From Sulfurimonas sp. (GTDB lineage: Bacteria; Campylobacterota; Campylobacteria; Campylobacterales; Sulfurimonadaceae): DNA of 64,000 nt. Where the stretch lies: NCBI RefSeq assembly GCF_028714975.1, contig NZ_JAQTLH010000004.1, positions 62,001 to 126,000 on the forward strand. Reading direction: 5' to 3'. Shown one piece after another: positions 1 to 64,000 of the stretch (position 1 is the stretch's first letter; each line of letters opens with the position of its first letter). Under the pieces are notes generated by a model. That model was not told the origin of the DNA. It made no database searches and saw only the letters and a list, made by a program, of their open reading frames with translations. The position numbers and the translations under genes are program-made.

Positions 1-260
1 CTTTACACACAAGTTTTTTATATTTAAGAGATTTAAATATTGATATAGTTAGGTTTGATTTTTTTTATACAAAAGATATAAGCGAGAAAACACACAAAAA
101 TATCCTTAGCGGTTTTAATGTTATGGCTCATGAAAATGGAATTAAAACTTGGATTAAGATGATTGAAAATGAGGATGTTAAAGGTTTGGCAAAAGAGTTG
201 GGAGTTGATTATTTACAGGGTAAATATTTAGCACCGTTAGAAAAATTTAAGGAGTTATGA
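1..260 (+). CDS. EAL-domain protein, C-terminal fragment, probably catalytically inactive
   Basis: The reading frame is open from the window edge (first full codon at base 3) to the TGA at 258-260. The visible ~85 residues match the end of an EAL phosphodiesterase fold: the final helix reads GVDYLQGKYLAPLE, close to the usual GVDYLQGYYFSKP. The strand that normally carries the catalytic glutamate (AEGVE or AEFVEN) reads WIKMIEN, so that Glu is Lys, and the lysine of the usual KIDG motif is Arg in VRFDF. I infer a c-di-GMP-binding or structural role rather than hydrolysis. The N-terminal domains lie outside the window. Its stop overlaps the queF start (ATGA), suggesting co-translation. Confidence 0.75.
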   Translation, partial: LHTSFLYLRDLNIDIVRFDFFYTKDISEKTHKNILSGFNVMAHENGIKTWIKMIENEDVKGLAKELGVDYLQGKYLAPLEKFKEL

Positions 261-637
261 TGAAATACGGTGAAAAAATTGTTAATGAGTTTGACGTAGA
301 AAAAGATTTGGAAATTTGGCCAAACGAACATAAAAGAAACTATCTTATAAAGATGACGCTTCCTGAGTTCTCTTGTCTTTGTCCAAGAAGCGGTTATCCC
401 GACTATGCAACGATATATCTTGAATATACGCCGGATGAATGGGTAGTTGAACTAAAAGCGATAAAATTATATATAAACTCTTTTAGAGATAGACACATAT
501 CACATGAAAACAGTGCAAATGAAATTTATGATGTTTTGGAGAGAAAATTAAAACCCAAATATATGAAAATTGTGGCAGATTACAACCCAAGAGGAAATGT
601 TCATACAGTCATAGAGATTGACAGTTCAAAGCTTTAA
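257..637 (+). CDS. queF: NADPH-dependent 7-cyano-7-deazaguanine reductase (preQ0 reductase)
   Basis: QueF reduces preQ0 to preQ1 with NADPH in queuosine biosynthesis for tRNA wobble modification. The 126-residue length fits the short, cytosolic type I family. The signature FSCLCPRSGYPDY (about residues 38-50) contains the likely active-site cysteine of the LCP triplet (C42) and the following conserved Asp (D49). The QueF-type motif ELKAIKLY lies at residues 65-72. Two adjacent ATG codons (257 and 260) could start translation; the first overlaps the upstream EAL stop. The 3' end overlaps the convergent cca gene by 12 bases. Confidence 0.95.
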   Translation: MMKYGEKIVNEFDVEKDLEIWPNEHKRNYLIKMTLPEFSCLCPRSGYPDYATIYLEYTPDEWVVELKAIKLYINSFRDRHISHENSANEIYDVLERKLKPKYMKIVADYNPRGNVHTVIEIDSSKL

Positions 638-1861
638 ATACTCTTTTAACCAAAGCATTGCCTCGTTATGATTTTTAAATTTGCCATGCATTTGAGCCTC
701 ATAGGCTTCATCTAGTATTTTTGAAAATTTTGGCGAGGCTTTAAGCCCAAGTTTCAAAATATCCCTGCCCATTAAAAGAGTAGGAAGCTTCTCTTTTAAT
801 ATATTTAACTCTTTGGCTCTTTTATAAATCTCTTCGCCGGCTCTGTAAACTTTTTGGCTGTTTTTAGCAAAATAGATTGAACTGTTTAAAATTAAAAGTT
901 CGTCTATATTTACTTTTGCAGCAAGCTTATAAAGCAGATAATCATCCGTAGAGTTTTTGTATATATTATCTATTTCGTTATTTGCCTGAACTAGATTAAT
1001 AACTCTCTTTAATAACTCTTTTTCGTCCGTTAGTTTTAATATAAAATTTTCTGTTTGAGTTAGCTCAAAGTTATAACAAAGCCCTGCTAACATTAAAACA
1101 AGATTTGTTTGATTGTTAGTCGTTAGCCGTTTTGCTATCTCGTCAATTACGGAGATATTATCAGTGTATATATCAGTGCCGAACTCTTTTAAGAGCTTAA
1201 ATCCGTATGAGGGTTTTTGTGATTTTAAAAGAAGTTTTTTTATCTCTTCAAATATTCTCTCTTTTGGCAGTTCGGCTAACAAATTTTTAGAAATCATATC
1301 TTTACAAGTAAAAAATAAATTATCTTCTATTTTCAGGTCGAATCTAGCACAAAATTGTGCGGCTCTTAAAACCCTTAAAGGATCCTCTATAAAACTTTTT
1401 AAATTTACCGCTCTTAGTATTTTATTTCTTAAATCGTCTGCCCCGCAAAAAGGGTCTAATAATTTTTTTTCCTCTACATCGTAGCCGATGGCGTTGATTG
1501 TAAAATCTCTTCTTGAGGCTGCAGTTTTAAAGTCAAGATTTGAGTCTATCTCTACATCAAATCCGCGATGTCCCGACTTAATTTTATTATCTATTCTAGG
1601 GAAAGAAAAATCTAAATCATAATCTTCAAATTTTAGTTTACAAACTCCAAAACTTTTTCCGACAACATTAACATTTCCAAACTCTTTTAGTATATCTTCG
1701 AGCTTTTTAAAAGATATCTCTCCATACACCTCGATATCAATATCTTTTGACTCTATTTTTAGCAAAGAGTCTCTGATAAATCCGCCTACAATTATAGGTT
1801 TGATATCGTAATTTTTCAGTTTGTCAAATATAATATTTAATTTACTAGGATAATTAATCAT
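626..1861 (-). CDS. cca: CCA tRNA nucleotidyltransferase / poly(A) polymerase family
   Basis: A class II nucleotidyltransferase that adds or repairs the tRNA CCA end. The head domain has the family signature VGGFIRD (residues 25-31) and the metal-binding pair in DIDIE (40-44). Further on are the RRDFTINAI motif and the EDPLRVLRAAQF motif that binds nucleotide. The C-terminal ~200 residues are helical and poorly conserved, as usual. The 411-residue length is normal. The single family member here could be a full CCA-adding enzyme or an A-adding one; sequence alone does not settle that. It is divergent from typA, with a 175-base gap holding promoters for both. Confidence 0.88.
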   Translation of the reverse strand: MINYPSKLNIIFDKLKNYDIKPIIVGGFIRDSLLKIESKDIDIEVYGEISFKKLEDILKEFGNVNVVGKSFGVCKLKFEDYDLDFSFPRIDNKIKSGHRGFDVEIDSNLDFKTAASRRDFTINAIGYDVEEKKLLDPFCGADDLRNKILRAVNLKSFIEDPLRVLRAAQFCARFDLKIEDNLFFTCKDMISKNLLAELPKERIFEEIKKLLLKSQKPSYGFKLLKEFGTDIYTDNISVIDEIAKRLTTNNQTNLVLMLAGLCYNFELTQTENFILKLTDEKELLKRVINLVQANNEIDNIYKNSTDDYLLYKLAAKVNIDELLILNSSIYFAKNSQKVYRAGEEIYKRAKELNILKEKLPTLLMGRDILKLGLKASPKFSKILDEAYEAQMHGKFKNHNEAMLWLKEYLKL

Positions 1862-1974
1862 ATTAATCCTAAAAATATATGGCGCCTTGTGTATATTTGC
1901 TTCATTGTTTTGCCTATTTTGTGCTCTATATGTATTATATCACTACTTTTACGCAGATATAACATTTATTTGGG

Positions 1975-1980
1975 TATAAT
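1975..1980 (+). promoter_or_regulatory. -10 element of the typA promoter
   Basis: A perfect TATAAT preceded by TGGG lies 57 bases before the typA GTG start in a T-rich stretch. Campylobacterota housekeeping promoters commonly have a strong -10 and no clear -35, which is what is seen. An AAGGAA-type ribosome site follows at about 2014-2029. Confidence 0.6.
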
Positions 1981-2036
1981 CGCGAAAATTTTATCTTGGT
2001 TTCATTATTTTTTAAGGAACCAAAGAAGGAAGCCTT

Positions 2037-3839
2037 GTGCAAAAGATTAGAAATATTGCAGTAATCGCCCATGTTGACCATGGTAAAACTACATTAGTTG
2101 ATGGACTGCTTGAGCAGTCGGGAACATACGGTGCTCATGAGCAACATGATGAAAGAGCTATGGATAGCAATGACTTAGAAAAAGAGCGTGGTATTACGAT
2201 TTTATCTAAAAATACGGCTATCCGTTATAAAGAATTTAAAATCAATATCATCGATACTCCGGGTCACGCGGATTTCGGTGGAGAAGTAGAACGCGTTTTA
2301 AAAATGGTTGACGGCGTTTTAGTTCTTGTTGATGCTTATGAGGGTGTTATGCCTCAAACTAAATTCGTTGTTAAGAAGATGTTAGCACTCGGTAAAAAAC
2401 CGATTGTCGTAATTAATAAGATTGATAAGCCTTCAGCAGAGCCGGAACGCGTTGTTGATGAAATGTTTGACTTATTTGTTGCTATGGGTGCAACTGAAGA
2501 TCAACTAGACTTCCCAATCATCTACGCAGCTGCAAGAGACGGTATCGCAAAACTTGATATGAGCGAAGAGGGTGGCGATTTTCAATGTATTTTTGAAACA
2601 ATCATAAATAAAATACCTGAACCTGAGGGCGACAGAGAAAATCACACACAGGCTCAAGTTTTCACACTTGACTATGATAACTATGTAGGTAAAATAGGAA
2701 TTTCTCGTATTTTCAACGGTGTTATTAGAAAAGGTGACAATGTTATGCTTGCAAAAGCTGACGGCGAGCTTGTAAAAGGTAAAATAAGTAAACTTATCGG
2801 TTTTCATGGACTTAACCGTATGGAAATTCAAGAAGCTGAAGCAGGTGATATCGTTGCATTCGCAGGTTTAGAGACTGTTGATGTCGGAGATACTATTTGT
2901 GATCCTGCGAACCCGATGCCGCTTGATCCGATGCATATCGAAGAGCCGACTTTGACGGTTATTTTTTCAGTAAACGACTCTCCGCTTGCCGGTCAAGAGG
3001 GTAAGCATGTGACTTCAAATAAGCTCAAAGATAGACTAGAGTTTGAAATGACAACAAATGTTGCAATGAAACTTGAAGTTGTAGGCGAGGGTAAGTTTAA
3101 AGTTTCAGGTCGCGGTGAGCTTCAAATAACTATTTTGGCTGAAAATATGCGTCGTGAAAATTATGAGTTTGGCGTATCTCGTCCTGAAGTTATCGTTAGA
3201 GAGATTGAAGGCGTTAAATGTGAACCGTTTGAGCATTTAGTTATCGATGTTCCTGAAGAGTTAAGCGGTACTGTAATTGAGCGTCTCGGAAAAAGAAAAG
3301 CAGAGATGAAATCTATGATTCCTATGGGTCAAGGCTTCCAAAGAATCGAGTTTGAGATTCCTGCTCGTGCATTGATTGGATTCCGCGGACAGTTTCTAAC
3401 AGACACTAAAGGCGAGGGTATAATGAATCACTCTTTCTTAGAGTTCCGTCCATACAGCGGCAGCGTTGAGTCAAGAAGCTATGGTGCGCTTATATCTATG
3501 GAAGACGGTGATACGCTTGCGTATTCACTATTTAACATACAAGATAGAGGGGTTCTTTTTATCGGGCCGCAAACAAAAGTTTATGAAGGTATGATTGTTG
3601 GAGAGCACTCTCGTTCAAATGACCTTGTCGTAAATCCTATTAAAGGAAAAGCACAATCAAATGTTCGTTCAAGCGGAGCAGATGAAGCGATTAAACTTAT
3701 CCCGCCTCGTGATATGTCGTTAGAGCGTGCATTAGAGTGGATTGAAGATGATGAATTACTTGAAGTTACGCCTAAGAGCATTCGTATCCGTAAAAAATTC
3801 TTAACAGAGAGTGAAAGAAAAAGACATACTCGTAAGTAA
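2037..3839 (+). CDS. typA: translational GTPase TypA/BipA
   Basis: TypA is a ribosome-associated GTPase of the EF-G family involved in 50S assembly and stress growth. The 600-residue length is typical. GTPase motifs are intact: [10 protein letters not shown] (11-20), the RGITI switch I motif (51-55), DTPGH (73-77) and NKID (127-130). EF-G-like domains II, III and V and the TypA-specific C-terminal domain follow, ending in a basic tail. Translation starts at GTG 2037 ([10 protein letters not shown]), which puts the P-loop at the standard distance; an AAGAAGGAAG stretch provides the ribosome site. It stands alone, with its own -10 box at 1975. Confidence 0.97.
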
Positions 3840-3870
3840 TTCTTTTTTACACTAAAAATAAATACCTCCT

Positions 3871-3898
3871 ACACACACCAAGAGAGCTTGGCGTGTGT
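3871..3898. terminator. hairpin after typA, possible terminator
   Basis: ACACACACCAAG and CTTGGCGTGTGT form a 12-pair stem with one A-C mismatch and an AGAG loop, 31 bases after the typA stop. No U-tract follows on the + strand (next bases AAAAC), so it may be a weak or Rho-assisted terminator, or an mRNA 3'-end stabiliser. Confidence 0.45.
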
Positions 3899-3954
3899 AA
3901 AACTTCTTCATTAATAATTTAACTATGTTATACTTTTAGTAAAAAGGATAAAAG

Positions 3955-4215
3955 ATGGATGGATTATTGTACCCAATCTCTTTGCTTGTAGTTGTTTTAA
4001 TAGCTTTCTTTTTTTATAGAAATAACAGTTTTAAATTGCTGCTGCTGACTTTGGCAGTCGGTGTATATATCATCTACTCTCATGAGACCGGAAATACGGT
4101 AACAAATCTTAAAAATGAGGCTGTTCAGTCCATTGACAAATCCGCCGGCAGTTTTAGCAAATCTCACGGTGCAGAAGGTTATAATGAGAATAAAATAAAA
4201 GAGACTGTTAAATGA
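3955..4215 (+). CDS. small membrane protein, unknown
   Basis: An 86-residue protein that I do not recognise. It has two hydrophobic segments (about residues 5-20 and 27-43) separated by the short polar stretch YRNNSFK, then a hydrophilic C-terminal half rich in Lys, Ser and Glu with no cysteines. A membrane-anchored protein with a soluble tail is likely. An AAAAGGATAAAAG ribosome site precedes the ATG. It sits alone between typA and nrdB, all in the same direction. Confidence 0.7.
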   Translation: MDGLLYPISLLVVVLIAFFFYRNNSFKLLLLTLAVGVYIIYSHETGNTVTNLKNEAVQSIDKSAGSFSKSHGAEGYNENKIKETVK

Positions 4216-4327
4216 TGAAAAGTACCTGATTGTTTTAGTTTGCAATTTATTATTTCTAGTTAGTTCTATTTATCAAATTAAAATCTTCATAAAGATACAA
4301 TACCAAACTAAATTTTCGGAGTAGATT

Positions 4328-5350
4328 ATGAACAGAAAAAAAATATATAATCCCCAGTCGAATGAAAATGTAAACGAGAGACGAATATTCGGCGGAAATC
4401 CTACCGGAATATTTGAACTAAATGACATAAAATATCAGTGGGCTTACAATCTTTGGGAGATGATGTTAAATAACACTTGGTTCCCAAAAGAGGTCGATAT
4501 GACCCGCGATGTGAGTGATTATAAACATATTACCGAGATGGAAAAAGATGCGTATGATAAGGCGCTTTCACAGCTAATTTTTATGGATTCATTGCAAACA
4601 AATAACATAATGGATAATATAAATCCTTATGTAACGGCTCCTGAAATTAACCTCATATTGGTTCGCCAAGCTTATGAAGAAGCACTCCACTCTCAAAGTT
4701 ATGCCGTTATGGTTGACAGCATATCCGTAAATTCTAAAGAGATATATGATCTTTGGCGCCGCGATATGATGCTTAAGTCAAAAAACGACGCAATAGCAAA
4801 AGTTTATGAAGAGCTTTCCAAAAATCCTACCGAGCATAATTTCGTAAAAGCCTGTTTTGCAAATCAGATTTTAGAGGGAATCTACTTTTACAGCGGTTTT
4901 GCGTATATATATACGCTTGCTAGAAGCGGAAAAATGCTGGGTTCTGCACAGATGATCAGATTTATCCAAAGAGATGAAGTTACTCACTTGGTTTTGTTTC
5001 AAAATCTGATAAATTCTCTTAGAAAAGAGCGACCGGATCTCTTTAGCGAGCAGTTAAAAGAGGAAGTTATAGCGATGTTTAAAGAAGCGGTTGAGCTTGA
5101 AGTTGCATGGGGAAAATATATAACGCAGGGGCAGATTTTAGGATTAACGGACGCTATTTTGGAGCAGTATATCCAATATTTGGCAGACGACAGACTCTCA
5201 AGTGTCGGATTTGCAAAACTTTATAATGTGACAAATCCTATAAAATGGGTTGATGATTTTTCAAAATTTAACGACCAAAAAACAAACTTTTTTGAGGGAA
5301 CCGTTGCGAACTACTCAAAAGGAAGTTTAAGCTTTGATGACGACTTCTAA
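4328..5350 (+). CDS. nrdB: ribonucleoside-diphosphate reductase subunit beta (class Ia)
   Basis: NrdB carries the diiron-tyrosyl radical cofactor that activates NrdA to make dNDPs. The 340-residue length fits. Metal ligands are visible: Asp in FMDS (D87), Glu and His in EEALHSQSY (117-125), a Glu in [11 protein letters not shown], and Glu and His in [10 protein letters not shown]. The protein ends in the acidic tail FDDDF, the usual NrdA-docking peptide. The alpha subunit is not in the window. A GGAG ribosome site is at about 4317. The last codons overlap the next gene's start, indicating translational coupling. Confidence 0.96.
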
Positions 5351-6077
5351 GAAGAGCGGGTATAAACTCTACTCACTTCTTTTTGCTACCGTAAAAGATT
5401 ATAACGCTAACTTACAAACACTTTTGGAGTTAGTCGAAGAAACATCAAAAAAATCTCTTATTGTCGCTCCTGAGGTTTGTTTAACCGGTTTTGATTATGA
5501 AAACTATGACAAAGCGGTTAAGTTTTCACATATAGCAAACGAGAAGCTCAAAATTGCCTCTAAAGACAAAATTATTATACTGACTATGCTTGAGAGAAGG
5601 GGTGAAGAAGTTTTTAATTTTGCCAAGATATTTTTTAACGGCGAAATTGTTTATGAGAGAGCAAAGGCAAAACTTTTTCGCTTCGGCAATGAACATAAAT
5701 ATATGTCCGAGGGAAGTGATGAGGATATCAAGATTGTCGAGGTTGAGGGCATAAAGATAGGTATTTTAATCTGTTTTGAGCTTCGTTTTAAAACACTTTG
5801 GCAAAAACTGGAGGGATGTGATGTTATTGCGGTTCCTTCTTGGTGGGGAGTTTTAAGAACAGAACACTTTAAGGTTATAACGCAAACACTTGCCATTATA
5901 AATCAGTGTTATGTCGTTGCAAGCGATTCACAAAATATAGATTGCACGAAAATGAGCGGAATTATAAGACCGCACGGAGAAGATGAGAGAAATGAGAACA
6001 GAGCTTGCTTAGAGGTAAGTTATGATAAAAAAGAGATTATTTCGATGAGAAAATATATGGATGTCGGCATTGGATAG
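5337..6077 (+). CDS. carbon-nitrogen hydrolase (nitrilase superfamily)
   Basis: A thiol amidase of the nitrilase fold; the substrate is unknown. The Glu-Lys-Cys triad is present: Glu in [10 protein letters not shown] (about residue 46), Lys in ERAKAKLF (about 112) and Cys in ILICFELRF (about 146). At about 246 residues it is a single-domain member without fused NAD synthetase or lipoyl domains. Start could be TTG 5334 or ATG 5337; both lie inside the end of nrdB. Its 3' end overlaps pcm by 17 bases, so nrdB, this gene and pcm are probably co-translated. Closest named activities would be omega-amidase-like, but this is unproven. Confidence 0.85.
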
Positions 6078-6708
6078 AATTACAGCAACAAAAACCGCAA
6101 AATTAGCCGATGAGTGTCATAAAATATTTCCTCTAAACGAGAGTGTAAAAAATGCAATTGCCAAAACAAACAGAGAAGAGTTTGTTCCGTTTGGGTTTAA
6201 ACAGAGCGCATATAAACTAGACGCTCTGCCTATGGGTTCTGCCCAGTGGATAAGTTCTCCTTTGACGGTTGCGAAAATGACGCAGTATCTTGAGCCGAAA
6301 AAAAATGATAGAGTTTTAGAGATAGGTTGCGGAAGCGGTTATCAAGCAGCCGTACTTTCGCATATATTTCGCGGTGTTTTTACAATTGAGAGGATAGAAT
6401 CTCTGATGATAGAGGCAAAATCCCGCTTTAAAAAACTTAGTATTAATAATATCCATACAAGAATTGACGACGGGCAAAACGGATGGGTTCAGTTTGCCCC
6501 TTATGACAGGATTCTGTTTTCGGCAACGGCAAAAACTATACCGCAAAAGCTTTTTGAACAGCTAAGCGAGGGCGGGATTTTAGTAGCTCCTATGCAGGTC
6601 GGCTCAAGGCAGATCATAACCCGTTTTAAAAAAGTAGGCAACTCTTTGCAAAAAGAGGAGCTGGAAGAGTGCGACTTTGTCCCTATCGTGAACGGAATTC
6701 AGAAGTAA
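6061..6708 (+). CDS. pcm: protein-L-isoaspartate O-methyltransferase
   Basis: Pcm methylates isoaspartyl residues using S-adenosylmethionine, starting repair of damaged proteins. The SAM-binding glycine motif VLEIGCGSGYQ is at residues 85-95. The preceding substrate-side motif normally reads PxGxGQTIS; here it is LPMGSAQWISSP (57-67), recognisable though diverged. Length 215 is normal. ATG 6061 lies inside the hydrolase gene. A role in a nrdB operon is not obvious; shared transcription in stationary-phase or damage response is only a guess. Confidence 0.9.
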   Translation: MSALDRITATKTAKLADECHKIFPLNESVKNAIAKTNREEFVPFGFKQSAYKLDALPMGSAQWISSPLTVAKMTQYLEPKKNDRVLEIGCGSGYQAAVLSHIFRGVFTIERIESLMIEAKSRFKKLSINNIHTRIDDGQNGWVQFAPYDRILFSATAKTIPQKLFEQLSEGGILVAPMQVGSRQIITRFKKVGNSLQKEELEECDFVPIVNGIQK

Positions 6709-6723
6709 AATTAAAGAGCGCCT

Positions 6724-7398
6724 CTAAAGAACTTCAAGTTCTGCTTTTATTTTATAGCTTAGAGGTTTTAGTTTATTGATATTGTCGTAGTTTGCTCTTT
6801 TATATGCTTGATTTATCTCTTTAAAATAGAGTTTATAATGGTTCATATAGTTAAATAGGAACTTTTCGACTTCATCATCGAGATAAAGCTCGGTTATCGT
6901 AACCGTCATTTCGTTCCATATATTTTCAAATCTCTTCTCAAGAGTCGGACTTGGTTTTTTAACAAAATCATTTTTGATGCTGCTTAGTTCTCTCCAGTGT
7001 GTTATCAGTGTATAAAATCCTATATTGGAGATTCTTTTATTGAATGTTTCCAGTTTATCGATAGTTTCGACATAGTGGCTATTTAAGGTCGGTGCCTCTT
7101 TTTGCAGGCTATCTGCAATAACATTAACAAGATCTGCATAGGTTTGAAGATCATTTTTTAGTTGGCTTTTATTCTCTTTTGAAATATCGAGATTTTCAAT
7201 TTTTTTCATAATCGATACGATATTTGATTTGTACGGAGATATTTTATCGTATTCTCCACGCCAAATTATAGAGTTTGCGTCATTAACATTTTGTCTAAAC
7301 TCTTCTGCAATGTTTGAGTGTTTTTTGTTATCGCTGCTAAGTGTAAACATAGACGCGTTTAATGTTGAAAAGATTAATATGTATAGTAATAGTTTCAT
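6724..7398 (-). CDS. secreted helical protein, unknown
   Basis: A 224-residue protein with a classic signal peptide (hydrophobic stretch MKLLLYILIFSTLNA, cleavage probable after Ala15). The remainder is mostly predicted amphipathic helix with many Lys, Glu, Asn and aromatic residues, no cysteines and no recognised motif. It is probably periplasmic. It converges on pcm with a 15-base gap. A direct-repeat site lies about 45 bases upstream of its start. I cannot assign a function. Confidence 0.7.
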   Translation of the reverse strand: MKLLLYILIFSTLNASMFTLSSDNKKHSNIAEEFRQNVNDANSIIWRGEYDKISPYKSNIVSIMKKIENLDISKENKSQLKNDLQTYADLVNVIADSLQKEAPTLNSHYVETIDKLETFNKRISNIGFYTLITHWRELSSIKNDFVKKPSPTLEKRFENIWNEMTVTITELYLDDEVEKFLFNYMNHYKLYFKEINQAYKRANYDNINKLKPLSYKIKAELEVL

Positions 7399-7440
7399 AT
7401 TTACTCCTTCGTAAATTTTTTAAAATATTATGTTCATTTT

Positions 7441-7458
7441 GTTACGCTACGGTTACGC
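7441..7458. promoter_or_regulatory. direct repeat GTTACGC x2, candidate regulator site
   Basis: GTTACGC occurs at 7441-7447 and again at 7452-7458, an 11-base period (one helical turn). It lies between the divergent signal-peptide protein (start 7398) and thyX (start 7545). Direct repeats at helical spacing are typical of OmpR-type response-regulator sites; this is inference. Confidence 0.35.
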
Positions 7459-7544
7459 CGAAATTAGATGTTTACTTGATATTTTTTGATTATATGAAGC
7501 TTTTTAATTGTAAAATAATAGTTAGCATAAGTTAGGATTGATGT

Positions 7545-8378
7545 ATGGAAGATGTATACGGTATAAAATATTCAAAACCTGAAGTAATCTTAATGCAAGA
7601 TACGGGTATAGGAGTAGCTGAAGCGGCAGCTAGAACTTGTTACGACTCATTTGAAAACAGCGAAAATGAGGCTATTAAATACATTGAAAAAAATATGCCT
7701 GATAGCGCTACATGTAAAAAGATAAACGATATAGAGGAGTCGAATCTGTTAAATGATTTGGCTTGGACACATTTTCATCACTCTATTTTAGAGCATGCAA
7801 ATTTAAGTTTTCTTATAAGAGGAACAAGCAGAGGCGTACTTCAAGAACACGCTCGTCATCGTATACAAGCTATAAGCGTTAGAAGTACGCGTTACACTAT
7901 GAGTTCTGTTATCAATGCTTTTGTCGCTTCGCAGGCAACCAATAACAGAGACTTTTTTATATCTAAGGTTTTGGGTTTTGATATGCTTGTCACATGCGAT
8001 GAAGAGTATAACAAAATCGAAATCGGTGCAATGTATGATAAGCTAAAGTATCAGTCAAAAACGGTAGAAAGTTTTAACGAGATAGCCGTAGCAAAAAGTT
8101 CGTTCTCTCTTTTAAATGAGTTTACTGGCGACTCACAAGCGTTGTTTGATGCACTTGAGAACGGAAAAAAGAAACGAAATGTCGGTGATGCGTTTAAGCA
8201 TATAGTAACTGATAACTTTAAAGTTGATATGGTCGTGACATTTAATCTAAGAAGTCTTAAAAACTATTTTACGCTAAGAGATAGCGGTGCGGCATACTTT
8301 CAAATAAGATGGTTGGCACAGGAAATGATGAAAAAAACTCCGTCAAAATATTTAGATTTGATAATAAAAAAAGGATAA
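7545..8378 (+). CDS. thyX: FAD-dependent thymidylate synthase
   Basis: ThyX makes dTMP from dUMP using methylene-THF and reduced flavin. The defining RHRx7S motif is present as RHRIQAISVRS (104-114), preceded by HSILEHANLSF, the conserved helix around the folate/FAD site. The C-terminal NLRSLKNYFTLRD motif matches the family. The protein is 277 residues, slightly long, with a central insertion around residues 135-165. Canonical thyA was not seen in this window. A small lipoprotein gene follows after four bases. Confidence 0.96.
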   Translation: MEDVYGIKYSKPEVILMQDTGIGVAEAAARTCYDSFENSENEAIKYIEKNMPDSATCKKINDIEESNLLNDLAWTHFHHSILEHANLSFLIRGTSRGVLQEHARHRIQAISVRSTRYTMSSVINAFVASQATNNRDFFISKVLGFDMLVTCDEEYNKIEIGAMYDKLKYQSKTVESFNEIAVAKSSFSLLNEFTGDSQALFDALENGKKKRNVGDAFKHIVTDNFKVDMVVTFNLRSLKNYFTLRDSGAAYFQIRWLAQEMMKKTPSKYLDLIIKKG

Positions 8379-8382
8379 TTTT

Positions 8383-8595
8383 ATGTGGAAATATATTTTA
8401 ATAGCTAGTTTTTTATTTAGCGGGTGTACACACTTTGAATTTAGTTTTGCTATGTGTGATAACATCGGATCCGAACAAAATCCTGAGATGATTGAGAAGT
8501 GCAGAAACTACAATGAAGAAGAGGCGCAAAAAGCCTTTAATAAAACAAAAACGAAAACTTCGACTAGCGAAGATGCTTTAGAATTTAAAAAATAG
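8383..8595 (+). CDS. small lipoprotein, unknown
   Basis: A 70-residue protein with a lipoprotein signal peptide: hydrophobic ILIASFLF followed by lipobox FSGC, making Cys15 the lipidated residue. The mature part is short, hydrophilic and Lys/Glu-rich with two further cysteines (CDN and KCRN). It follows thyX by four bases with ribosome site AAAGGA, so probably shares its transcript. No family recognised. Its TAG stop provides the first base of the structured repeat that follows. Confidence 0.75.
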   Translation: MWKYILIASFLFSGCTHFEFSFAMCDNIGSEQNPEMIEKCRNYNEEEAQKAFNKTKTKTSTSEDALEFKK

Positions 8596-8670
8596 CTTTA
8601 GTGCCCGTGCGGCTAGCGAAGCAAAAGGGACTTGTTCCTTTTGCGGACAAAATAGGGATAAGGTTCCCTT
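8595..8670 (+). repeat. structured intercistronic repeat, type A copy 1
   Basis: Core GCTTTAGTGCC-cgtgc-GGCTAGCGAAG (8595-8621) followed by hairpin GCAAAAGG/CCTTTTGC (8621-8628 with 8637-8644) and a second hairpin AGGGA/TCCCT (8654-8658 with 8665-8669). It fills the gap between the lipoprotein stop and the phnA ribosome site. The core recurs at 19455-19481 and, on the - strand, 51056-51082, with hairpin arms that change in a compensating way. Confidence 0.75.
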
Positions 8671-8701
8671 TAATTTATTTCATAAATTTAAGGAAAGAAT
8701 A

Positions 8702-9259
8702 ATGAATACAGAAAAAGAGTTAATGAGTAGAAGCGGCGGTGTATGTGAACTTTGCAAAAGCAGTGAGGGGCTTAGTGTTTTTGAAGTTGCTCCATCAGAC
8801 GCAAGTGCAGAGCAATCTATATATGTATGTTCTACATGTAGAGACCAGATAGAAAATCCTCATAAAATGGATGAGGCGCACTTTAACTGCTTAAATGACA
8901 GTATGTGGAGCGAAGTTCCTGCCGTCTTAGTTATGTCGTATAGACTTTTAAAGACTCTTGGAAGAGAAGATTTGGTTGATATGATTTATATGGAAGATAG
9001 TCTTAAAGCTTGGGCAGATGCCGGAGCTGGGAGCAACTCAAGCAATGTAATCGTCAAAGATTCTAACGGTGTTGTGTTAAATGCCGGTGACAGCGTCGTT
9101 ATCATAAAGGATTTAGAGGTAAAAGGCGCCGGTTTTACTGCAAAAAGAGGCACAACCGTTAGAAATATATCTATACCCTCAGATGTTGCAGATCATATAG
9201 AGGGTCGCGTAAACGGAACTAAAATATACCTAAAAACAGAGTTTTTGAAAAAAGCGTAA
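8702..9259 (+). CDS. PhnA/YjdM-family zinc-ribbon protein
   Basis: The N-terminal 60 residues form a zinc ribbon with two cysteine pairs, CELCKS (residues 15-18) and CSTCRD. The C-terminal part reads KDSNGVVLNAGDSVVIIKDL followed by KGTK-like and YLKTEFLKK segments, the conserved PhnA SH3-like domain. Despite its historical name, the family is not directly a phosphonate-cleaving enzyme, and its function is uncertain. The 185-residue length, with a longer middle than E. coli YjdM, is common for versions with a helical linker. Good ribosome site AAGGAAAG at 8690-8697, just after the structured repeat. Confidence 0.85.
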   Translation: MNTEKELMSRSGGVCELCKSSEGLSVFEVAPSDASAEQSIYVCSTCRDQIENPHKMDEAHFNCLNDSMWSEVPAVLVMSYRLLKTLGREDLVDMIYMEDSLKAWADAGAGSNSSNVIVKDSNGVVLNAGDSVVIIKDLEVKGAGFTAKRGTTVRNISIPSDVADHIEGRVNGTKIYLKTEFLKKA

Positions 9260-9299
9260 TTTAATCCCGTGCTAATTAGCCGTATATAAAAAGGTATAT

Positions 9300-10463
9300 A
9301 TGAACTCTTTAAAACCAATAGCCGTAAATGTATCAATTCCTCTTTTTATATCTTTGGCATTTGGTTCTATGGTATTTTATGAAGCTAAAATACCAAAGAT
9401 TATATTTAGTTTGGTTCCATATCTTTTTTATGCTATCAGTGCACTCATCTTATGGGTATCGTGGCATTTTAATCGCAACAGATTTATATTTATAATTATT
9501 CCGCTTTTGTTGATACATATCGGATTTGAGTATTTGAATCCTAAAATGGCTACGGATCTCTTTCTTTATAGTTCTATGTTCTATCCGATTCATCTTCTTA
9601 TATTTTTATCCTTAAAAGAGCGGGGATTGTTCTCAATCTGGGGAATTTTAAAGATTGGTTTTTTCGTAGTTGAGTTAGCTGTTGTTTTATATTTTGTTAT
9701 TTATCCGAATGCGGATTTTATAGCTGTTTTAAAGATGAAACTCTTTGCACTCTCTTTTTATCCGCTTGAAGATTTATGTATGGCTATTGCTATTTTTGTA
9801 GTTTTCGTAATGAGTATATTGGTAATGTTTAATAAATATATATTATATAATAGCTCATTTTTAGTCATAGCGGTAACATTTTACATGGGGTTGTACTTTA
9901 TAAAAATCCCATTTGCATATAAGCTTTCGCTTTTGGCAATAGGCGTAATTATATTTATTTTACTTATTAGAGAATCTTACCGTCTGGCTTTTTATGATGA
10001 ACTTACGGCTTTGCCCGGAAGAAGAGCGTTAGTGGAAGATATGGCAAAATTAGGCATGAAATATTCGCTTGCAATGATAGATATAGACCATTTTAAAAAA
10101 TTTAACGATACATACGGGCATGATACGGGCGATGAGGTTTTAAAGATGGTAGCTTCAAAGTTGGCAGATGTCGGCGGAGGCGGGAAAGCTTATAGATACG
10201 GCGGAGAGGAGTTTGTACTGCTTTTCCCATCAAGAGAGGTTGATGAATCCTACACACATACGGATATGTTAAGAGATATTATCGAAAAGAGTCCGTTTAA
10301 GGTTAGAAATAAGCAGAGTTCTAAAACGATATATATAAATATCTCATCGGGAATCGTACAAAAAAGTTCTAAAGACAAAGACCCGTTTGCGGTAATGAAA
10401 AGAGCAGATGATGCTCTTTATAAAGCAAAAAAAGCCGGAAGAAACCAAGTAGTAAAAGCATAA
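9300..10463 (+). CDS. membrane-bound diguanylate cyclase (GGDEF)
   Basis: About 215 N-terminal residues form seven hydrophobic segments, a membrane sensor module I cannot name. A GGDEF domain follows, with LTALPGRRAL at its start, the metal-site segment MIDIDHFKKFNDTYGHDTGD and the catalytic motif RYGGEEF near residue 300. All active-site positions look intact, so c-di-GMP synthesis is likely. No RxxD inhibitory site is present at the expected position ahead of GGEEF (ADVGGGGKAYR). Located between phnA and dgt in the same direction with short gaps. Confidence 0.92.
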   Translation: MNSLKPIAVNVSIPLFISLAFGSMVFYEAKIPKIIFSLVPYLFYAISALILWVSWHFNRNRFIFIIIPLLLIHIGFEYLNPKMATDLFLYSSMFYPIHLLIFLSLKERGLFSIWGILKIGFFVVELAVVLYFVIYPNADFIAVLKMKLFALSFYPLEDLCMAIAIFVVFVMSILVMFNKYILYNSSFLVIAVTFYMGLYFIKIPFAYKLSLLAIGVIIFILLIRESYRLAFYDELTALPGRRALVEDMAKLGMKYSLAMIDIDHFKKFNDTYGHDTGDEVLKMVASKLADVGGGGKAYRYGGEEFVLLFPSREVDESYTHTDMLRDIIEKSPFKVRNKQSSKTIYINISSGIVQKSSKDKDPFAVMKRADDALYKAKKAGRNQVVKA

Positions 10464-10482
10464 AATAAAAGGCAGTATCGAT

Positions 10483-11556
10483 ATGAAAGCATATGAGAGA
10501 TTTCACAAAATAGATGATGATTTTAGAAACCCGTTTGCAAGAGATAGGGACAGAATTATTCACTCAAGCAGTTTTAGAAAACTCGAGTATAAAACGCAGG
10601 TTTTTTTAAATCAAGAGGGTGATTTTTTTCGTACACGCCTTACCCACTCTATAGAAGTTTCACAAATTGCCCGTTCTATAACTTCTCATTTGGGGTTGAA
10701 CGAATCATTGGCGGAGGCTATCGCACTGGCGCATGATTTGGGACATACGCCGTTTGGTCATATAGGCGGAGATGCGCTTGACGAGTGTCTGAAAAATGAC
10801 GGTTTTATAAACGGTTTTGAACACAACTTTCAAAGCTTTAGGGTCGTATCTTCATTAGAGAAGAGATATAAAGCTTTTGACGGACTTAACCTAACTTTTG
10901 CAACACTGGAGGGAATTCTTAAACATTCCTATCCTTATAAAAAGAGTTTTTTGCCGCCTTTAATCCATGAGCAGTTTAATTTGGATACCCATCCAAGCGT
11001 AGAAGCTATGATAGTAGATCGTGCAGACGAGATTGCCTATATGAGTCACGATATAGATGACGGGATAAACTCGGGACTTATAAGTTTTAGCGATTTAAGC
11101 GAGAGCGAACTTATACAAGAGATTTTACATAAAGTTCAAAGCGAGGGAATAGAACGAAGCGAAGATGAGATGTTTCGCTACCGTTTTAGTTCACACTTTA
11201 TCAACCATCTTATCTATTCGCTTATCCAATATTCAAAAGAGAGAATAACCATAGACAGAGATGAGCATAGTGTAGGGTTTGAACCGAAACTCGAAACAGA
11301 GATAAAAAAATTAAAAAAACTTCTATTTAATAAACTTTATCAACATAAAGATATTATGGTAAAGATGTTTGCAGGAAAACAGGCTATAAAAGGGCTTTAT
11401 AGCGGGCTTATGGAGGAGCCGAAAATGTTGCCTGAGTTCTATTTAAAACAGTTGGAGAGTAAAAAAAAGCATAGAGTTATTGCCGATTATATTGCCAGTA
11501 TGAGCGATAGACACGCTTTATCGTTTTATAATGAGATGTACGGGAAATTATATTAA
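10483..11556 (+). CDS. dgt: deoxyguanosinetriphosphate triphosphohydrolase-like protein
   Basis: An HD-superfamily dNTPase that removes tripolyphosphate from dNTPs. Conserved parts: RDRIIHSSSFRKLEYKTQVF, the first metal His in TRLTHSIEVS (H55), the HD pair in LAHDLGHTPFGH (H84, D85) and the later Asp in DRADEIAYMSHDIDDG. Length 357 fits the type 2 (Dgt-like) subfamily, whose members may act on several dNTPs. Together with nrdB and thyX it makes three dNTP-pool genes in about 7 kb. Confidence 0.92.
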   Translation: MKAYERFHKIDDDFRNPFARDRDRIIHSSSFRKLEYKTQVFLNQEGDFFRTRLTHSIEVSQIARSITSHLGLNESLAEAIALAHDLGHTPFGHIGGDALDECLKNDGFINGFEHNFQSFRVVSSLEKRYKAFDGLNLTFATLEGILKHSYPYKKSFLPPLIHEQFNLDTHPSVEAMIVDRADEIAYMSHDIDDGINSGLISFSDLSESELIQEILHKVQSEGIERSEDEMFRYRFSSHFINHLIYSLIQYSKERITIDRDEHSVGFEPKLETEIKKLKKLLFNKLYQHKDIMVKMFAGKQAIKGLYSGLMEEPKMLPEFYLKQLESKKKHRVIADYIASMSDRHALSFYNEMYGKLY

Positions 11557-11609
11557 AAAAGTTTTTTTGAAGTAGTTTTAAAGGATAAACACAGCCCGAA
11601 GGCTTATGT

Positions 11610-11822
11610 TTAGAGGCGTGATTCGTAGCGTCTCATCATATAAAGACGCTTAAGCATTTTCTTACGAGATGCAATTAAGAATTTCTTGCGTTTTTCAGTT
11701 TTCGTCTCATGGAAACGACGAGCGCGAACTTCTGTAACGATTAAGTTACGGTCAGTTTGCTTCTTGAAACGACGGTAAGATGCATCAAAATTGTCATCAC
11801 TGCGTAGTACTATACCAGGCAT
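11610..11822 (-). CDS. rpsU: 30S ribosomal protein S21
   Basis: The 70-residue, very basic protein starts [20 protein letters not shown] and carries the typical KKQTDRN and [15 protein letters not shown] segments of bS21. It contacts the 16S 3' end during initiation. A GGGTGATGTGAT stretch lies before ATG. It stands alone in - orientation, convergent with dgt. Confidence 0.97.
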
Positions 11823-11942
11823 ATCACATCACCCACTTTCTGTAAAATTTGAACTCGAATTGTAGCATAAATATCTTCATTTAACATTTTATTGGATAAA
11901 TTTGTAAATTTCTTTTTAAAATTGATACAAATCAAGGCGCAT

Positions 11943-11981
11943 AAGTTTTAAATCGGATAAAATTCCTCCGATTTAAAACTT
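11943..11981. promoter_or_regulatory. long perfect inverted repeat between rpsU and a small peptide gene
   Basis: AAGTTTTAAATCGG (11943-11956) and CCGATTTAAAACTT (11968-11981) are perfect 14-base complements with an 11-base spacer that contains TAAAAT. The stem could be an operator across a -10 region for the + strand peptide at 12015, a 5'-leader hairpin, or a terminator. The spacing to the peptide start is 33 bases. Confidence 0.5.
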
Positions 11982-12014
11982 AGAGCGTAATGCGTTCTTA
12001 CCAAAGGAAACAAA

Positions 12015-12146
12015 ATGAAAAAAGTCATTTTAACGGTTGTATTAATGTTGGGTGTCCTCCAAGCAGATAGTATCGTACATTACGATACTCAAGATACAAA
12101 TGCTCCGGTTAGCAAGCCTAATCATCCAAGCACAGATATTTACTAA
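12015..12146 (+). CDS. 43-residue secreted peptide, unknown
   Basis: An ATG at 12015 opens a 43-codon frame preceded by AAAGGAAA at a proper distance. The first ~17 residues (MKKVILTVVLMLGVLQA) are a textbook signal peptide with an alanine cleavage site, leaving a mature peptide of about 26 residues rich in Asp, Pro, Asn, His and Thr. A strong hairpin terminator follows 26 bases after the stop, and a perfect palindrome precedes it, so it looks like a free-standing transcription unit. No homologue recognised. Confidence 0.65.
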   Translation: MKKVILTVVLMLGVLQADSIVHYDTQDTNAPVSKPNHPSTDIY

Positions 12147-12172
12147 TATCTAAAAATTTTATTTCTCCTTCT

Positions 12173-12202
12173 AAAACAGGTTCTCCCTTAATAACCTGTT
12201 TT
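12173..12202. terminator. hairpin terminator after the small peptide gene
   Basis: AAAACAGGTT (12173-12182) pairs perfectly with AACCTGTTTT (12193-12202) around a 10-base loop. The A-run and T-run at the two ends let it work in both directions. Confidence 0.7.
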
Positions 12203-12252
12203 AGTGACATATGCATAAATCTACTCCAAACTCTCTTTAACTAACTATTTTG

Positions 12253-12258
12253 TATAAT
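12253..12258 (+). promoter_or_regulatory. -10 box directly before dnaG (possible leaderless start)
   Basis: TATAAT ends seven bases before the dnaG ATG at 12265, the distance at which transcription normally starts. No ribosome site is visible between. This suggests a leaderless dnaG mRNA, or that the real promoter is further upstream. Confidence 0.4.
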
Positions 12259-12264
12259 AACTTT

Positions 12265-13917
12265 ATGATTACCCAAGATTCCATAGAAGCCTTAAAAGCG
12301 CGCCTTGATATTGTTGATGTTATAGGCTCTTATCTGGAACTTAGAAAGAGCGGTGCAAATTATAAAGCGCCATGCCCTTTTCACGGCGAAAAAACAGCTT
12401 CATTCGTAGTAAGTCCATCAAAGCAGATATATCACTGTTTTGGCTGCGGTGCAGGCGGCGATAGCATCAAGTTTGTTATGGAGTATGAAAAATTAAATTA
12501 TCCCGAGGCAATAGAAAAACTTGCTTCATCATATAACTTCTCACTTGCTTACAGTGATAGTAAAAACTCTAAACCCCGTTCTATGCTTATGGAAAAAGTA
12601 AACGAATGGTATCAATATCTGCTTACAAAAAATCCTGTTGCACTCTCTTACATCAAAGAGCGCGGTATTTATGAGAGCAGTGTCGAGAAGTTTGGCATAG
12701 GCTATGCGCCGGATTCCAATGCAACGATAAACTATATAAAATCTCAGCTTTTTAGTATGGGCGAAGCTCTAGAGATGGGTATTATAGGTTATGAAGGCGG
12801 AAAAAACTTTGCAAGATTTATAGAGCGCATAACATTTCCTATTCACTCTGCAAACGGAGCTATTGTCGGTTTTGGCGGTAGAACCATAACGGGACATCAG
12901 GCAAAATATGTAAATTCTCCAGAGACTCCGTACTTTAATAAATCTCGACTTCTTTATGCTTATCATCACGCAAAACAAACAATTCACAAAACAAAAGAGA
13001 TAGTTATAACAGAGGGTTATCTTGATGTTATTATGCTTCATCAAGCCGGTTTTACAAATGCCGTTGCTACTTTGGGAACAGCACTTACTCCCGAGCACTT
13101 ACCCGTCCTAAGAAAAGGCGAACCGAAAATCATTATGGCTTATGACGGAGATAAAGCCGGACGCTCTGCGGCACTAAAGGCTTCAAAACTTTTAAGCATT
13201 AGCGGATTTAGCGGCGGTGTCGTGATTTTTAAAGAAGGGCTTGACCCTGCGGATATGGTAAACAGCGGTGCGATAGAGGAACTCTCAACTATGTTTAGAA
13301 CTCCTCAGCCATTTATAGAGTTTGTTATAGATGAAATTTTATCGCTCTATAACCTCTCTGATCCAAAAGCCAAAGAGAGTTGTATGCAAGATGCAATCGG
13401 ATATCTAAAAACTCTCTCTCCTATGCTTCAAGACAGATATAAAACATATTTGGCTCAACGATTAGGAATAAATCCTTCATTTGTAAGGCTGGCTAACCAA
13501 ACTAACACTAACCAAAACAAATCGGTTATTGATAGCAGCCGTCATAGGGATATGTGGGAGCTTACTCTTGTTAAAACAGTTTTAGAATATCCGGAGTTTG
13601 TTAATCAGATATTGGATGTTTTAGACCCCTCACTTTTGCAGTTTCACTCATCCGAGTTTGCTTTAGCGCTTAGAGGAAAGTTTGATGAGCCTTCTCTTAT
13701 GGCAATATCGGTAGATGAGAAGATACTCTCGCTTAAAGATGAAGAGGCACTTAAAGCTGAACTTATTGCATTTTTAATAAAACATTATGAGAGAGAGTAT
13801 AAAAAAGTAAATTTACAAACAGATATCACTTTTGAACAAAAAGCTTTCTATATTCGTAAATTTAAAGGGAAAATTTCACGGCTTAAGCGTGGGGAACTCG
13901 TAGCCTTTAAGAGTTAG
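12265..13917 (+). CDS. dnaG: DNA primase
   Basis: DnaG makes RNA primers at the replication fork. The N-terminal zinc ribbon has C37, H40, C58 and C61 (CPFH and CFGC). The TOPRIM catalytic domain has the EGYLDVI motif near residue 250, AVATLGTALT, and the acidic DGDKAG motif. The ~140 residues after TOPRIM include a diverged DnaB-binding region. ATG 12265 (MITQDSIEAL) is preferred over TTG 12250 because it matches the usual start of the family. About 550 residues, a normal length. The 3' end overlaps the convergent repeat-rich gene by 11 bases. Confidence 0.96.
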   Translation: MITQDSIEALKARLDIVDVIGSYLELRKSGANYKAPCPFHGEKTASFVVSPSKQIYHCFGCGAGGDSIKFVMEYEKLNYPEAIEKLASSYNFSLAYSDSKNSKPRSMLMEKVNEWYQYLLTKNPVALSYIKERGIYESSVEKFGIGYAPDSNATINYIKSQLFSMGEALEMGIIGYEGGKNFARFIERITFPIHSANGAIVGFGGRTITGHQAKYVNSPETPYFNKSRLLYAYHHAKQTIHKTKEIVITEGYLDVIMLHQAGFTNAVATLGTALTPEHLPVLRKGEPKIIMAYDGDKAGRSAALKASKLLSISGFSGGVVIFKEGLDPADMVNSGAIEELSTMFRTPQPFIEFVIDEILSLYNLSDPKAKESCMQDAIGYLKTLSPMLQDRYKTYLAQRLGINPSFVRLANQTNTNQNKSVIDSSRHRDMWELTLVKTVLEYPEFVNQILDVLDPSLLQFHSSEFALALRGKFDEPSLMAISVDEKILSLKDEEALKAELIAFLIKHYEREYKKVNLQTDITFEQKAFYIRKFKGKISRLKRGELVAFKS

Positions 13918-14923
13918 GCTTAGAGTCCTCTTGAGGTTTACGCGCTTTTATAGGTATTTTTCTTCCGACGCTTTTGGGCGCTTCAAACTTATCTTTAGGT
14001 GTTCCGTCGTAACGATGATTTCTATCTCCGCTTTTACCTGAAAATTTTGCTTTTCCGCTTTCATCCTTACCTAGAAACTTATTTGGTTTTCTATCTTTTT
14101 GGTCGTCTCTTTTAGGCTTATCATATTTTGGTTTATCAAAAGGCTTGCGTTCAGAACTCTCGCCATCTCTTTTCGGTCTATCATATTTTGGTTTATCAAA
14201 AGGTCTGCGTTCAGAACTCTCGCCATCTCTTTTTGGTCTATCGTATTTAGGCTTGTCAAACGGTTTACGGTCAGAACTCTCGCCCTCTCTTTTAGGTCTG
14301 TCGTACTTTGGTTTGTCAAAAGATCTGCGTTCAGAACTTTCACCCTCTCTTTTAGGTCTGTCGTACTTTGGTTTGTCAAAAGATCTGCGTTCAGAACTCT
14401 CGCCGTCTCTTTTTGGTCTATCGTATTTAGGCTTGTCAAACGGTTTACGGTCAGAACTTTCACCCTCTCTTTTTGGTCTGTCAAAAGGTTTTTTTACTAT
14501 TTTCATTTTTTCTTGAGCTTCATATTCAAAACCGGCAACAATCTCTTGTTTGATAACTCTTCCAAGAAGCGTCTCTATCGGGTAGAGCTGTTTTTGTTCA
14601 TCAATATCCAAGAGTATTATCGCACCCTCGGTAGCTTTAGCCAATCTTGCCATATAAACAATAGCGGTAGATGGTAAATTGTAGCTAATAAGAAGTTCAC
14701 ATTTAAGTTCGGGCAATTTTATCAGCTCTTTGTCATTAAAAACTTTGACATTACTAGCAGTTATAGCCTCTTTTACAGACTCTATATCCTCTGCCACGGC
14801 GACAATAATATCCAGAGCGCTGTTTTGAGTTATCAATAAGTTAAGAAGTGATAGTTTTTTATCATTAGGACATGGATGAATACGGTGTTTATTGTGTTTT
14901 AGAGCTATGGGGTTGTCTGACAT
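13907..14923 (-). CDS. degenerate DEAD-box RecA2-like domain with basic tandem-repeat tail
   Basis: The first ~140 residues align by eye with the second (RecA2) domain of the adjacent RhlE: IHPCPNDKKLSLLNLLI matches its [16 protein letters not shown], and LLISYNLPSTAIVYM matches its [15 protein letters not shown]. Motif [12 protein letters not shown] in RhlE, has become ARLAKATEG, so the arginine fingers are gone. Residues ~150-270 are six perfect-length 20-residue repeats (RPKREGESSERRSFDKPKYD type), followed by a Lys-rich end. There is no RecA1 domain and therefore no Walker A. I infer an RNA-binding or helicase-partner protein, not an ATPase. Divergent from rhlE with a ~90-base shared promoter region. 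Confidence 0.75.
   Translation of the reverse strand: MSDNPIALKHNKHRIHPCPNDKKLSLLNLLITQNSALDIIVAVAEDIESVKEAITASNVKVFNDKELIKLPELKCELLISYNLPSTAIVYMARLAKATEGAIILLDIDEQKQLYPIETLLGRVIKQEIVAGFEYEAQEKMKIVKKPFDRPKREGESSDRKPFDKPKYDRPKRDGESSERRSFDKPKYDRPKREGESSERRSFDKPKYDRPKREGESSDRKPFDKPKYDRPKRDGESSERRPFDKPKYDRPKRDGESSERKPFDKPKYDKPKRDDQKDRKPNKFLGKDESGKAKFSGKSGDRNHRYDGTPKDKFEAPKSVGRKIPIKARKPQEDSKPNS
14120..14479. repeat. six tandem 60-bp coding repeats
   Basis: Six in-frame 60-base units encode the 20-residue repeats of the preceding protein, with a seventh partial unit below 14120. Units differ at a few positions (Glu/Asp in KREG or KRDG, and RKPF, RRSF or RRPF), so the array has undergone unit-level duplication. 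Both strands stay open in several frames through the array, which creates spurious ORFs. Confidence 0.9.
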
Positions 14924-15013
14924 AAGAAGTCCTAATAAATATATATTTGTAAATTATATCTCACATTACCATAAATTATGCTATTATGTATAAATATTAC
15001 AATCAGGATTATA

Positions 15014-16273
15014 ATGTCATTTACTACACTAGGTTTGTCAGCTCCTTTACTAAAAGCTATCGAAGATCAAGGCTATAGCGAGCCGACACCCATTCAAAAA
15101 CAGGCTATACCGGTAATACTTAGCAGAAGAGACATTTTAGCCGGTGCTCAAACGGGAACAGGCAAAACTGCGGGTTTTACTCTGCCGCTTCTTGAACTTT
15201 TAAGTAAAGCAAAATCTACAAAAACGAAACATTGTGTAAGAGCATTAATTTTGACACCGACTAGAGAGTTGGCTGCCCAAGTGGGTGAGAGTGTCGAGAC
15301 ATACGGAAAATATCTTCCATTTACTTCGGCGGTAATCTTCGGCGGAGTCAAAATCAATCCACAACTCACAAAGCTCCGCAGCGGAGTCGATATAGTTATC
15401 GCTACACCGGGGCGACTTTTAGATCATATTTCGCAAAAGAGTATAGATTTAGGAAGTGTTGAATTTCTTATACTTGATGAAGCGGATAGAATGTTGGATA
15501 TGGGTTTTATAAACGATATTAAAAAAATATTGGCAATTCTTCCAAAACAGAGACAAAATTTACTCTTCTCGGCTACTTACTCAGATGAGATTAAAAAACT
15601 CTCGGACAAATTGTTAAATTCTCCGGCTCTTATAGAAGTAGCACGCCGAAATACCGCTTCAGAAAGCGTAAAACAAGCGGTTTATCCGGTTGATAAAGAG
15701 CGCAAGCGGGAACTTTTGACATACCTTATAAATGAGGGCAAATGGAAACAGGTGCTTGTATTTACTAGAACAAAACATGGAGCAAACAAGCTTGCAGGTC
15801 AGCTTGAAAAAGATGGGATAACTTCAGCCGCCATTCATGGAAACAAGAGCCAAAATGCGAGAACAAAAGCTTTGGCGGATTTTAAAGATGGTGAAATCAG
15901 AGTTTTGGTTGCAACAGATATTGCAGCCAGAGGAATAGATATAGACCAACTTCCGCATGTTATAAACTATGAACTTCCAAATGTTCCTGAAGATTATGTT
16001 CACAGAATCGGGCGAACCGGTCGTGCGGGGCGTGAGGGCGAAGCGATATCTTTGGTTTGTATAGACGAACACGAGTACCTTGCAAATATAGAAAAATTAA
16101 TCAAAAATGATATTCCTAAAGTGTGGTTAAAAGATTTTAAACCGGATCCCTCTATAAAAGCAGAACCGATAAACCAAGGGGGTGGACGAGGTTCAAACTC
16201 AAGAAACAGACCTAGCAATAAAGCATCTCAAAATCAATCACAAAACTCTTCGGGCAGAAGAAGAAATAAGTAG
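15014..16273 (+). CDS. rhlE: DEAD-box RNA helicase, RhlE type
   Basis: All helicase motifs are present: Q motif around [12 protein letters not shown], Walker A AQTGTGKT (about residues 45-52), PTRELA, TPGR, DEAD (about 155), SAT, and [10 protein letters not shown] (about 330). A Gly/Asn/Ser/Gln-rich basic tail of ~40 residues follows. Start at ATG 15014 ([13 protein letters not shown]) is chosen because it carries an AGGA site and matches the family; an upstream in-frame ATG would add 12 odd residues. RhlE helicases act in RNA turnover and ribosome assembly at low temperature. Confidence 0.94.
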
Positions 16274-16324
16274 TGTATAATTCTATAAATTAAAATTTAT
16301 TTATTACACAAACAAGGGAAAAAG

Positions 16325-17305
16325 ATGAAAGCAATCGCGCTATTTAGCGGTGGGTTAGACTCAACTTTGGCGATGAAGCTTATAATAGACCAAGGCATAG
16401 AAGTTTTGGCGGTAAATATTAATACGGGCTTTGGAAGTACAAAAGATAGACTTGAGCATATGCAGAGTATGTGTGACCAAGTCGGGGCAGAGTTGAAAAT
16501 TATAGATATAGAGAGTGAGTTTTTACAAGATGTGCTTTTTGATCCAAAATATGGGTACGGTAAAAATTTCAACCCTTGTATTGATTGTCATGCAAAGATG
16601 TTTGCCGTGGCAAAAAGAGTTATGGAGTCGGAGGGCGCATCATTTTTGATAAGCGGTGAAGTTATGGGTCAACGACCTATGAGTCAAAATAAAGAGGCTC
16701 TTCAAACCGTTTTAAATGAGAGTAATTGTAATGGATTGCTTTTGCGTCCTCTCTCTGCAAAAATGTTAGCTCCTACGATAGCCGAAATAGAAGGCTGGGT
16801 AGATAGAGAAAAACTAGAAGGCATTACGGGAAGAAATCGAGACAGACAGCTTGAGTTGGTTAAAGAAATCGGTTTGGATAATTTTGAGAGTCCGGGCGGC
16901 GGATGTCTTTTGACTGATGAAAATTTTGCCAAAAAGATGTTTGACTTTATAAAATATGATACATTTGAAGTTAGAGATATTAAGCTTATGAAATTCGGTC
17001 GCCATCTTCGCCTAAGAGAGGGTGCGAAACTGGTAATCGGAAGAAATCAAGATGAGAATGTTCATCTGCAAAATATAGAAAATGACAAATATTATCATAT
17101 TAAAACGCTCGGTCTGCCGGGTCCGCACTCAATGTTAAGCAAGAGTGCAACACAAGCAGATAAAGAGTTGGCGGCAAAGATAATTTTGACATACTGCAAA
17201 ACAAAAGAAGGTACGGATTATACTCTGTCGTATGACAAAAAAGAGGAAATTCAAGCAACACCGTTTGCTTCAAGAGACGAGATAAAACCATATACCGTAA
17301 TGTAA
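16325..17305 (+). CDS. PP-loop ATPase with NFACT-R-like domain, tRNA thiolation-like
   Basis: The N-terminus has the PP-loop SGGLDST (residues 8-14), used by tRNA thiolases of the ThiI/MnmA group to adenylate the base, and a CIDCH motif around residue 80. The C-terminal ~120 residues, with KFGRHLRLREGAKLVIGRN and LGLPGPHSML, resemble the NFACT-R RNA-binding domain that I recall being fused to ThiI-like enzymes. There is no THUMP domain. I infer a tRNA sulfurtransferase; the modified base cannot be told. Ribosome site AAGGGAAAAAG precedes the ATG. Confidence 0.72.
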   Translation: MKAIALFSGGLDSTLAMKLIIDQGIEVLAVNINTGFGSTKDRLEHMQSMCDQVGAELKIIDIESEFLQDVLFDPKYGYGKNFNPCIDCHAKMFAVAKRVMESEGASFLISGEVMGQRPMSQNKEALQTVLNESNCNGLLLRPLSAKMLAPTIAEIEGWVDREKLEGITGRNRDRQLELVKEIGLDNFESPGGGCLLTDENFAKKMFDFIKYDTFEVRDIKLMKFGRHLRLREGAKLVIGRNQDENVHLQNIENDKYYHIKTLGLPGPHSMLSKSATQADKELAAKIILTYCKTKEGTDYTLSYDKKEEIQATPFASRDEIKPYTVM

Positions 17306-17349
17306 AATTTTAGGTATACTTTAGTTAAATTTTAAAAGTGAGGTGAGAG

Positions 17350-17766
17350 ATGGCAGGCGTGCGTTTTACATTTGATAATTTTAAACAACTTCTTGATTTG
17401 ACTATAGGTTTGGCAGAGAGGCTGGATGAGAATCGTGCAGAGAGTTTTACTCTATTGTATTGTGATTTTTCAAAAGTTGAACAATCGGTTATAGAGAGTT
17501 CGCTTGAACAAATTTTGAGAAATTCGGATGCTATCGTAAGTAGTAATTCGGATTACTTTTTTATACTTCCGTATACTGATAAATACGGAGCCGGTATTGT
17601 TAAAAAAATGTTTAGCGAATTTTTCAGTGCAGATTTAAAATCATGCGTCGTAAGTTATCCTGTAGATGGAGAAACGTCTAAAGTATTAATCGAAGAGTTA
17701 ATGAATATCGCCGACACAAAATATAAAAATAATTTGAGATGCTTAAGTAATTTTAATCCTTACTAG
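17350..17766 (+). CDS. stand-alone degenerate GGDEF-like domain protein
   Basis: A 138-residue protein whose whole length follows the GGDEF fold pattern: FTLLYCDFSKVEQ for the metal strand, then LEQILRNSDAIV, then SNSDYFFILPYTDKYGAG where RYGGDEFAVLLP is usual, then SCVVSYPVDGET and a final NIADTKYKNN. Both glycines and the catalytic Glu of GGDEF are replaced (SNSDYF), so it cannot make c-di-GMP. It may bind a partner protein or ligand. It lies ~90 bases upstream of fliK, ahead of the sigma-54 promoter, and so is separately transcribed. Confidence 0.65.
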   Translation: MAGVRFTFDNFKQLLDLTIGLAERLDENRAESFTLLYCDFSKVEQSVIESSLEQILRNSDAIVSSNSDYFFILPYTDKYGAGIVKKMFSEFFSADLKSCVVSYPVDGETSKVLIEELMNIADTKYKNNLRCLSNFNPY

Positions 17767-17797
17767 TTTTTTTGTTTAACGACATATCTTTAATGTT

Positions 17798-17811
17798 GGA
17801 ATAATTTATGC
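17798..17811 (+). promoter_or_regulatory. sigma-54 promoter for fliK-flgD-flgE paralogue
   Basis: The stretch TTGGAATAATTTATGCTT has GG at 17798-17799 and GC at 17810-17811, exactly ten bases apart as required for -24/-12 recognition. GGAA-N-TGCT is the form found in Campylobacter and Helicobacter hook genes. Predicted start is about 17823, 32 bases before the fliK ATG. Confidence 0.8.
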
Positions 17812-17854
17812 TTCAACTCCTAAAATCTTTGTAAAAAGGTAAAAGGAGCGGGTA

Positions 17855-19414
17855 ATGATTTTGTTAGATATGAAAAGTAGTAAATCCATCTCTTCACCTC
17901 TGAATCTAACAGGTTTAAATGATAAAACAGATGTGTCATTCTCTGATCTTTTAAAAGGTATAAAAGAGGGTGAGCTTATTCAAAACGGCTCTTTGGTTTT
18001 ATCGCTTGGTGCCGATGAAAAAGTTGTAAAGTCGGTAGAACCTCTTTTAAAAACGGATGATCTCTCCTCTTTTTTAACAAATGAAGATAAATTGCTTTTA
18101 AATAAAGAGCAAGAGTTATTGGAGCTAAATCCGAAACTCACCGCTACGCTTAGTTCTGCAGATGTAAAAACATTGATAGCAGATGCAAAAAATTATCTCA
18201 AAGAAACAATCCAAAATAGTGACGGCTATAAAAACGCAGAGATAAAAGAGCTTCCAAAAACTCTTAGCGGTTTAATAGAAGCTGCTAAAAAATTCGGTAT
18301 TGATATAAGTAAAATAAGTATTGAAGAGGTTAAAACCACTGTTAGTACCGATATACAAGCCGCAAAAAGCGAAGTTTCAACAAAAGCGCTAACCGACACA
18401 AAAGATGAGATTTCGACAAAAGCGGTAGTTGACGCAAAAGATGAGATTTCAACAAGCGTGGAATTTGATGCAAAAGATGAAGTTTTACCAAAAAAAATTG
18501 TTCAAAACACAAAAGCTTTACAAGTAAACGAGAAACAGGTAGTTGCAACAGTTGATAATACTCAAATAACTCAAGAACAACTATCAAACGAAATAAAAAA
18601 TGATGATAAAGTTGTACAAGTTCAAAGAGAGATAAAAGAGACTCCTCTTTTTAAGGCGCAGACCCTAAGCGAACATACGACTACTGAGCAGATAGTTCAA
18701 ACTAAAGCAAATAATTCACTTAAAGCAGATCAAAAAACATCAAAAGATAAATCGGACGAAACACTTAAACTTCTTCTTCGCGATGAAAAGGCATCCATCG
18801 CCGATGCTTCATTAGCGGTCAATTTCTCAGCTGCTGCTAAAGCAGATATATCCGGTATAGCAAAAGAGGGTACAAAAACATTAGAGCAACTTTTACAAGG
18901 TGAATCTTCCGTTGCCGAGCAAAGTCAACCGACTATAAAAACAGATGTGCCTACAACCCATAAAGCCGATAGTTTTGAAGTGAAAATAAATGAAGCAAAA
19001 CAGATGATTAGATACCTTTCAGATGATGTAAAAAATGCTATAGATGAGTATAAATCTCCTTTTACAAGAGTTAAAGTCCAGTTAAATCCGCAACATTTAG
19101 GCGAGGTTGATTTGACCATAGTTCAAAGAGGTAAAAATCTGCATGTAAACATCAGCTCAAACAATACTGCTATTAATACTTTGGCGATAAACGCAAATGA
19201 GTTAAAAGTGCAACTCAATAATAGTGGAATAAATAATGCTACATTAAATTTTAGTAACGGTTCACAAAATAGCGATACAAATGCAGGTGCAGGGCATCAA
19301 CAGAAACAAAATGAGCAAAAACGCGCTCATGAAGAGTATAACTATTTTGAAAATGAAGAGATAGGCGAAGAGATTTTAAGCTCTTTAGAGATTATCGTTC
19401 CAAGATATATATAA
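17855..19414 (+). CDS. fliK: flagellar hook-length control protein FliK
   Basis: FliK measures hook length and switches the export gate to filament proteins. The 519-residue protein has a low-complexity N-terminal two thirds rich in Lys, Asp, Ser and Thr, including a short repeated motif DAKDEIST around residues 180-215, and a conserved C-terminal Flg_hook domain (about 405-470) with VKVQLNPQHLGEVDLTI and the LRxxL-like LKVQLNNSGI. This matches FliK architecture. It is the first gene behind the sigma-54 promoter, and AAAAGGAGCGG is a strong ribosome site. The structured repeat and flgD follow. Confidence 0.88.
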   Translation: MILLDMKSSKSISSPLNLTGLNDKTDVSFSDLLKGIKEGELIQNGSLVLSLGADEKVVKSVEPLLKTDDLSSFLTNEDKLLLNKEQELLELNPKLTATLSSADVKTLIADAKNYLKETIQNSDGYKNAEIKELPKTLSGLIEAAKKFGIDISKISIEEVKTTVSTDIQAAKSEVSTKALTDTKDEISTKAVVDAKDEISTSVEFDAKDEVLPKKIVQNTKALQVNEKQVVATVDNTQITQEQLSNEIKNDDKVVQVQREIKETPLFKAQTLSEHTTTEQIVQTKANNSLKADQKTSKDKSDETLKLLLRDEKASIADASLAVNFSAAAKADISGIAKEGTKTLEQLLQGESSVAEQSQPTIKTDVPTTHKADSFEVKINEAKQMIRYLSDDVKNAIDEYKSPFTRVKVQLNPQHLGEVDLTIVQRGKNLHVNISSNNTAINTLAINANELKVQLNNSGINNATLNFSNGSQNSDTNAGAGHQQKQNEQKRAHEEYNYFENEEIGEEILSSLEIIVPRYI

Positions 19415-19436
19415 ACAGATTTATGAAATAAAATTT

Positions 19437-19535
19437 TTGACACGATAGTGTCAAGCTTTAGTGCCACAGCGGCTAGCGAAGATGGTGGAATTACTTCCGG
19501 CATCGTTTAAAACAAATGGAGGGTTTCCTTCATTT
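19437..19535 (+). repeat. structured intercistronic repeat, type A copy 2
   Basis: Order: hairpin TTGACAC-gata-GTGTCAA (19437-19454), core GCTTTAGTGCC-acagc-GGCTAGCGAAG (19455-19481), hairpin GATG..GGAA-ttac-TTCC..CATC (19481-19504), and hairpin AAATG..CATTT (19514-19535). It lies between fliK and flgD, upstream of the flgD ribosome site AAGGAG. The middle hairpin has a sequence unrelated to copies 1 and 3 but the same position and shape. Confidence 0.78.
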
Positions 19536-19562
19536 TATAAAATAAAATTAAGGAGAAACCCT

Positions 19563-20228
19563 ATGGCAATCACATCAACAGGCTTAAATGCCGCTACAAA
19601 TGCAGAGTATGCTGCTTCAAACAAGACTAAAGATAAGTCGGTTTTAGGAAAAGATGATTTTATGAAGCTTTTGTTGGTTGAGCTTCAACATCAAGATCCG
19701 ACTGAACCGATGGATAGCGAGAAAATTTTAAATCAAACATCGCAGTTGGCAGGCTTAGAGGCTACCGAGAATACAAATAAAGCACTTGCGGCTCTAGCTG
19801 CTTCTATGAGTAGCTCACAGCAGTTTAGTACGATTTCCGCAATAGGAAAAACAGCAGATTTGGGAAGCAATGCCATAACGCTGGACAAAGGAAAAAGCAC
19901 TAATTTTGAGGTTTACTTTCCGGATAATATAAAAAAAGGAACTATAGATATATTGGATAAAAACGGAAACAAAGTAAAAACGCTAGATGTTGGCACAAAC
20001 AGCAAAGGCGTATATAAATTTGAGTGGGATGGAACAAACCAAAATAAAAATGCAGTAGACAGCGGGATATATTATGCAACGGCTTCATATACAAATCCGG
20101 CCGGAGATGCATTAAAAACCAGAGTCGGTGCTTATCCGATAGAGTCCGTAAAGTTTGATAGCGGAAAAACTTATGTTAAATTAGGCTCTAGCTATGTTCC
20201 GCTAGAAAATGTAAAAGAAGTCTACTAA
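19563..20228 (+). CDS. flgD: flagellar hook assembly (capping) protein FlgD
   Basis: FlgD caps the growing hook. The N-terminal signature DFMKLLLVELQHQDPTEPMD (about residues 32-51) and NQTSQLAGLE are diagnostic. The central part has the FlgD Ig-like/tudor region with DILDKNGNKVKTLD and KFEWDGTNQNKNAVDSGIY. ATG 19563 with AAGGAG upstream is the start; an earlier in-frame start at 19461 would translate the structured repeat and is rejected. Length 221 residues. Followed by the FlgE paralogue after 10 bases. Confidence 0.95.
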   Translation: MAITSTGLNAATNAEYAASNKTKDKSVLGKDDFMKLLLVELQHQDPTEPMDSEKILNQTSQLAGLEATENTNKALAALAASMSSSQQFSTISAIGKTADLGSNAITLDKGKSTNFEVYFPDNIKKGTIDILDKNGNKVKTLDVGTNSKGVYKFEWDGTNQNKNAVDSGIYYATASYTNPAGDALKTRVGAYPIESVKFDSGKTYVKLGSSYVPLENVKEVY

Positions 20229-20238
20229 GGATTTTTTC

Positions 20239-21498
20239 ATGATGACTCAAGCTTTTTATACGGGAATAAACGGTATACAAACGCATCAATCAGGTATTGA
20301 TGTTATTGCCGACAATTTGTCAAATATAAGTACCGTCGGGTTCCGCAGTTACAGTGCGGAATTTTCATCATTATTTGAAGAGGCATTAAATACTTCCTCC
20401 GGTTTATCGAGCATAGACAGCGGTATCGGGCTCGGTGCAACGCTGAGTAGTGTCTCTATGAATGAAGATCGCGGCTCTTTTATGTTGAGTGATAGAAGTA
20501 CTGATTTGGCTATCTTGGGTGACGGTTGGTTTGGTATTCAAAGTAACGGAAGATCTATTTATACTCGTGATGGAGCTTTTACATTTGATGCGAATAGAGA
20601 TCTGGTAACCAATGACGGTTACTATGTGCTAGGAACGATGGGGAGTAATATAACCGACGGTGTTTTGACTGAACAATTAGCCGAAGTTGGACTCGGTGAA
20701 GCTTCCGCTCAAGAAAAACTTCGTTTTCCCGAAAATCTGCTTTTTCCGGTTCAACCGACAACCGAAGTAAAGTTTCAAGGAAATTTAAGCGTTGAAAATA
20801 CGACAAGAGTTGTAAGTGCAAAAGCTATTGATGCTAAAGGCGATAAAAACAATATAAGATTAGAGTTTACTCAGGTAGATCCGCAGGTTGCACCGGGAAT
20901 TCAATGGAATGTCGTAGCTACTTCACAAAGCTTGGACGGTCAGAAGATATATGATACACAAACCGGTGTTGTCAAGTTTGATGAATCGGGTGCATTAATT
21001 TCAAATACGCTATCGACGATAGACAATAACGGTGCAGCCGTAAATATAAATGCAGGCAGCGCATATGACGGTATAACATCAATTAGCGGCGAGTTTTATG
21101 CTTCAAGCTCATCAAACGGAATCGAAGCGGGAGAGCTTGCCGGTTATGATATAAATAGAAACGGTGAAATAGTAGCAACATTTACAAACGGAATACAAAG
21201 CAGTGTCGGAGCTATAGCGGTTTACCATTTTGCAAACGACAGAGGTTTGGAAAAAGTAAGCGGAACTAGATTTGCAGAGTCTTCAAATAGCGGTAAACCA
21301 ATCTTTTTTAAAGATGCTCAAGGCAAAAATATAGTCGGAACCGATATAACTAACTATAAACTTGAGAGCTCAAATGTAAAAATCGAAGTAGCTCTAAGCG
21401 AAATGATTATTATGCAAAGAGCATATGATGCAAACTCAAAATCCATAACGACGGCAGATGAGATGATGCAAAAAGCTTTAAGCATGGATGCATCATAA
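20239..21498 (+). CDS. flagellar hook-basal body protein, FlgE/F/G family (short FlgE paralogue)
   Basis: The N-terminal rod/hook signature GINGIQTHQSGIDVIADNLS and NISTVGFRSYSAEFSSLFEE is present, as is the C-terminal coil ending NVKIEVALSEMIIMQRAYDA with SKSITTADEMMQKAL. These pack as the hook-rod D0/D1 core. At 419 residues it is far shorter than the 928-residue FlgE downstream, so it may be a second hook or hook-rod junction protein. It lies in the fliK-flgD transcript. Confidence 0.85.
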   Translation: MMTQAFYTGINGIQTHQSGIDVIADNLSNISTVGFRSYSAEFSSLFEEALNTSSGLSSIDSGIGLGATLSSVSMNEDRGSFMLSDRSTDLAILGDGWFGIQSNGRSIYTRDGAFTFDANRDLVTNDGYYVLGTMGSNITDGVLTEQLAEVGLGEASAQEKLRFPENLLFPVQPTTEVKFQGNLSVENTTRVVSAKAIDAKGDKNNIRLEFTQVDPQVAPGIQWNVVATSQSLDGQKIYDTQTGVVKFDESGALISNTLSTIDNNGAAVNINAGSAYDGITSISGEFYASSSSNGIEAGELAGYDINRNGEIVATFTNGIQSSVGAIAVYHFANDRGLEKVSGTRFAESSNSGKPIFFKDAQGKNIVGTDITNYKLESSNVKIEVALSEMIIMQRAYDANSKSITTADEMMQKALSMDAS

Positions 21499-21502
21499 AT
21501 TT

Positions 21503-21516
21503 GGAACACAAAATGC
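21503..21516 (+). promoter_or_regulatory. sigma-54 promoter for flgE
   Basis: TTGGAACACAAAATGCTA has GG at 21503-21504 and GC at 21515-21516, again exactly ten bases apart. It begins three bases after the preceding stop codon. Predicted start is about 21528, giving a ~100-base leader before the flgE ATG. Confidence 0.8.
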
Positions 21517-21628
21517 TACTGATATTTACTATTTAAAAAAAAATTTACCTTAAGTGCTTTGTGCCGATAGACTATCTAAACAGAGTAAATATCTGCTTGA
21601 TGTTATAAATTAATTAAAAGGAACTAAC

Positions 21629-24415
21629 ATGTTGAAATCACTCTATTCAGGTGTATCCGGACTGCAATCACATCAAGTTGCGATGGATATTGAGTCTAAT
21701 AATATCGCAAATGTCAATACCGTAGGTTATAAGTATTCTCGTGCCAATTTTTCGGATCTTCTTGCTCAAACTAAAGCCATAGCTACTGCTCCTCAGGGCG
21801 AGTTGGGCGGTAAAAATCCGGTTCAAGTCGGGCTTGGATCTACGGTTAGTTCAATGACTCGTATATTTTCACAGGGTTCGGTACAAAATTCGGATAAAAA
21901 TACCGATGTCGCTATTCAGGGTGACGGATTTTTTATCATCTCTCCTGATGGCGGAAATACTTATAAGTATACCCGTTCCGGAGACTTTAAATTTGACGCT
22001 ACCGGAAATTTTGTCGACAATAACGGATTTATTGTTCAAGGATGGCTTAGAGATTCAAAAACCGGACTTGTAGATGCAACGGCACCGATTACAAATATAA
22101 ATATTCCTCCGGGACTTACGACTCCTGCAGAACCGACACAAAATGTTGTCATCAAAGCAAATCTTGCTTCAGGACCTCTTATAGATACATTTTCGGCTGC
22201 GTATAGAGTTCCTGCCGGAACACCAAATAGCATTACAAACCCCGGACAGGGAGACGCAATTGATGCAAACGGAAATGTTATTGAAGCGGATAATATGGGC
22301 GTTATGTTCAATGAAAAAGGTGAGGCATTTAGTCTGCAAGCAGGTCAAGGTGTCTGGGCATCTTTTAAAAATTCTGAAGTTGTTTCAGCCGCTCAAGTGC
22401 AGGCATCAAGCTATGCATCGGGAACGGTTGTAAGTGATGATGCTCTTACGGATGCTTCTTTAAATATTACGATTGACGGGGTAAATGTTGTAGTGACTGA
22501 TGCTGCTATTGCAGATGTTCATACTGCCGCTGAAAACGGTGCAAGATATGTAACTGCTATCAATAATACACTCACCACGGCCGGTAAAATAGGTATAACG
22601 GCTGCATATGACAACATTACGGGACAAATTAAAATAACCAATACAAATGCGGCACCTATTGCTATGACGGTTGCTGCGGCAGGGGCAAGCGGTCTTGTCG
22701 CTACACCCGTAATAGGCGGAAATCAGCTTAATATTACATTTACACTTGATAACGGTGATACAAAAACAATCACGACTTCGGGCGGAACAGGTACGGAGAG
22801 TGCAACGCAAAATGCCGTAAGATATGTATCTGCAATTAATGCACAGACATCTACAACGGGCATAACAGCTTCTTATGATACCGTAAGCGGCAAAATTACG
22901 TTAGTAAACCCAAATAACAGCAACCTTTCATCGCATAATATTAAATTGACAACAGTGGGAGCAAATGATAACAGCGGTTTTGCTGCAGCAACAAGCGTAA
23001 CAGCCTATAAATACCAGTATGACTCAAGCGGTCCGGATGCATCTGTAAATATGGATAAAAAATTTACAACTATTGCTGATTTGCGCTATGCTATGGAGCA
23101 GCAGGCTCGTACTATAATTATTACGACACCTGCAACAACTTCGGTAACTGTCGGCGCATCAGTTGCAAATAATTCATTACAGCTTGATATAAATGGAAAT
23201 ACAATTACAATACCTACTACGGGAGCTGATACTGCAGATAATAATGGGGTATATTATGCGGCTGAGATTAATTTGCAGTTGGCTGGATACGGTATAACGG
23301 ATATAGCGGCAGTTTATGATAACACGACAGATACGTTAACTATACAAAATTATAATATAACGGTACCGGCAATAATAAATAATATTACAGAGGGTGAAGC
23401 AGCTTTAACAACATTCGTAGATCCGACTACTATTCTTGTAGCAACAGAAAATATTACTCTTAATAATATTGAGCTAAAAGTTAACGAACAAGGAAAATTT
23501 GAGCTTTCAAACCCTGGCGGTTCTGCAGGTGATTATGATATCAACTTGGCTATTACTGGGATTAATGCAAGTAGTATTGCAGGCGGCGGTATAACTGAAA
23601 ATACGCGTTTTACAAGAAGTATGGAAGCACTTAATGCAACGATTCCCACAGGAAGTACGGGAAAAGCCTTTTCGCAAAGTTTTAATGCTGCAACACATTC
23701 GGCAAGTATAGATATCTTTGACTCGCTTGGAACAAAACATACGCTCCGAACAGAGTATAGAAAACTTGCAGTAGATGCTGAAACAGGGAGCACATGGAGT
23801 ATGAAAGTGAGCGTGCCTGAGCCGGCAGTTATTGATACGGAAGCACCATTGAATGAGAAAATGGGTTCTATAAGATTTAATAATGACGGATCGCTTGCAA
23901 CATATACACCGCCGAATGTCTCTTTTACGGCAAATAACGGTTCTGCACCAAATCAGCAAGTGGCGTTGGAACTAGGAACCGCAAATGGCTTTGACGGTAT
24001 GACGAGTTTTGACTCAAAATCATCAACATCAGGTATCTCTCAGGATGGTTATACAGGTGGGGATTTGGTTGGAATCAGGATAGATCAGAGCGGTACTTTA
24101 GTCGGTTCATTTAGTAACGGTAGAAGTTTCGGTTTGGCACAAATCGGTATGGCGAAGTTTACAAATAACGAAGGTCTCTCAACCGAGGGCGGAAATGTTT
24201 ATATACAAACTGCCAACTCGGGCGATCCGATTATCGGAACTGCCGCAACGGCAGGTCGCGGATTTATGCAGTCGGCTGCGCTTGAATCATCTAATGTTGA
24301 TTTGTCTCGTTCATTAACACAGCTTATAATTATTCAAAGAGGATATCAGGCAAACGGTAAAACTATTACCACTTCCGATGACCTTCTTGAGACTTTAATA
24401 GGTCTAAAACGATAA
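21629..24415 (+). CDS. flgE: flagellar hook protein FlgE, large epsilon-type
   Basis: The main hook subunit, secreted through the flagellar export apparatus. N-terminal SLYSGVSGLQSHQVAMDIES and C-terminal NVDLSRSLTQLIIIQRGYQA are the conserved D0/D1 helices. At 928 residues it is about twice the enterobacterial length, as in other Campylobacterota, because of surface-domain insertions. Residues ~277-353, ~365-452 and ~513-590 are three diverged copies of one module with a (R/Y)Y(V/A)xxIN segment followed by GI-T/A-A-x-YD and a (Q/K/T)(I/L)T(I/L)xN strand, similar to flagellin/hook IN motifs. AAAAGGAA is the ribosome site. Confidence 0.95.
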   Translation: MLKSLYSGVSGLQSHQVAMDIESNNIANVNTVGYKYSRANFSDLLAQTKAIATAPQGELGGKNPVQVGLGSTVSSMTRIFSQGSVQNSDKNTDVAIQGDGFFIISPDGGNTYKYTRSGDFKFDATGNFVDNNGFIVQGWLRDSKTGLVDATAPITNINIPPGLTTPAEPTQNVVIKANLASGPLIDTFSAAYRVPAGTPNSITNPGQGDAIDANGNVIEADNMGVMFNEKGEAFSLQAGQGVWASFKNSEVVSAAQVQASSYASGTVVSDDALTDASLNITIDGVNVVVTDAAIADVHTAAENGARYVTAINNTLTTAGKIGITAAYDNITGQIKITNTNAAPIAMTVAAAGASGLVATPVIGGNQLNITFTLDNGDTKTITTSGGTGTESATQNAVRYVSAINAQTSTTGITASYDTVSGKITLVNPNNSNLSSHNIKLTTVGANDNSGFAAATSVTAYKYQYDSSGPDASVNMDKKFTTIADLRYAMEQQARTIIITTPATTSVTVGASVANNSLQLDINGNTITIPTTGADTADNNGVYYAAEINLQLAGYGITDIAAVYDNTTDTLTIQNYNITVPAIINNITEGEAALTTFVDPTTILVATENITLNNIELKVNEQGKFELSNPGGSAGDYDINLAITGINASSIAGGGITENTRFTRSMEALNATIPTGSTGKAFSQSFNAATHSASIDIFDSLGTKHTLRTEYRKLAVDAETGSTWSMKVSVPEPAVIDTEAPLNEKMGSIRFNNDGSLATYTPPNVSFTANNGSAPNQQVALELGTANGFDGMTSFDSKSSTSGISQDGYTGGDLVGIRIDQSGTLVGSFSNGRSFGLAQIGMAKFTNNEGLSTEGGNVYIQTANSGDPIIGTAATAGRGFMQSAALESSNVDLSRSLTQLIIIQRGYQANGKTITTSDDLLETLIGLKR

Positions 24416-24432
24416 TTTAACTCTACTTTGTT

Positions 24433-24462
24433 ATAATTCCTTCAAATTAATGAAGGAATTAT
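24433..24462. promoter_or_regulatory. perfect 12-bp inverted repeat over the purT promoter and ribosome site
   Basis: ATAATTCCTTCA (24433-24444) and TGAAGGAATTAT (24451-24462) are perfect complements around AATTAA. The left arm contains most of a TATAAT (24432-24437) and the right arm contains the AAGGAA ribosome site. The right arm ends one base before the purT ATG. It could be an operator, a translation-blocking hairpin, or the flgE terminator. Confidence 0.55.
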
Positions 24463-24463
24463 C

Positions 24464-25627
24464 ATGCGTTTTTCTGCTCCTCTTAAATCAAACTCAAAAA
24501 AAGTAATGCTTCTAGGTTCAGGTGAACTTGGTCGTGAAGTGGCTATTGAAGCTCAAAGACTCGGTCTTGAGGTAATAGCAGTAGATAGATACCAAAATGC
24601 TCCCGCTCATCATGTGGCACACAGAAGCTATGTAGTAAATATGCAAGATAAAAACGCTCTTTTAGAGATTATCTACCGCGAAAAACCGGATTTTATCCTT
24701 CCTGAAATCGAAGCTATAAGTATAGATGCTCTTTTTGCCGCAGAAGATAAAGGCTACAATGTTATACCAAATGCTTCTGCTGTTAGTAAAACAATGAACA
24801 GAAAAAACATCCGCACTTTTGCGGCTGAGGTTTTGGGGCTTAAAACAGGACCGTATGAGTTTGTAACAACAAAAGAGGGCTTAAGAGAAGCGGCTCTTCG
24901 TATGGGTTTTCCATGTGTTATAAAACCTGTTATGAGCAGTTCCGGACACGGTCAAAGCGTTGCAAGAAGCATAGACGATATCGATGCTTCATGGGAGATG
25001 GCAAAGGAAGCTCGCGGCGATGCAAGTGAACTTATAGTTGAGGCATTTATAGATTTTGATTATGAGATAACGATGCTAACAGCTAGAAACGGTAAAGAGA
25101 CTGTTTTTTGCGAACCGATAGGGCATGAGCAAAGAGACGGTGATTATGTCTTCTCATGGCAGCCGATGCAGATGAGCGAGTTGGCAAAAGAGAGGGCGCA
25201 AGAGATGGCTAAAACTATTACCGACGGTCTTGGCGGTCGCGGTATCTTTGGAGTCGAGTTATTTGTAAAAGGGGATGAGGTTTATTTTAGTGAAGTCTCT
25301 CCTCGTCCGCACGACACGGGAATGGTAACACTCATCACGCAGTCTCAAAGTGAATTTGCGCTTCATTTAAGAGCAGTACTCGGTCTTCCGCTTGGATTTA
25401 CATTTTACGGTGAAGGTGCAAGTGCCGCATTTAAGTCGGAAGTTCATAACTACGCTCCGGTCGTCGATGTAGATGAGACTCTATTTAGCGACAACAGTTT
25501 TGTGCGAATCTTTGGCAAGCCTGAAGCTCACAAAGGCAGAAGACTTGCAGTCGCACTTGTATTTGACAAAGTAGAAAAAGCACTTGAGAAAGCCAGAGAG
25601 TTGATAACAAAAGTAAAAGACGCGTAG
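24464..25627 (+). CDS. purT: formate-dependent phosphoribosylglycinamide formyltransferase (GAR transformylase 2)
   Basis: PurT is an ATP-grasp ligase that forms formyl-GAR from formate in purine synthesis. Visible features: the N-terminal [17 protein letters not shown] nucleotide fold, the ATP-grasp lid and strand segments ([17 protein letters not shown]), [20 protein letters not shown] metal-site strand, and [18 protein letters not shown]. The 387-residue length is standard. A palindrome covers its ribosome site. The next gene starts two bases after the stop, so they are probably co-transcribed. Confidence 0.96.
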
Positions 25628-25629
25628 TT

Positions 25630-26568
25630 ATGAAAATAGTTCTACTCGATACTTTGACTTTTGGCGATACGGATTTAAGCGCTTTTTATGAGCTGGCGGA
25701 GGTAGAAGTTTTTGCTACGACTTCAAAAGAACAAACACAAGAGCGTATAACTAACGCCGATGTTATAGTTACTAACAAAGTTGTTATAACCGATGTGCAT
25801 ATGTCAAACGCTCCAAAGCTAAAACTTATTTGCGTTGCGGCAACAGGTATGAACAATGTCGATTTGGAAGCTGCAAAAAAAAGAGGCATTGAGGTGAAAA
25901 ACGTTTCAGGCTACTCGACGGCTTCGGTTATTGGGCACACTTTTTCTATGCTTTTTTATCTTGTAGGGCACTCTAAATATTATGATGAGTATGTCAAAGA
26001 CGGTTCTTATTCAAAAAGCCCTATTTTTACGGATATAACAAAACCGTTTTTTGAAGTAAAAGGCAAAAAATGGGGAATTATCGGTTTGGGAACTATAGGT
26101 CGTGGAGTTGCAGCCGTTGCAGAGGCGTTTGGTGCAGAGATTTGCTACTTCTCTACAAGCGGTAAAAACAGCTCAAAAGATTATACGCAAGTAGAACTAA
26201 ACGAACTTCTTAAAAGTTGTGACATCATCTCTATTCATGCACCTCTAAACGAGAAAACGCTCAATCTTTTAGGGTATGAACAGTTGTTAATGTGTAGAGA
26301 CGGAGCCGTAATTTTAAATCTTGGACGCGGCGGAATCATCGATGAGGAGGCAGTTGCACGCATTGTGGATGAAAAAAATATCTATTTTGGTTTGGATGTC
26401 TTAAGTCGTGAACCGATGGAACAAAATCATCCTCTTTTGAATGTGAAAAACAGAGATAATCTCTACATAACGCCTCATATAGCATGGGCTAGTGTTGAAG
26501 CAAGAGCAAAACTCATTGAGGGAGTAGTGCATAATATCAAATCTTTTTTAGAGCAAAATCATAGCTGA
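25630..26568 (+). CDS. D-2-hydroxyacid dehydrogenase (NAD-dependent)
   Basis: A Rossmann-fold dehydrogenase of the glycerate/hydroxypyruvate reductase group. The nucleotide-binding GLGTIGRG is at about residues 153-160. Catalytic residues fall in place: Arg in LNLGRGGIIDE, Glu in VLSREPMEQNHPLL and His in ITPHIAWAS (about 281-289). Length 312 fits. Exact substrate (glycerate, hydroxypyruvate, lactate) cannot be told. The stop codon at 26566-26568 overlaps the apparent start of yqaA. Confidence 0.9.
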   Translation: MKIVLLDTLTFGDTDLSAFYELAEVEVFATTSKEQTQERITNADVIVTNKVVITDVHMSNAPKLKLICVAATGMNNVDLEAAKKRGIEVKNVSGYSTASVIGHTFSMLFYLVGHSKYYDEYVKDGSYSKSPIFTDITKPFFEVKGKKWGIIGLGTIGRGVAAVAEAFGAEICYFSTSGKNSSKDYTQVELNELLKSCDIISIHAPLNEKTLNLLGYEQLLMCRDGAVILNLGRGGIIDEEAVARIVDEKNIYFGLDVLSREPMEQNHPLLNVKNRDNLYITPHIAWASVEARAKLIEGVVHNIKSFLEQNHS

Positions 26569-26965
26569 GATAACACTTTTTTTATCGGCTTTTTTGGCGG
26601 CAACTATTTTGCCATTTAGCTCTGAAGTTGCATTTCTTGCGGCTTTGGCTAACGATATGTCAAAAGCAAATGCGCTTATCTTCGCTTCGAGTGGAAATAT
26701 TCTTGCCATAATGCTAAACTATTTTCTGGGCTTATGGTTTTATGAAAAAACCAAAACAAAACTTCTTTCTTCAAAAATAGGAACAGCGGCGTATAACCAT
26801 GGACATCGTTACGGCTACTATGCACTTTTGTTCTCGTGGCTTCCGATTATCGGCGACCCGCTAACACTTGTAGCCGGAGTTGTTAGGCTTAGGTTTGTTT
26901 GGTTTGTTATAATAGCGGCAACACTAAGAGTTGCAAGATACTACGCGCTAACGCTTGTGGTATAA
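26561..26965 (+). CDS. yqaA: YqaA-family (SNARE-associated/DedA-like) membrane protein, start uncertain
   Basis: The sequence LAATILPFSSEVAFLAAL through FSWLPIIGDPLTLVAGVVRL matches the YqaA family, integral membrane proteins of unknown transport role. The first canonical start is TTG at 26594, but that would cut off about ten residues of the first hydrophobic segment that homologues have. The frame is open back to 26552 and reads SKIIAEITLFLSAFLAA. No ATG, GTG or TTG exists there; only ATC 26558 and ATA 26561/26570. I list ATA 26561, overlapping the previous stop, as a tentative start by coupling. Confidence 0.7.
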   Translation: MAEITLFLSAFLAATILPFSSEVAFLAALANDMSKANALIFASSGNILAIMLNYFLGLWFYEKTKTKLLSSKIGTAAYNHGHRYGYYALLFSWLPIIGDPLTLVAGVVRLRFVWFVIIAATLRVARYYALTLVV

Positions 26966-26993
26966 TGATTATATTTTATAGATAGGCATAGAT

Positions 26994-28601
26994 ATGAATC
27001 GCGTAATAGTTATAGGTGCAGGCGGAGCGGGACTCGTTGCCGCATTAAGCGCCCATGAAAACGGTGCAAAAGTAACGGTTATAACAAAAGAGTACCCGAC
27101 AAGAAGTCAAACGAGTATGGCTCAAGGCGGTATAAATGCTGTTTTATCGGATGAGGGCGGCGATAGCGTAGAGGCACATATACAAAATACTCTAAAATCT
27201 GCCAATGGTTTGGCAGATGAAAAAGCAGTCAATTTTATGTGCAAAGAAGCCCCAAATGTCCTCAAGTGGCTAGATGGCATCGGAGTACCTTTTAGCAGAA
27301 CAAAAGAGTCACAAATTGCCCAAAGAAAACTAGGCGGTGCAGCAGCTCCAAGAGCCTGTTATGCGCAAGATTATACAGGTCTGAAAATCCTTCATACACT
27401 CTATGACAGATGCCTTGAAGCGGGGATTGAGATTTTAAACGAACGCTATCTGTTAGAGTTTATAACAAGCCAAGATAATAACGATAAAAGTTATGTTTGC
27501 GGTGTTAGTGTACTCAATAAGCGAAGCGGCGAAGTTGAAGTTTACGAAGCAAGCAGTGTCATAGCGGCAACCGGCGGATATAGCAGAGTTTATCATAATT
27601 ACTCGACAAACTCCGTCTCTACAACGGGTGACGGAGTTGCCTTAGCTTATCGAGCAGGAGCGAGGCTTAGCGATATGGAATTTATTCAGTTTCATCCGAC
27701 GGCACTTAAAAACTCTTCCATTTTGATTTCCGAGAGTGCAAGAGGTGCAGGTGGGTATCTGCTTAACTCAAAAGGCGAGCGGTTTGTAAATGAACTTTTG
27801 CCTCGTGATGAAGTAGCACGCGCTATTGATGATGAGATAGCAAAAGGGTATGATGTTTTTTTAGATATTCGTCATTTGGGAACAGAGTTTATAGAAAATG
27901 AACTTCCGCAAGAGGCAAAACTTGCAAAACTTTATGAAAATATCGACCCATCGGTTGAACTCATCCCAATCAAACCCGCAGCACACTATACGATGGGCGG
28001 TATAGAAGTAGACGAAGAATCTTCCTCATCTATAAGCGGGCTTTTTGCAGTCGGGGAGTGTGCAAATCACAGAGTTCACGGAGCAAACAGACTTGGCGGA
28101 AACTCGCTTTTAGAGCTTGTGGTATTTGGCAAGCAGGCTGGAAAGAGTGCAGCAAGATATGCAGACAGTTTTGATAAAAAAGTAGATTTATCGGAGCAAA
28201 AAAAGAGTTTTGAAGATAAAATCGCAAAGATAAAAGAGTTTTCAAGTGAGATAAATTTTTATGAAAAACAAAGAGAGTTGGGCGAACTTTTTTATAAAAA
28301 TTTCGGTATAAAAAGAGAAAAAACGGCTATGGGGACTCTGCTAAATGAAGTAAAAGAGATGAAAACGGCTCTGTCGAAGATGGGTGTGAGTGATAAAACA
28401 AAAGAGTATAACACAAACCTTATAGAGTTTTTGGAGTTTAAAAATGTATTGGAGTTAAGTGAGCTTATTTTAATCTCTGCTATAAGCAGAGAGGAGAGCA
28501 GAGGAGCGCATTTTAGGGTTGATTTTCCTTCACTTGATAATGAAAAGTTTCAAGCTCATACGATTATAGATAGAGACGGGGCGCTTAGCTATGAAGATTG
28601 A
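26994..28601 (+). CDS. fumarate reductase/succinate dehydrogenase flavoprotein subunit
   Basis: The FAD-binding GAGGAGLVAA is at residues 8-17. The segment SQTSMAQGGINAVL follows; in it the usual FAD-linking His is not obvious (TRSQTSMAQGG where SHTVAAQGG is common). Active-site segments HPTAL, ESARGAGGYL, the Arg in LPRDEVARAI, HYTMGGI and HRVHGANRLGGNSLLE are present. The 535-residue protein lacks a Tat signal, so it is cytoplasmic. It overlaps the iron-sulfur subunit by 11 bases. L-aspartate oxidase is an alternative for the flavoprotein alone, but the Fe-S partner argues against it. Confidence 0.85.
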   Translation: MNRVIVIGAGGAGLVAALSAHENGAKVTVITKEYPTRSQTSMAQGGINAVLSDEGGDSVEAHIQNTLKSANGLADEKAVNFMCKEAPNVLKWLDGIGVPFSRTKESQIAQRKLGGAAAPRACYAQDYTGLKILHTLYDRCLEAGIEILNERYLLEFITSQDNNDKSYVCGVSVLNKRSGEVEVYEASSVIAATGGYSRVYHNYSTNSVSTTGDGVALAYRAGARLSDMEFIQFHPTALKNSSILISESARGAGGYLLNSKGERFVNELLPRDEVARAIDDEIAKGYDVFLDIRHLGTEFIENELPQEAKLAKLYENIDPSVELIPIKPAAHYTMGGIEVDEESSSSISGLFAVGECANHRVHGANRLGGNSLLELVVFGKQAGKSAARYADSFDKKVDLSEQKKSFEDKIAKIKEFSSEINFYEKQRELGELFYKNFGIKREKTAMGTLLNEVKEMKTALSKMGVSDKTKEYNTNLIEFLEFKNVLELSELILISAISREESRGAHFRVDFPSLDNEKFQAHTIIDRDGALSYED

Positions 28602-29292
28602 TATTGAAAGAGAGAGAGTTGTTTGTTATGAACTAAAGACAAAAAACCAAACTCTGCTAGAAGCACTAAATGATATAAAGACTACGCAAGACGCATCTCT
28701 TGCATATAGCAGCGGCTGCAGAAGCGGCGTTTGCGGAAGCTGTGCTGTAAGGGTAAACGGTAGAGAGGTTTTAGCCTGCTCGTACCATATTCAAGACGGT
28801 GATTTAGTAGAGCCGCTAAACAACGCTCCCGTTATTCGTGACTTGGTCGTAGATATGGACAGAGCTTATAGTTTTAATGCAAAAGCAAAAGCTTGGCAGA
28901 GCGGTATCGTAGATGATGTTTTGCTCTCACATGAAGATGAAAAACTAAATGAAGTGCAGAGCGATTGCATATTGTGCGGTTCATGTTATAGCGCTTGCCC
29001 CGTTTATGCACAAAATAGTGAGTTTCTAGGACCGTTTTCGCTAACAAGAGTTTGGAGATATGTTAGCGATAAAAGAGAGCAAAACAAAAAAGAGAAGATT
29101 GATAACATTCAAACAAACGGTGTTTGGGATTGTACACTTTGCAACGCATGTACGCTTGTCTGCCCGCAGGGGATTTCAAGCAAAGCAGATATAGAAAAAC
29201 TAAGAGCAAGAAGTGCTATGTTTGGCTATATAGATCCCAATTTCGCTTCTTTTGGTTTTGGTGGCGGATTTGACGGAAGTCCGACATTCTAA
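28591..29292 (+). CDS. fumarate reductase/succinate dehydrogenase iron-sulfur subunit
   Basis: The electron-transfer subunit of the pair. The [2Fe-2S] ligands are C43, C48, C51 and C63. The C-terminal ferredoxin domain has CILCGSCYSACP (127-137) and CTLCNACTLVCP (181-191). Length 233 is typical. The protein ends in a Phe/Gly-rich tail (FGFGGGFDGS). No membrane-anchor gene (cytochrome b type or CCG-domain type) follows: the next feature is a structured repeat and then yajQ. The anchor may be elsewhere or the complex may be soluble. Confidence 0.9.
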   Translation: MKIDIERERVVCYELKTKNQTLLEALNDIKTTQDASLAYSSGCRSGVCGSCAVRVNGREVLACSYHIQDGDLVEPLNNAPVIRDLVVDMDRAYSFNAKAKAWQSGIVDDVLLSHEDEKLNEVQSDCILCGSCYSACPVYAQNSEFLGPFSLTRVWRYVSDKREQNKKEKIDNIQTNGVWDCTLCNACTLVCPQGISSKADIEKLRARSAMFGYIDPNFASFGFGGGFDGSPTF

Positions 29293-29412
29293 CATACCAT
29301 TTGATGTTACACACTGAAACGAACGCGTCCGTTTCAGTGGCATGGACTAAAGTCCCTACAACCCCCTAAAGCTTTTCGCATTCATGCGAAAGAACTAACA
29401 TCGTTTTATGTT
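29291..29412 (-). repeat. structured intergenic repeat, type B copy 1
   Basis: Read on the - strand: hairpin TTTCGCAT/ATGCGAAA (29374-29391), GCTTTAGGGGGTT core (29360-29372), hairpin GGAC-tttа-like loop-GTCC (29344-29355), then hairpin CACTGAAACG/CGTTTCAGTG with GACGCG in the loop (29312-29339). Small outer hairpins AACAT/ATGTT flank both ends. It lies between the Fe-S subunit and yajQ. A related copy is at 47095-47196 on the + strand. Confidence 0.72.
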
Positions 29413-29446
29413 ATAATTTATAACTATTTTACAAAAGGTTTAAAAA

Positions 29447-29944
29447 ATGGCAAAAGAGTACTCATTTGATATAAGTGCAAAGATAGATATGCAAAATTTT
29501 AAAAATGCTATAAATTCTGTGGATAAAGAAGTTGCTAACCGTTACGATTTTAAGGGTACGACTTATGAAGTTGACTTTAAAGAGAAAGAGAAACAGTTAG
29601 TGTTAGTAGCATCAAGCGATAACAAACTTGACGCTCTAAAAGATATTGTTATAACAAAACTCTTAAAACAAAATCTCTCTTCAAAAGTTTTAGAAGAGCA
29701 AAAAACAGAAAATGCCAGCGGTAACAATAGAAAAGTAACTTTTAAAATTGTTGATTATATCGATTCAAAAGAGGCTAAGAAAATAGTCGCAGAGATAAAA
29801 AACCTAAAACTCAAAGTAACAGCACAAATAGAGGGTGACTCTATAAGAGTAAAAGGGGCAAAGATAGATGATTTACAAACCGTAATCGCTAAGATTCGCT
29901 CTATGGAGTGGGAAGCGCCTTTAGTTTTTGAAAATATGAGATAA
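29447..29944 (+). CDS. yajQ: YajQ-family nucleotide-binding protein
   Basis: YajQ (UPF0234) proteins have two RNP-like domains. The signature NRYDFKGTTYEVDF is near residue 31-44, with the C-terminal IRSMEWEAPLVFENMR. Length 165 is standard. Family members have been reported to bind c-di-GMP in Xanthomonas and Pseudomonas, which fits the many GGDEF genes here, but binding in this protein is only inferred. A -10-like TTATAATTT lies at about 29410. Confidence 0.95.
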   Translation: MAKEYSFDISAKIDMQNFKNAINSVDKEVANRYDFKGTTYEVDFKEKEKQLVLVASSDNKLDALKDIVITKLLKQNLSSKVLEEQKTENASGNNRKVTFKIVDYIDSKEAKKIVAEIKNLKLKVTAQIEGDSIRVKGAKIDDLQTVIAKIRSMEWEAPLVFENMR

Positions 29945-29955
29945 GGGGATATTTT

Positions 29956-30606
29956 ATGCCAAAACTATCTATTTCCGATGCCGCAGAGCAACTAGGCGTA
30001 TCAAGAGAGGCGATTCATAACCGTATCAGAAGAGGCTCCCTGCAGAGCGTGGTTGAAAACGGCGTAAAGCTTGTTATCGTCGACGATGAAAAGAGCGCTC
30101 AAACGGTATCGAGAAAAATGGATAATAAAAAATTACCCAACCAGACGGATGAGAGATATTATAAATTTTTAGAAGAACAGAATGTAAAACTTCAGCAAAA
30201 AGTAGAAACTCTTGAGGGCGAAACAAGAACTCTAAGAGATCAAAAAGAGCGTATGCTTATAGAAGAGAGAATAAAGATTGAGAAAATTTATAAAGAAAAA
30301 GATGAGCAGTTAAAAAATATAATCAACGCAATCTCTTCGAAATTCATGTTAAACAGTACAAAAAATGATACTCAAGATGAGCTTTTTGAAGCAGAAATAG
30401 AAGAAAAAACCGATGAAGAATCTTTAGAAAATAGAAGGCTGATATCTTTAAATAAATATCTAAAGAGCGGAGATTTTTCAAAGAAAAAAATCTCAAAGAT
30501 AAAAGAGAAATTTCAAGAGAAAGCCAAAGATGATTCCAGAATCATAACGATAGGCAAAAAGTACTATATAGATGTTCAAAAGTATGACTATAGTGATTTA
30601 ATGTAA
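29956..30606 (+). CDS. helix-turn-helix and coiled-coil DNA-binding protein
   Basis: The N-terminal 45 residues (SISDAAEQLGVSREAIHNRI then RGSL and VVENGVKLVIV) form an excisionase/MerR-like winged helix-turn-helix. Residues ~65-125 are a Lys/Glu/Gln-rich coiled coil, followed by an acidic stretch and a basic C-terminal region (KSGDFSKKKISKIKEKF). Length 216. Proteins of this build are known in Campylobacterota but I cannot name the role; a dimeric nucleoid or partition-like factor is possible. Starts 12 bases after yajQ. Confidence 0.75.
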   Translation: MPKLSISDAAEQLGVSREAIHNRIRRGSLQSVVENGVKLVIVDDEKSAQTVSRKMDNKKLPNQTDERYYKFLEEQNVKLQQKVETLEGETRTLRDQKERMLIEERIKIEKIYKEKDEQLKNIINAISSKFMLNSTKNDTQDELFEAEIEEKTDEESLENRRLISLNKYLKSGDFSKKKISKIKEKFQEKAKDDSRIITIGKKYYIDVQKYDYSDLM

Positions 30607-30613
30607 CGCTATA

Positions 30614-31900
30614 TTAACAGTGCTCTATCCTGTTTCTGCCGTTATGTTTAGCAGAGTAGAGTTTTTGATCAGCCGCACCGATATAGTCGTCTAAAAAGTG
30701 CTGTTTATAGTGAATTTGCGGTGTAACCTCCACAAAACCGATACTTACACTATGTTGAACGGCTTTGTTGTCAATCTCTAAAAAGTTATCATAAAAATCT
30801 TTGCGGATTTTTTCTAAAACTGCCAAGCCTCTGTCTTTACCGATAGCAGGAAGCATGATGACGAACTCTTCCCCGCCGTATCTAATTATGATATCGGAGT
30901 TACGAATATTTTTTTTCACGATTTCAACAAAATGGACTAAAACTCTATCCCCAAAAAGATGTCCGTAAGTGTCGTTTATGGTTTTAAAATCATCCAAATC
31001 GCACATAGCAAGGATAAACGGGTTGCTTGTAGCCATAGATAGTTCGTACTGATTTTTAAATATATTTTTTAAGCTATGTCTGTTTAGTGCATTTGTCAGA
31101 GGGTCTTTTATAACTTTGTTATTCATCAAAATATTATCGATTAGTGCAAGTTCGGTTCCGATACTCAAAGATAACATCTCACACTTTTCAAGATAGGTGA
31201 TAATTACGCGATCTTCTTGCGTGGAGATGTTTGAGCGAATTTTTTTGGCAAAAAGATGTAGAGTGTTGTGCATATTTACGATAGTGTTATATTTTGAATT
31301 GTTTTGAATAATTCTTTTCCCATCATCATGCAGCCATGTCCCAAAATTACACATTGTTGAGTCTAACTCCGGAAAATTATCGACATTTTTATTATTGATA
31401 CAATCCGCAAGGTTTGAGAGCCAGACTAAGTGAGATTCATAGTGAGCTAAAATATTTTTTTCCATTAAATCTGAGAGTGAGGATATGCGGACATTATTTG
31501 TCAATTTTAGATTGCTTGCATACTCTTGCAGATATACAGACGCTACTTTGTTGTAAATATTGTTAAACAGTTGAAATAGATCTGCAAAGTTTGAGTTTAT
31601 GGAATTTTTATCAATTTTATTTATTAAAACATTTTTTAGGTTGTTTATCTCATTTGCTATGACAATATAGTGCGCATCTGAAGAGATTTGATGTTTTGCA
31701 AGAAGTTCAAACTGCTCTAGCAGTTGTTCCTCTTCAAATCTAGCGCAGATAGTTTTAATAATATTTTTATAGTATGACACATGCAATCGTGAATTTTCAT
31801 CATCATCTTTGCTTAGAAGACAATAGGTAGTATACTTATCTATAAACTCTTCTAAGATATTTTCTGCATCTTTAAATAATTTTGAAAAATCATATACCAT
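30614..31900 (-). CDS. CZB-GGDEF diguanylate cyclase (DgcZ-like, zinc-binding sensor)
   Basis: The C-terminal GGDEF domain is complete: LTNALNRHSL, CDLDDFKTINDTYGHLFGD, RYGGEEF (about residue 341) and SIGFVEV. The middle part matches the chemoreceptor zinc-binding (CZB) domain: a His in AHYESHLVW, Cys in MCNFGTWLHDDGKR and two His in NMHNTLH, the 3-His/1-Cys zinc set known from E. coli DgcZ. Another ~130 helical residues precede it. ATG 31900 is chosen (AAGGCGG ribosome site); an upstream in-frame start would add 20 residues of doubtful sequence. Confidence 0.85.
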   Translation of the reverse strand: MVYDFSKLFKDAENILEEFIDKYTTYCLLSKDDDENSRLHVSYYKNIIKTICARFEEEQLLEQFELLAKHQISSDAHYIVIANEINNLKNVLINKIDKNSINSNFADLFQLFNNIYNKVASVYLQEYASNLKLTNNVRISSLSDLMEKNILAHYESHLVWLSNLADCINNKNVDNFPELDSTMCNFGTWLHDDGKRIIQNNSKYNTIVNMHNTLHLFAKKIRSNISTQEDRVIITYLEKCEMLSLSIGTELALIDNILMNNKVIKDPLTNALNRHSLKNIFKNQYELSMATSNPFILAMCDLDDFKTINDTYGHLFGDRVLVHFVEIVKKNIRNSDIIIRYGGEEFVIMLPAIGKDRGLAVLEKIRKDFYDNFLEIDNKAVQHSVSIGFVEVTPQIHYKQHFLDDYIGAADQKLYSAKHNGRNRIEHC

Positions 31901-32009
31901 AATTTTGCCGCCTTGTAGAAAGTATAAATAAATTTTATCATAAAGATTTGATTGTATCAAAATAACACTTTAAACCTACTTTTACAAAAGTATTACTTAG
32001 ATTAAGCCT

Positions 32010-32033
32010 TGGAAGTGTAAAATTGCACTTCCA
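32010..32033. other. short perfect hairpin just upstream of tRNA-Ser
   Basis: TGGAAGTG (32010-32017) and CACTTCCA (32026-32033) pair perfectly around TAAAATTG. It ends four bases before the tRNA. It may be a processing structure on the tRNA precursor or a terminator for upstream readthrough. Confidence 0.4.
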
Positions 32034-32037
32034 CAAT

Positions 32038-32125
32038 GGACAGTTGGGAGAGTGGTTTAATCTAGTCGCCTGGAACGCGGCCGTAGCGAAAGTTACCGAG
32101 GGTTCAAATCCCTCACTGTCCACCA
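32038..32125 (+). tRNA. tRNA-Ser (anticodon GGA)
   Basis: The acceptor GGACAGT pairs with ACTGTCC, and CCA is encoded (32123-32125). The anticodon loop CTGGAAC sits between GTCGC and GCGGC, giving anticodon GGA for serine. The long variable arm (CGTAGCGAAAGTTACCG) is typical of a type II serine tRNA, and GGTTCAAAT is the T loop. The discriminator base reads A rather than the usual G of serine tRNAs. A 62-codon reverse-strand ORF here is only a tRNA shadow. Confidence 0.93.
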
Positions 32126-32164
32126 CCTTAAAATCAATCCTCTAGAATAAGCATTTTTAATCTT

Positions 32165-32287
32165 TTAAAAATTTACTGTGCAGTTTTTGTGCCCTAACAT
32201 TTGAGAAGTCCAAAGTATGTCTTCATTATTCATTAGCATTTGACTAGCAAATGTATGCCTCATCTGATAAAGATTTGTTCTTAAATT
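32165..32287 (-). pseudogene. C-terminal fragment of a tyrosine recombinase (integrase)
   Basis: Reading the - strand from 32287 to the TAA at 32165-32167 gives about 40 residues containing YQMRHTFASQML and WTSQMLGHKN, the H-x-x-R/LGH box of phage-type integrases. The expected catalytic Arg-His context RHTFAS and the LGHK motif are present, but the final Tyr segment is absent or altered (CTVNF stop). A TAG stop lies directly upstream in frame at 32288-32290, and the toxin gene occupies the rest. It lies 39 bases from tRNA-Ser, the classic integration target. Confidence 0.8.
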
Positions 32288-32574
32288 CTATTAGCTGCTT
32301 TTTTATAAACTTCCATACTATCTCTTTTGCCTACAGCTATAACAAACACTTCTATTTTGTCTTCAATTATTTTATAGACTATTCGTACTCGTTTATTGTC
32401 AACATAGACTTTTCTTAGTCCTGCAAGATTATTATTGGCTTTATTTCCAAGGTCATTACCTACGAGTGGATTTTGAGCTATTTTCAATAGCTTCTTAAAT
32501 ACAAGAGCTGTAGTGCTATTCCCCAATTCCTTTAAATCCTTGCTAACATCTTCATGAAACTCGATAGCATACAT
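32281..32574 (-). CDS. type II toxin, RelE/ParE superfamily
   Basis: A 97-residue protein with the RelE fold pattern: N-terminal IEFHEDVSKDLKEL, central LAGLRKVYVDNKRVRIVYKI and C-terminal VFVIAVGKRDSMEVYKKA. RelE-type toxins cleave mRNA on the ribosome; ParE-types poison gyrase. The LRKV..RIVY core favours RelE. The antitoxin stop is separated from the toxin start by one base. The 3' end overlaps the integrase remnant. Confidence 0.85.
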   Translation of the reverse strand: MYAIEFHEDVSKDLKELGNSTTALVFKKLLKIAQNPLVGNDLGNKANNNLAGLRKVYVDNKRVRIVYKIIEDKIEVFVIAVGKRDSMEVYKKAANRI

Positions 32575-32575
32575 A

Positions 32576-32875
32576 TTAGTTTAACTTGTCTAAATCTATA
32601 TTAAAAGATTTTGCCATTTCTTCAAGTGAAATAGTTTTGTATGGCTTGGAAGTTCTTTCTTTGACTATATTATAGATTTCTTGATGCTCAAGCAGTTCTA
32701 AAGCCTCACTCATTCTTTCATACTCATCTTTTGAGATTAAAACAGCTTCAACTTTATTGTTTTTAAGTATTGCAAACTTATCCATAGTGCTATCTTTGAT
32801 TTGAGATAAATAACTTCCAAATTTTTTCGCAAACTCTGATGATGGTATTAATTCATTTGTTGCATAAGTTACCAT
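32576..32875 (-). CDS. type II antitoxin, Phd/YefM family
   Basis: A 99-residue protein with the Phd/YefM N-terminal fold: SSEFAKKFGSYLSQI, then KFAILKNNKVEAVLISKDEYERM, the DNA-binding dimer region, followed by an acidic, flexible C-terminal tail (YKTISLEEMAKSFNIDLDKL) for wrapping the toxin. Antitoxin-before-toxin order and one-base spacing are standard. Its promoter overlaps the inverted repeat CGTA..TACG upstream. Confidence 0.85.
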   Translation of the reverse strand: MVTYATNELIPSSEFAKKFGSYLSQIKDSTMDKFAILKNNKVEAVLISKDEYERMSEALELLEHQEIYNIVKERTSKPYKTISLEEMAKSFNIDLDKLN

Positions 32876-32899
32876 AGCTTAATTCCCCTTGATATATTC

Positions 32900-32913
32900 C
32901 GTAATATTATACG
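32900..32913 (-). promoter_or_regulatory. antitoxin promoter with overlapping inverted repeat
   Basis: On the - strand CGTATAATATTACG contains the -10 TATAAT flanked by the inverted arms CGTA and TACG. It lies 25-38 bases before the antitoxin ATG. This is where a Phd/YefM-toxin complex would be expected to autorepress. Confidence 0.5.
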
Positions 32914-32963
32914 CAATTGTAACATATTTTTGGATATAAAAGAATTGTTTGTTTAATGGGGTC

Positions 32964-32977
32964 ATTCCAATTGGAAT
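32964..32977. promoter_or_regulatory. 14-bp perfect palindrome upstream of the SUV3-like helicase
   Basis: ATTCCAATTGGAAT is its own reverse complement. It lies 48 bases before the helicase start and about 90 bases from the antitoxin start, so it could serve as operator for either. No regulator can be named. Confidence 0.35.
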
Positions 32978-33024
32978 TATTTTTAAATATGTTCTTTGTT
33001 AAATCCTTTTGGTTACAATAATAT

Positions 33025-35823
33025 ATGGCAAAGAAAAATAAGAAAAATTCAAAAATAAACCAAAAAATAAAACACTATTTTGACGATGACCCGTTTGATG
33101 TAGGGGTTGCGAGGGTCAGTTCGCAGACACTAAGCGAGCTTTTTACGACTCTTGGCATATACGATATCGACCAAAGCAAAGATATGCTTGTAAAAACGGC
33201 AAGAATGATGTGGAGTGAGGCGGATAATGATTTTCGCGCAGACATTTTAAAGTTTTTTGCGCATGAGGGCAAAATCTACAAATCTACGACTCCAAAAGAG
33301 TCAAATCCAGATAGAGAAGATAAGATAGATATGCTTATAGGCGAGTTGGATGTTAGCCACGAAGAGGCTGTATTGCTTCATGAAGCGTTTGCGGATGTAA
33401 GAAGCAAAAAAATCACCATCGAGAAGATGGAGTCTAAGCTTCGTCACATTCGATACAACCTAAAAAAAGAGCGGATTCAAAAGAGAGTTGACGGCGTTTT
33501 TGACATTGACGACTCTTTAGAGTTTAACGCCTCTCTTCATTATGTTCTTTACGGGCAAAATTTTCATAAGATACTCACGCTAAATACAAAAGCGTATGAG
33601 TATGACTACCTGCAAAGCGGTGATGAAGAGTTGCTTATAAAAGAGATATTGGAAGAAAAAGAGCGTGTTACGGAGAAAAAACAGCAGGAGATAGAGAGTT
33701 TTATAAAAAATCTATCAGATCCTCATCCGTATCTAACCCAAAAAGAGTTAGTAAGTGCGATTCGTGCAACGCCGCCAAAAACAAAGGTTTCATATCCGCT
33801 TTTAAAAGAGAGTATTCTTTTGGGCATTCTCTCCAAAGAGCTTGGCGAGATTGAACTTGAGCTTCATGATGAGGAGCTTTTGATTGCTTTTGAGCAGAGC
33901 TGTAAACTTCCCTATATAAACAAAGAGCAGCCTTACACTTTAGAACTGCATATTGAGCTAAACTCGCTCCTTGAGGATATTTGGAAGAGTAACAAACTTG
34001 ATTTTAGCCAAGTGATAAACGAATCCAAACAAGAGCATGAAGAGCAGTTTTTAAGTGATTTGGCATCTTTGGTTGAAGAGTGCGGCTCTTATGCGGCGCT
34101 GCTTCATCTAAGCCGTGAGGCACTGTATGCTAAAGTTTATGAAGTATTGCTTGAACTGTTGCCGACATCACTAAATATCTCGCCGAAAATTGCACGAAAA
34201 ACCGTTAAAAGATTTATACACTCTATCCAAGATGAGATAGTTAAAAAGCAGAGATATACCTTACTTGCTCGAACCATAAGAGATTTTAAAAACCTTTTTC
34301 CGCTTGCAAGAGATATGAGAAGAAAGCTCACTCTTCACATAGGACCGACAAACAGCGGAAAAACATATCAGGCTATGCAAAAGCTAAAAAGTGCGGATAC
34401 TGGGTACTATCTGGCACCGCTTAGACTCTTGGCGTTAGAGGGCTATGAGGATTTAAGGGATAGCGGTATAAACGCATCTTTGATTACGGGTGAAGAGCAG
34501 ATTTTAGATGAAGATGCAACTCACATAAGTTCGACTATCGAGATGGTAAATTTTGATGTCGATGTAGATGTCTGCGTAATCGATGAAGTTCAAATGCTAG
34601 ACGACCGTGACCGCGGTTGGGCGTGGGCAAACGCTATCATAGGCGCACCCGCAAAAGAAATTATAATGACCGGTTCACCGAACGCAAAAGAGGCTATTGT
34701 CGCACTTGCCGCATATTTGGGCGAAGAGCTGGAGATAATAGAGTTTGAGAGAAAAAATCCGCTTACCCTTTTGGAATCTCCTGTGCATGAAAAAGATGTA
34801 GAAGAGAGTACGGCAATCATTGCTTTTACCAGAAAAGATGTTTTAAAATTAAAACAAACATTCTCCAAATATTTCAGCGTTAGCGTTGTTTACGGAAATC
34901 TCTCTCCTGAGGTCAGACGCGAAGAGGCTAGAAGATTTAGAAGCGGCGAGACACAGATTTTGGTTGCTACCGATGCAATCGCAATGGGGTTAAATATGCC
35001 CATCAAAACCATACTCTTCTCAAAAGCCGAGAAGTTTGACGGTGTAAACGACAGAAGCCTGCTGCCGAGTGAAATTCATCAGATTTCGGGTCGTGCGGGA
35101 AGATACGGTTTGCATGAAAACGGATATGTCGGCGCTTTAAGCGCTGATGTTTTGAGCATAATAAAAAAGAATTTTCACAAAGAGGCAAAAACTATAACTA
35201 TCCCTTTTAAAGTGATGGCAAACCTCGATCACATCAAGCTTGTGGGAAGCATACTAGAAGAGAAGTCGCTGCATGAGATTTTAAAGTTTTTCGTAAAAAA
35301 TATGGAATTTGACGGTCCGTTTGTGGCAACAAACTTAGATGATATGCTAGAGGCATCTATTTTAGTTGACGGTTATGATTTGGATTTAACTACAAAGTAT
35401 CATCTGGCATGTGCGCCGCTGACCCTAAAATCTCCATATATCACTGCAGCTTATGAGAGTTACTTGATGGCGTTGGAGAAAAAAATGCCCGTAACATATA
35501 CAACTCCGCCGCTTATGGGAAGCTATGCACAAACAACCGATGAACTGCTCCGCGCAGAAGATATGGTAAAAGAGATTTCGCTCTATCTATGGCTAAGTTA
35601 TAGATTTGGCGACTACTTTGTAGATGCGCAAAGAGCAAGAGCATCAAGAGGGATTTTAAACAAATTTATAGAAAATTCGCTTCAACAGGGTCAACTTGCA
35701 ACAAAATGCAGAATGTGCGCCGCACCGCTCCCGCCAAACTCGCCCTACGGCATTTGTCAGGCATGTTTTAAGAAAAACTATGCAGGACGCGGGGTGAGTA
35801 ATAGAGGGTATAGAAAGAACTAA
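33025..35823 (+). CDS. SUV3-like RNA helicase
   Basis: The helicase core matches the mitochondrial SUV3 family: Walker A in IGPTNSGKTYQAM (about residue 440), APLRLLALE, DEVQM in place of DEAD/DExH (about 518), ATDAIAMGLNM, and ISGRAGRYG (about 687), with the SUV3-type C-terminal region after it. Unlike SUV3 there is a ~430-residue N-terminal extension rich in charged helices. The C-terminus has a four-cysteine motif, CRMC then CQAC (about 893-912), probably zinc-binding. Likely acts in RNA decay; partners unknown. Confidence 0.85.
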   Translation: MAKKNKKNSKINQKIKHYFDDDPFDVGVARVSSQTLSELFTTLGIYDIDQSKDMLVKTARMMWSEADNDFRADILKFFAHEGKIYKSTTPKESNPDREDKIDMLIGELDVSHEEAVLLHEAFADVRSKKITIEKMESKLRHIRYNLKKERIQKRVDGVFDIDDSLEFNASLHYVLYGQNFHKILTLNTKAYEYDYLQSGDEELLIKEILEEKERVTEKKQQEIESFIKNLSDPHPYLTQKELVSAIRATPPKTKVSYPLLKESILLGILSKELGEIELELHDEELLIAFEQSCKLPYINKEQPYTLELHIELNSLLEDIWKSNKLDFSQVINESKQEHEEQFLSDLASLVEECGSYAALLHLSREALYAKVYEVLLELLPTSLNISPKIARKTVKRFIHSIQDEIVKKQRYTLLARTIRDFKNLFPLARDMRRKLTLHIGPTNSGKTYQAMQKLKSADTGYYLAPLRLLALEGYEDLRDSGINASLITGEEQILDEDATHISSTIEMVNFDVDVDVCVIDEVQMLDDRDRGWAWANAIIGAPAKEIIMTGSPNAKEAIVALAAYLGEELEIIEFERKNPLTLLESPVHEKDVEESTAIIAFTRKDVLKLKQTFSKYFSVSVVYGNLSPEVRREEARRFRSGETQILVATDAIAMGLNMPIKTILFSKAEKFDGVNDRSLLPSEIHQISGRAGRYGLHENGYVGALSADVLSIIKKNFHKEAKTITIPFKVMANLDHIKLVGSILEEKSLHEILKFFVKNMEFDGPFVATNLDDMLEASILVDGYDLDLTTKYHLACAPLTLKSPYITAAYESYLMALEKKMPVTYTTPPLMGSYAQTTDELLRAEDMVKEISLYLWLSYRFGDYFVDAQRARASRGILNKFIENSLQQGQLATKCRMCAAPLPPNSPYGICQACFKKNYAGRGVSNRGYRKN

Positions 35824-35910
35824 GTTGTTTATGACAAAATGCAATATTTTTTGTTAATACTTATTATAGATAATATCTTTAGATAAATTTAGTTATGTTT
35901 GAGTATACCA

Positions 35911-36480
35911 ATGATAGAAAAAGAGCTTATTCATATGCTAGTCAACCACAAATTTTTAAACTCTTATCCGCTTGTAGGTAAAAAGATACTTATCATCGGC
36001 ACATTCAACCCCGATGTGCCTTGCAATAAAGCAGAATTTTTTTACGGCAGAGCTCAAAACCATTTTTGGGATCTGCTTCCCTCCATGTTTGGCAAAGAGA
36101 GCTTCAAGGGTAATGTACAAAAACAAAAAGAGTTTTTAGAAACATACGACATCGAGCTAAGCGATTTGATACTTTTGGTTAATCTAAATGAAGCCGATAT
36201 CTGCAACTACGGCGATGACAAACTAAAAGATGTCAAGGAGTACAACACGGACAATATTTTAGAGATTTTGAAAAAAGGCAAGACAAAAGAGGTCTATTTT
36301 ACGAGAAAATCATTTGATAAAAGTGTAGAAAATATAAAAACCGAGATATATAAAATCAAAGATTTTTGTGATAAAAACAGCATAAAATTTAGATTTTTAC
36401 CTACGCCTGCGCGCTTTGCTGTGAGTGAGAATAAGCGTCAAGAGTGGCGAGAGTGTTTTAGCTCCCGACCCTTTTTATAA
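35911..36480 (+). CDS. uracil-DNA glycosylase superfamily protein (MUG/HDG-like)
   Basis: Motif A reads LIIGTFNPDVP, followed by FFYGRAQNHFWDLLPSMFG, the same order as the GxxPS/GINPG and YYxHPRNxFW segments in MUG and hypoxanthine-DNA glycosylases. The C-terminal motif FLPTPARFA matches the LPSxSP loop. Base-excision repair of deaminated bases is plausible. ATG 35911 is preferred; TTG 35899 is four codons earlier and neither has a clear ribosome site. The 3' end overlaps the convergent degenerate GGDEF gene by 23 bases. Confidence 0.65.
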   Translation: MIEKELIHMLVNHKFLNSYPLVGKKILIIGTFNPDVPCNKAEFFYGRAQNHFWDLLPSMFGKESFKGNVQKQKEFLETYDIELSDLILLVNLNEADICNYGDDKLKDVKEYNTDNILEILKKGKTKEVYFTRKSFDKSVENIKTEIYKIKDFCDKNSIKFRFLPTPARFAVSENKRQEWRECFSSRPFL

Positions 36481-37267
36481 ATGTTTTTATGCTTTCGCCG
36501 TCATTTTGAACGATTAGAGTAAAGTCGTACTCTACCCCTTTAATCTCCGCGCTTTTGGAAATAGCATCCAGTTTTTTTAGCATGATTTGTGCATTTTTTA
36601 CGGTATCGACAAGATAGATAAGTAAAAAAGTATCGTCACTCCAGCGAATAAGCATATCATCTTGGCGGGTAATGCTTTTAAAACGAGTCGCCAAAGCCTT
36701 TAGAGCACTCTCATCATCTCTAAGGTTAGAACCGTCTTTTTTACTCACTTGAATTAAAACGGCACTCATTATCTTTTCATTGAAAACGGCTGCATCTTGG
36801 TAGCTTTGCGCTATTTGCAAAAAGTAATTTCTGGCATAGGCACCGCTTTTTGCATCAATGTTTGCACGGTTTTCAATCATAATGCGTTTAATCAAAGTTT
36901 GTGTTATGTCCGTAAACACGACAATAATATACTCTTCTATTTTATTGATTCCAACGGAAAAAGCGTGCGGTTCATAGTTTGGCGTCATCATGCTCACAAC
37001 TCTCTCAATCTCCGGCAGTTCCAAGACAGTATCAAACCAACTGCTGCTGCCATTGATTTTATCCGCATGAAAGTAAGATGGGTGCGGAACAAAATTGCTA
37101 ACAAACGAGCCAAATTCCGATTTATACTGCTCCAAAGATGAAACTGAAAAAAATTCTTTAAAAGCTCCGTTTACCAAAATAGGCTCATCATTATAAAAAA
37201 TAATAATCAAATCTTTTTGAGAATCTACGACACTTTGAATAATGGCTAAGCTAACATCTTCTCTCAT
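36458..37267 (-). CDS. PAS-like plus degenerate GGDEF domain protein
   Basis: The first ~115 residues resemble a PAS domain (DLIIIFYNDEPILVNGAFKEFF then FTDITQTLIKR). The second half follows a GGDEF domain: DAKSGAYARNYFLQ, then ALATRFKSITRQDDMLIRWSDDTFLLIYL, where RYGGDEFLLI is expected. GGDEF is replaced by WSDDTF, removing the catalytic glycine pair and Glu. The C-terminal TLIVQNDGESIKTFIKRV is shortened. It is likely a non-catalytic sensor. Convergent with the UDG-like gene. Confidence 0.7.
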   Translation of the reverse strand: MREDVSLAIIQSVVDSQKDLIIIFYNDEPILVNGAFKEFFSVSSLEQYKSEFGSFVSNFVPHPSYFHADKINGSSSWFDTVLELPEIERVVSMMTPNYEPHAFSVGINKIEEYIIVVFTDITQTLIKRIMIENRANIDAKSGAYARNYFLQIAQSYQDAAVFNEKIMSAVLIQVSKKDGSNLRDDESALKALATRFKSITRQDDMLIRWSDDTFLLIYLVDTVKNAQIMLKKLDAISKSAEIKGVEYDFTLIVQNDGESIKTFIKRVGS

Positions 37268-37300
37268 GAAGCGCTCCTATATGATTTTAATTTTAAATAC

Positions 37301-37822
37301 TCAGCAACTTTGATTCCACTCATCTATCTTGCCTTTTATATCCATTTGTGTCATATAGAGCCTCAAATCAAACTCTACCTGATGATAAGAGGGTTGCATA
37401 TATAGGCAGAGATTGTAAAATGCTTTGTTATGCTCTTTTTCTCTAAAGTGCGCCAACTCATGCACGACTATCATCTCTAAAAATTCTTGCGGCACGCTTT
37501 TAAACATTGAAGCTATGCGAATCTCATTTTTGCTTTTGAGCTTTGAGCCTTGGACTCTTGAGATAAAATGGTGAGTGCCTAAAGCATTGTGAATAACATT
37601 TATTTTGCCGTCATAAAGAACTTTGCTTAAAGTCGGCGCATTTTTCATATGAGAGTTTTTTAGTTCATTTACATAGGTAAAAAGCGCTTTGTCTGTTTTT
37701 ACGGTATGCAAATTTGGATATCTGTTTTTAAGGTGCTGGGCTAATTTATCTTGTTTTATCAGCTCTAACACCTGTTTTTTTGTAGCTTCCGAGTAATGTA
37801 GCAGATATTTTAAAGAATCCAA
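37301..37822 (-). CDS. YgjP-like (M48/DUF45) metal-dependent hydrolase
   Basis: The zinc-binding HELAHFREKEHNKAFYNL segment (HExxH with downstream His) lies near residue 120 and matches the YgjP/WLM metallopeptidase-like group. The N-terminal half, with RYPNLHTVKTDKALFTYVN, has no clear family. 173 residues. Its start overlaps the end of dbpA by 13 bases, suggesting co-translation. Substrate unknown. Confidence 0.78.
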   Translation of the reverse strand: MDSLKYLLHYSEATKKQVLELIKQDKLAQHLKNRYPNLHTVKTDKALFTYVNELKNSHMKNAPTLSKVLYDGKINVIHNALGTHHFISRVQGSKLKSKNEIRIASMFKSVPQEFLEMIVVHELAHFREKEHNKAFYNLCLYMQPSYHQVEFDLRLYMTQMDIKGKIDEWNQSC

Positions 37823-39180
37823 ACCGAAAACTTCTTCCCTTTGATTTTTCCGTTTTTTAGCTTCTCGTGAGCCTCATCTATTTTACGGGCTTCGATGGCT
37901 ACATAGCTCTGTTTGTCGTAGATATCTATCTTCCCGATAGAACTTCCGCTTAGTCCTGCTTCACCGGTTAATGCACCAAGTAAATCTCCTGCACGGACTT
38001 TATCTTTTTTACCGCCCTCAATAACCAGCGTGATATTTTGCGGTTTCATCTCAAAACCGTTTACAACTTTTAAAGACTCGGGATCTTCAAAAAGACGGCT
38101 CTCGTTTTTGTACTCATCAGCTTTGTCCGCTTCATACGGACTTATAAGAGTAAACGCCAAACCTTCCATGCCGGCTCTTGCAGTTCTGCCTATGCGGTGA
38201 GTGTAGGTCTCTTCAGAGTGAGGCAGGTCATAGTTTATAACCATGGATAGCTCTTTTATGTCAAGCCCGCGTGCTGCAACATCGGTTGCCACTAACACGG
38301 GGCAACTTTTGTTAGCAAACTGGACTAACACATCGTTTCTCTCATACTGCTCCAAATCGCCGTGAATAGCGAGTGCATCAATCCTATTTTTTTGCAAAGT
38401 ATCTGCAATCTCCGCAACTTCCGCTTTTGTGTTAGCAAAAACTATAACATTTTCAGGTTTAAAATTGCTCAAAATATTTATAACAGTTTTTAATTTTTGA
38501 GAGTTTTGCACCTCGTAGAAACGCTCTGTTATCTTGTTGGCAACTTCTGTTGAGGTTGTTTTTACATTTAGAGCATCTTTTTGTATAGAAGCGCTGATAC
38601 CCATTATCTCATCCGTATAAGTTGCAGAGAAAAGAAGCGTTTGTCTCGTCTTTGGAACAAAGCCCAAAACCTCGTTTATCTCTTCGCTAAAACCCATATC
38701 TAACATTCTGTCCGCTTCGTCAAGCACGAGCATATCGACATCTTCAAGAGATAGTGTCTCTTTTTTGAGGTGTTTTAAAATCCGCCCCGGAGTACCTACT
38801 ATGATGTGCGCACCGTGGCGAAGCGAGCCGAGTTGCGGACCAAAAGCAGTTCCGCCGCATAGAGTTAAAATCTTTATGTTGTGTGAAAATCTAGCAAGCA
38901 TTCTCAGCTCTTTTGCCACCTGATCTGCAAGTTCACGAGTCGGGCAGAGTATGAGTGACTGGACTCTGAACTTTTTAACTTGGAGTTTATGAAGCAGACC
39001 TATGCCAAATGCGGCTGTTTTACCGCTTCCTGTTTTTGCCTGAGCGATTACATCTCTGCCCTCAAGTATAAACGGCAAGCTCTCCTCTTGAATCGGTGTC
39101 ATCTCTTTATAACCTATCTCATTTAGGTTATGAAGCATCTCTTTGCTAAGAGGAAGGTTTGAAAAATCTTTTTTATTCAT
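37810..39180 (-). CDS. dbpA: ATP-dependent RNA helicase DbpA
   Basis: A DEAD-box helicase with all motifs ([43 protein letters not shown]) and the C-terminal RNA-binding domain of DbpA/YxiN: ITLVIEGGKKDKVRAGDLLG, AGLSGSSIGKIDIYDKQSYV and GKKFSVWIL. That domain targets hairpin 92 of 23S rRNA in 50S assembly. Length 456 fits. It shares its start with the end of ywbE and overlaps ygjP-like, so three - strand genes are linked. Confidence 0.95.
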   Translation of the reverse strand: MNKKDFSNLPLSKEMLHNLNEIGYKEMTPIQEESLPFILEGRDVIAQAKTGSGKTAAFGIGLLHKLQVKKFRVQSLILCPTRELADQVAKELRMLARFSHNIKILTLCGGTAFGPQLGSLRHGAHIIVGTPGRILKHLKKETLSLEDVDMLVLDEADRMLDMGFSEEINEVLGFVPKTRQTLLFSATYTDEIMGISASIQKDALNVKTTSTEVANKITERFYEVQNSQKLKTVINILSNFKPENVIVFANTKAEVAEIADTLQKNRIDALAIHGDLEQYERNDVLVQFANKSCPVLVATDVAARGLDIKELSMVINYDLPHSEETYTHRIGRTARAGMEGLAFTLISPYEADKADEYKNESRLFEDPESLKVVNGFEMKPQNITLVIEGGKKDKVRAGDLLGALTGEAGLSGSSIGKIDIYDKQSYVAIEARKIDEAHEKLKNGKIKGKKFSVWIL

Positions 39181-39371
39181 TAGTATATTTCCTTTACTCG
39201 TCCGACTTCACGATTCATAAGGCGGACTTTAATGCCGTGAGGATGCGTTGCAGATGAGGTTAAAATGTCGCGGACTATTCCATGTGTAAGTCGTCCGCTT
39301 GCCTGATCTTCTTTGAGTACAATCGCCACATTCATACCGCTTTTTATATTTGCTCTTTTTGTGCCGCCCAT
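39180..39371 (-). CDS. ywbE: YwbE-family protein
   Basis: A 63-residue protein matching YwbE: NIKSGMNVAIVLKEDQASGR, LTHGIVRDILTSSATHPHGI and KVRLMNREVGRVKEI. The family has an unknown function and a small beta-barrel-like pattern. Its stop overlaps the dbpA ATG by one base (TAATG), a typical coupled arrangement; a role alongside the rRNA helicase is possible but unproven. Confidence 0.9.
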   Translation of the reverse strand: MGGTKRANIKSGMNVAIVLKEDQASGRLTHGIVRDILTSSATHPHGIKVRLMNREVGRVKEIY

Positions 39372-39459
39372 CTTTTGTCCTCTAAATTATATATGTAATT
39401 ATAGCTATTTTCCTCGTTATGTTAAAATACATTAAAAATTTGCAAAAAAAGGAGAATTT

Positions 39460-39666
39460 ATGGAAGAAACAATCGAGGATTTAGAAGAGGAGCTGCAAAA
39501 AGCACTCACCCAAATAGACACAATAGCGGTAAAAGTTCAACTAAAAGAGATTGGTACATTTGAGGGCTTTATGGAAAGCGAAAAATATAAAAATAGAGTT
39601 GTCGAGATAGGCTACAAACTAAAAGAGTTGGGTGTAGATATAACAACTATGCCGGAGTATAATTAA
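39460..39666 (+). CDS. small acidic helical protein, unknown
   Basis: 68 residues, no cysteines; the first ~30 residues are strongly acidic (TIEDLEEELQKALTQI) and probably form a coiled coil. The rest is also helical with KELGVDITTMPEYN at the end. AAAAAAGGAG is a strong ribosome site, supporting translation. Its TAA stop shares bases with the FlhX stop on the other strand (TTAA at 39663-39666). No family recognised. Confidence 0.7.
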   Translation: MEETIEDLEEELQKALTQIDTIAVKVQLKEIGTFEGFMESEKYKNRVVEIGYKLKELGVDITTMPEYN

Positions 39667-39920
39667 CTCACCTCTTTTTTTGTTATCTTGTATATAAAGC
39701 TAAATACTTCCGCAACTGCTTTGTAGAGTGCTTGCGGAACTTCTTTGTCCAACTCTACTTTTGAGAGAAGTTCGATGAGGTCTTCATCTTTTCTTATAGG
39801 TAAGTTGTGAAGCTCGGCTATTTTTATGATGTTTTCAGCGGTGTTTCCCTGCCCCTTTGCAACAACTCTGGGAGCATTTTCTTTATCTTTGTCATATCTA
39901 AGAGCAACGGCTTTTTTCAT
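39663..39920 (-). CDS. flhX: FlhX (FlhB cytoplasmic-domain homologue)
   Basis: An 85-residue protein matching the C-terminal part of the FlhB export switch: KKAVALRYDKDKENAPRVVA, then KGQGNTAENIIKIAELHNLPI and LVELD-like KVELDKEVPQALYKAVAEVF. FlhX-like proteins in Helicobacter can substitute for the cleaved part of FlhB. It starts inside the end of the FliK-like gene (4-base overlap), implying the two act together at the export gate. Confidence 0.9.
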   Translation of the reverse strand: MKKAVALRYDKDKENAPRVVAKGQGNTAENIIKIAELHNLPIRKDEDLIELLSKVELDKEVPQALYKAVAEVFSFIYKITKKEVS

Positions 39921-41188
39921 GCTTTTACCTCAAATCCCAAATCAATATGATTATAACTGCTCTCATAGGGTGAATTTTTTTTGAGTGTATCAAAAATGCG
40001 TATTTCTTTTGGCGTGATTTGCGACTCTATAAGAGCTGAGCGAAGAAGAGAGATATTTTCTTTTACAATATTTTTAAATTCACTGTTATCCGAGTAGATG
40101 TGAATGTTGATTTGATTTTCTTCATAAAGAGCCAATTTTAGTTTTAACTCTCCGTACTCTTTTAGTTTTAGGTCGATATCGCAATAAAACCTATCCTCTT
40201 TGTCTTTTTTAATGTTGATATTTCCCTCTTCAAGGCTATCCCAAGAAAAAGGCAGATAGAGAGACGATGAGTTTGAGAGATGCGAAAGCAGTTGATAGTA
40301 ATCTATTTGAAGAGATAATTTATCTACAAGTTTTAACAATTCACCCTGATTTGGATGTGAAGAGTTGGCAATTTCTTCACCCGCTTTTAGCAAAATCGAC
40401 TTCAAATCCTCAGATAAAATCTCTTTGACGCTCTCATGCGTTGCTAGCTTTTGTGGATTTTTAAACGGAGCCAATTTAGATGTGATTGTAGCCGTCTCTT
40501 TTAAAAAAATAGCCTCAGCTTTTGATGTTTTTGTAGTTTGTTGCAGTGTCTCTTCAACTTTCGATAAAACTCTCTCAACCCCTTTTGCCAGCTCCTTTAG
40601 AGCCGCCGAATCATCTTTTGGGGTTTGCAGAAGTGCCGTATTTGAAGCATCTCTTAAAATCGGATTTGCTAGCAGTTCTTTGATATTTTGGCTCAATAAT
40701 TTTGCATTAGGCGTATCGATTTTTGCAATATTTTTCTCAAGAGATACCAGCAAATTTTTTAACTCTACTTGTGGATTTTGCACATTTTTGAGTTTTGATT
40801 CTAAAAAAACACCCGAATTTTGAATTTTCTCTTTTAAAAGAGGCTCACTAAGCTCTTTAATATCTATAAGAAAATTTTTTAGCGTCGTCTCAATGGGAAG
40901 AGGATTTTTCTCGGATTTTAGAGTGTTTAGCAAATCTTTTACGGTACTAGTGACATTTCCGAGATCTTTAAGCGTAGGGTTATTTTTTGCAAGTTCTAAA
41001 AGAGTTTTATCTCCCTGTGAACTCTGCGCACTGCCTTGAAGTAGAGAGCTTAGTATGGACTTGAGGTCTTTGTCTTTTGAAATCGTCTCAATCTCGCTAG
41101 GAGATGCCTCTTTTAAAACTAACGCTAACGCTTTGTTAGTGTTTGGCACGATAATATCAAGCTGCTTGTTAAGTGATAAATTAATCAT
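39917..41188 (-). CDS. FliK-like hook-length control protein, paired with FlhX
   Basis: A 423-residue protein with a helical, Ser/Lys/Asn-rich N-terminal 280 residues and a C-terminal region that resembles a Flg_hook domain: LPFSWDSLEEGNINI, DIDLKLKEYGELKLKLALY, NQINIHIYSDNSEFKNIV and ISLLRSALIESQI. FliK C-domains bind FlhB, so the overlap with FlhX is telling. A -10-like TATACT ends nine bases before the ATG. It is distinct from the fliK at 17855. The identification as FliK-like rests on this C-terminal pattern. Confidence 0.7.
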   Translation of the reverse strand: MINLSLNKQLDIIVPNTNKALALVLKEASPSEIETISKDKDLKSILSSLLQGSAQSSQGDKTLLELAKNNPTLKDLGNVTSTVKDLLNTLKSEKNPLPIETTLKNFLIDIKELSEPLLKEKIQNSGVFLESKLKNVQNPQVELKNLLVSLEKNIAKIDTPNAKLLSQNIKELLANPILRDASNTALLQTPKDDSAALKELAKGVERVLSKVEETLQQTTKTSKAEAIFLKETATITSKLAPFKNPQKLATHESVKEILSEDLKSILLKAGEEIANSSHPNQGELLKLVDKLSLQIDYYQLLSHLSNSSSLYLPFSWDSLEEGNINIKKDKEDRFYCDIDLKLKEYGELKLKLALYEENQINIHIYSDNSEFKNIVKENISLLRSALIESQITPKEIRIFDTLKKNSPYESSYNHIDLGFEVKA

Positions 41189-41190
41189 AT

Positions 41191-42372
41191 TTAAAGTATA
41201 TCATTTTTTATTCTCAGCTCAAACTTCTTTCTAAACAAGAACAGAAGCAGTGCCAATGTTATTGCAAAGAGCGAGGCGATGAAGAACGGTAGGCTAGCAC
41301 CGTATCTGTCCCACAGCCAACCGCTAAGAACAAGTGAAATAAATGTACTCACTCCAACGGCAGTATAGTAAACGCCGTAAGCTGTCGCCTTTAGTTCAGT
41401 CGGTGTCGTGTCGGATATGACTGCTTTTGCGAGCGCATTGAAACCCCCTGCAAAAAAACCGTAAATCCCAAACCCAAGCCACGCTCCTAAAACACCTCCT
41501 GAAGCCATTGCTAATGCACCTAAACCAAATGCCGCATAAACCGCCGATAGTAGCGTTGCTTTTCCGTACTTATCCGCCATTTTCCCAATCGGTATAGCAA
41601 ATATGGATAAAATAAGATTGTAAAATGTGTATGCAAGCGGTATCATCGCAAGCGCCATGCCGTTATCTGATGCTTTTAAAATCATAAACGAGTAGTTCAT
41701 TGCAAAAAGGCTAAAGAGACTCTGAAATCCAACCAGCCAATAAAAAGGCGAGCTAAGAGCAGACGGTCGAAATCTGCTTATAGGAGCCGGAGCAAAAGGA
41801 GTGTCGGTAACAAAAAGAACAAGAATAATCAGAGAAATAACGCCCGGAATGAGGCTTAACGCAAATACCGTGCGAAATGAAGCTTCACTCTCCCCCAGAT
41901 AGTACAACAGCCCAAAAGCGCTCAAGCTTCCCGCAACGGCTCCTGCACTGTCCATCATTTTGTGAAAACCAAAGACAAAACCGCTGACCTCTTTGGGGGT
42001 CGAGTGGCTGATAAGCGCATCGCGCGGAGCGGAGCGGATACCCTTTCCTACTCTGTCTGCTATGCGAATAGTTGCAATCATCGCAGCACTTTGGGCAAAA
42101 AAAGCAAAAGGTTTGATGAGGTTTGAGAGTCCATATCCAAATACGGTAAGCCCTTTTCGTTTTCCAAGTCTGTCCGAGTAAAAACCGCTAAGCGCAATCA
42201 AAAGTGCAACACCAAGCTCCGCAACTCCTTCAATAAACCCTATCTCACCCTTAGTAGCGTGAAGAAAACGATCAAGAAAAATAGGCAGAAGCGGAAGAAT
42301 CATCTCGGTTGAAAAGTCTGTAAAAAAGCTGTTAGCGCCAAGAGCAACTATGTTTTTGTTAAGTGCGGACAC
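41191..42372 (-). CDS. MFS transporter
   Basis: A 393-residue protein with about 12 hydrophobic segments and the MFS loop 2-3 signature GFYSDRLGKRKG and its repeat in the second half GKMADKYGKATLL. The family signature around KGIRSAPRDALI suggests the drug/sugar-efflux-like MFS group present in many proteobacteria. Substrate unknown. Its stop lies two bases before the FliK-like start, so it may share transcription. Confidence 0.9.
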   Translation of the reverse strand: MSALNKNIVALGANSFFTDFSTEMILPLLPIFLDRFLHATKGEIGFIEGVAELGVALLIALSGFYSDRLGKRKGLTVFGYGLSNLIKPFAFFAQSAAMIATIRIADRVGKGIRSAPRDALISHSTPKEVSGFVFGFHKMMDSAGAVAGSLSAFGLLYYLGESEASFRTVFALSLIPGVISLIILVLFVTDTPFAPAPISRFRPSALSSPFYWLVGFQSLFSLFAMNYSFMILKASDNGMALAMIPLAYTFYNLILSIFAIPIGKMADKYGKATLLSAVYAAFGLGALAMASGGVLGAWLGFGIYGFFAGGFNALAKAVISDTTPTELKATAYGVYYTAVGVSTFISLVLSGWLWDRYGASLPFFIASLFAITLALLLFLFRKKFELRIKNDIL

Positions 42373-42531
42373 GATAATCCTTTCTTTAAAGATATGAAAG
42401 TATTTTTAAAATCACTCTATAATAAAATTTCATAAACTAAATATATCATTTTTTGATACATTTATCGGTATTAATTATGCCAGTGGTGTAGTAAAGTCAA
42501 GTTGTTGCCATTTTTTTACGCATAATTCAAG

Positions 42532-42537
42532 TATAAT
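42532..42537 (+). promoter_or_regulatory. -10 element before the DUF234 protein and tex
   Basis: TATAAT 26 bases before the ATG at 42564, preceded by an extended AT-rich stretch. No clear -35. It probably drives both overlapping genes. Confidence 0.5.
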
Positions 42538-42563
42538 TTCAAAAATCAACCAAAGGCTTTCTT

Positions 42564-43478
42564 ATGGCAAAACATCCCTCACTATTACAGCAGTTTCGCT
42601 CTTTTTGTTTTCAAAATAAGCCGCAAGATTTGGAACGCTCTATTGAGTATTTTTCTGTTTTTGGAGGAATGAGCTGGAGTGTTGATATGAGCAAACCGCT
42701 TGAGGAGTTGATTGAGAGTAAGGTTTTGAAAAATTACACCTACATTCATGGGGATATTACAAAGATTACGCAGAGCGATAAGGTGAGCCATTCACTCCTA
42801 AGTGCCGTTGCAGCGGGAGACGGAAGAGTTCACTCCGCACTAAAGAGAGCTAGAATCTCAAGGGCTGAAGGTGAACACGCCATTGACACGCTTTGTAGCA
42901 AAAATCTCCTCAAACGGGAATTCTCGTTAGAGTCTCCGCCTGACTCGGATGAAAAAATTGATGATAAACTAAACTTCAACACGCCTTTTATGCGTTTTTG
43001 GTTTGCTTTTATCTCGCCATATTTTAAAAGTATCAAAGAGGGTGATTTTAAAGAGGCAAAAGAGCAGTTTGCAAACCGTAAAAGTGAGTTTTACGAGCTT
43101 ACTTTTAAAAAACTCTCCCAAGAAGTTATGAAAAAAAGCTTTAAAGATGACACTATCGTAGAGATAGGAAGTTATTGGGATAGAAATACGCAAATCGACA
43201 TTTTGGCAAAAACTTCTTCGGGCAAAATCATTGCCGCCTCTTGCAAATACTCCAACCAAAAAGCAAAAAAAAGTGAATTTACAAAATTAAAAGAGCAGTG
43301 TGAGGCGGCAGAGCTTACACCCGATATCTATGCCATTGTCTCAAAGGGCGGTTTTTCAAATGAGCTAAAAGCCCTAAAAGGTGAAGACTTAAAACTATTT
43401 GCACTTAAAAATTTTAAAATTCTTATAGAAGATTTGAGCGAAAAAGATTTTATAGAATGTGTGGGAAAAAGATATTAA
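42564..43478 (+). CDS. DUF234 (archaeal-ATPase C-terminal) protein without ATPase domain
   Basis: The 304-residue protein has a winged-helix-like N-terminal half (SHSLLSAVAAGDGRVHSALK then RAEGEHAIDTLCSKNLL) and a C-terminal DUF234 domain with nuclease-like signature VEIGSYWDRNTQIDILAKT followed by IAASCKYSNQKAKKSEF. This matches the C-terminal part of the archaeal AAA-ATPase family; here no Walker A motif exists. The Asp in IDILA and Lys in CKYS resemble a PD-(D/E)xK nuclease core. Overlaps tex by 20 bases. Function unknown. Confidence 0.7.
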   Translation: MAKHPSLLQQFRSFCFQNKPQDLERSIEYFSVFGGMSWSVDMSKPLEELIESKVLKNYTYIHGDITKITQSDKVSHSLLSAVAAGDGRVHSALKRARISRAEGEHAIDTLCSKNLLKREFSLESPPDSDEKIDDKLNFNTPFMRFWFAFISPYFKSIKEGDFKEAKEQFANRKSEFYELTFKKLSQEVMKKSFKDDTIVEIGSYWDRNTQIDILAKTSSGKIIAASCKYSNQKAKKSEFTKLKEQCEAAELTPDIYAIVSKGGFSNELKALKGEDLKLFALKNFKILIEDLSEKDFIECVGKRY

Positions 43479-45570
43479 CACCTTAGTAAATTTATTAATC
43501 AAAAAAACGGCTCTTAAACGAGAGCATGTAGAAAATATTTTAAAACTTCTTGATGAGGGTTCGACTATCCCTTTTATAGCCCGTTACCGCAAAGAGATGA
43601 CAGGCGGTGCGGATGATGAAGTGCTTCGTGAGTTTGAGACTGTATATGTCAGTGCCAAAAAACTCTTAGAGAAAAAAGAGGAAGTCTCAAGGCTAATCGC
43701 CGAGAGAGCGACTTTGAGCGAGGCTATAAAAAAGAGCATAGATGAGGCTGATAGTTTGCGTGCTTTAGAGGATATTTACCGTCCATACAAAGAGAAGAAA
43801 AACTCCCGTGCCTCAACTGCCATAGAAAACGGACTAACACCTCTTGCTAACATGTTAGAAAAAGCTGTTTTGAGTGTTGATGAGTTTAAATCAAAAGCAA
43901 AAGAGTTTGTAAAGGGTAGTGTTGGATCCGTAGATGAAGCAGTGCAAGGCGCGCAAGATATTTTAGCAGAGAGATATGCAGATTTGCCTCGCGAGCGAGA
44001 AGCAATTAGAGGCAATATGCTTCGCCACGGTGTTTTAGAGGTTAAAAAAACAAAGAATTTTGACGAGAACGGAGTGTTTAAAAACTTTGTCGGTAAAAGC
44101 GAAAAAGTTGCTTACATTCCGTCTCACCGCTACCTTGCCGTTATGCGCGCAGTTAACGAAAAAGAGCTATCCGTAAAGATAACCATAGATATAGAGCGCC
44201 TAGAGGCAAACATCAAAGAGTACAAAATCCCTCGCAATGCTTCAAGTTCAAAAGAGCTGCTTTTTGAAGCATACAAAGATGGGCTAAAACGGCTTTTGCT
44301 TCCATCGCTTGAGAGAGAAGTCCATGCCGAGTTAAAAGAGAGAGCCGATATCGCGGCAATATCTGTTTTTGGCAAAAACCTAAATCAGCTTTTAATGACT
44401 CCGCCTGTTACAAAGAGAGTTATTTTAGGAGTTGACCCCGCTTTTAGAACGGGGTGCAAACTGGCTGTTATAGATGAAAACGGCAACTACCTTGAGTCGT
44501 GCGTAATCTACCCGACAGAGCCTCAAAGGGATTATGAAAACTCTAAAAACAAAGTGCTAACACTAACAAACAAGTATAAGATCACGGGTGTGGCTATCGG
44601 AAACGGAACAGGCTCACGCGAGACTCAAGAGTTTTTTGCCCGCATCAATAAAGAAGAGGGCGCGAAGCTAAACTATACGGTTGTCTCAGAAGCCGGAGCA
44701 TCCGTTTACTCCGCTTCAAAGATAGCTTCGCAGGAGTATCCAAATCTTGATGTAACTATAAGAGGGGCTATCTCCATAGCACAAAGGCTGCAAGACCCTA
44801 TGGCGGCGCTTGTTAAAATAGACCCGAAATCTTTGGGTATCGGGCAGTATCAACACGATGTAGACCAAAAACTTTTAGAGAAAAAACTGACCGATGTTAC
44901 GCAAGATTTGGTTAACCGAGTGGGTGTAGATATAAACTCAGCCTCAGCTTCACTTCTCTCTTATGTCGCAGGCGTAGGCGCAAAAGTGGCTCAAAATATC
45001 ATCGCTTTTAGAGAAGAGAATGGGGCATTTAAAACAAAAGAGCAACTTTTAAAAGTAAAAGGTTTGGGCAAAAAAGCTTATGAACAGGCTGTCGGATTTA
45101 TTCGTATAAAGAACTCTAAAAATAGTTTTGACAACAGCGGAATTCACCCCGAGAGTTATGAAGTTGCAAAAAAACTTCTTGCTCTTGACTTGGCAACTGT
45201 TGATGTTAAAGAAAAAGCAAAAGAGCTAAGCGTTGGAGAAGAAACACTTAAAGATATCATAAAAGAGCTTTTAAAACCTGGTTTTGACCCTAGAGAAGAG
45301 TTGCCCCCGATTCCGTTTAAGGACGGCATAACGGATATTAAAATGCTAAGTGTCGGTAGTTTTGTCTCAGGCGTTGTCAGAAATATTGCAGATTTTGGCG
45401 CATTTGTGGACATTGGACTGAAAAATGACGGGATGATTCATATATCAAAAATGAGTGCAAAAAAAATTTCTCATCCGCTTGAAGTTCTTTCGCTAAACCA
45501 ATATCTGCCTCAAATCGAGGTTATCTCAATAGATGAAGAAAAAGGAAAAGTCGGACTAAGTCTGATATAA
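43459..45570 (+). CDS. tex: Tex, S1-domain transcription accessory protein
   Basis: Tex is an RNA/DNA-binding protein of 703 residues: N-terminal helical domain (IPFIARYRKEMTGGADDEVL), YqgF-like RNase H fold (VILGVDPAFRTGCKLAV), helix-hairpin-helix (GVDINSASASLLSYVAGVG), and a C-terminal S1 domain (VSGVVRNIADFGAFVDIGL). The GTG at 43459 lies in the previous gene and gives the standard start MWEKDINTL. All domains complete. Confidence 0.95.
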   Translation: MWEKDINTLVNLLIKKTALKREHVENILKLLDEGSTIPFIARYRKEMTGGADDEVLREFETVYVSAKKLLEKKEEVSRLIAERATLSEAIKKSIDEADSLRALEDIYRPYKEKKNSRASTAIENGLTPLANMLEKAVLSVDEFKSKAKEFVKGSVGSVDEAVQGAQDILAERYADLPREREAIRGNMLRHGVLEVKKTKNFDENGVFKNFVGKSEKVAYIPSHRYLAVMRAVNEKELSVKITIDIERLEANIKEYKIPRNASSSKELLFEAYKDGLKRLLLPSLEREVHAELKERADIAAISVFGKNLNQLLMTPPVTKRVILGVDPAFRTGCKLAVIDENGNYLESCVIYPTEPQRDYENSKNKVLTLTNKYKITGVAIGNGTGSRETQEFFARINKEEGAKLNYTVVSEAGASVYSASKIASQEYPNLDVTIRGAISIAQRLQDPMAALVKIDPKSLGIGQYQHDVDQKLLEKKLTDVTQDLVNRVGVDINSASASLLSYVAGVGAKVAQNIIAFREENGAFKTKEQLLKVKGLGKKAYEQAVGFIRIKNSKNSFDNSGIHPESYEVAKKLLALDLATVDVKEKAKELSVGEETLKDIIKELLKPGFDPREELPPIPFKDGITDIKMLSVGSFVSGVVRNIADFGAFVDIGLKNDGMIHISKMSAKKISHPLEVLSLNQYLPQIEVISIDEEKGKVGLSLI

Positions 45571-45576
45571 AAAACA

Positions 45577-46101
45577 ATGAAACCAACACTATATTTTCTA
45601 AGATCTTCGGAGCAAAAAATCGCAACCGATATGCTTCACTATGCCTACCGACTTGATGAGACGGGTAAAAAAGTTCAAGATTTTGCTGAGCTAGACATCT
45701 ACTGTAGATTTTACGGACTGTCCTCAAAAGATCTTGGGCTTTATGCTTTGAGTGAACATAAAATCGCAGGTGCTGCTTGGATACGACTTCTAAAAGAGGA
45801 TCAACCTCCGATTCTGACCATCGGTGTAAAACCCGAGTTTAGGGGAATGGGTATCGGCTCTGCGATGCTAGAGCAGCTCTTCTTAGAAGCCGGAGCGCTT
45901 TTTGAGAGAATGAGTGTGAGTGTTTTAAATAACGAAAAAAGTGTCGGTTTTTTTAAAAAGCATGGGTTTGTAGAAGTTGAAAACTCTTTGAGCAAAAGCC
46001 CTGTTGATGGCTTGGAAGTTATAACAATGGTAAAAGAGTTGCCAAAAGAGAGAGTCGTGCGACCGACCGACGGTTACGACCCTCAAAAATGGATGGATTA
46101 G
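45577..46101 (+). CDS. GNAT-family N-acetyltransferase
   Basis: The core ILTIGVKPEFRGMGIGSAML contains the acetyl-CoA pyrophosphate-binding RGMGIG loop, followed by LSVLNNEKSVGFFKKHGF, as in GNAT enzymes. N-terminal residues read MKPTLYFLRSSEQKIATDML. 174 residues. Starts six bases after tex; acceptor unknown. Its stop abuts the stop of the convergent OMP gene. Confidence 0.88.
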   Translation: MKPTLYFLRSSEQKIATDMLHYAYRLDETGKKVQDFAELDIYCRFYGLSSKDLGLYALSEHKIAGAAWIRLLKEDQPPILTIGVKPEFRGMGIGSAMLEQLFLEAGALFERMSVSVLNNEKSVGFFKKHGFVEVENSLSKSPVDGLEVITMVKELPKERVVRPTDGYDPQKWMD

Positions 46102-46854
46102 TTAAAAGCGAAACATTAGACCCGCATAAACACCTGAAAAGTCTATGTCTAGTTTTGCATCAATACTATCTTCGTTGATATCTATCTTTTGAACTCTGTA
46201 ACCAATCTCTACGGCAGGCTTGATAACAGGGAAGAAACCTAGTGTATAATCAACTTTTGCTCTTGCATCATAAACCGTAGAATTGCCCGTTGAGATATAC
46301 TTTATATCCGCTTCAAGACCGATATCCGTTGATGGAATCTGAACTCTTGCTCTTGCATACAGTAAAGGGATAGGAAAAATTACGCTGTCGCTATATCCTG
46401 CAAATGGAGCTGAGGGAGCAGCTCTGTAAGATGCGTTAATGATTTTGATATCAAGACCCAAATCAAGGGTAATCCAAGCGGTGTTGTCAAGAATGTTATA
46501 GTACGGGATGATGTCATACTGTTTCATATCGTAAGAGAGCGTAGTAGAAGCCGAAGTGATGGTAAAATCTTTGAACTGACCGCTTGCCCTGCCGCTATCT
46601 TTTAAACTTACATACTCTAGCCTAAGATTTGGCAAAACAGGAATGGGATGTTTGATAGCTGCCCAAATATAAGGAGAAGTTTCTTCTTTTTCGCTTGAAG
46701 TATAAAGACCGTTTGCACCGCTCTCAGTGTAAGTTGCAGTGCCTTTTGGGGTTTGCATCCACGCACCCGCACCCATTTCGACTCTCGTAAAATCAGCCAT
46801 CACACTTGAAGCTAAAACAGCCGTGCAGGTAAGTGTATATAAAATTTTTTTCAT
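46102..46854 (-). CDS. outer-membrane beta-barrel protein (TIGR04219-like)
   Basis: A signal peptide (KKILYTLTCTAVLASSVMA) is followed by alternating strands such as TRVEMGAGAWMQTPKG, NLRLEYVSLKDSG and GLEADIKYISTGN, ending in the aromatic GVYAGLMFRF typical of OMP C-termini. The 250-residue length and pattern match the family I recall as TIGR04219. Pore or adhesin role unknown. Monocistronic. Confidence 0.82.
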   Translation of the reverse strand: MKKILYTLTCTAVLASSVMADFTRVEMGAGAWMQTPKGTATYTESGANGLYTSSEKEETSPYIWAAIKHPIPVLPNLRLEYVSLKDSGRASGQFKDFTITSASTTLSYDMKQYDIIPYYNILDNTAWITLDLGLDIKIINASYRAAPSAPFAGYSDSVIFPIPLLYARARVQIPSTDIGLEADIKYISTGNSTVYDARAKVDYTLGFFPVIKPAVEIGYRVQKIDINEDSIDAKLDIDFSGVYAGLMFRF

Positions 46855-46941
46855 GTTGAAAATCCTTAAAATAGATAGGATTATTGTAGCAAATTTAAAC
46901 TTGATTTATAAAGGGCGAGAAGCCCTAAAAGAGAAGGAGAA

Positions 46942-46969
46942 AAAAGAGGTACCGGTAAATACCTCTTTT
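46942..46969. terminator. bidirectional hairpin terminator between OMP and tpx
   Basis: AAAAGAGGTA (46942-46951) and TACCTCTTTT (46960-46969) pair perfectly, loop CCGGTAAA. For the - strand tpx transcript the A-run side becomes a U-tract after the stem. Confidence 0.6.
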
Positions 46970-47094
46970 GTAAAACTATCTAGGAGAAGAGATAGTTTAT
47001 TGAAATTATCTTTGGAGTTATATCTGTAAAATGTTCTTAGTTGTTGACTTTATGTACTTTTTTAAAAAAAGAGCATAAAATACCTTGAAATTCT

Positions 47095-47196
47095 CGAAAA
47101 ACATGTTTTTCGTAGCTTTAGGGGGTTGCAAGGGACATTTGTCCCTGCCGCTAAATGGGCTCGTGTGCCCTCACTTTTGGGTATTGCTCATTTAGC
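47095..47196 (+). repeat. structured intergenic repeat, type B copy 2
   Basis: Order: perfect palindrome CGAAAAACATGTTTTTCG (47095-47112), core GCTTTAGGGGGTT (47115-47127), hairpin AGGGAC-attt-GTCCCT (47131-47146), and long hairpin GCTAAATG/CATTTAGC (47150-47196) enclosing GGC/GCC. The same order of elements as the - strand copy at 29291-29412, with different arm sequences. It runs antisense to tpx. Confidence 0.72.
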
Positions 47197-47208
47197 GTAT
47201 AACATAAA

Positions 47209-47712
47209 TTAGTTAGCTGCAGCGATAGCAGCGTCGTAATTTGGCTCTTCAGTGATTTCAGGAACTATTTCTTTGTAAGTTACGATTCCATTCGCATCAA
47301 CTACGAAAATCGCTCTACAAGTAACGCCTGCAAGAACTGAACCGCCAAGAAGTACACCGTAAGCGTTAGCAAAATCTTTGTTTCTAAAGTCAGATGCAAC
47401 AGTTAACTTATCAATTCCCTCAGCTGCACAAAATCTTCCCGATGCAAACGGTAAATCCATAGAAACAACAGTAGTTTTAACACCTTCTAGCTTCGCAGCT
47501 CTTGCATTAAAATTACGAGTTTCAGTAGCACATACGCCTGTATCTAATGATGGAACAACGATAATAAGCTGTTTAACGCCTTGAGCGCCGCCGACTACTA
47601 CATCAGCCAAACCAGCTGAATTTACAACAGTAATTTCCGGTGCTTTATCACCAACATTTACTTGATTTCCTAAAAGTTTTACTTCTACGCCTTTAAATTT
47701 TGTAGTTGCCAT
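47209..47712 (-). CDS. tpx: thiol peroxidase (2-Cys peroxiredoxin)
   Basis: Tpx reduces hydroperoxides with thioredoxin. The peroxidatic Cys is in LDTGVCATETRNF, the resolving Cys in SGRFCAAEGIDKL, the standard Tpx pair. 167 residues. The N-terminus is FKGVEVKLLGNQVNVGDKAPE, typical. AAGGAGC-type ribosome site before ATG. Monocistronic. Confidence 0.96.
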   Translation of the reverse strand: MATTKFKGVEVKLLGNQVNVGDKAPEITVVNSAGLADVVVGGAQGVKQLIIVVPSLDTGVCATETRNFNARAAKLEGVKTTVVSMDLPFASGRFCAAEGIDKLTVASDFRNKDFANAYGVLLGGSVLAGVTCRAIFVVDANGIVTYKEIVPEITEEPNYDAAIAAAN

Positions 47713-47830
47713 TTTCGGCTCCTTTTGTTTTTTTTATTTTAACTTTTTATTGATAAAAGAAGTATATTTTAAATCGGATAATTTTACTCTTAATTAGAAA
47801 AAGAGTGTTTAATGCTAAGCACATTTTAAG

Positions 47831-48808
47831 CTAAATGACACTTTTTGGACAGATTTCAAGCTCATCAATCGAGCTAAATATCCCCTTTTCATACATCTCT
47901 ACGGCAACTCTACCTATCATCGCTGCATTATCTGAGCAGTACTTCAACTCGCTCAAAAGCAGAGCTGCATCGTAAGGTTTTAAAAGCTCCTCTATGGCAG
48001 AACGAAGATAGAGATTTGCGCTAGCTCCGCCGACTATGGCAAATGTTTTTGGCGTAACATCTTTAAAATACTTCTTGAGTTTTTGTATGATATGAGACAC
48101 GGCAATATGCTCAAATGATGCGGCTATATCCTTATAGTCGTTCTCGTTTGCATCTTCTACGGCAAGTCTAACCGAGTTTTTTAACCCCGAATAAGAAAAT
48201 GCGATGAGAGGAGATTGATGAAGCGGAACCGTAAAGTTATACTTTTTTCTATCTCCCTCCTTTGCCAACTTTTCTATAACCGGTCCTCCCGGATAACCGA
48301 GATGCATCATCTTAGCCACTTTGTCAAAGCTCTCGCCAAAACTATCATCCATACTTTTTGCAACCGTTTTTATCTCTTCTAAACTCTTTACTTCCATTAC
48401 CTGCGTATGTCCGCCTGAAACCAGTAAAACCGTCAAAGGAAAAACCGCCTCTTTTTCTATAAATAGAGAGTAGATATGCCCGATAAGATGATTTACGCCG
48501 ATTATAGGGATATTTAGCGCAATAGAGACAGCTTTTGCCATAATCACGCCCTCAACAAGAGTAACGCTTAATCCGGGAGTCGTAGTAACCGCGACCGCTT
48601 TTAAGTCACTAAAATATGCTCTGCACTCCTCTAAAATCTTAGGAAGTGCCTCCGCATGCAGTCTGGCTGCCAGTTCGGGAACAACACCGCCATAAACCGA
48701 GTGTTCTAACTCTTGAGATATCTTTTTATGAAAAAGAAGCTTTTTTGTGGCAATTTCTGTTATCGCGATAGCGCTATCGTCGCATGAGCTTTCAATTGAG
48801 AGTATCAT
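47831..48808 (-). CDS. tsaD: tRNA N6-threonylcarbamoyladenosine synthase subunit TsaD
   Basis: TsaD transfers threonylcarbamoyl to A37 of ANN-decoding tRNAs. ASKHA motifs: [21 protein letters not shown] (metal His near 50), NHLIGHIYS (metal His pair) and [11 protein letters not shown]. 325 residues, normal. It overlaps the dxr stop by four bases (ATGA), so they are co-translated. Confidence 0.96.
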
Positions 48809-49872
48809 TTTATTCTCACAAAAGCTCTAACTTCTTCATCAAGAGCAAATACATCATCAACGCTTTTTGGCAAAGTGTCAAACTTTTCGTAAGCTCTTAT
48901 AACCGTTTTTGCTATATCCATAAAACCTATTTCGCGAGATATGAACTTCTTTATTGCGGCTTCATTTGCGGCATTTATTACAACTGCGCGTGAGGGATTT
49001 TTTAGAAGTTCCTCTTTTATCTGCCAAATCGGGTATCTATCCGTAGTTATCTCGCGAAATTCAAGAGAGCCGACTTTTAGCAAATCTACATGCGGGAGGA
49101 TATTTTCTTGCATCTTGCCATTAAGTGCAAAAGCGATAGGAAGCTGCATGCTGGCATTTGCAAAGTGAGCGGTGGTTGAGCCGTCTTTGAAGTCGATGAG
49201 CGCGTGAATAAGTGACTTTGTCTCGATAATTGCATCATATTTGCCCTCTCCAAAAAGCCATCTTGCTTCTAAGAGCTCAAATATTTTGTTCATCATTGTC
49301 GCGCTGTCTATCGTGATTTTCTGCCCCATTGACCAATTTGGGTGTTTTTGAGTGTCCTCTAGTGTTGCGTTTTTGAGTCTGTCTATCTCCCAGTCGCGAA
49401 ATGCTCCGCCGCTTGCGGTGATTATCATCTTTTCTACGGGGCGATTTTGCATCAAATACCAAAGTCCGAAATGTTCACTGTCTATGGGTTGGATTTTGGT
49501 TGTGTCTATAAAAGCACCACAGGCAACGAGTGACTCTTTATTTGCAAGAGCCACTTTTTTGCCTGCTTCAAGAGCCGTAAGCGTTGGACGAAGACCCAAA
49601 AAGCCTACAAGCGCGTTTACGACCAACTCACTCTTTGACTCTTCTATAACTCTTAAAATCGCTTCTTGTCCATAAAAAATATTGTTATGGTTTACTCTAT
49701 GAATATCTTCTTTATTTGCGACAACGACTGTTTTTGGGTTGTGTTCTTTTATCTGTTTGTTTAAAAGCTCTATGTTGTTGCCTGCAACAAGCACCTCAAT
49801 TTCCATTGAGAATTTTTTTGCAACTTCAAGCGTATTTACGCCGATTGAACCGGTAGAGCCGAGCAGTATCAA
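48805..49872 (-). CDS. dxr: 1-deoxy-D-xylulose 5-phosphate reductoisomerase
   Basis: Dxr forms MEP in isoprenoid synthesis. The NADPH motif [13 protein letters not shown] is at residues 5-17, the metal-site segment [10 protein letters not shown] and the GGAFRDW loop follow, and [11 protein letters not shown] is near the end. The start codon is TTG at 49872; the frame is closed directly upstream by the cdsA stop region. 355 residues. Sits between cdsA and tsaD. Confidence 0.96.
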
Positions 49873-49873
49873 A

Positions 49874-50629
49874 TCAAACTAGCCCGCGAAGAAGTACCAA
49901 CATTACGATACCGCCAAAAAGATAGCCGTCTATTCTATCTAATACACCGCCGTGACCGGGTAAAATACTTCCGCTGTCTTTTACGCCTGCTTCTCTTTTG
50001 AGCAAACTCTCAAACAAATCGCCGAAGATTGAACTAAGAGCGACCATAAAAGAGATGACGACGGAAACGCCCAAATCTACGATAGATAAACCCACAAACA
50101 TTCCACCCATCGTTGCAACCGCCACTCCACCGAGCGCGCCTTCGAGCGTTTTGTTCGGAGAAGTAGGGCTAAACGGGGTTTTACCCATGCTTGTACCAAC
50201 CGCATAGGCGCCGATGTCGGTTAGAGCGACAATCACTAAAAGCCACAAGAGAGAAAGAACTCCATACCCTTGGTACATTGATAAGATAAAAAGCATCCCT
50301 GCGGTCGGATAGATAAACGGGAGAAAATTTTTCCAGCTTAAATTTCTATTATAAGCAACGGCGCCCGCATAAGCCAAACATGTTAAAATAAAAATGTCAT
50401 CGCTGTGCGGATATATTGCCGCAAGCAGCCAAACCCCGACGGCAAAATAGACTAAATCGTTATTTTTTATATCAAATAGTCTCATCGCTTCGTAAAATGC
50501 CAATATGTAGACCGCTCCCAAAAAGAGCCACATAAGAAAAAAGTTATCTACAAAGCCTATTATAAGCACTCCAACAGCTAATGCTATACCGGTGATTAGT
50601 CTTTCTTTTGAGACCATAAATACATTCAT
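49874..50629 (-). CDS. cdsA: phosphatidate cytidylyltransferase
   Basis: CdsA makes CDP-diacylglycerol for phospholipids. The C-terminal signature with SIFGDLFESLLKREAGVKDSG and LPGHGGVLDRIDGY is the CdsA family pattern. The rest is hydrophobic with about seven membrane segments. I start at the ATG 50629, which has an AGGAAAA ribosome site; a TTG at 50668 would add 13 residues. The upstream small charged protein ends one base from that TTG. Confidence 0.94.
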   Translation of the reverse strand: MNVFMVSKERLITGIALAVGVLIIGFVDNFFLMWLFLGAVYILAFYEAMRLFDIKNNDLVYFAVGVWLLAAIYPHSDDIFILTCLAYAGAVAYNRNLSWKNFLPFIYPTAGMLFILSMYQGYGVLSLLWLLVIVALTDIGAYAVGTSMGKTPFSPTSPNKTLEGALGGVAVATMGGMFVGLSIVDLGVSVVISFMVALSSIFGDLFESLLKREAGVKDSGSILPGHGGVLDRIDGYLFGGIVMLVLLRGLV

Positions 50630-50668
50630 CGCTTTTCCTAGTAAAATATTAGAAACTATTATATCCAA

Positions 50669-50974
50669 TCACACTTTAATATCTAATATATGTAAAGGCG
50701 GTTGAACCTCTTTTTCCTCTTCTATTTTCTTATGTTTTTTATTTCTTGCATTCTCTTGATCCGCTTCATTTTTTTCATGTTCACGGTCGGGATCAACTTC
50801 ATAGTTTTCTTCCGTCGGGCGAACTTCAAGAACTTCTATCTCTTTTTCTTGTGCCGCAGTTTGCGCTACCATATTTTGAAAATCCACACGGCTGTTGTGA
50901 GCGGTAGCAACCGATGCAACGCTCGGGGTTTGCTGATTGACATATATCGCATTTGCTACTAGTCCTACCGCCAT
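50669..50974 (-). CDS. charged small protein, unknown
   Basis: 101 residues: a 20-residue hydrophobic/Ala-rich start (MAVGLVANAIYVNQQTPSVA), then a very Glu/Lys/Asp-rich C-terminal two thirds (DREHEKNEADQENARNKKH), ending PPLHILDIKV. It could be a flagellar or structural protein by composition, but I cannot identify it. It follows the type A repeat copy 3, with a ribosome site AAGGGAAAAA before ATG, and precedes cdsA. Confidence 0.68.
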   Translation of the reverse strand: MAVGLVANAIYVNQQTPSVASVATAHNSRVDFQNMVAQTAAQEKEIEVLEVRPTEENYEVDPDREHEKNEADQENARNKKHKKIEEEKEVQPPLHILDIKV

Positions 50975-51002
50975 CTTTTTTTTCCCTTAATTTTACTTTG
51001 TA

Positions 51003-51100
51003 AAATGAAAGGAACCCTTCATTTATTTGTCCGTAAAAGGAACGCGTCCCTTTTACTTCGCTAGCCGCTGTGGCACTAAAGCTTGCCACATAAAGTGGCA
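51003..51100 (-). repeat. structured intercistronic repeat, type A copy 3
   Basis: Read on the - strand: hairpin TGCCAC/GTGGCA (51084-51100), core GCTTTAGTGCC-acagc-GGCTAGCGAAG (51056-51082), hairpin GTAAAAGG/CCTTTTAC (51033-51056), hairpin AAATG..CATTT (51003-51024). Same order and spacing as copy 2 at 19437. It starts four bases after the NFACT stop and ends before the next gene's ribosome site. Confidence 0.8.
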
Positions 51101-51103
51101 GAA

Positions 51104-52429
51104 TTATCTCGTATCTATTTCTATGGTTTTATACTTATTATAAAGCACATTCGCACCGCTTTGGATGGTAACTTCTCTTCTTGGAGTATAATCGACCAAA
51201 TATCTATCTTTTTGAAACATTGTAAAATCTACGCAGAGTCTTGCAGCTCCATCTATGACACTTTGCGGAACATTTTGTTTATCCGTCGTAATGATTACAT
51301 GCGCTGAGGGTCTCTCTTTCATATGAAGCCAGATATCTTTTGCACGGGCATTTTGAAGCAGTTCAACATTTCCTTTTTCATTTTTTCCAAGGCTTACTTT
51401 ATAGCCGTCTATCCAAAAAGTCTCAATCGAATCGTTGGTTTTTACTTTTTTGGCTTGTATGTTTTTTGGAAAGAGAAGCTGGATTTTTGCGACATCTTTT
51501 GCCTCCTCAACCGTATGAATAAAGAGTTTCATATGTTCTATCTTACAAAGCAGAGAGTTTTTTTCTATATGCATATGCGCAGCTCTCTGTTTTGCTTTTT
51601 TACTTCGCAAAAATAGCGAATTTGCCATCATAGCGACTGAAGAGAACTCTTTGTGAAGTTCTATTTTAACCTTTGTTCCGTCATAATCATCTACTTCTAC
51701 AACTCTTTGATAGGGTTTTACATTGTGCATATTTGCTAAAAGCAGATTTCCAAACCGGTTATATTTCATCGCTTCGGCTTCTAGCTCGTTTTCATCATCT
51801 AAAGTATCGGATAGTTTTTCTAACTTTTTTAGTTTTTTATTTAGGAGCGAGATTTTTTGTTTTTTTAGACTAGAGAGCTTATCTTGCATCTCTTTTGCAT
51901 ACTCATCATACAAAAACTGCTCAACATCATCAAGCGGATACTCTTTTGCCTCAAAGGGAGCCTGTAAAACATCTAAAAGTTTTTGCCCGACTCTGACTTC
52001 ACGAAATGAGGAAAATAGATCAACATGCCTAAGCGCTTCAAGAACTATCTCATTTTCATCCAAGATAATCACATTAGTATATTTTCCGGTAAATTCAAAC
52101 TGCAAAAAGGTAATCTCTTCTTTGTAAGCAGAGGCAACGGAAGTTTTAAATCTTATTATCTTATCGCTATTTAAAAGGTCTATGTTTAGGATGTTTGCGC
52201 GGTTAAATCGTTTTGCCAAAAGTACATCAAACGGGGCATTATAGACTTTTGAACGCGCATAAGAGGCACATTTGAATATTCTGGAGTTTGAACGCTGCAT
52301 CTCAAAATAGAGCTCATCGTCTCTGTCAAACACAATTTTAATAATGGTGTCGCTAACCCTATAAATAGCTGATATTTTTGTAAATTTTTGCAGGTAAGCC
52401 GTTATCTGTTTTAGGTGTGAAAGTTTCAT
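51104..52429 (-). CDS. NFACT-family (RqcH-like) protein
   Basis: NFACT proteins bind stalled 50S-peptidyl-tRNA and can add alanine tails (RqcH in Bacillus). The C-terminal NFACT-R signature reads DIWLHMKERPSAHVIITT, and N-terminal and coiled-coil parts (KLKKLEKLSDTLDDENELEAEA) are in place. 441 residues, shorter than typical ~560 because the C-terminal NFACT-C is absent. It could act in ribosome rescue. The start is followed upstream by a repeat and polyG tract. Confidence 0.85.
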   Translation of the reverse strand: MKLSHLKQITAYLQKFTKISAIYRVSDTIIKIVFDRDDELYFEMQRSNSRIFKCASYARSKVYNAPFDVLLAKRFNRANILNIDLLNSDKIIRFKTSVASAYKEEITFLQFEFTGKYTNVIILDENEIVLEALRHVDLFSSFREVRVGQKLLDVLQAPFEAKEYPLDDVEQFLYDEYAKEMQDKLSSLKKQKISLLNKKLKKLEKLSDTLDDENELEAEAMKYNRFGNLLLANMHNVKPYQRVVEVDDYDGTKVKIELHKEFSSVAMMANSLFLRSKKAKQRAAHMHIEKNSLLCKIEHMKLFIHTVEEAKDVAKIQLLFPKNIQAKKVKTNDSIETFWIDGYKVSLGKNEKGNVELLQNARAKDIWLHMKERPSAHVIITTDKQNVPQSVIDGAARLCVDFTMFQKDRYLVDYTPRREVTIQSGANVLYNKYKTIEIDTR

Positions 52430-52460
52430 AAAAAGATTTTATCATATATAAGCTCTAAAA

Positions 52461-52551
52461 ACAGATTGCGGCAGTTGTCATTTAGATTGCTTCGTTGAGA
52501 TTGCTTCACTTTGTTCGCAATGACGAAGGGGGGGGGTGCAATGACGAAAGG
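52461..52551. repeat. dispersed palindromic repeat (GCAATGACGAAG type), copy 1, with G9 tract
   Basis: Contains AGATTGC three times (52463, 52484, 52498) and GCAATGACGAA twice, elements of a dispersed palindrome I recognise from many bacterial genomes. The second half has a run of nine G at 52528-52536. Lies between the divergent NFACT and oxidase genes. Confidence 0.7.
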
Positions 52552-52600
52552 GGTTTCAATGAAAAACATGACATCTTATGAAGTATTAACATCCAACTTA

Positions 52601-52643
52601 TTGATTAATATTTATACAATAAACTGATTTCTAAATTTATAAT
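52601..52643 (+). promoter_or_regulatory. oxidoreductase promoter with weak CRP/FNR-like site
   Basis: A TATAAT at 52638-52643 and a TTGAT-N4-ATTTA stretch (52601-52614) whose centre is about 42 bases upstream of the predicted start, the class II activator position. Only the left half matches FNR (TTGAT). AAGGAG ribosome site follows at about 52679. Confidence 0.35.
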
Positions 52644-52688
52644 AAATGATAAAGTTTCAATATTAAATTTTTTATTTAAGGAGAAAAA

Positions 52689-53282
52689 ATGACCGATTCG
52701 GTTGATGTGTTAAATATGCTAAAGCTTGTATATACTTTATACACTTTAGCGGTAATCTCGCTTATCGGCTGGTTTGCACTGGGTGTAGTAAACCCAAAGG
52801 GCAAGCCCCGTATACTCAAGCCCGCTACATTTTATACTTATGTAGGTGCGCTTATAACAGTCGGTGTGGCAATTCACATTGTTACATTTAACAAGATTCC
52901 ATGGGTGGAGATAGACTTTAAAAGAGACTCTCTCAAAGCCGCTCAAGTCGTAAATATAACGATTGAAGATCACAAGTTTATGCTTCCTAGCCCAAAAATA
53001 GAACTTAAGTGCAATGAGTATGTTTTATTTGATGTCACAAGTAAAGATTTGACATACGGTTTTGGTATTTTTAGACAAAACAACTCGATGGTTACGCAGA
53101 TGCAGGTAGTTCCGGGAAGCAAAAACGACCTTATGTGGAAGTTTGGCAAAAATGGCGTATATCATTTAAGATCTACTGAATATTCGGGTCCAAAAGGCGC
53201 AAATATGTACATCAAAGATGTTTTTGAAGTCAAAGGATGTGCCGAAGACGACAAATATTCACAAAAAGGAGGAAGTTTATGA
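52689..53282 (+). CDS. heme-copper oxidoreductase subunit II-like, CuA ligands lost
   Basis: 197 residues with two N-terminal membrane segments (LVYTLYTLAVISLIGWFALG and FYTYVGALITVGVAIHI) and a cupredoxin domain. Canonical subunit II ends with CxEYCGxxHxxM; here the equivalent reads STEYSGPKGANM, so both cysteines are Ser and the His is Gly; the usual first His (THGF) is Tyr in TYGF. It therefore cannot hold CuA, pointing to a quinol- or other donor-linked enzyme. Stop overlaps the subunit I ATG (ATGA). Confidence 0.8.
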   Translation: MTDSVDVLNMLKLVYTLYTLAVISLIGWFALGVVNPKGKPRILKPATFYTYVGALITVGVAIHIVTFNKIPWVEIDFKRDSLKAAQVVNITIEDHKFMLPSPKIELKCNEYVLFDVTSKDLTYGFGIFRQNNSMVTQMQVVPGSKNDLMWKFGKNGVYHLRSTEYSGPKGANMYIKDVFEVKGCAEDDKYSQKGGSL

Positions 53283-54919
53283 GTTTTTTAAATAGTTTAA
53301 TAAACGGTCATGAGGGCGGACTTAAAACCGACGGTTTGACGCCTACCCAAAAAGTAACCCTAAGAGCGGTAATAATCGGGGTTCTTTACTACGGTTTATC
53401 GGCGTTAGAGGGAATGATGATGAGAGCGCATGCTATTACTCCGCTACCGATGCTTGATAATTCACACTACTTTTCCGTTATGACGGTTCATCCGATAGTG
53501 GGAATTTTCGGCTCGACTTATCTCATAGTATTTGGAGCATTTACGTTTTTGGTGCCGTATCTGATGAAAAAACCGTTGTACAGCATAAAGCTTGCAAACG
53601 CGACTTGGATACTGATTGCAATTGGTGCTTTGATGGCTTGGCTTGGCGGATTTATATTTCACTATGCTCCGCTTTATACGCTCTACTGGCCGCTTCCTGT
53701 TGATTTTTCACAGTTTAATGCGGTTGGCGGACTTGTCTTTATAACGGGTGTCGCACTTATTATGATAGGGACTTTGGGCTTTATCTACAACATTTTTGCA
53801 ACTGTTTTTTATACCGAAGAGGGTCATGAGAAACGACCGTTTAAGCCGCTTCTTATCTCTGCTTTGGGGATTGACGGGATGCTTAATATATTGTACAAAA
53901 TGACGGGTCGTGAGCCGTATGCAAAAGAGCCTGCGGTTTCACTTCCGGTTGTGGCTATTTTTCGCGGAACGATTGATACTTTTCTTGATGCGCTTGTGAT
54001 TTTGACATGCGGAATTTTAATCTTAGTATACATTATCGGTGACCTTTCAGGTGCTTCTATGGACTACACATCTGTTAATGCGCTGCTTTACAAAAACTTT
54101 TTCTGGTGGGGACTTGACTTAATAGCAGATGGTTTAGTGCTTATTTATATAGCAGGTTCTTGGTATCTTTTAGCAATGCTTATTACGGGTAAAAAACTTT
54201 TTATGCAAAATATCGCAAGAGCGGCTCTTTTACTTGAGCTAATCGTTTCATGGGCTGTTTGGTCGCATCACTTACTGGCAGATCAAGGTCAGTACAATAT
54301 GATGAAACTTGTAAGCGGTGAGATGGTAACGGCGTTTGAGCTTGTAACGCAAGGTATAGCGATTTTCATTACGCTTGTTACTTTATGGAGTGCAAGACCG
54401 TTAAAAATGAGCAATGAGCTAAAATTTTTACTTGGCGGTATTTTAGGTTTTATGTTGGCGGTTCCTGCGGGAATCATTCAAGCGGATATGGGATTAAACA
54501 GAATTTTGCACAACACTCAATGGGTAGCAGGACCTCACTTCCATGTGGCAATACTTGTAGGGCTTACAATGACGCTTTATAGTGCTATCTATATCCTATG
54601 GCCGACGCTCACAAACGGCGTGAAGTTATATAGTCAAAAAATGGCATCTTACCACTTTTGGGCACATTTAATCGGCGGTATCGGAATGGGTGCATTTATG
54701 GGAATGGCTGCGATGGACGGGATGTTAAGAAGAACTCTTTACCTAGAGGGCGAATACCAAACATATATGATACTAGCGGGTATCTGTGGACTTTTACTCC
54801 TCTCTGCTTGGGTAGTGTTTTTGTTAAATGTTCTTATGAGTATAGGGTTAAAAGGGCTTTTGGGTATCTTTAAAAAATCAAAACTTCAAACTAAAGATTT
54901 GGTTCCACAAGAGGCATAA
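53279..54919 (+). CDS. heme-copper oxidoreductase subunit I, NO-reductase-like
   Basis: 547 residues, 12-13 membrane helices. Recognised: low-spin heme His in MTVHPIVG, the CuB His pair in WSHHLLADQ, and heme ligands in GPHFHVAI. The helix VI motif reads FWWGLDLIADGL: by position, Asp stands where oxidases have the first CuB His (GHPEVY) and cNORs have WVVHLWVEG, and a second Asp stands at the cNOR Glu. I infer a NO-reductase-like member (one of the unusual NOR families). Oxygen reduction is not excluded. Confidence 0.75.
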   Translation: MSFLNSLINGHEGGLKTDGLTPTQKVTLRAVIIGVLYYGLSALEGMMMRAHAITPLPMLDNSHYFSVMTVHPIVGIFGSTYLIVFGAFTFLVPYLMKKPLYSIKLANATWILIAIGALMAWLGGFIFHYAPLYTLYWPLPVDFSQFNAVGGLVFITGVALIMIGTLGFIYNIFATVFYTEEGHEKRPFKPLLISALGIDGMLNILYKMTGREPYAKEPAVSLPVVAIFRGTIDTFLDALVILTCGILILVYIIGDLSGASMDYTSVNALLYKNFFWWGLDLIADGLVLIYIAGSWYLLAMLITGKKLFMQNIARAALLLELIVSWAVWSHHLLADQGQYNMMKLVSGEMVTAFELVTQGIAIFITLVTLWSARPLKMSNELKFLLGGILGFMLAVPAGIIQADMGLNRILHNTQWVAGPHFHVAILVGLTMTLYSAIYILWPTLTNGVKLYSQKMASYHFWAHLIGGIGMGAFMGMAAMDGMLRRTLYLEGEYQTYMILAGICGLLLLSAWVVFLLNVLMSIGLKGLLGIFKKSKLQTKDLVPQEA

Positions 54920-54940
54920 ATAAATTATGGAGCTTATTAA

Positions 54941-55537
54941 ATGGTAAATATAGAAAAAATATCAAATCAAATCCTAAACGATGGGCTTTACAATACACTT
55001 CTCTTTGAAATCAAAGAGAGTGTGCCTACACACAATATCACTCCAAAAATGGTAGAAAGAGCACTTATAAAAAATCCGTCACTTATACAGGAGTACAAAG
55101 AGATAAACCGTCAAAGTGAGATCTCAAGTATTCAGGTAAAAAAATTGGCTATCAAAGATGAAGATAGTGAAACGATTGCTAATTTTAAAACAGAACTAAA
55201 CCAAAATATTCAGATTCTAAAAAATCTTGAAAATTTTGAAACGGATTCTAAAAACAGCGCTTATGCCATCTGGATTGGGAGTGTGGGAGTTACCGTTTTG
55301 TTTATGGTTCATAATATTATCGCTCTCTTTAGCGAACTATATGTAGAAGCTCCGTCTCTTGTCTATGGCTCTTACGCAGTTATTTTGTGCTTAACATATA
55401 TTATGTACCTAAAAATAAAAAGAAATCACGACACACAGCATGGGATATTTCAAAATGTTTACGCAAAGACGCAAGAGATATTGCAGGATGGGCTTGAAGC
55501 CTCATATTTTACACGAGACGAGGTGTATGAAAAGTAA
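54941..55537 (+). CDS. membrane protein, unknown, downstream of oxidoreductase
   Basis: 198 residues: an N-terminal ~110-residue helical, soluble part, two membrane segments (AIWIGSVGVTVLFMVHNIIA and LVYGSYAVILCLTYIMYL) and a short soluble tail. It follows subunit I by 21 bases on the same strand, so may be an accessory protein, but no motif supports that. No cysteines in conserved pattern. Confidence 0.65.
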   Translation: MVNIEKISNQILNDGLYNTLLFEIKESVPTHNITPKMVERALIKNPSLIQEYKEINRQSEISSIQVKKLAIKDEDSETIANFKTELNQNIQILKNLENFETDSKNSAYAIWIGSVGVTVLFMVHNIIALFSELYVEAPSLVYGSYAVILCLTYIMYLKIKRNHDTQHGIFQNVYAKTQEILQDGLEASYFTRDEVYEK

Positions 55538-55541
55538 AAAA

Positions 55542-57509
55542 TTATTTTTGTAACAACTTCTCCATTTCATCAAACGGAAGCGGTTTTGAGTAGTAGTAAC
55601 CTTGTATGGAGTCTATTTTGTTCTCTACCAAAAAGTCAAGTTCATCTTGTGTCTCTACGCCTTCTGCCAATATTTGTATATTTAACTCTCTTGCCAAGAA
55701 GATAACCGTTTTAACGATAATCTGATTTTTCGGCTCATTTCTTATATTTGTCACAAAAGATTTATCAATTTTTAGTTTATCAATCGGAAGATTTTTCAGA
55801 TAAGAGAGAGATGAGTACCCCGTACCAAAATCATCCATTGAAATATGAAATCCCAATCCTTTTAACTGCCATAGTAAATTTATCGCAAGTTTTGGGTTTT
55901 CCAAAACAGAACTCTCCGTGATTTCTAGCTCTATCCACGATGCTTCACACCCTGTCTCTTCCAGTATATCTTTAAGAGTATTTATAAAATCCAAATGTGT
56001 AAGCTGGCGAGCGGAGACATTGATAGCTATTTTACTATTTAATATTCCAAGTTCACGCCATTTTTTAACCGTTTTAAAACCGCTTTTTAGTACAAAATTT
56101 CCTATCTCTACTATCAATCCGCTTTTTTCGGCTATGGGGATAAATACATCGGGAGGTATCATTTTATCTTGATATTTCCATCTCAAAAGTGCCTCAGCAC
56201 CTATAATTTTACTTGTTAGCGGGTTATTTTGAGATTGAAAATAGAGCTCAAGTTCACTGTTGTTTATTGCTTGTTTTAGATTTGTAACTATTTGCGTATA
56301 AGCTATTGCATCTTTTTTAAACTCGGCATTATAAAAACTAAATCTGTTTTTACCCATTTTTTTAGCGTTATACATTGCCGTATCTGCCGCTTGATAGAGC
56401 TCTTCCATACTTTTTGCATCATCAGGATAAGAACAGATACCGGAACTAGCCGTAATATAAACATCTATCAAATCTATTTTAAAAGGCTTGTTAAGATTAT
56501 CGTGCAGTTTCTGCATTAAAACAATTATCTCTTCTTTATTGCTTGAATTTATGATGATTCCGAACTCGTCACCGCCCATACAGGCTATAAAAGCAGTAGA
56601 GTCAAAAACCTTTTTAAGAACTTTAGAGACTTCAAAAAGGAGTTTGTCTCCGAAGCGGTGACCGTATGAATCGTTGACTATTTTAAACTCATCAAGATCA
56701 AAAAGGATAAGATAAAAAGGTAGATTTTCTAAACATTTTTCAGTTAAAACTTCACTAATATGCAGTCTATTTGGTAAATTGGTTACTAAATTCATATGTG
56801 AAAGATTATAAAATTTATCTTTAGATTCTAAAAGATAGCGTTCATATTTTTTTTGATCGGTAATATCTCTTGATATTCCGAATATTCCGAATGTTTTATC
56901 CTCTTTATCTAAAAGAGGACCTTTTGTAATCAAAAAAGTTTTTCTAATACCGTCGTTTGTTACTATCTCTTCCTCTTTTGTATGTATCTTGCCATCGGCT
57001 ATAACGGCTTTGTCATCCTCTTTTAATTTAAGAGAGTCTTGGTGTGAAAAAAGCATTTCGTCACTCTTGCCTAAAACATCTTTTAGCGGTAGGTTTATCA
57101 TTTTAAGTGCAGTATCATTAAAGAGTATGTATTTTCCGTCTAAATCTTTTGCAAAGATGGCATTTGGAGAGCTGTTAACAAGCGTAGTTAAAATGATTTC
57201 ATACCTTACGAGTTCAATCTGAGAAGCTTTTGCAATTTCTTTTGCTATATTGCACGCTTGGGTTTGTTCTAGACTTTGAACACATTGCAGATGCATATCT
57301 TGAAAAAATTTAGAACTTAAAAAAAATAGAACTACGGCAGTTAGAGAAACAAAAAACCATCCTTTATATGTTTGCAGTATAGTAATTGTATCTGCATCAT
57401 TAGTTAAAGATGCAACGGCAGCGTCAGATAAAAATATCCACAGCACACTGACTGTAAAATAGATTATAGAGATAAGAAATGCATGTTTAAGATTTTTGGA
57501 ATCATTCAT
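55542..57509 (-). CDS. PAS-GGDEF-EAL c-di-GMP turnover protein
   Basis: 655 residues: two N-terminal membrane helices (AFLISIIYFTVSVLWIFL and GWFFVSLTAVVLFFL), a PAS domain (about 105-220, FAKDLDGKYILFNDTALKMI), GGDEF domain with CMGGDEFGII and EAL domain starting GAEALLRW with DDFGTGYSSL and ILAEGVETQDEL. All EAL catalytic residues are present, so hydrolysis is likely; GGDEF also looks intact. Ends five bases from the preceding convergent gene. Confidence 0.94.
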   Translation of the reverse strand: MNDSKNLKHAFLISIIYFTVSVLWIFLSDAAVASLTNDADTITILQTYKGWFFVSLTAVVLFFLSSKFFQDMHLQCVQSLEQTQACNIAKEIAKASQIELVRYEIILTTLVNSSPNAIFAKDLDGKYILFNDTALKMINLPLKDVLGKSDEMLFSHQDSLKLKEDDKAVIADGKIHTKEEEIVTNDGIRKTFLITKGPLLDKEDKTFGIFGISRDITDQKKYERYLLESKDKFYNLSHMNLVTNLPNRLHISEVLTEKCLENLPFYLILFDLDEFKIVNDSYGHRFGDKLLFEVSKVLKKVFDSTAFIACMGGDEFGIIINSSNKEEIIVLMQKLHDNLNKPFKIDLIDVYITASSGICSYPDDAKSMEELYQAADTAMYNAKKMGKNRFSFYNAEFKKDAIAYTQIVTNLKQAINNSELELYFQSQNNPLTSKIIGAEALLRWKYQDKMIPPDVFIPIAEKSGLIVEIGNFVLKSGFKTVKKWRELGILNSKIAINVSARQLTHLDFINTLKDILEETGCEASWIELEITESSVLENPKLAINLLWQLKGLGFHISMDDFGTGYSSLSYLKNLPIDKLKIDKSFVTNIRNEPKNQIIVKTVIFLARELNIQILAEGVETQDELDFLVENKIDSIQGYYYSKPLPFDEMEKLLQK

Positions 57510-57579
57510 CTGTATTTTTTAATTCTTTCATTTTACTGTTTTTATAGCACTATTATACACGATGATTTAAAACTAATCT

Positions 57580-57607
57580 TATTATTTAAAATAATATTTG
57601 TTATACT
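57580..57607 (+). promoter_or_regulatory. promoter with 17-bp palindrome at the uptake cluster
   Basis: The inverted repeat TATTATTTAAAATAATA (57580-57596, centred on one base) overlaps the -35 and spacer of a promoter with -10 TATACT (57602-57607). Its 7-1-7-like AT-rich layout recalls Fur-family boxes. It precedes the 138-residue protein and the TonB receptor. Fur control is inference. Confidence 0.5.
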
Positions 57608-57634
57608 TGCGAAAAACTAAGATATAGGATATTT

Positions 57635-58051
57635 GTGAAACTTCCAAAAGGCTTTGGCAAAAACTACTTTACGCTAAGAGCGATTACGGCAACTTCTAAC
57701 CAAGTTACGCTAAATGCCAATGCGTCAAGAGTGCAGAGCTTTCATATGTTAAATTTTTCAAGCGATGAACTTGATGCAGAACTAGAAGAAGAGGAACTCG
57801 CCGCCACACTTTGTACGCTTTCCCTCTCTTTAAAACCTTGCCACTGCAACTGTTATTACTTTAAACGCACAAAAAAAACGCTGCGACTACACCCTTTTCA
57901 AAAACTAAATCTTAACTACTTTAAAAACCTAAACAACGCTATCTCTCCGCCATTATCATTAATTGAACCAAAAAAGATTGCCGCGCTTCTTGCAGAAGCT
58001 CGCAATGACAAGTACCGTCACTGCGAGGAACGAAGTGACGCGGCAGTCTGA
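57635..58051 (+). CDS. small protein upstream of TonB receptor, C-terminus from a repeat
   Basis: 138 residues from GTG 57635. The middle has a CHCNCYYFKRTKK cysteine/histidine cluster that might bind metal, preceded by an acidic stretch (ELDAELEEEELAATL). I recognise no family. The last ~18 residues (NDKYRHCEERSDAAV) are translated from the dispersed palindromic repeat at 57975-58049, a peptide I recognise from repeat-derived protein ends, so the original stop was probably lost or moved. It may be the leader gene of the uptake cluster. Confidence 0.6.
   Translation: MKLPKGFGKNYFTLRAITATSNQVTLNANASRVQSFHMLNFSSDELDAELEEEELAATLCTLSLSLKPCHCNCYYFKRTKKTLRLHPFQKLNLNYFKNLNNAISPPLSLIEPKKIAALLAEARNDKYRHCEERSDAAV
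57975..58049. repeat. dispersed palindromic repeat, copy 2, inside a coding end
   Basis: Left half AGATTGCCGCG..CTCGCAATGAC and right half GTCACTGCGAG..GCGGCAGTCT are near-complementary (57975-58049), with matched internal hairpins. Two base changes differ between arms. Supplies the last codons and stop of the 138-residue gene. Confidence 0.78.
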
Positions 58052-58082
58052 ATTACAAAAATAATAATTATGGAAAATAACA

Positions 58083-60023
58083 ATGAAAAAAAAGATACTT
58101 TTATCACTACTGGCTTCAAGCATATTAGTCGCTCAAAACATTGAGTTAAAACCCTTGGATATCACATCAACGGCTATAAAAACGGATGAGTTAAAATCAA
58201 CCGATGCCGTAGAAGTCTACACGGCGGATGATATCCAAAAAGCTCATGCTCAAAATCTTTATGAGTTTTTAAATCAGCAAACATCCGTTAGTACAATGCC
58301 CTCTTACGGAAACCCGTTTTCTCAAAAGCTGGATATGAGAGGATACGGAATGGGTGATGGCTACCAAAACATCGTCGTAACGCTTAACGGCAGAAAAATC
58401 AACAATATCGATATGGTAGCACCTCTTCTAAGCGCTATTTCACCCGATTCTATCGAAAAAATAGAGATTATAAAGTCCGGCGGCATAGTTGCCTCTGGTG
58501 ACGGGGCAAATGCAGGTGTTATAAATATTACCGCCAAAAAGAACAACGACAAAGAGGTTGCATTTTACGGCGGAAGTTACGGCAAAACGGACGGCTCTTT
58601 TTACTTGGGTCACAGCGATGAAAAATTCTCGATAAGTGCCGGCGGTGAAGCGCAAAACAGCGATGGGGTTCGTCATATTAACGACAGCGGCGGCAAAGAT
58701 GAAAACAGATTTAAAACAGCCGCCTTTAATTTTGCGTACAATCCTACCAATGAGTTGGAATTAAGAGCAGGTGCAGCGCTTGTGAGAACGGATGTAATCT
58801 ATGCAAGCTATTTAACGCTTGACGAGTACAAGAATGACCCAAAACAAGCGGGGGCTACAAACTGGGGAGCATCTAAACAAAAGTTTGACACGGATGCGGT
58901 AAATGCGGGCTTTAGTTACTATTTTAGTAACAAACTCTCTTTAAATGCAGATGCAAATCATGAGGAAAAAACTTCTAATTATGTGACTTACTCCTCTGTT
59001 GCCGATTATATTTATAACTCCGCAAAAACCACGCTTAATTACGATGGCGAAAATGTAACTATTTTGGCGGGTTTTGATATTTTTGACGGAAAAAGAGAGT
59101 CTCATGCAAATAGTTATAGAACAGAAAATGAAACCGCAAAAAAGAACTTGGCATCTTTTTTTATAAGCAATTTCAAATTTGACAACCACTCCCTAAAAGC
59201 CAGTGCAAGGGTTGAAAATGTAGAGTACAGATACGATGACGCAAGCAACGCTTTAAAAGACAACCACTCGCTTTTTGGGGCTGAACTCGGTTATAACTAC
59301 ACTTTTGACAAAGCAAATTCTGTTTTTTTAAACTATGCCCATGCTTATCAAGCTCCTGATATCGACAGGTTTTTTAACAGAGATTGGTTTGGAACCGTCA
59401 CTTTTAACGGCTTTATAAATCCTATGAAAACGGATAGTTTTACGCTTGGATTTAACAACATCACTCCCCTAAATAAGTTTAAGATATCGCTTTTTTATGT
59501 TGATTTAAAAGATGAGATTTACTACTTTGCCGATCCGACTTTTATGAACTCGAAAAATACCAATATAGACAAATCATACAAATACGGTTTAGATATTTAT
59601 GACAAATGGCTAATTACGGATGAGTTTAATATAGCACTGAACTATAACTATGTTAAAGCGGTTATAGACAAAGAGCTTGAAGGCGGCAACGACTACTCAG
59701 GTAACGATTTGCCGGGTGTTTCGAACCATAACATAAAAGCGACTCTAAGCTATCTTCCGACTAAAAATACTATACTTTCTCTAACACAGGTGTACCGTTC
59801 AGAGGCTTATGCGGCAAATGATTTTAACAACAACTTCGCACAAAAACAAGATGCTTACATCCATACTGATATATCGGCAACTTATACGAGGGATAATTTG
59901 GAACTTTTTGCTAAAATAAACAATCTGTTTAACCAAAAGAACGGTTTGTGGATACAAGATAATGCTATCTATCCTATAAACTTTACCACAACTGCAATTG
60001 CAGGATTTAAACTAAAAATCTAA
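58083..60023 (+). CDS. TonB-dependent outer-membrane receptor
   Basis: 646 residues with a signal peptide (KKKILLSLLASSILVAQN). The plug domain begins about residue 40 (VEVYTADDIQKAHAQNLYEF) with IVVTLNGRKINNIDM and SIEKIEIIKSGGIVASGDGA. The rest is a 22-strand-type barrel ending in aromatic FTTTAIAGFKLKI. BtuB-like by plug layout, with the following BtuFCD-like importer favouring cobalamin, but heme or siderophore is not excluded. No cobalamin riboswitch is visible upstream. Confidence 0.9.
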   Translation: MKKKILLSLLASSILVAQNIELKPLDITSTAIKTDELKSTDAVEVYTADDIQKAHAQNLYEFLNQQTSVSTMPSYGNPFSQKLDMRGYGMGDGYQNIVVTLNGRKINNIDMVAPLLSAISPDSIEKIEIIKSGGIVASGDGANAGVINITAKKNNDKEVAFYGGSYGKTDGSFYLGHSDEKFSISAGGEAQNSDGVRHINDSGGKDENRFKTAAFNFAYNPTNELELRAGAALVRTDVIYASYLTLDEYKNDPKQAGATNWGASKQKFDTDAVNAGFSYYFSNKLSLNADANHEEKTSNYVTYSSVADYIYNSAKTTLNYDGENVTILAGFDIFDGKRESHANSYRTENETAKKNLASFFISNFKFDNHSLKASARVENVEYRYDDASNALKDNHSLFGAELGYNYTFDKANSVFLNYAHAYQAPDIDRFFNRDWFGTVTFNGFINPMKTDSFTLGFNNITPLNKFKISLFYVDLKDEIYYFADPTFMNSKNTNIDKSYKYGLDIYDKWLITDEFNIALNYNYVKAVIDKELEGGNDYSGNDLPGVSNHNIKATLSYLPTKNTILSLTQVYRSEAYAANDFNNNFAQKQDAYIHTDISATYTRDNLELFAKINNLFNQKNGLWIQDNAIYPINFTTTAIAGFKLKI

Positions 60024-60032
60024 GGATACCGT

Positions 60033-60845
60033 GTGAGTATAAAAACTCTTTTTTTAGTGTTGTTTTTTACGCTCACGCTTTTGGGCAATGAGAGAATAGT
60101 CTCTCTCAGCCCGTCAGTTACGGAAATAGTTTATGCACTAAAAAAAGGTGATGCTCTCGTTGCTACAAGTGAATACTCACTCTACCCAAAAGAGGCTCAA
60201 AGTCTGCCTATCATCGGTGGGTATTCAAACCCGAATTTAGAAAAAATCATCGCACACTCTCCAACTTTGGTAATCGGACAAGATTTTAACAAAGAGACTT
60301 TAGAGAAGTTAAAAAGATTCAATATAAAAACTGTAATGCTTAAACTCCAAACCATTGACGATATAAAAAATTCCATACAAAAACTCTCAAACGAGTTACA
60401 GGTAAATCCAAAAACTCTAATAGACGACATAAACAATTCAATAAATAACGCTCCTAAAAGTAAAAAGCCACATACGGTTATGATAGTTTACGGACTGCAT
60501 GAAGATTTAAGAAGCGGCATCTATATAGCGGGAAGCGAGATATTTTTTAACGACATCATCTCGATATGCAAAAACACTAACGCATATAACGCTAACCAAA
60601 CTAACCAACCTGTTTTAAGTTATGAAAATGTTATAGCATTAAACCCCGATCAGATTATCATACTTCACTCAAATGCCTCAAACGGGTTGGTTGACAAGCA
60701 AAAAGCACTCGACACATGGCACTCACTCCCGACTAACGCAAGTAAAAACAAACGCATAACGGTAGTCGATGAGAGTTATATAAACATACCCTCACACAGA
60801 GTCGCTCTTAGTATTGAGAGACTCTGCAATGAGATGAACAGATGA
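60033..60845 (+). CDS. periplasmic substrate-binding protein (BtuF-like)
   Basis: 270 residues, GTG start, signal peptide (SIKTLFLVLFFTLTLLG). NERIVSLSPSVTEIVYALKK and LVIGQDFNKETLEKL match the type III (BtuF/FhuD) binding-protein family. The C-terminal half has IAGSEIFFNDIIS. It follows the TonB receptor by nine bases and overlaps the ATPase gene by four. Ligand probably cobalamin or a metal chelate. Confidence 0.88.
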   Translation: MSIKTLFLVLFFTLTLLGNERIVSLSPSVTEIVYALKKGDALVATSEYSLYPKEAQSLPIIGGYSNPNLEKIIAHSPTLVIGQDFNKETLEKLKRFNIKTVMLKLQTIDDIKNSIQKLSNELQVNPKTLIDDINNSINNAPKSKKPHTVMIVYGLHEDLRSGIYIAGSEIFFNDIISICKNTNAYNANQTNQPVLSYENVIALNPDQIIILHSNASNGLVDKQKALDTWHSLPTNASKNKRITVVDESYINIPSHRVALSIERLCNEMNR

Positions 60846-61567
60846 TTGAGCTAAAATCTCTCTCGTGCAGTTACTCCAATGAGAGTATCTTAAAAAATGT
60901 AAACCTGAGTGTAGAGTCGCACTTAAGCATACTCGGTGCAAACGGTTCGGGCAAAAGCACTCTGGCTCGCGCGATTTGCTCTTTGATAGAGTACGACGGA
61001 GAGATACTCGCAGACGGGATAAATATCAAAAACTTGTCATATCAAGAGAGGGCAAAAACAGTCGTTTATATCCCTGCAAAACTAGAGATTTACGACTCCT
61101 TTATAACAGTGCAAGATTTTGTGCTGCTTGGGAGATTTGCTTATAAAAAAAGCTTTTTTGAGTACTCAAGCGAGGATAGAAAAATAGCAGATGCAAACAT
61201 CAAACTCTTAGGTCTTGAGCATCTGAAAAATCACACTTTAGTTTCGCTAAGCTCAGGGGAACAGCAGCTCTCTCTCATCGCTGCGGCTCTTTGCCAAGAG
61301 AGCAAAATCATCATTTTTGACGAGCCGACGGCAAACCTTGATCCCCGCAACTCTTTGGTAATAGCAAAATATATAAAAAAGTTAAAAGATACGCACCAAA
61401 TTATTCTTATCACGCATGATTTGCATCTTGCTTCTTTCATCGGCAGTCCAATCGCTTTTATAAAAGATAAAAACGCTCACTTTTACGAGGATGATTTTTT
61501 TGACGATGAGGTTTTAAGGGAGCTTTACGGAGTAGAGTTTTGCTCATTGGCGGTAAAGTATGAGTAA
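60842..61567 (+). CDS. ABC transporter ATP-binding protein (BtuD/FecE-like)
   Basis: 241 residues with Walker A GANGSGKST (33-41), signature LSSGEQQLSL, Walker B IIIFDEPTANLDP and the H-loop HDLHL. Typical FecE/BtuD cluster member that powers the following permease. It overlaps the permease by eight bases. Confidence 0.94.
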   Translation: MIELKSLSCSYSNESILKNVNLSVESHLSILGANGSGKSTLARAICSLIEYDGEILADGINIKNLSYQERAKTVVYIPAKLEIYDSFITVQDFVLLGRFAYKKSFFEYSSEDRKIADANIKLLGLEHLKNHTLVSLSSGEQQLSLIAAALCQESKIIIFDEPTANLDPRNSLVIAKYIKKLKDTHQIILITHDLHLASFIGSPIAFIKDKNAHFYEDDFFDDEVLRELYGVEFCSLAVKYE

Positions 61568-62522
61568 GTTTTTGGTATGGTTTTTTTTAATAGCTATTTT
61601 TGTTATCTCGCCGTTTATCGGTGCAGTGCCGCTTGAGATAAACGAGGTTTTGGATTTTTCAACTCTTAGCTCAAAGATATTTTTTGAACTAAGGGTGCCG
61701 CGGGTTTTGTTTGCTTTTTTTGCAGGCGTCATACTTGCTCTTAGCGGACTTCTGTTTCAAACGCTCTTTCGTAACGCACTTATGACGCCTTATACTCTGG
61801 GAGTTTCAAGCGGCGCCGTTTTGGGTGCGGGAATTGCCATAAAACTTGGGCTTGGAACTCTGCTATTTGGCATAAGCGCTGTTCATCTTTTTGGATTTTT
61901 CGGAGCAATTTTAACGGTGTTACTGCTTCTTTATCTGGCAAAATTTCTAAAAAATGCCCAACATGAGTCGCTTTTGCTCTTAGGAATTGCCCTTTCGCTC
62001 TTTTACACCTCTGCTCTTATGATAATCTTTTATCTCGGAGATGCTATTCAAAACGATATGCTTATCCGTTTTACTATGGGTTCGCTCTCTATCATCGGAT
62101 GGCAAAATCCGCTTATAGTCGGTTTAATCGCCTCTCTTTTGACTATGGTTATCTATATCTACCGATTTGAGCTTCAACTTTTGGGTATTTCGGATGAGAG
62201 TGCAAAACTAAAAGGCTTGGATACAAAAAAAGCAACGAGAGTGCTTCTGCTAATCTCCTCCTTTGCCGTAGGTACGCTTGTCAGCATAAGCGGACCCATC
62301 GGTTTTGTCGGGCTTATAACTCCGCATATAGTTTTAAAAATCTACCCATCAACCATATATGCCAGAATTTTTAAAACCGCACTCTTTGGAGGCTTTTTTT
62401 TGGTTTTTTGTGACACAATTACAAGATCGTTACAGACACAAAGCGAAGTACCGATAGGGATTGTTACCGCTCTTATCGGCGGACCGTTTTTTATATATCT
62501 GATTATTAGGAAAAAACAGTGA
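61560..62522 (+). CDS. FecCD-family ABC permease (BtuC-like)
   Basis: 320 residues, hydrophobic throughout with about 9-10 helices. Signatures of FecCD: LRVPRVLFAFFAGVILALSG, TPYTLGVSSGAVLGAG and GPIGFVGLITPHIVLKIYPS near the ATPase contact. Overlaps YcaO by four bases (GTGA). Confidence 0.93.
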   Translation: MSKFLVWFFLIAIFVISPFIGAVPLEINEVLDFSTLSSKIFFELRVPRVLFAFFAGVILALSGLLFQTLFRNALMTPYTLGVSSGAVLGAGIAIKLGLGTLLFGISAVHLFGFFGAILTVLLLLYLAKFLKNAQHESLLLLGIALSLFYTSALMIIFYLGDAIQNDMLIRFTMGSLSIIGWQNPLIVGLIASLLTMVIYIYRFELQLLGISDESAKLKGLDTKKATRVLLLISSFAVGTLVSISGPIGFVGLITPHIVLKIYPSTIYARIFKTALFGGFFLVFCDTITRSLQTQSEVPIGIVTALIGGPFFIYLIIRKKQ

Positions 62523-64000
62523 AACTTTTATCAAAAACCGCTCCCTTGGAGGAGTCAATCTCAAAAATGCAAAAAGTGTTGGAGGATGTCGGCTGTAAAA
62601 CTACGATGTCTAAACAAAAACATCCTCTTGATAACTGCTACTCCGTAAATCTAAGCTCCGCCGAAGCGCCAAATCATATCTACTCAAACGGAAAAGGAAT
62701 CCTTAGCGAGGCATCAACGGCAAGCGCTTTGGGCGAATACATTGAGAGACTTCAGACAAATAATTTTTTTACGGATTTTTATCTGCCTAAGCGAAAGCAT
62801 TATCCCGACGAAGCACTATTTGAGTTTGGCGATGACTATCTTAGTGAAGAGCTTTTTGATATTTATGACCCGGATGGTGAACTCAGCGGTGATGATTTGG
62901 TTGACTATAACAGCGACTTTTCGGATAAAATAGTTGCTCTGCCTTTTAAAAAACTCCTCAGTGACGAGAGAGTCTATTTTCCCGTAAATATCTTAAATAA
63001 TCTCTATGTCAGTAACGGACTGGCTGCGGGAAATACGCCAAAAGAGGCGCAAATCCAAGCTCTTAGCGAGATATATGAGCGGTATGCAAAATTGGAGATT
63101 ATCAAAAACGCTTACGCACTGCCGAAATTTCCCGATGAAGTTGTTAAATCTTATGAGAGAGTTTACAAAGACCTTTTGGCACTTAGGGAGTCAGGCTACA
63201 TCGTAGAAGTCCTTGATGCCTCGCTCGGCGGGAAGTTTCCGGTAACTGCCATTTCGCTGATAAACCCGAAAAATGCAACTCTTTTTGTCTCTTTTGGAGC
63301 GCACCCGATACTCGAAGTCTCTTTGGAGAGGACAATGACGGAACTTATGCAAGGGCGTGATTTAGAGAGTCTTGATACATTTGAAACCCCGACATTTGAT
63401 ATGAGCATAGTAGCCGATGGCTTTAATCTCGAATCCCATTTTGTTGACTCAAACGGAAAACTCGGGTTTGGTTTTTTAAGTTCTGTTAAGAGTTTTGAGT
63501 TCGCAACTTGGAGATATGACGGCATAGAAGATGAGTTTGATTTTTTGGTAAGTATCGCAAAAGAGATGGAAAAAGAGATATATTTACGGGAGTACGACTA
63601 TCTTGGATTTTACTCCTGCCAGATTATTATCCCGAGTATTTCCGAAGTCTACCCCGTACAGGATTTGACCTACAACAACAAAAACAGTGGTAAAACTATC
63701 CGTGATATGGTTTTAAACATTAGCGAATATGACCCTGAGGATATTTTAGACATGGTTGAATCGCTTGACGACTCTTTGAGTATGGAAAAGTACATAGGCG
63801 TTATCTTTAAAAACAACTTCACAATGGCGGAGTTTAAAGCGCAGATATATCTGCTTTTGGATGATGCTCAGCAGGCACAGGAGCTTTTAGAGTTTGGAGC
63901 AAACAGACTCGGGCATGTAGTTGCGGAGCTGATTCGTATGGATGACGAGGGATTTGATTTTGAAGATTACAAAGAGGGATTGTTTAATATTTTTACTCAA
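62519..64000 (+). CDS. YcaO-family ATP-dependent enzyme, 3' end cut by window
   Basis: A GTG at 62519 inside the permease stop opens a frame that runs to the window end (494 codons, no stop). SEASTASALGEYIER and AQIQALSEIYERYAKLEII are the paired ATP/Mg-binding Glu motifs of YcaO. E. coli YcaO-like length and C-terminal region (YLLLDDAQQAQELLEFG). YcaO enzymes activate backbone amides; the E. coli protein has been linked to S12 methylthiolation. The overlap suggests co-translation with the importer. Confidence 0.9.
   Translation, partial: MKLLSKTAPLEESISKMQKVLEDVGCKTTMSKQKHPLDNCYSVNLSSAEAPNHIYSNGKGILSEASTASALGEYIERLQTNNFFTDFYLPKRKHYPDEALFEFGDDYLSEELFDIYDPDGELSGDDLVDYNSDFSDKIVALPFKKLLSDERVYFPVNILNNLYVSNGLAAGNTPKEAQIQALSEIYERYAKLEIIKNAYALPKFPDEVVKSYERVYKDLLALRESGYIVEVLDASLGGKFPVTAISLINPKNATLFVSFGAHPILEVSLERTMTELMQGRDLESLDTFETPTFDMSIVADGFNLESHFVDSNGKLGFGFLSSVKSFEFATWRYDGIEDEFDFLVSIAKEMEKEIYLREYDYLGFYSCQIIIPSISEVYPVQDLTYNNKNSGKTIRDMVLNISEYDPEDILDMVESLDDSLSMEKYIGVIFKNNFTMAEFKAQIYLLLDDAQQAQELLEFGANRLGHVVAELIRMDDEGFDFEDYKEGLFNIFTQ

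Follow-up and report, generated by a model that had tools for sequence, protein, structure and literature searches.

A gNOR-type (NorGH) operon in Sulfurimonas with a His-to-Asp change at the second metal site and a conserved third gene

In genome annotation, alternative NO reductases readily pass for cytochrome oxidases, and a locus in Sulfurimonas raises the question of how such an enzyme is to be read. In the window (the whole stretch of 64,000 nucleotides that was analysed), two overlapping genes encode a heme-copper subunit pair in which several metal ligands known from the oxidases are replaced. Is this a modified oxygen reductase, or an NO reductase of another kind? The earlier note on this DNA had proposed an alternative NOR such as gNOR, with a quinol or another unusual donor. 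The family assignment is supported here: the catalytic-position Asp is invariant, CuA is lost, the sequences form a separate clade and the gNOR genera are recovered. The comparisons support the view that the pair is an ordinary member of the known gNOR (NorGH) family, which is reportedly credited to Sievert et al. 2008, Hemp and Gennis 2008, and Murali et al. 2024. What is new is modest, namely a third gene in the operon and a glutamate, Glu354, that appears to be convergent with cNOR/qNOR; the gNOR family itself was already known.

The first gene of the pair (52689..53282, + strand) encodes the NorH-like subunit II, which is 197 aa long with two transmembrane helices and a cupredoxin domain that lacks the CuA ligands. 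The second (53279..54919, + strand) encodes the NorG-like subunit I, the catalytic heme-copper/heme-iron subunit of 546 aa, which matches COX1 in Pfam (PF00115, E 1.8e-48). The ATG of subunit I at 53279 overlaps the TGA of subunit II (an ATGA overlap). A longer reading frame from 53237 does not represent the real start, because the relatives align from the same Met as the one at 53279.

In subunit II, the earlier note had pointed to STEYSGPKGANM at the place of the CuA motif and to TYGF at the first His, and both are present as written. The protein has no match in a Pfam scan, and the NCBIfam model TIGR02866 (CoxB) gives 28 bits, far under its cut-off. A PDB sequence alignment does find the CuA domain of Thermus ba3 as a weak match (E 4e-4), in which the two Cys ligands correspond to S162 and S166, a His to G170 and the first His to Y123, with Met173 kept. 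These replacements are not confined to one sequence, as all 32 relatives compared have Y123, S162, E164, S166 and G167. Subunit II is thus of the kind expected for gNOR, a cupredoxin subunit with neither heme c nor CuA. A precedent for this loss is the E. coli bo3 quinol oxidase, in which CuA was lost and the cupredoxin fold kept.

The central claim of the earlier note concerned subunit I, where Asp would replace the CuB His in helix VI (FWWGLDLIADG), a second Asp would lie at the position of the cNOR Glu, and the HH pair and HFH heme ligands would be kept. All of this is borne out. The best PDB sequence matches are ba3- and SoxB-like oxidases, and FWWGLDLIAD lies over FWWTGHPIVY of ba3 without gaps. 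Therefore Asp280 stands at the position of the first CuB His and Asp284 at that of the cross-linked Tyr (codons of Asp280-Leu-Ile-Ala-Asp284, 54116..54130, + strand). The cNOR of the same genome has HLWVE, and the same spacing in cNOR/qNOR pairs D280 with His and D284 with Glu. The HH pair of the second metal site is found by alignment as His330-His331 (codons 54266..54271, + strand), and HFH is HFH or HVH in the relatives. H71, H330, H331, H420, H422, D280 and D284 are invariant in 44/44 relatives, so chance or a sequencing error can be ruled out. The same invariance, across relatives down to about 65% identity, excludes a broken gene. Asp280 is confined to the gNOR rows of an alignment that also contains oxidases (9 A-type, 4 B-type, 8 C-type), 6 cNOR-type and 3 qNOR sequences. 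Nothing in the alignment points to a His from another helix at the CuB position, which the earlier note had named as an outcome against its reading.

In the same alignment, Glu354 in helix VIII (codon 54338..54340, + strand) falls on the invariant Glu of cNOR/qNOR (SALEP). The position is Glu in 15/15 gNOR and in 9/9 cNOR and qNOR sequences, and in none of 21 oxidases, where the A, B and C types carry Val, Ile or Leu. Because there is an indel nearby, the match with the helix-VIII Glu is only suggestive. An AlphaFold model of subunit I has a pLDDT of 79 overall, which falls below 50 at residues 330-337 and 403-416, and it contains no cofactors. With such values at the HH pair, the model was not used for active-site geometry; D280, H330 and H331 align with metal ligands in a part where it has low confidence. 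Its fold matches are heme-copper oxidases with E down to 7e-13, the nearest being A-type, including bo3.

Several observations rule out a canonical cytochrome c oxidase. The first CuB His, the Tyr and the CuA ligands are missing, and no canonical cytochrome oxidase family claims subunit I, the scores being far under the cut-offs (86 bits against 671 for the CtaD equivalog of NCBIfam). The fold and the heme ligands are shared with B-family (ba3-type) and A-family oxygen reductases, which differ in having the Tyr, the first CuB His and CuA. Compared with cNOR (NorCB) and qNOR, there are an acidic residue four positions after the first metal ligand of helix VI, the helix-VIII Glu, the HH pair and the heme ligands in common. 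In contrast, cNOR and qNOR have His as first FeB ligand, followed by Glu (HLWVE), where subunit I has D280, and they form a clade to which it does not belong; the heme-c subunit and the N-terminal extension of qNOR are both missing here. In a maximum-likelihood tree, the gNOR sequences form one clade (support 100/100) that excludes cNOR and qNOR and is placed towards the A and B oxidases, with the exact sister group unsure due to long branches. References for this tree included oxidases from a plasmid search, which had returned oxidases only, and eNOR, sNOR, bNOR and nNOR were left out. These four are likewise sequence-proposed families that combine a heme-copper catalytic subunit with a cupredoxin subunit (PMC8756737, PMC11388526). 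Their reported active-site residue, where given, is Gln (eNOR) or Asn (sNOR, and also CuANor), as opposed to Asp here (PMC8756737).

The gNOR assignment itself was made by matching the family's published description, in active-site residue and in genera. According to this description, gNOR has D as active-site residue, is predicted to have no proton channels and occurs in Sulfurimonas, Sulfurovum and Persephonella (PMC8756737). It is further described as quinone-oxidising and non-electrogenic (PMC8906906), and as a proposal from phylogenomics that stands outside the four biochemically characterised NOR families (PMC11388526). Asp indeed takes the place of the oxidase active-site Tyr, as D284, in 44/44 sequences. 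The closest relatives of subunit I are from Sulfurimonas (94% identity), and named genome contigs with relatives at 65-94% identity belong to Sulfurimonas, Sulfurovum, Persephonella, Nitratiruptor, other Campylobacterota and Aquificota; a few further relatives are on contigs of MAGs labelled Bacteroidota or Myxococcales. The exchange of His for Asp at the metal is shared without exception by the sequences compared from the genera in the published description; as far as sequences can tell, it therefore characterises the family and is not peculiar to one genome. Compared with gNOR/NorGH, the Asp at the catalytic Tyr/Glu position, the cupredoxin-fold subunit II without CuA, the two-gene operon and the host genera are all the same. 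We found no difference, and add a third conserved gene.

What would such an enzyme do? Very probably, the gNOR (NorGH) of Sulfurimonas is a quinol-dependent NO reductase of the heme-copper superfamily that arose apart from cNOR and qNOR. Menaquinol is the likely electron donor, as subunit II has lost the CuA site through which electrons would enter. Electrons would pass over a low-spin heme (H71 and H422, by alignment) to a high-spin heme (H420) and a second metal, which would be held by D280, H330 and H331. Such a 2-His-1-carboxylate set would favour non-heme iron over copper as the metal. At this site two molecules of NO, the presumed substrate, would be converted to N2O, and D284 and E354 may serve in proton supply or set the polarity nearby. 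It is worth noting that the conserved acidic residues offer clear mutants for studying the repeated origin of NO reduction within the superfamily.

The distribution of the genes bears on this proposal. A gNOR is present in 27/249 Campylobacterota genomes, and among these 27 NirS is found in 24, a NorB-type enzyme in 23 and NosZ in 21. This enrichment of denitrification genes is hard to reconcile with an oxygen reductase of the quinol type whose active site is modified, similar to bo3 or to a B-family oxidase without CuA. Such an enzyme would agree with the nearest folds and with the position on the A/B oxidase side of the tree, and O2 could still be bound at Fe or Cu sites whose ligands have changed. 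However, Asp stands in for the cross-linkable Tyr in 44/44 sequences, and one genome without any other heme-copper oxidase (G131) keeps NirS and NosZ, as would be expected for a denitrifier. We regard the oxygen reductase as improbable. Another activity on nitrogen oxides, such as that of an NO dismutase, seems less credible still, to the point where we give it almost no weight. NO dismutases are heme-copper-superfamily enzymes with altered active-site residues, and the ligand set of gNOR is unusual too. However, the examined loci showed no sign of methane or alkane oxidation, and published work keeps NOD and gNOR apart in the same genomes and HMM sets (PMC6094997, PMC10359470).

For the NO reductase favoured here, the genome G131 offers support. 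It has NirS, NosZ and gNOR (locus L029/L130) and neither cNOR nor qNOR, and because there is no other PF00115 protein, gNOR is the only visible heme-copper NO reductase of this genome; the assembly, a draft of about 90 contigs, is 99% complete, which leaves room for a missed cNOR. This makes G131 a good genome in which to study gNOR as sole NO reductase. At the other end are three genomes (G125, G146 and G229) that have gNOR without NirS or NorB, of which only G229 has NosZ; denitrification is therefore not required. The genome of the window has NirS, NorCB, NosZ and ccoN. In this genome, the likely role of gNOR would be the removal of NO beside a canonical NirS-NorCB-NosZ denitrification. Taken over all genomes, the context points to NO reduction, in which gNOR may act as a second denitrification enzyme or as protection against NO.

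A related possibility is that gNOR does act on NO, but mainly as a detoxifier of nitrosative stress that stands beside nitrate/nitrite assimilation, and not in respiratory denitrification. We put this just short of an even chance. The 23/27 gNOR genomes that already have a cNOR, the three with gNOR but without NirS, and the description of gNOR as non-electrogenic (PMC8906906) all agree with it, and so do the genes that often adjoin gNOR, which are NarK, a NirA-like ferredoxin-nitrite reductase and a Mo-enzyme similar to nitrate reductase or formate dehydrogenase. A NarK, NirA-like or NirJ gene is found at most 6 kb from gNOR in 32/80 named loci, a count in which the background rate is uncontrolled and many loci come from one genus. 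NirJ is a heme d1 enzyme. Against detoxification as the main role, G131 seems to need gNOR to link NirS with NosZ at the NO stage, and in G015, G203 and G204 norB and nirS are found no more than about 15 kb from gNOR. In relatives from Sulfurimonas, the recurrent neighbours are the molybdopterin enzyme, the NirA-like nitrite reductase, NarK and a fused PP2C phosphatase/kinase; example coordinates are L034:3259-5247, L034:1298-3190 and L036:2278-3609. Because alternative NO reductases are so readily mistaken for cytochrome oxidases, estimates of NO reduction and N2O output by Campylobacterota and Aquificota may be too low.

A few other proteins were met at the edge of these searches. Divergent NorB-like proteins, about 40% identical to NorB of cNOR, are encoded at L143 (G176) and at G129:C1:393098-394414. 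Two weak PF00115 matches belong to a membrane protein of 513 aa whose gene follows that of an ABC ATPase (G000:C8:72393-72665, L004) and to an NnrS-like protein of 411 aa (G000:C2:35460-36020, L005).

The operon does not end with the two subunits. It continues with a third gene (54941..55537, + strand), a conserved gNOR partner that encodes a helical protein of 198 aa with two transmembrane helices. A relative of this gene adjoins gNOR in 24/27 gNOR genomes and is found in 0/222 genomes without gNOR, which rules out a chance association (Fisher p about 2e-30, uncorrected for shared ancestry). It lies 3' of gNOR on the same strand in 65/80 named loci (65/77 readable). In three of the other 15 loci the contig ends at or just past gNOR, and 12 are without the gene. 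Of these 12, four were included in the tree, where they make up one clade (support 100/99), so that a single loss is the simplest reading. Identity between the third-gene proteins goes down to about 20%, with Y52, N87, E97, S114 and F121 invariant in an alignment of 32. The AlphaFold model is confident (pLDDT 91.5) and all-helical. In it, a soluble part at the N-terminus leads into two membrane helices, which are followed by a long helix at the C-terminus; the charged residues suggest that both ends are cytoplasmic. Searches of Pfam, NCBIfam, PHROGs, PDB sequences and PDB folds gave no significant match, and a weak NCBIfam match to GapS6a (E 0.04) was taken as chance.

Judging from the co-occurrence, the third-gene protein is probably an extra gNOR subunit or an assembly factor. 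A more specific proposal, on which we are evenly divided, is that gNOR is a three-protein system, in which this protein would be a dedicated subunit or a metal/heme-insertion factor for a 2-His-1-carboxylate site with acidic residues convergent with cNOR (D284, E354). In practice, the gene can serve as a marker of gNOR operons, and it may be the missing component when the enzyme is to be expressed. In one branch of gNOR operons (33 loci, e.g. L091:8543-9046) a fourth gene of about 168 aa follows the third, again with no family match. Leaving the primary gNOR papers out of account, we know of no description of the third or the fourth gene together with gNOR.

The region in front of the operon (52602..52688, + strand) is conserved in close relatives. 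It contains TTGATTAA..TTTATACAAT and TG.TAAAGTTT blocks followed by an RBS, and is likely a promoter. Further upstream, at 52497-52560 of the window, lies a repeat, GAGATTGCTTCACTTTGTTCGCAATGACGAA, followed by a run of 9 G. The core of the repeat has about 16 copies in the genome, the repeat and the G run are both missing at this place in close relatives, and the G run could be variable in length.
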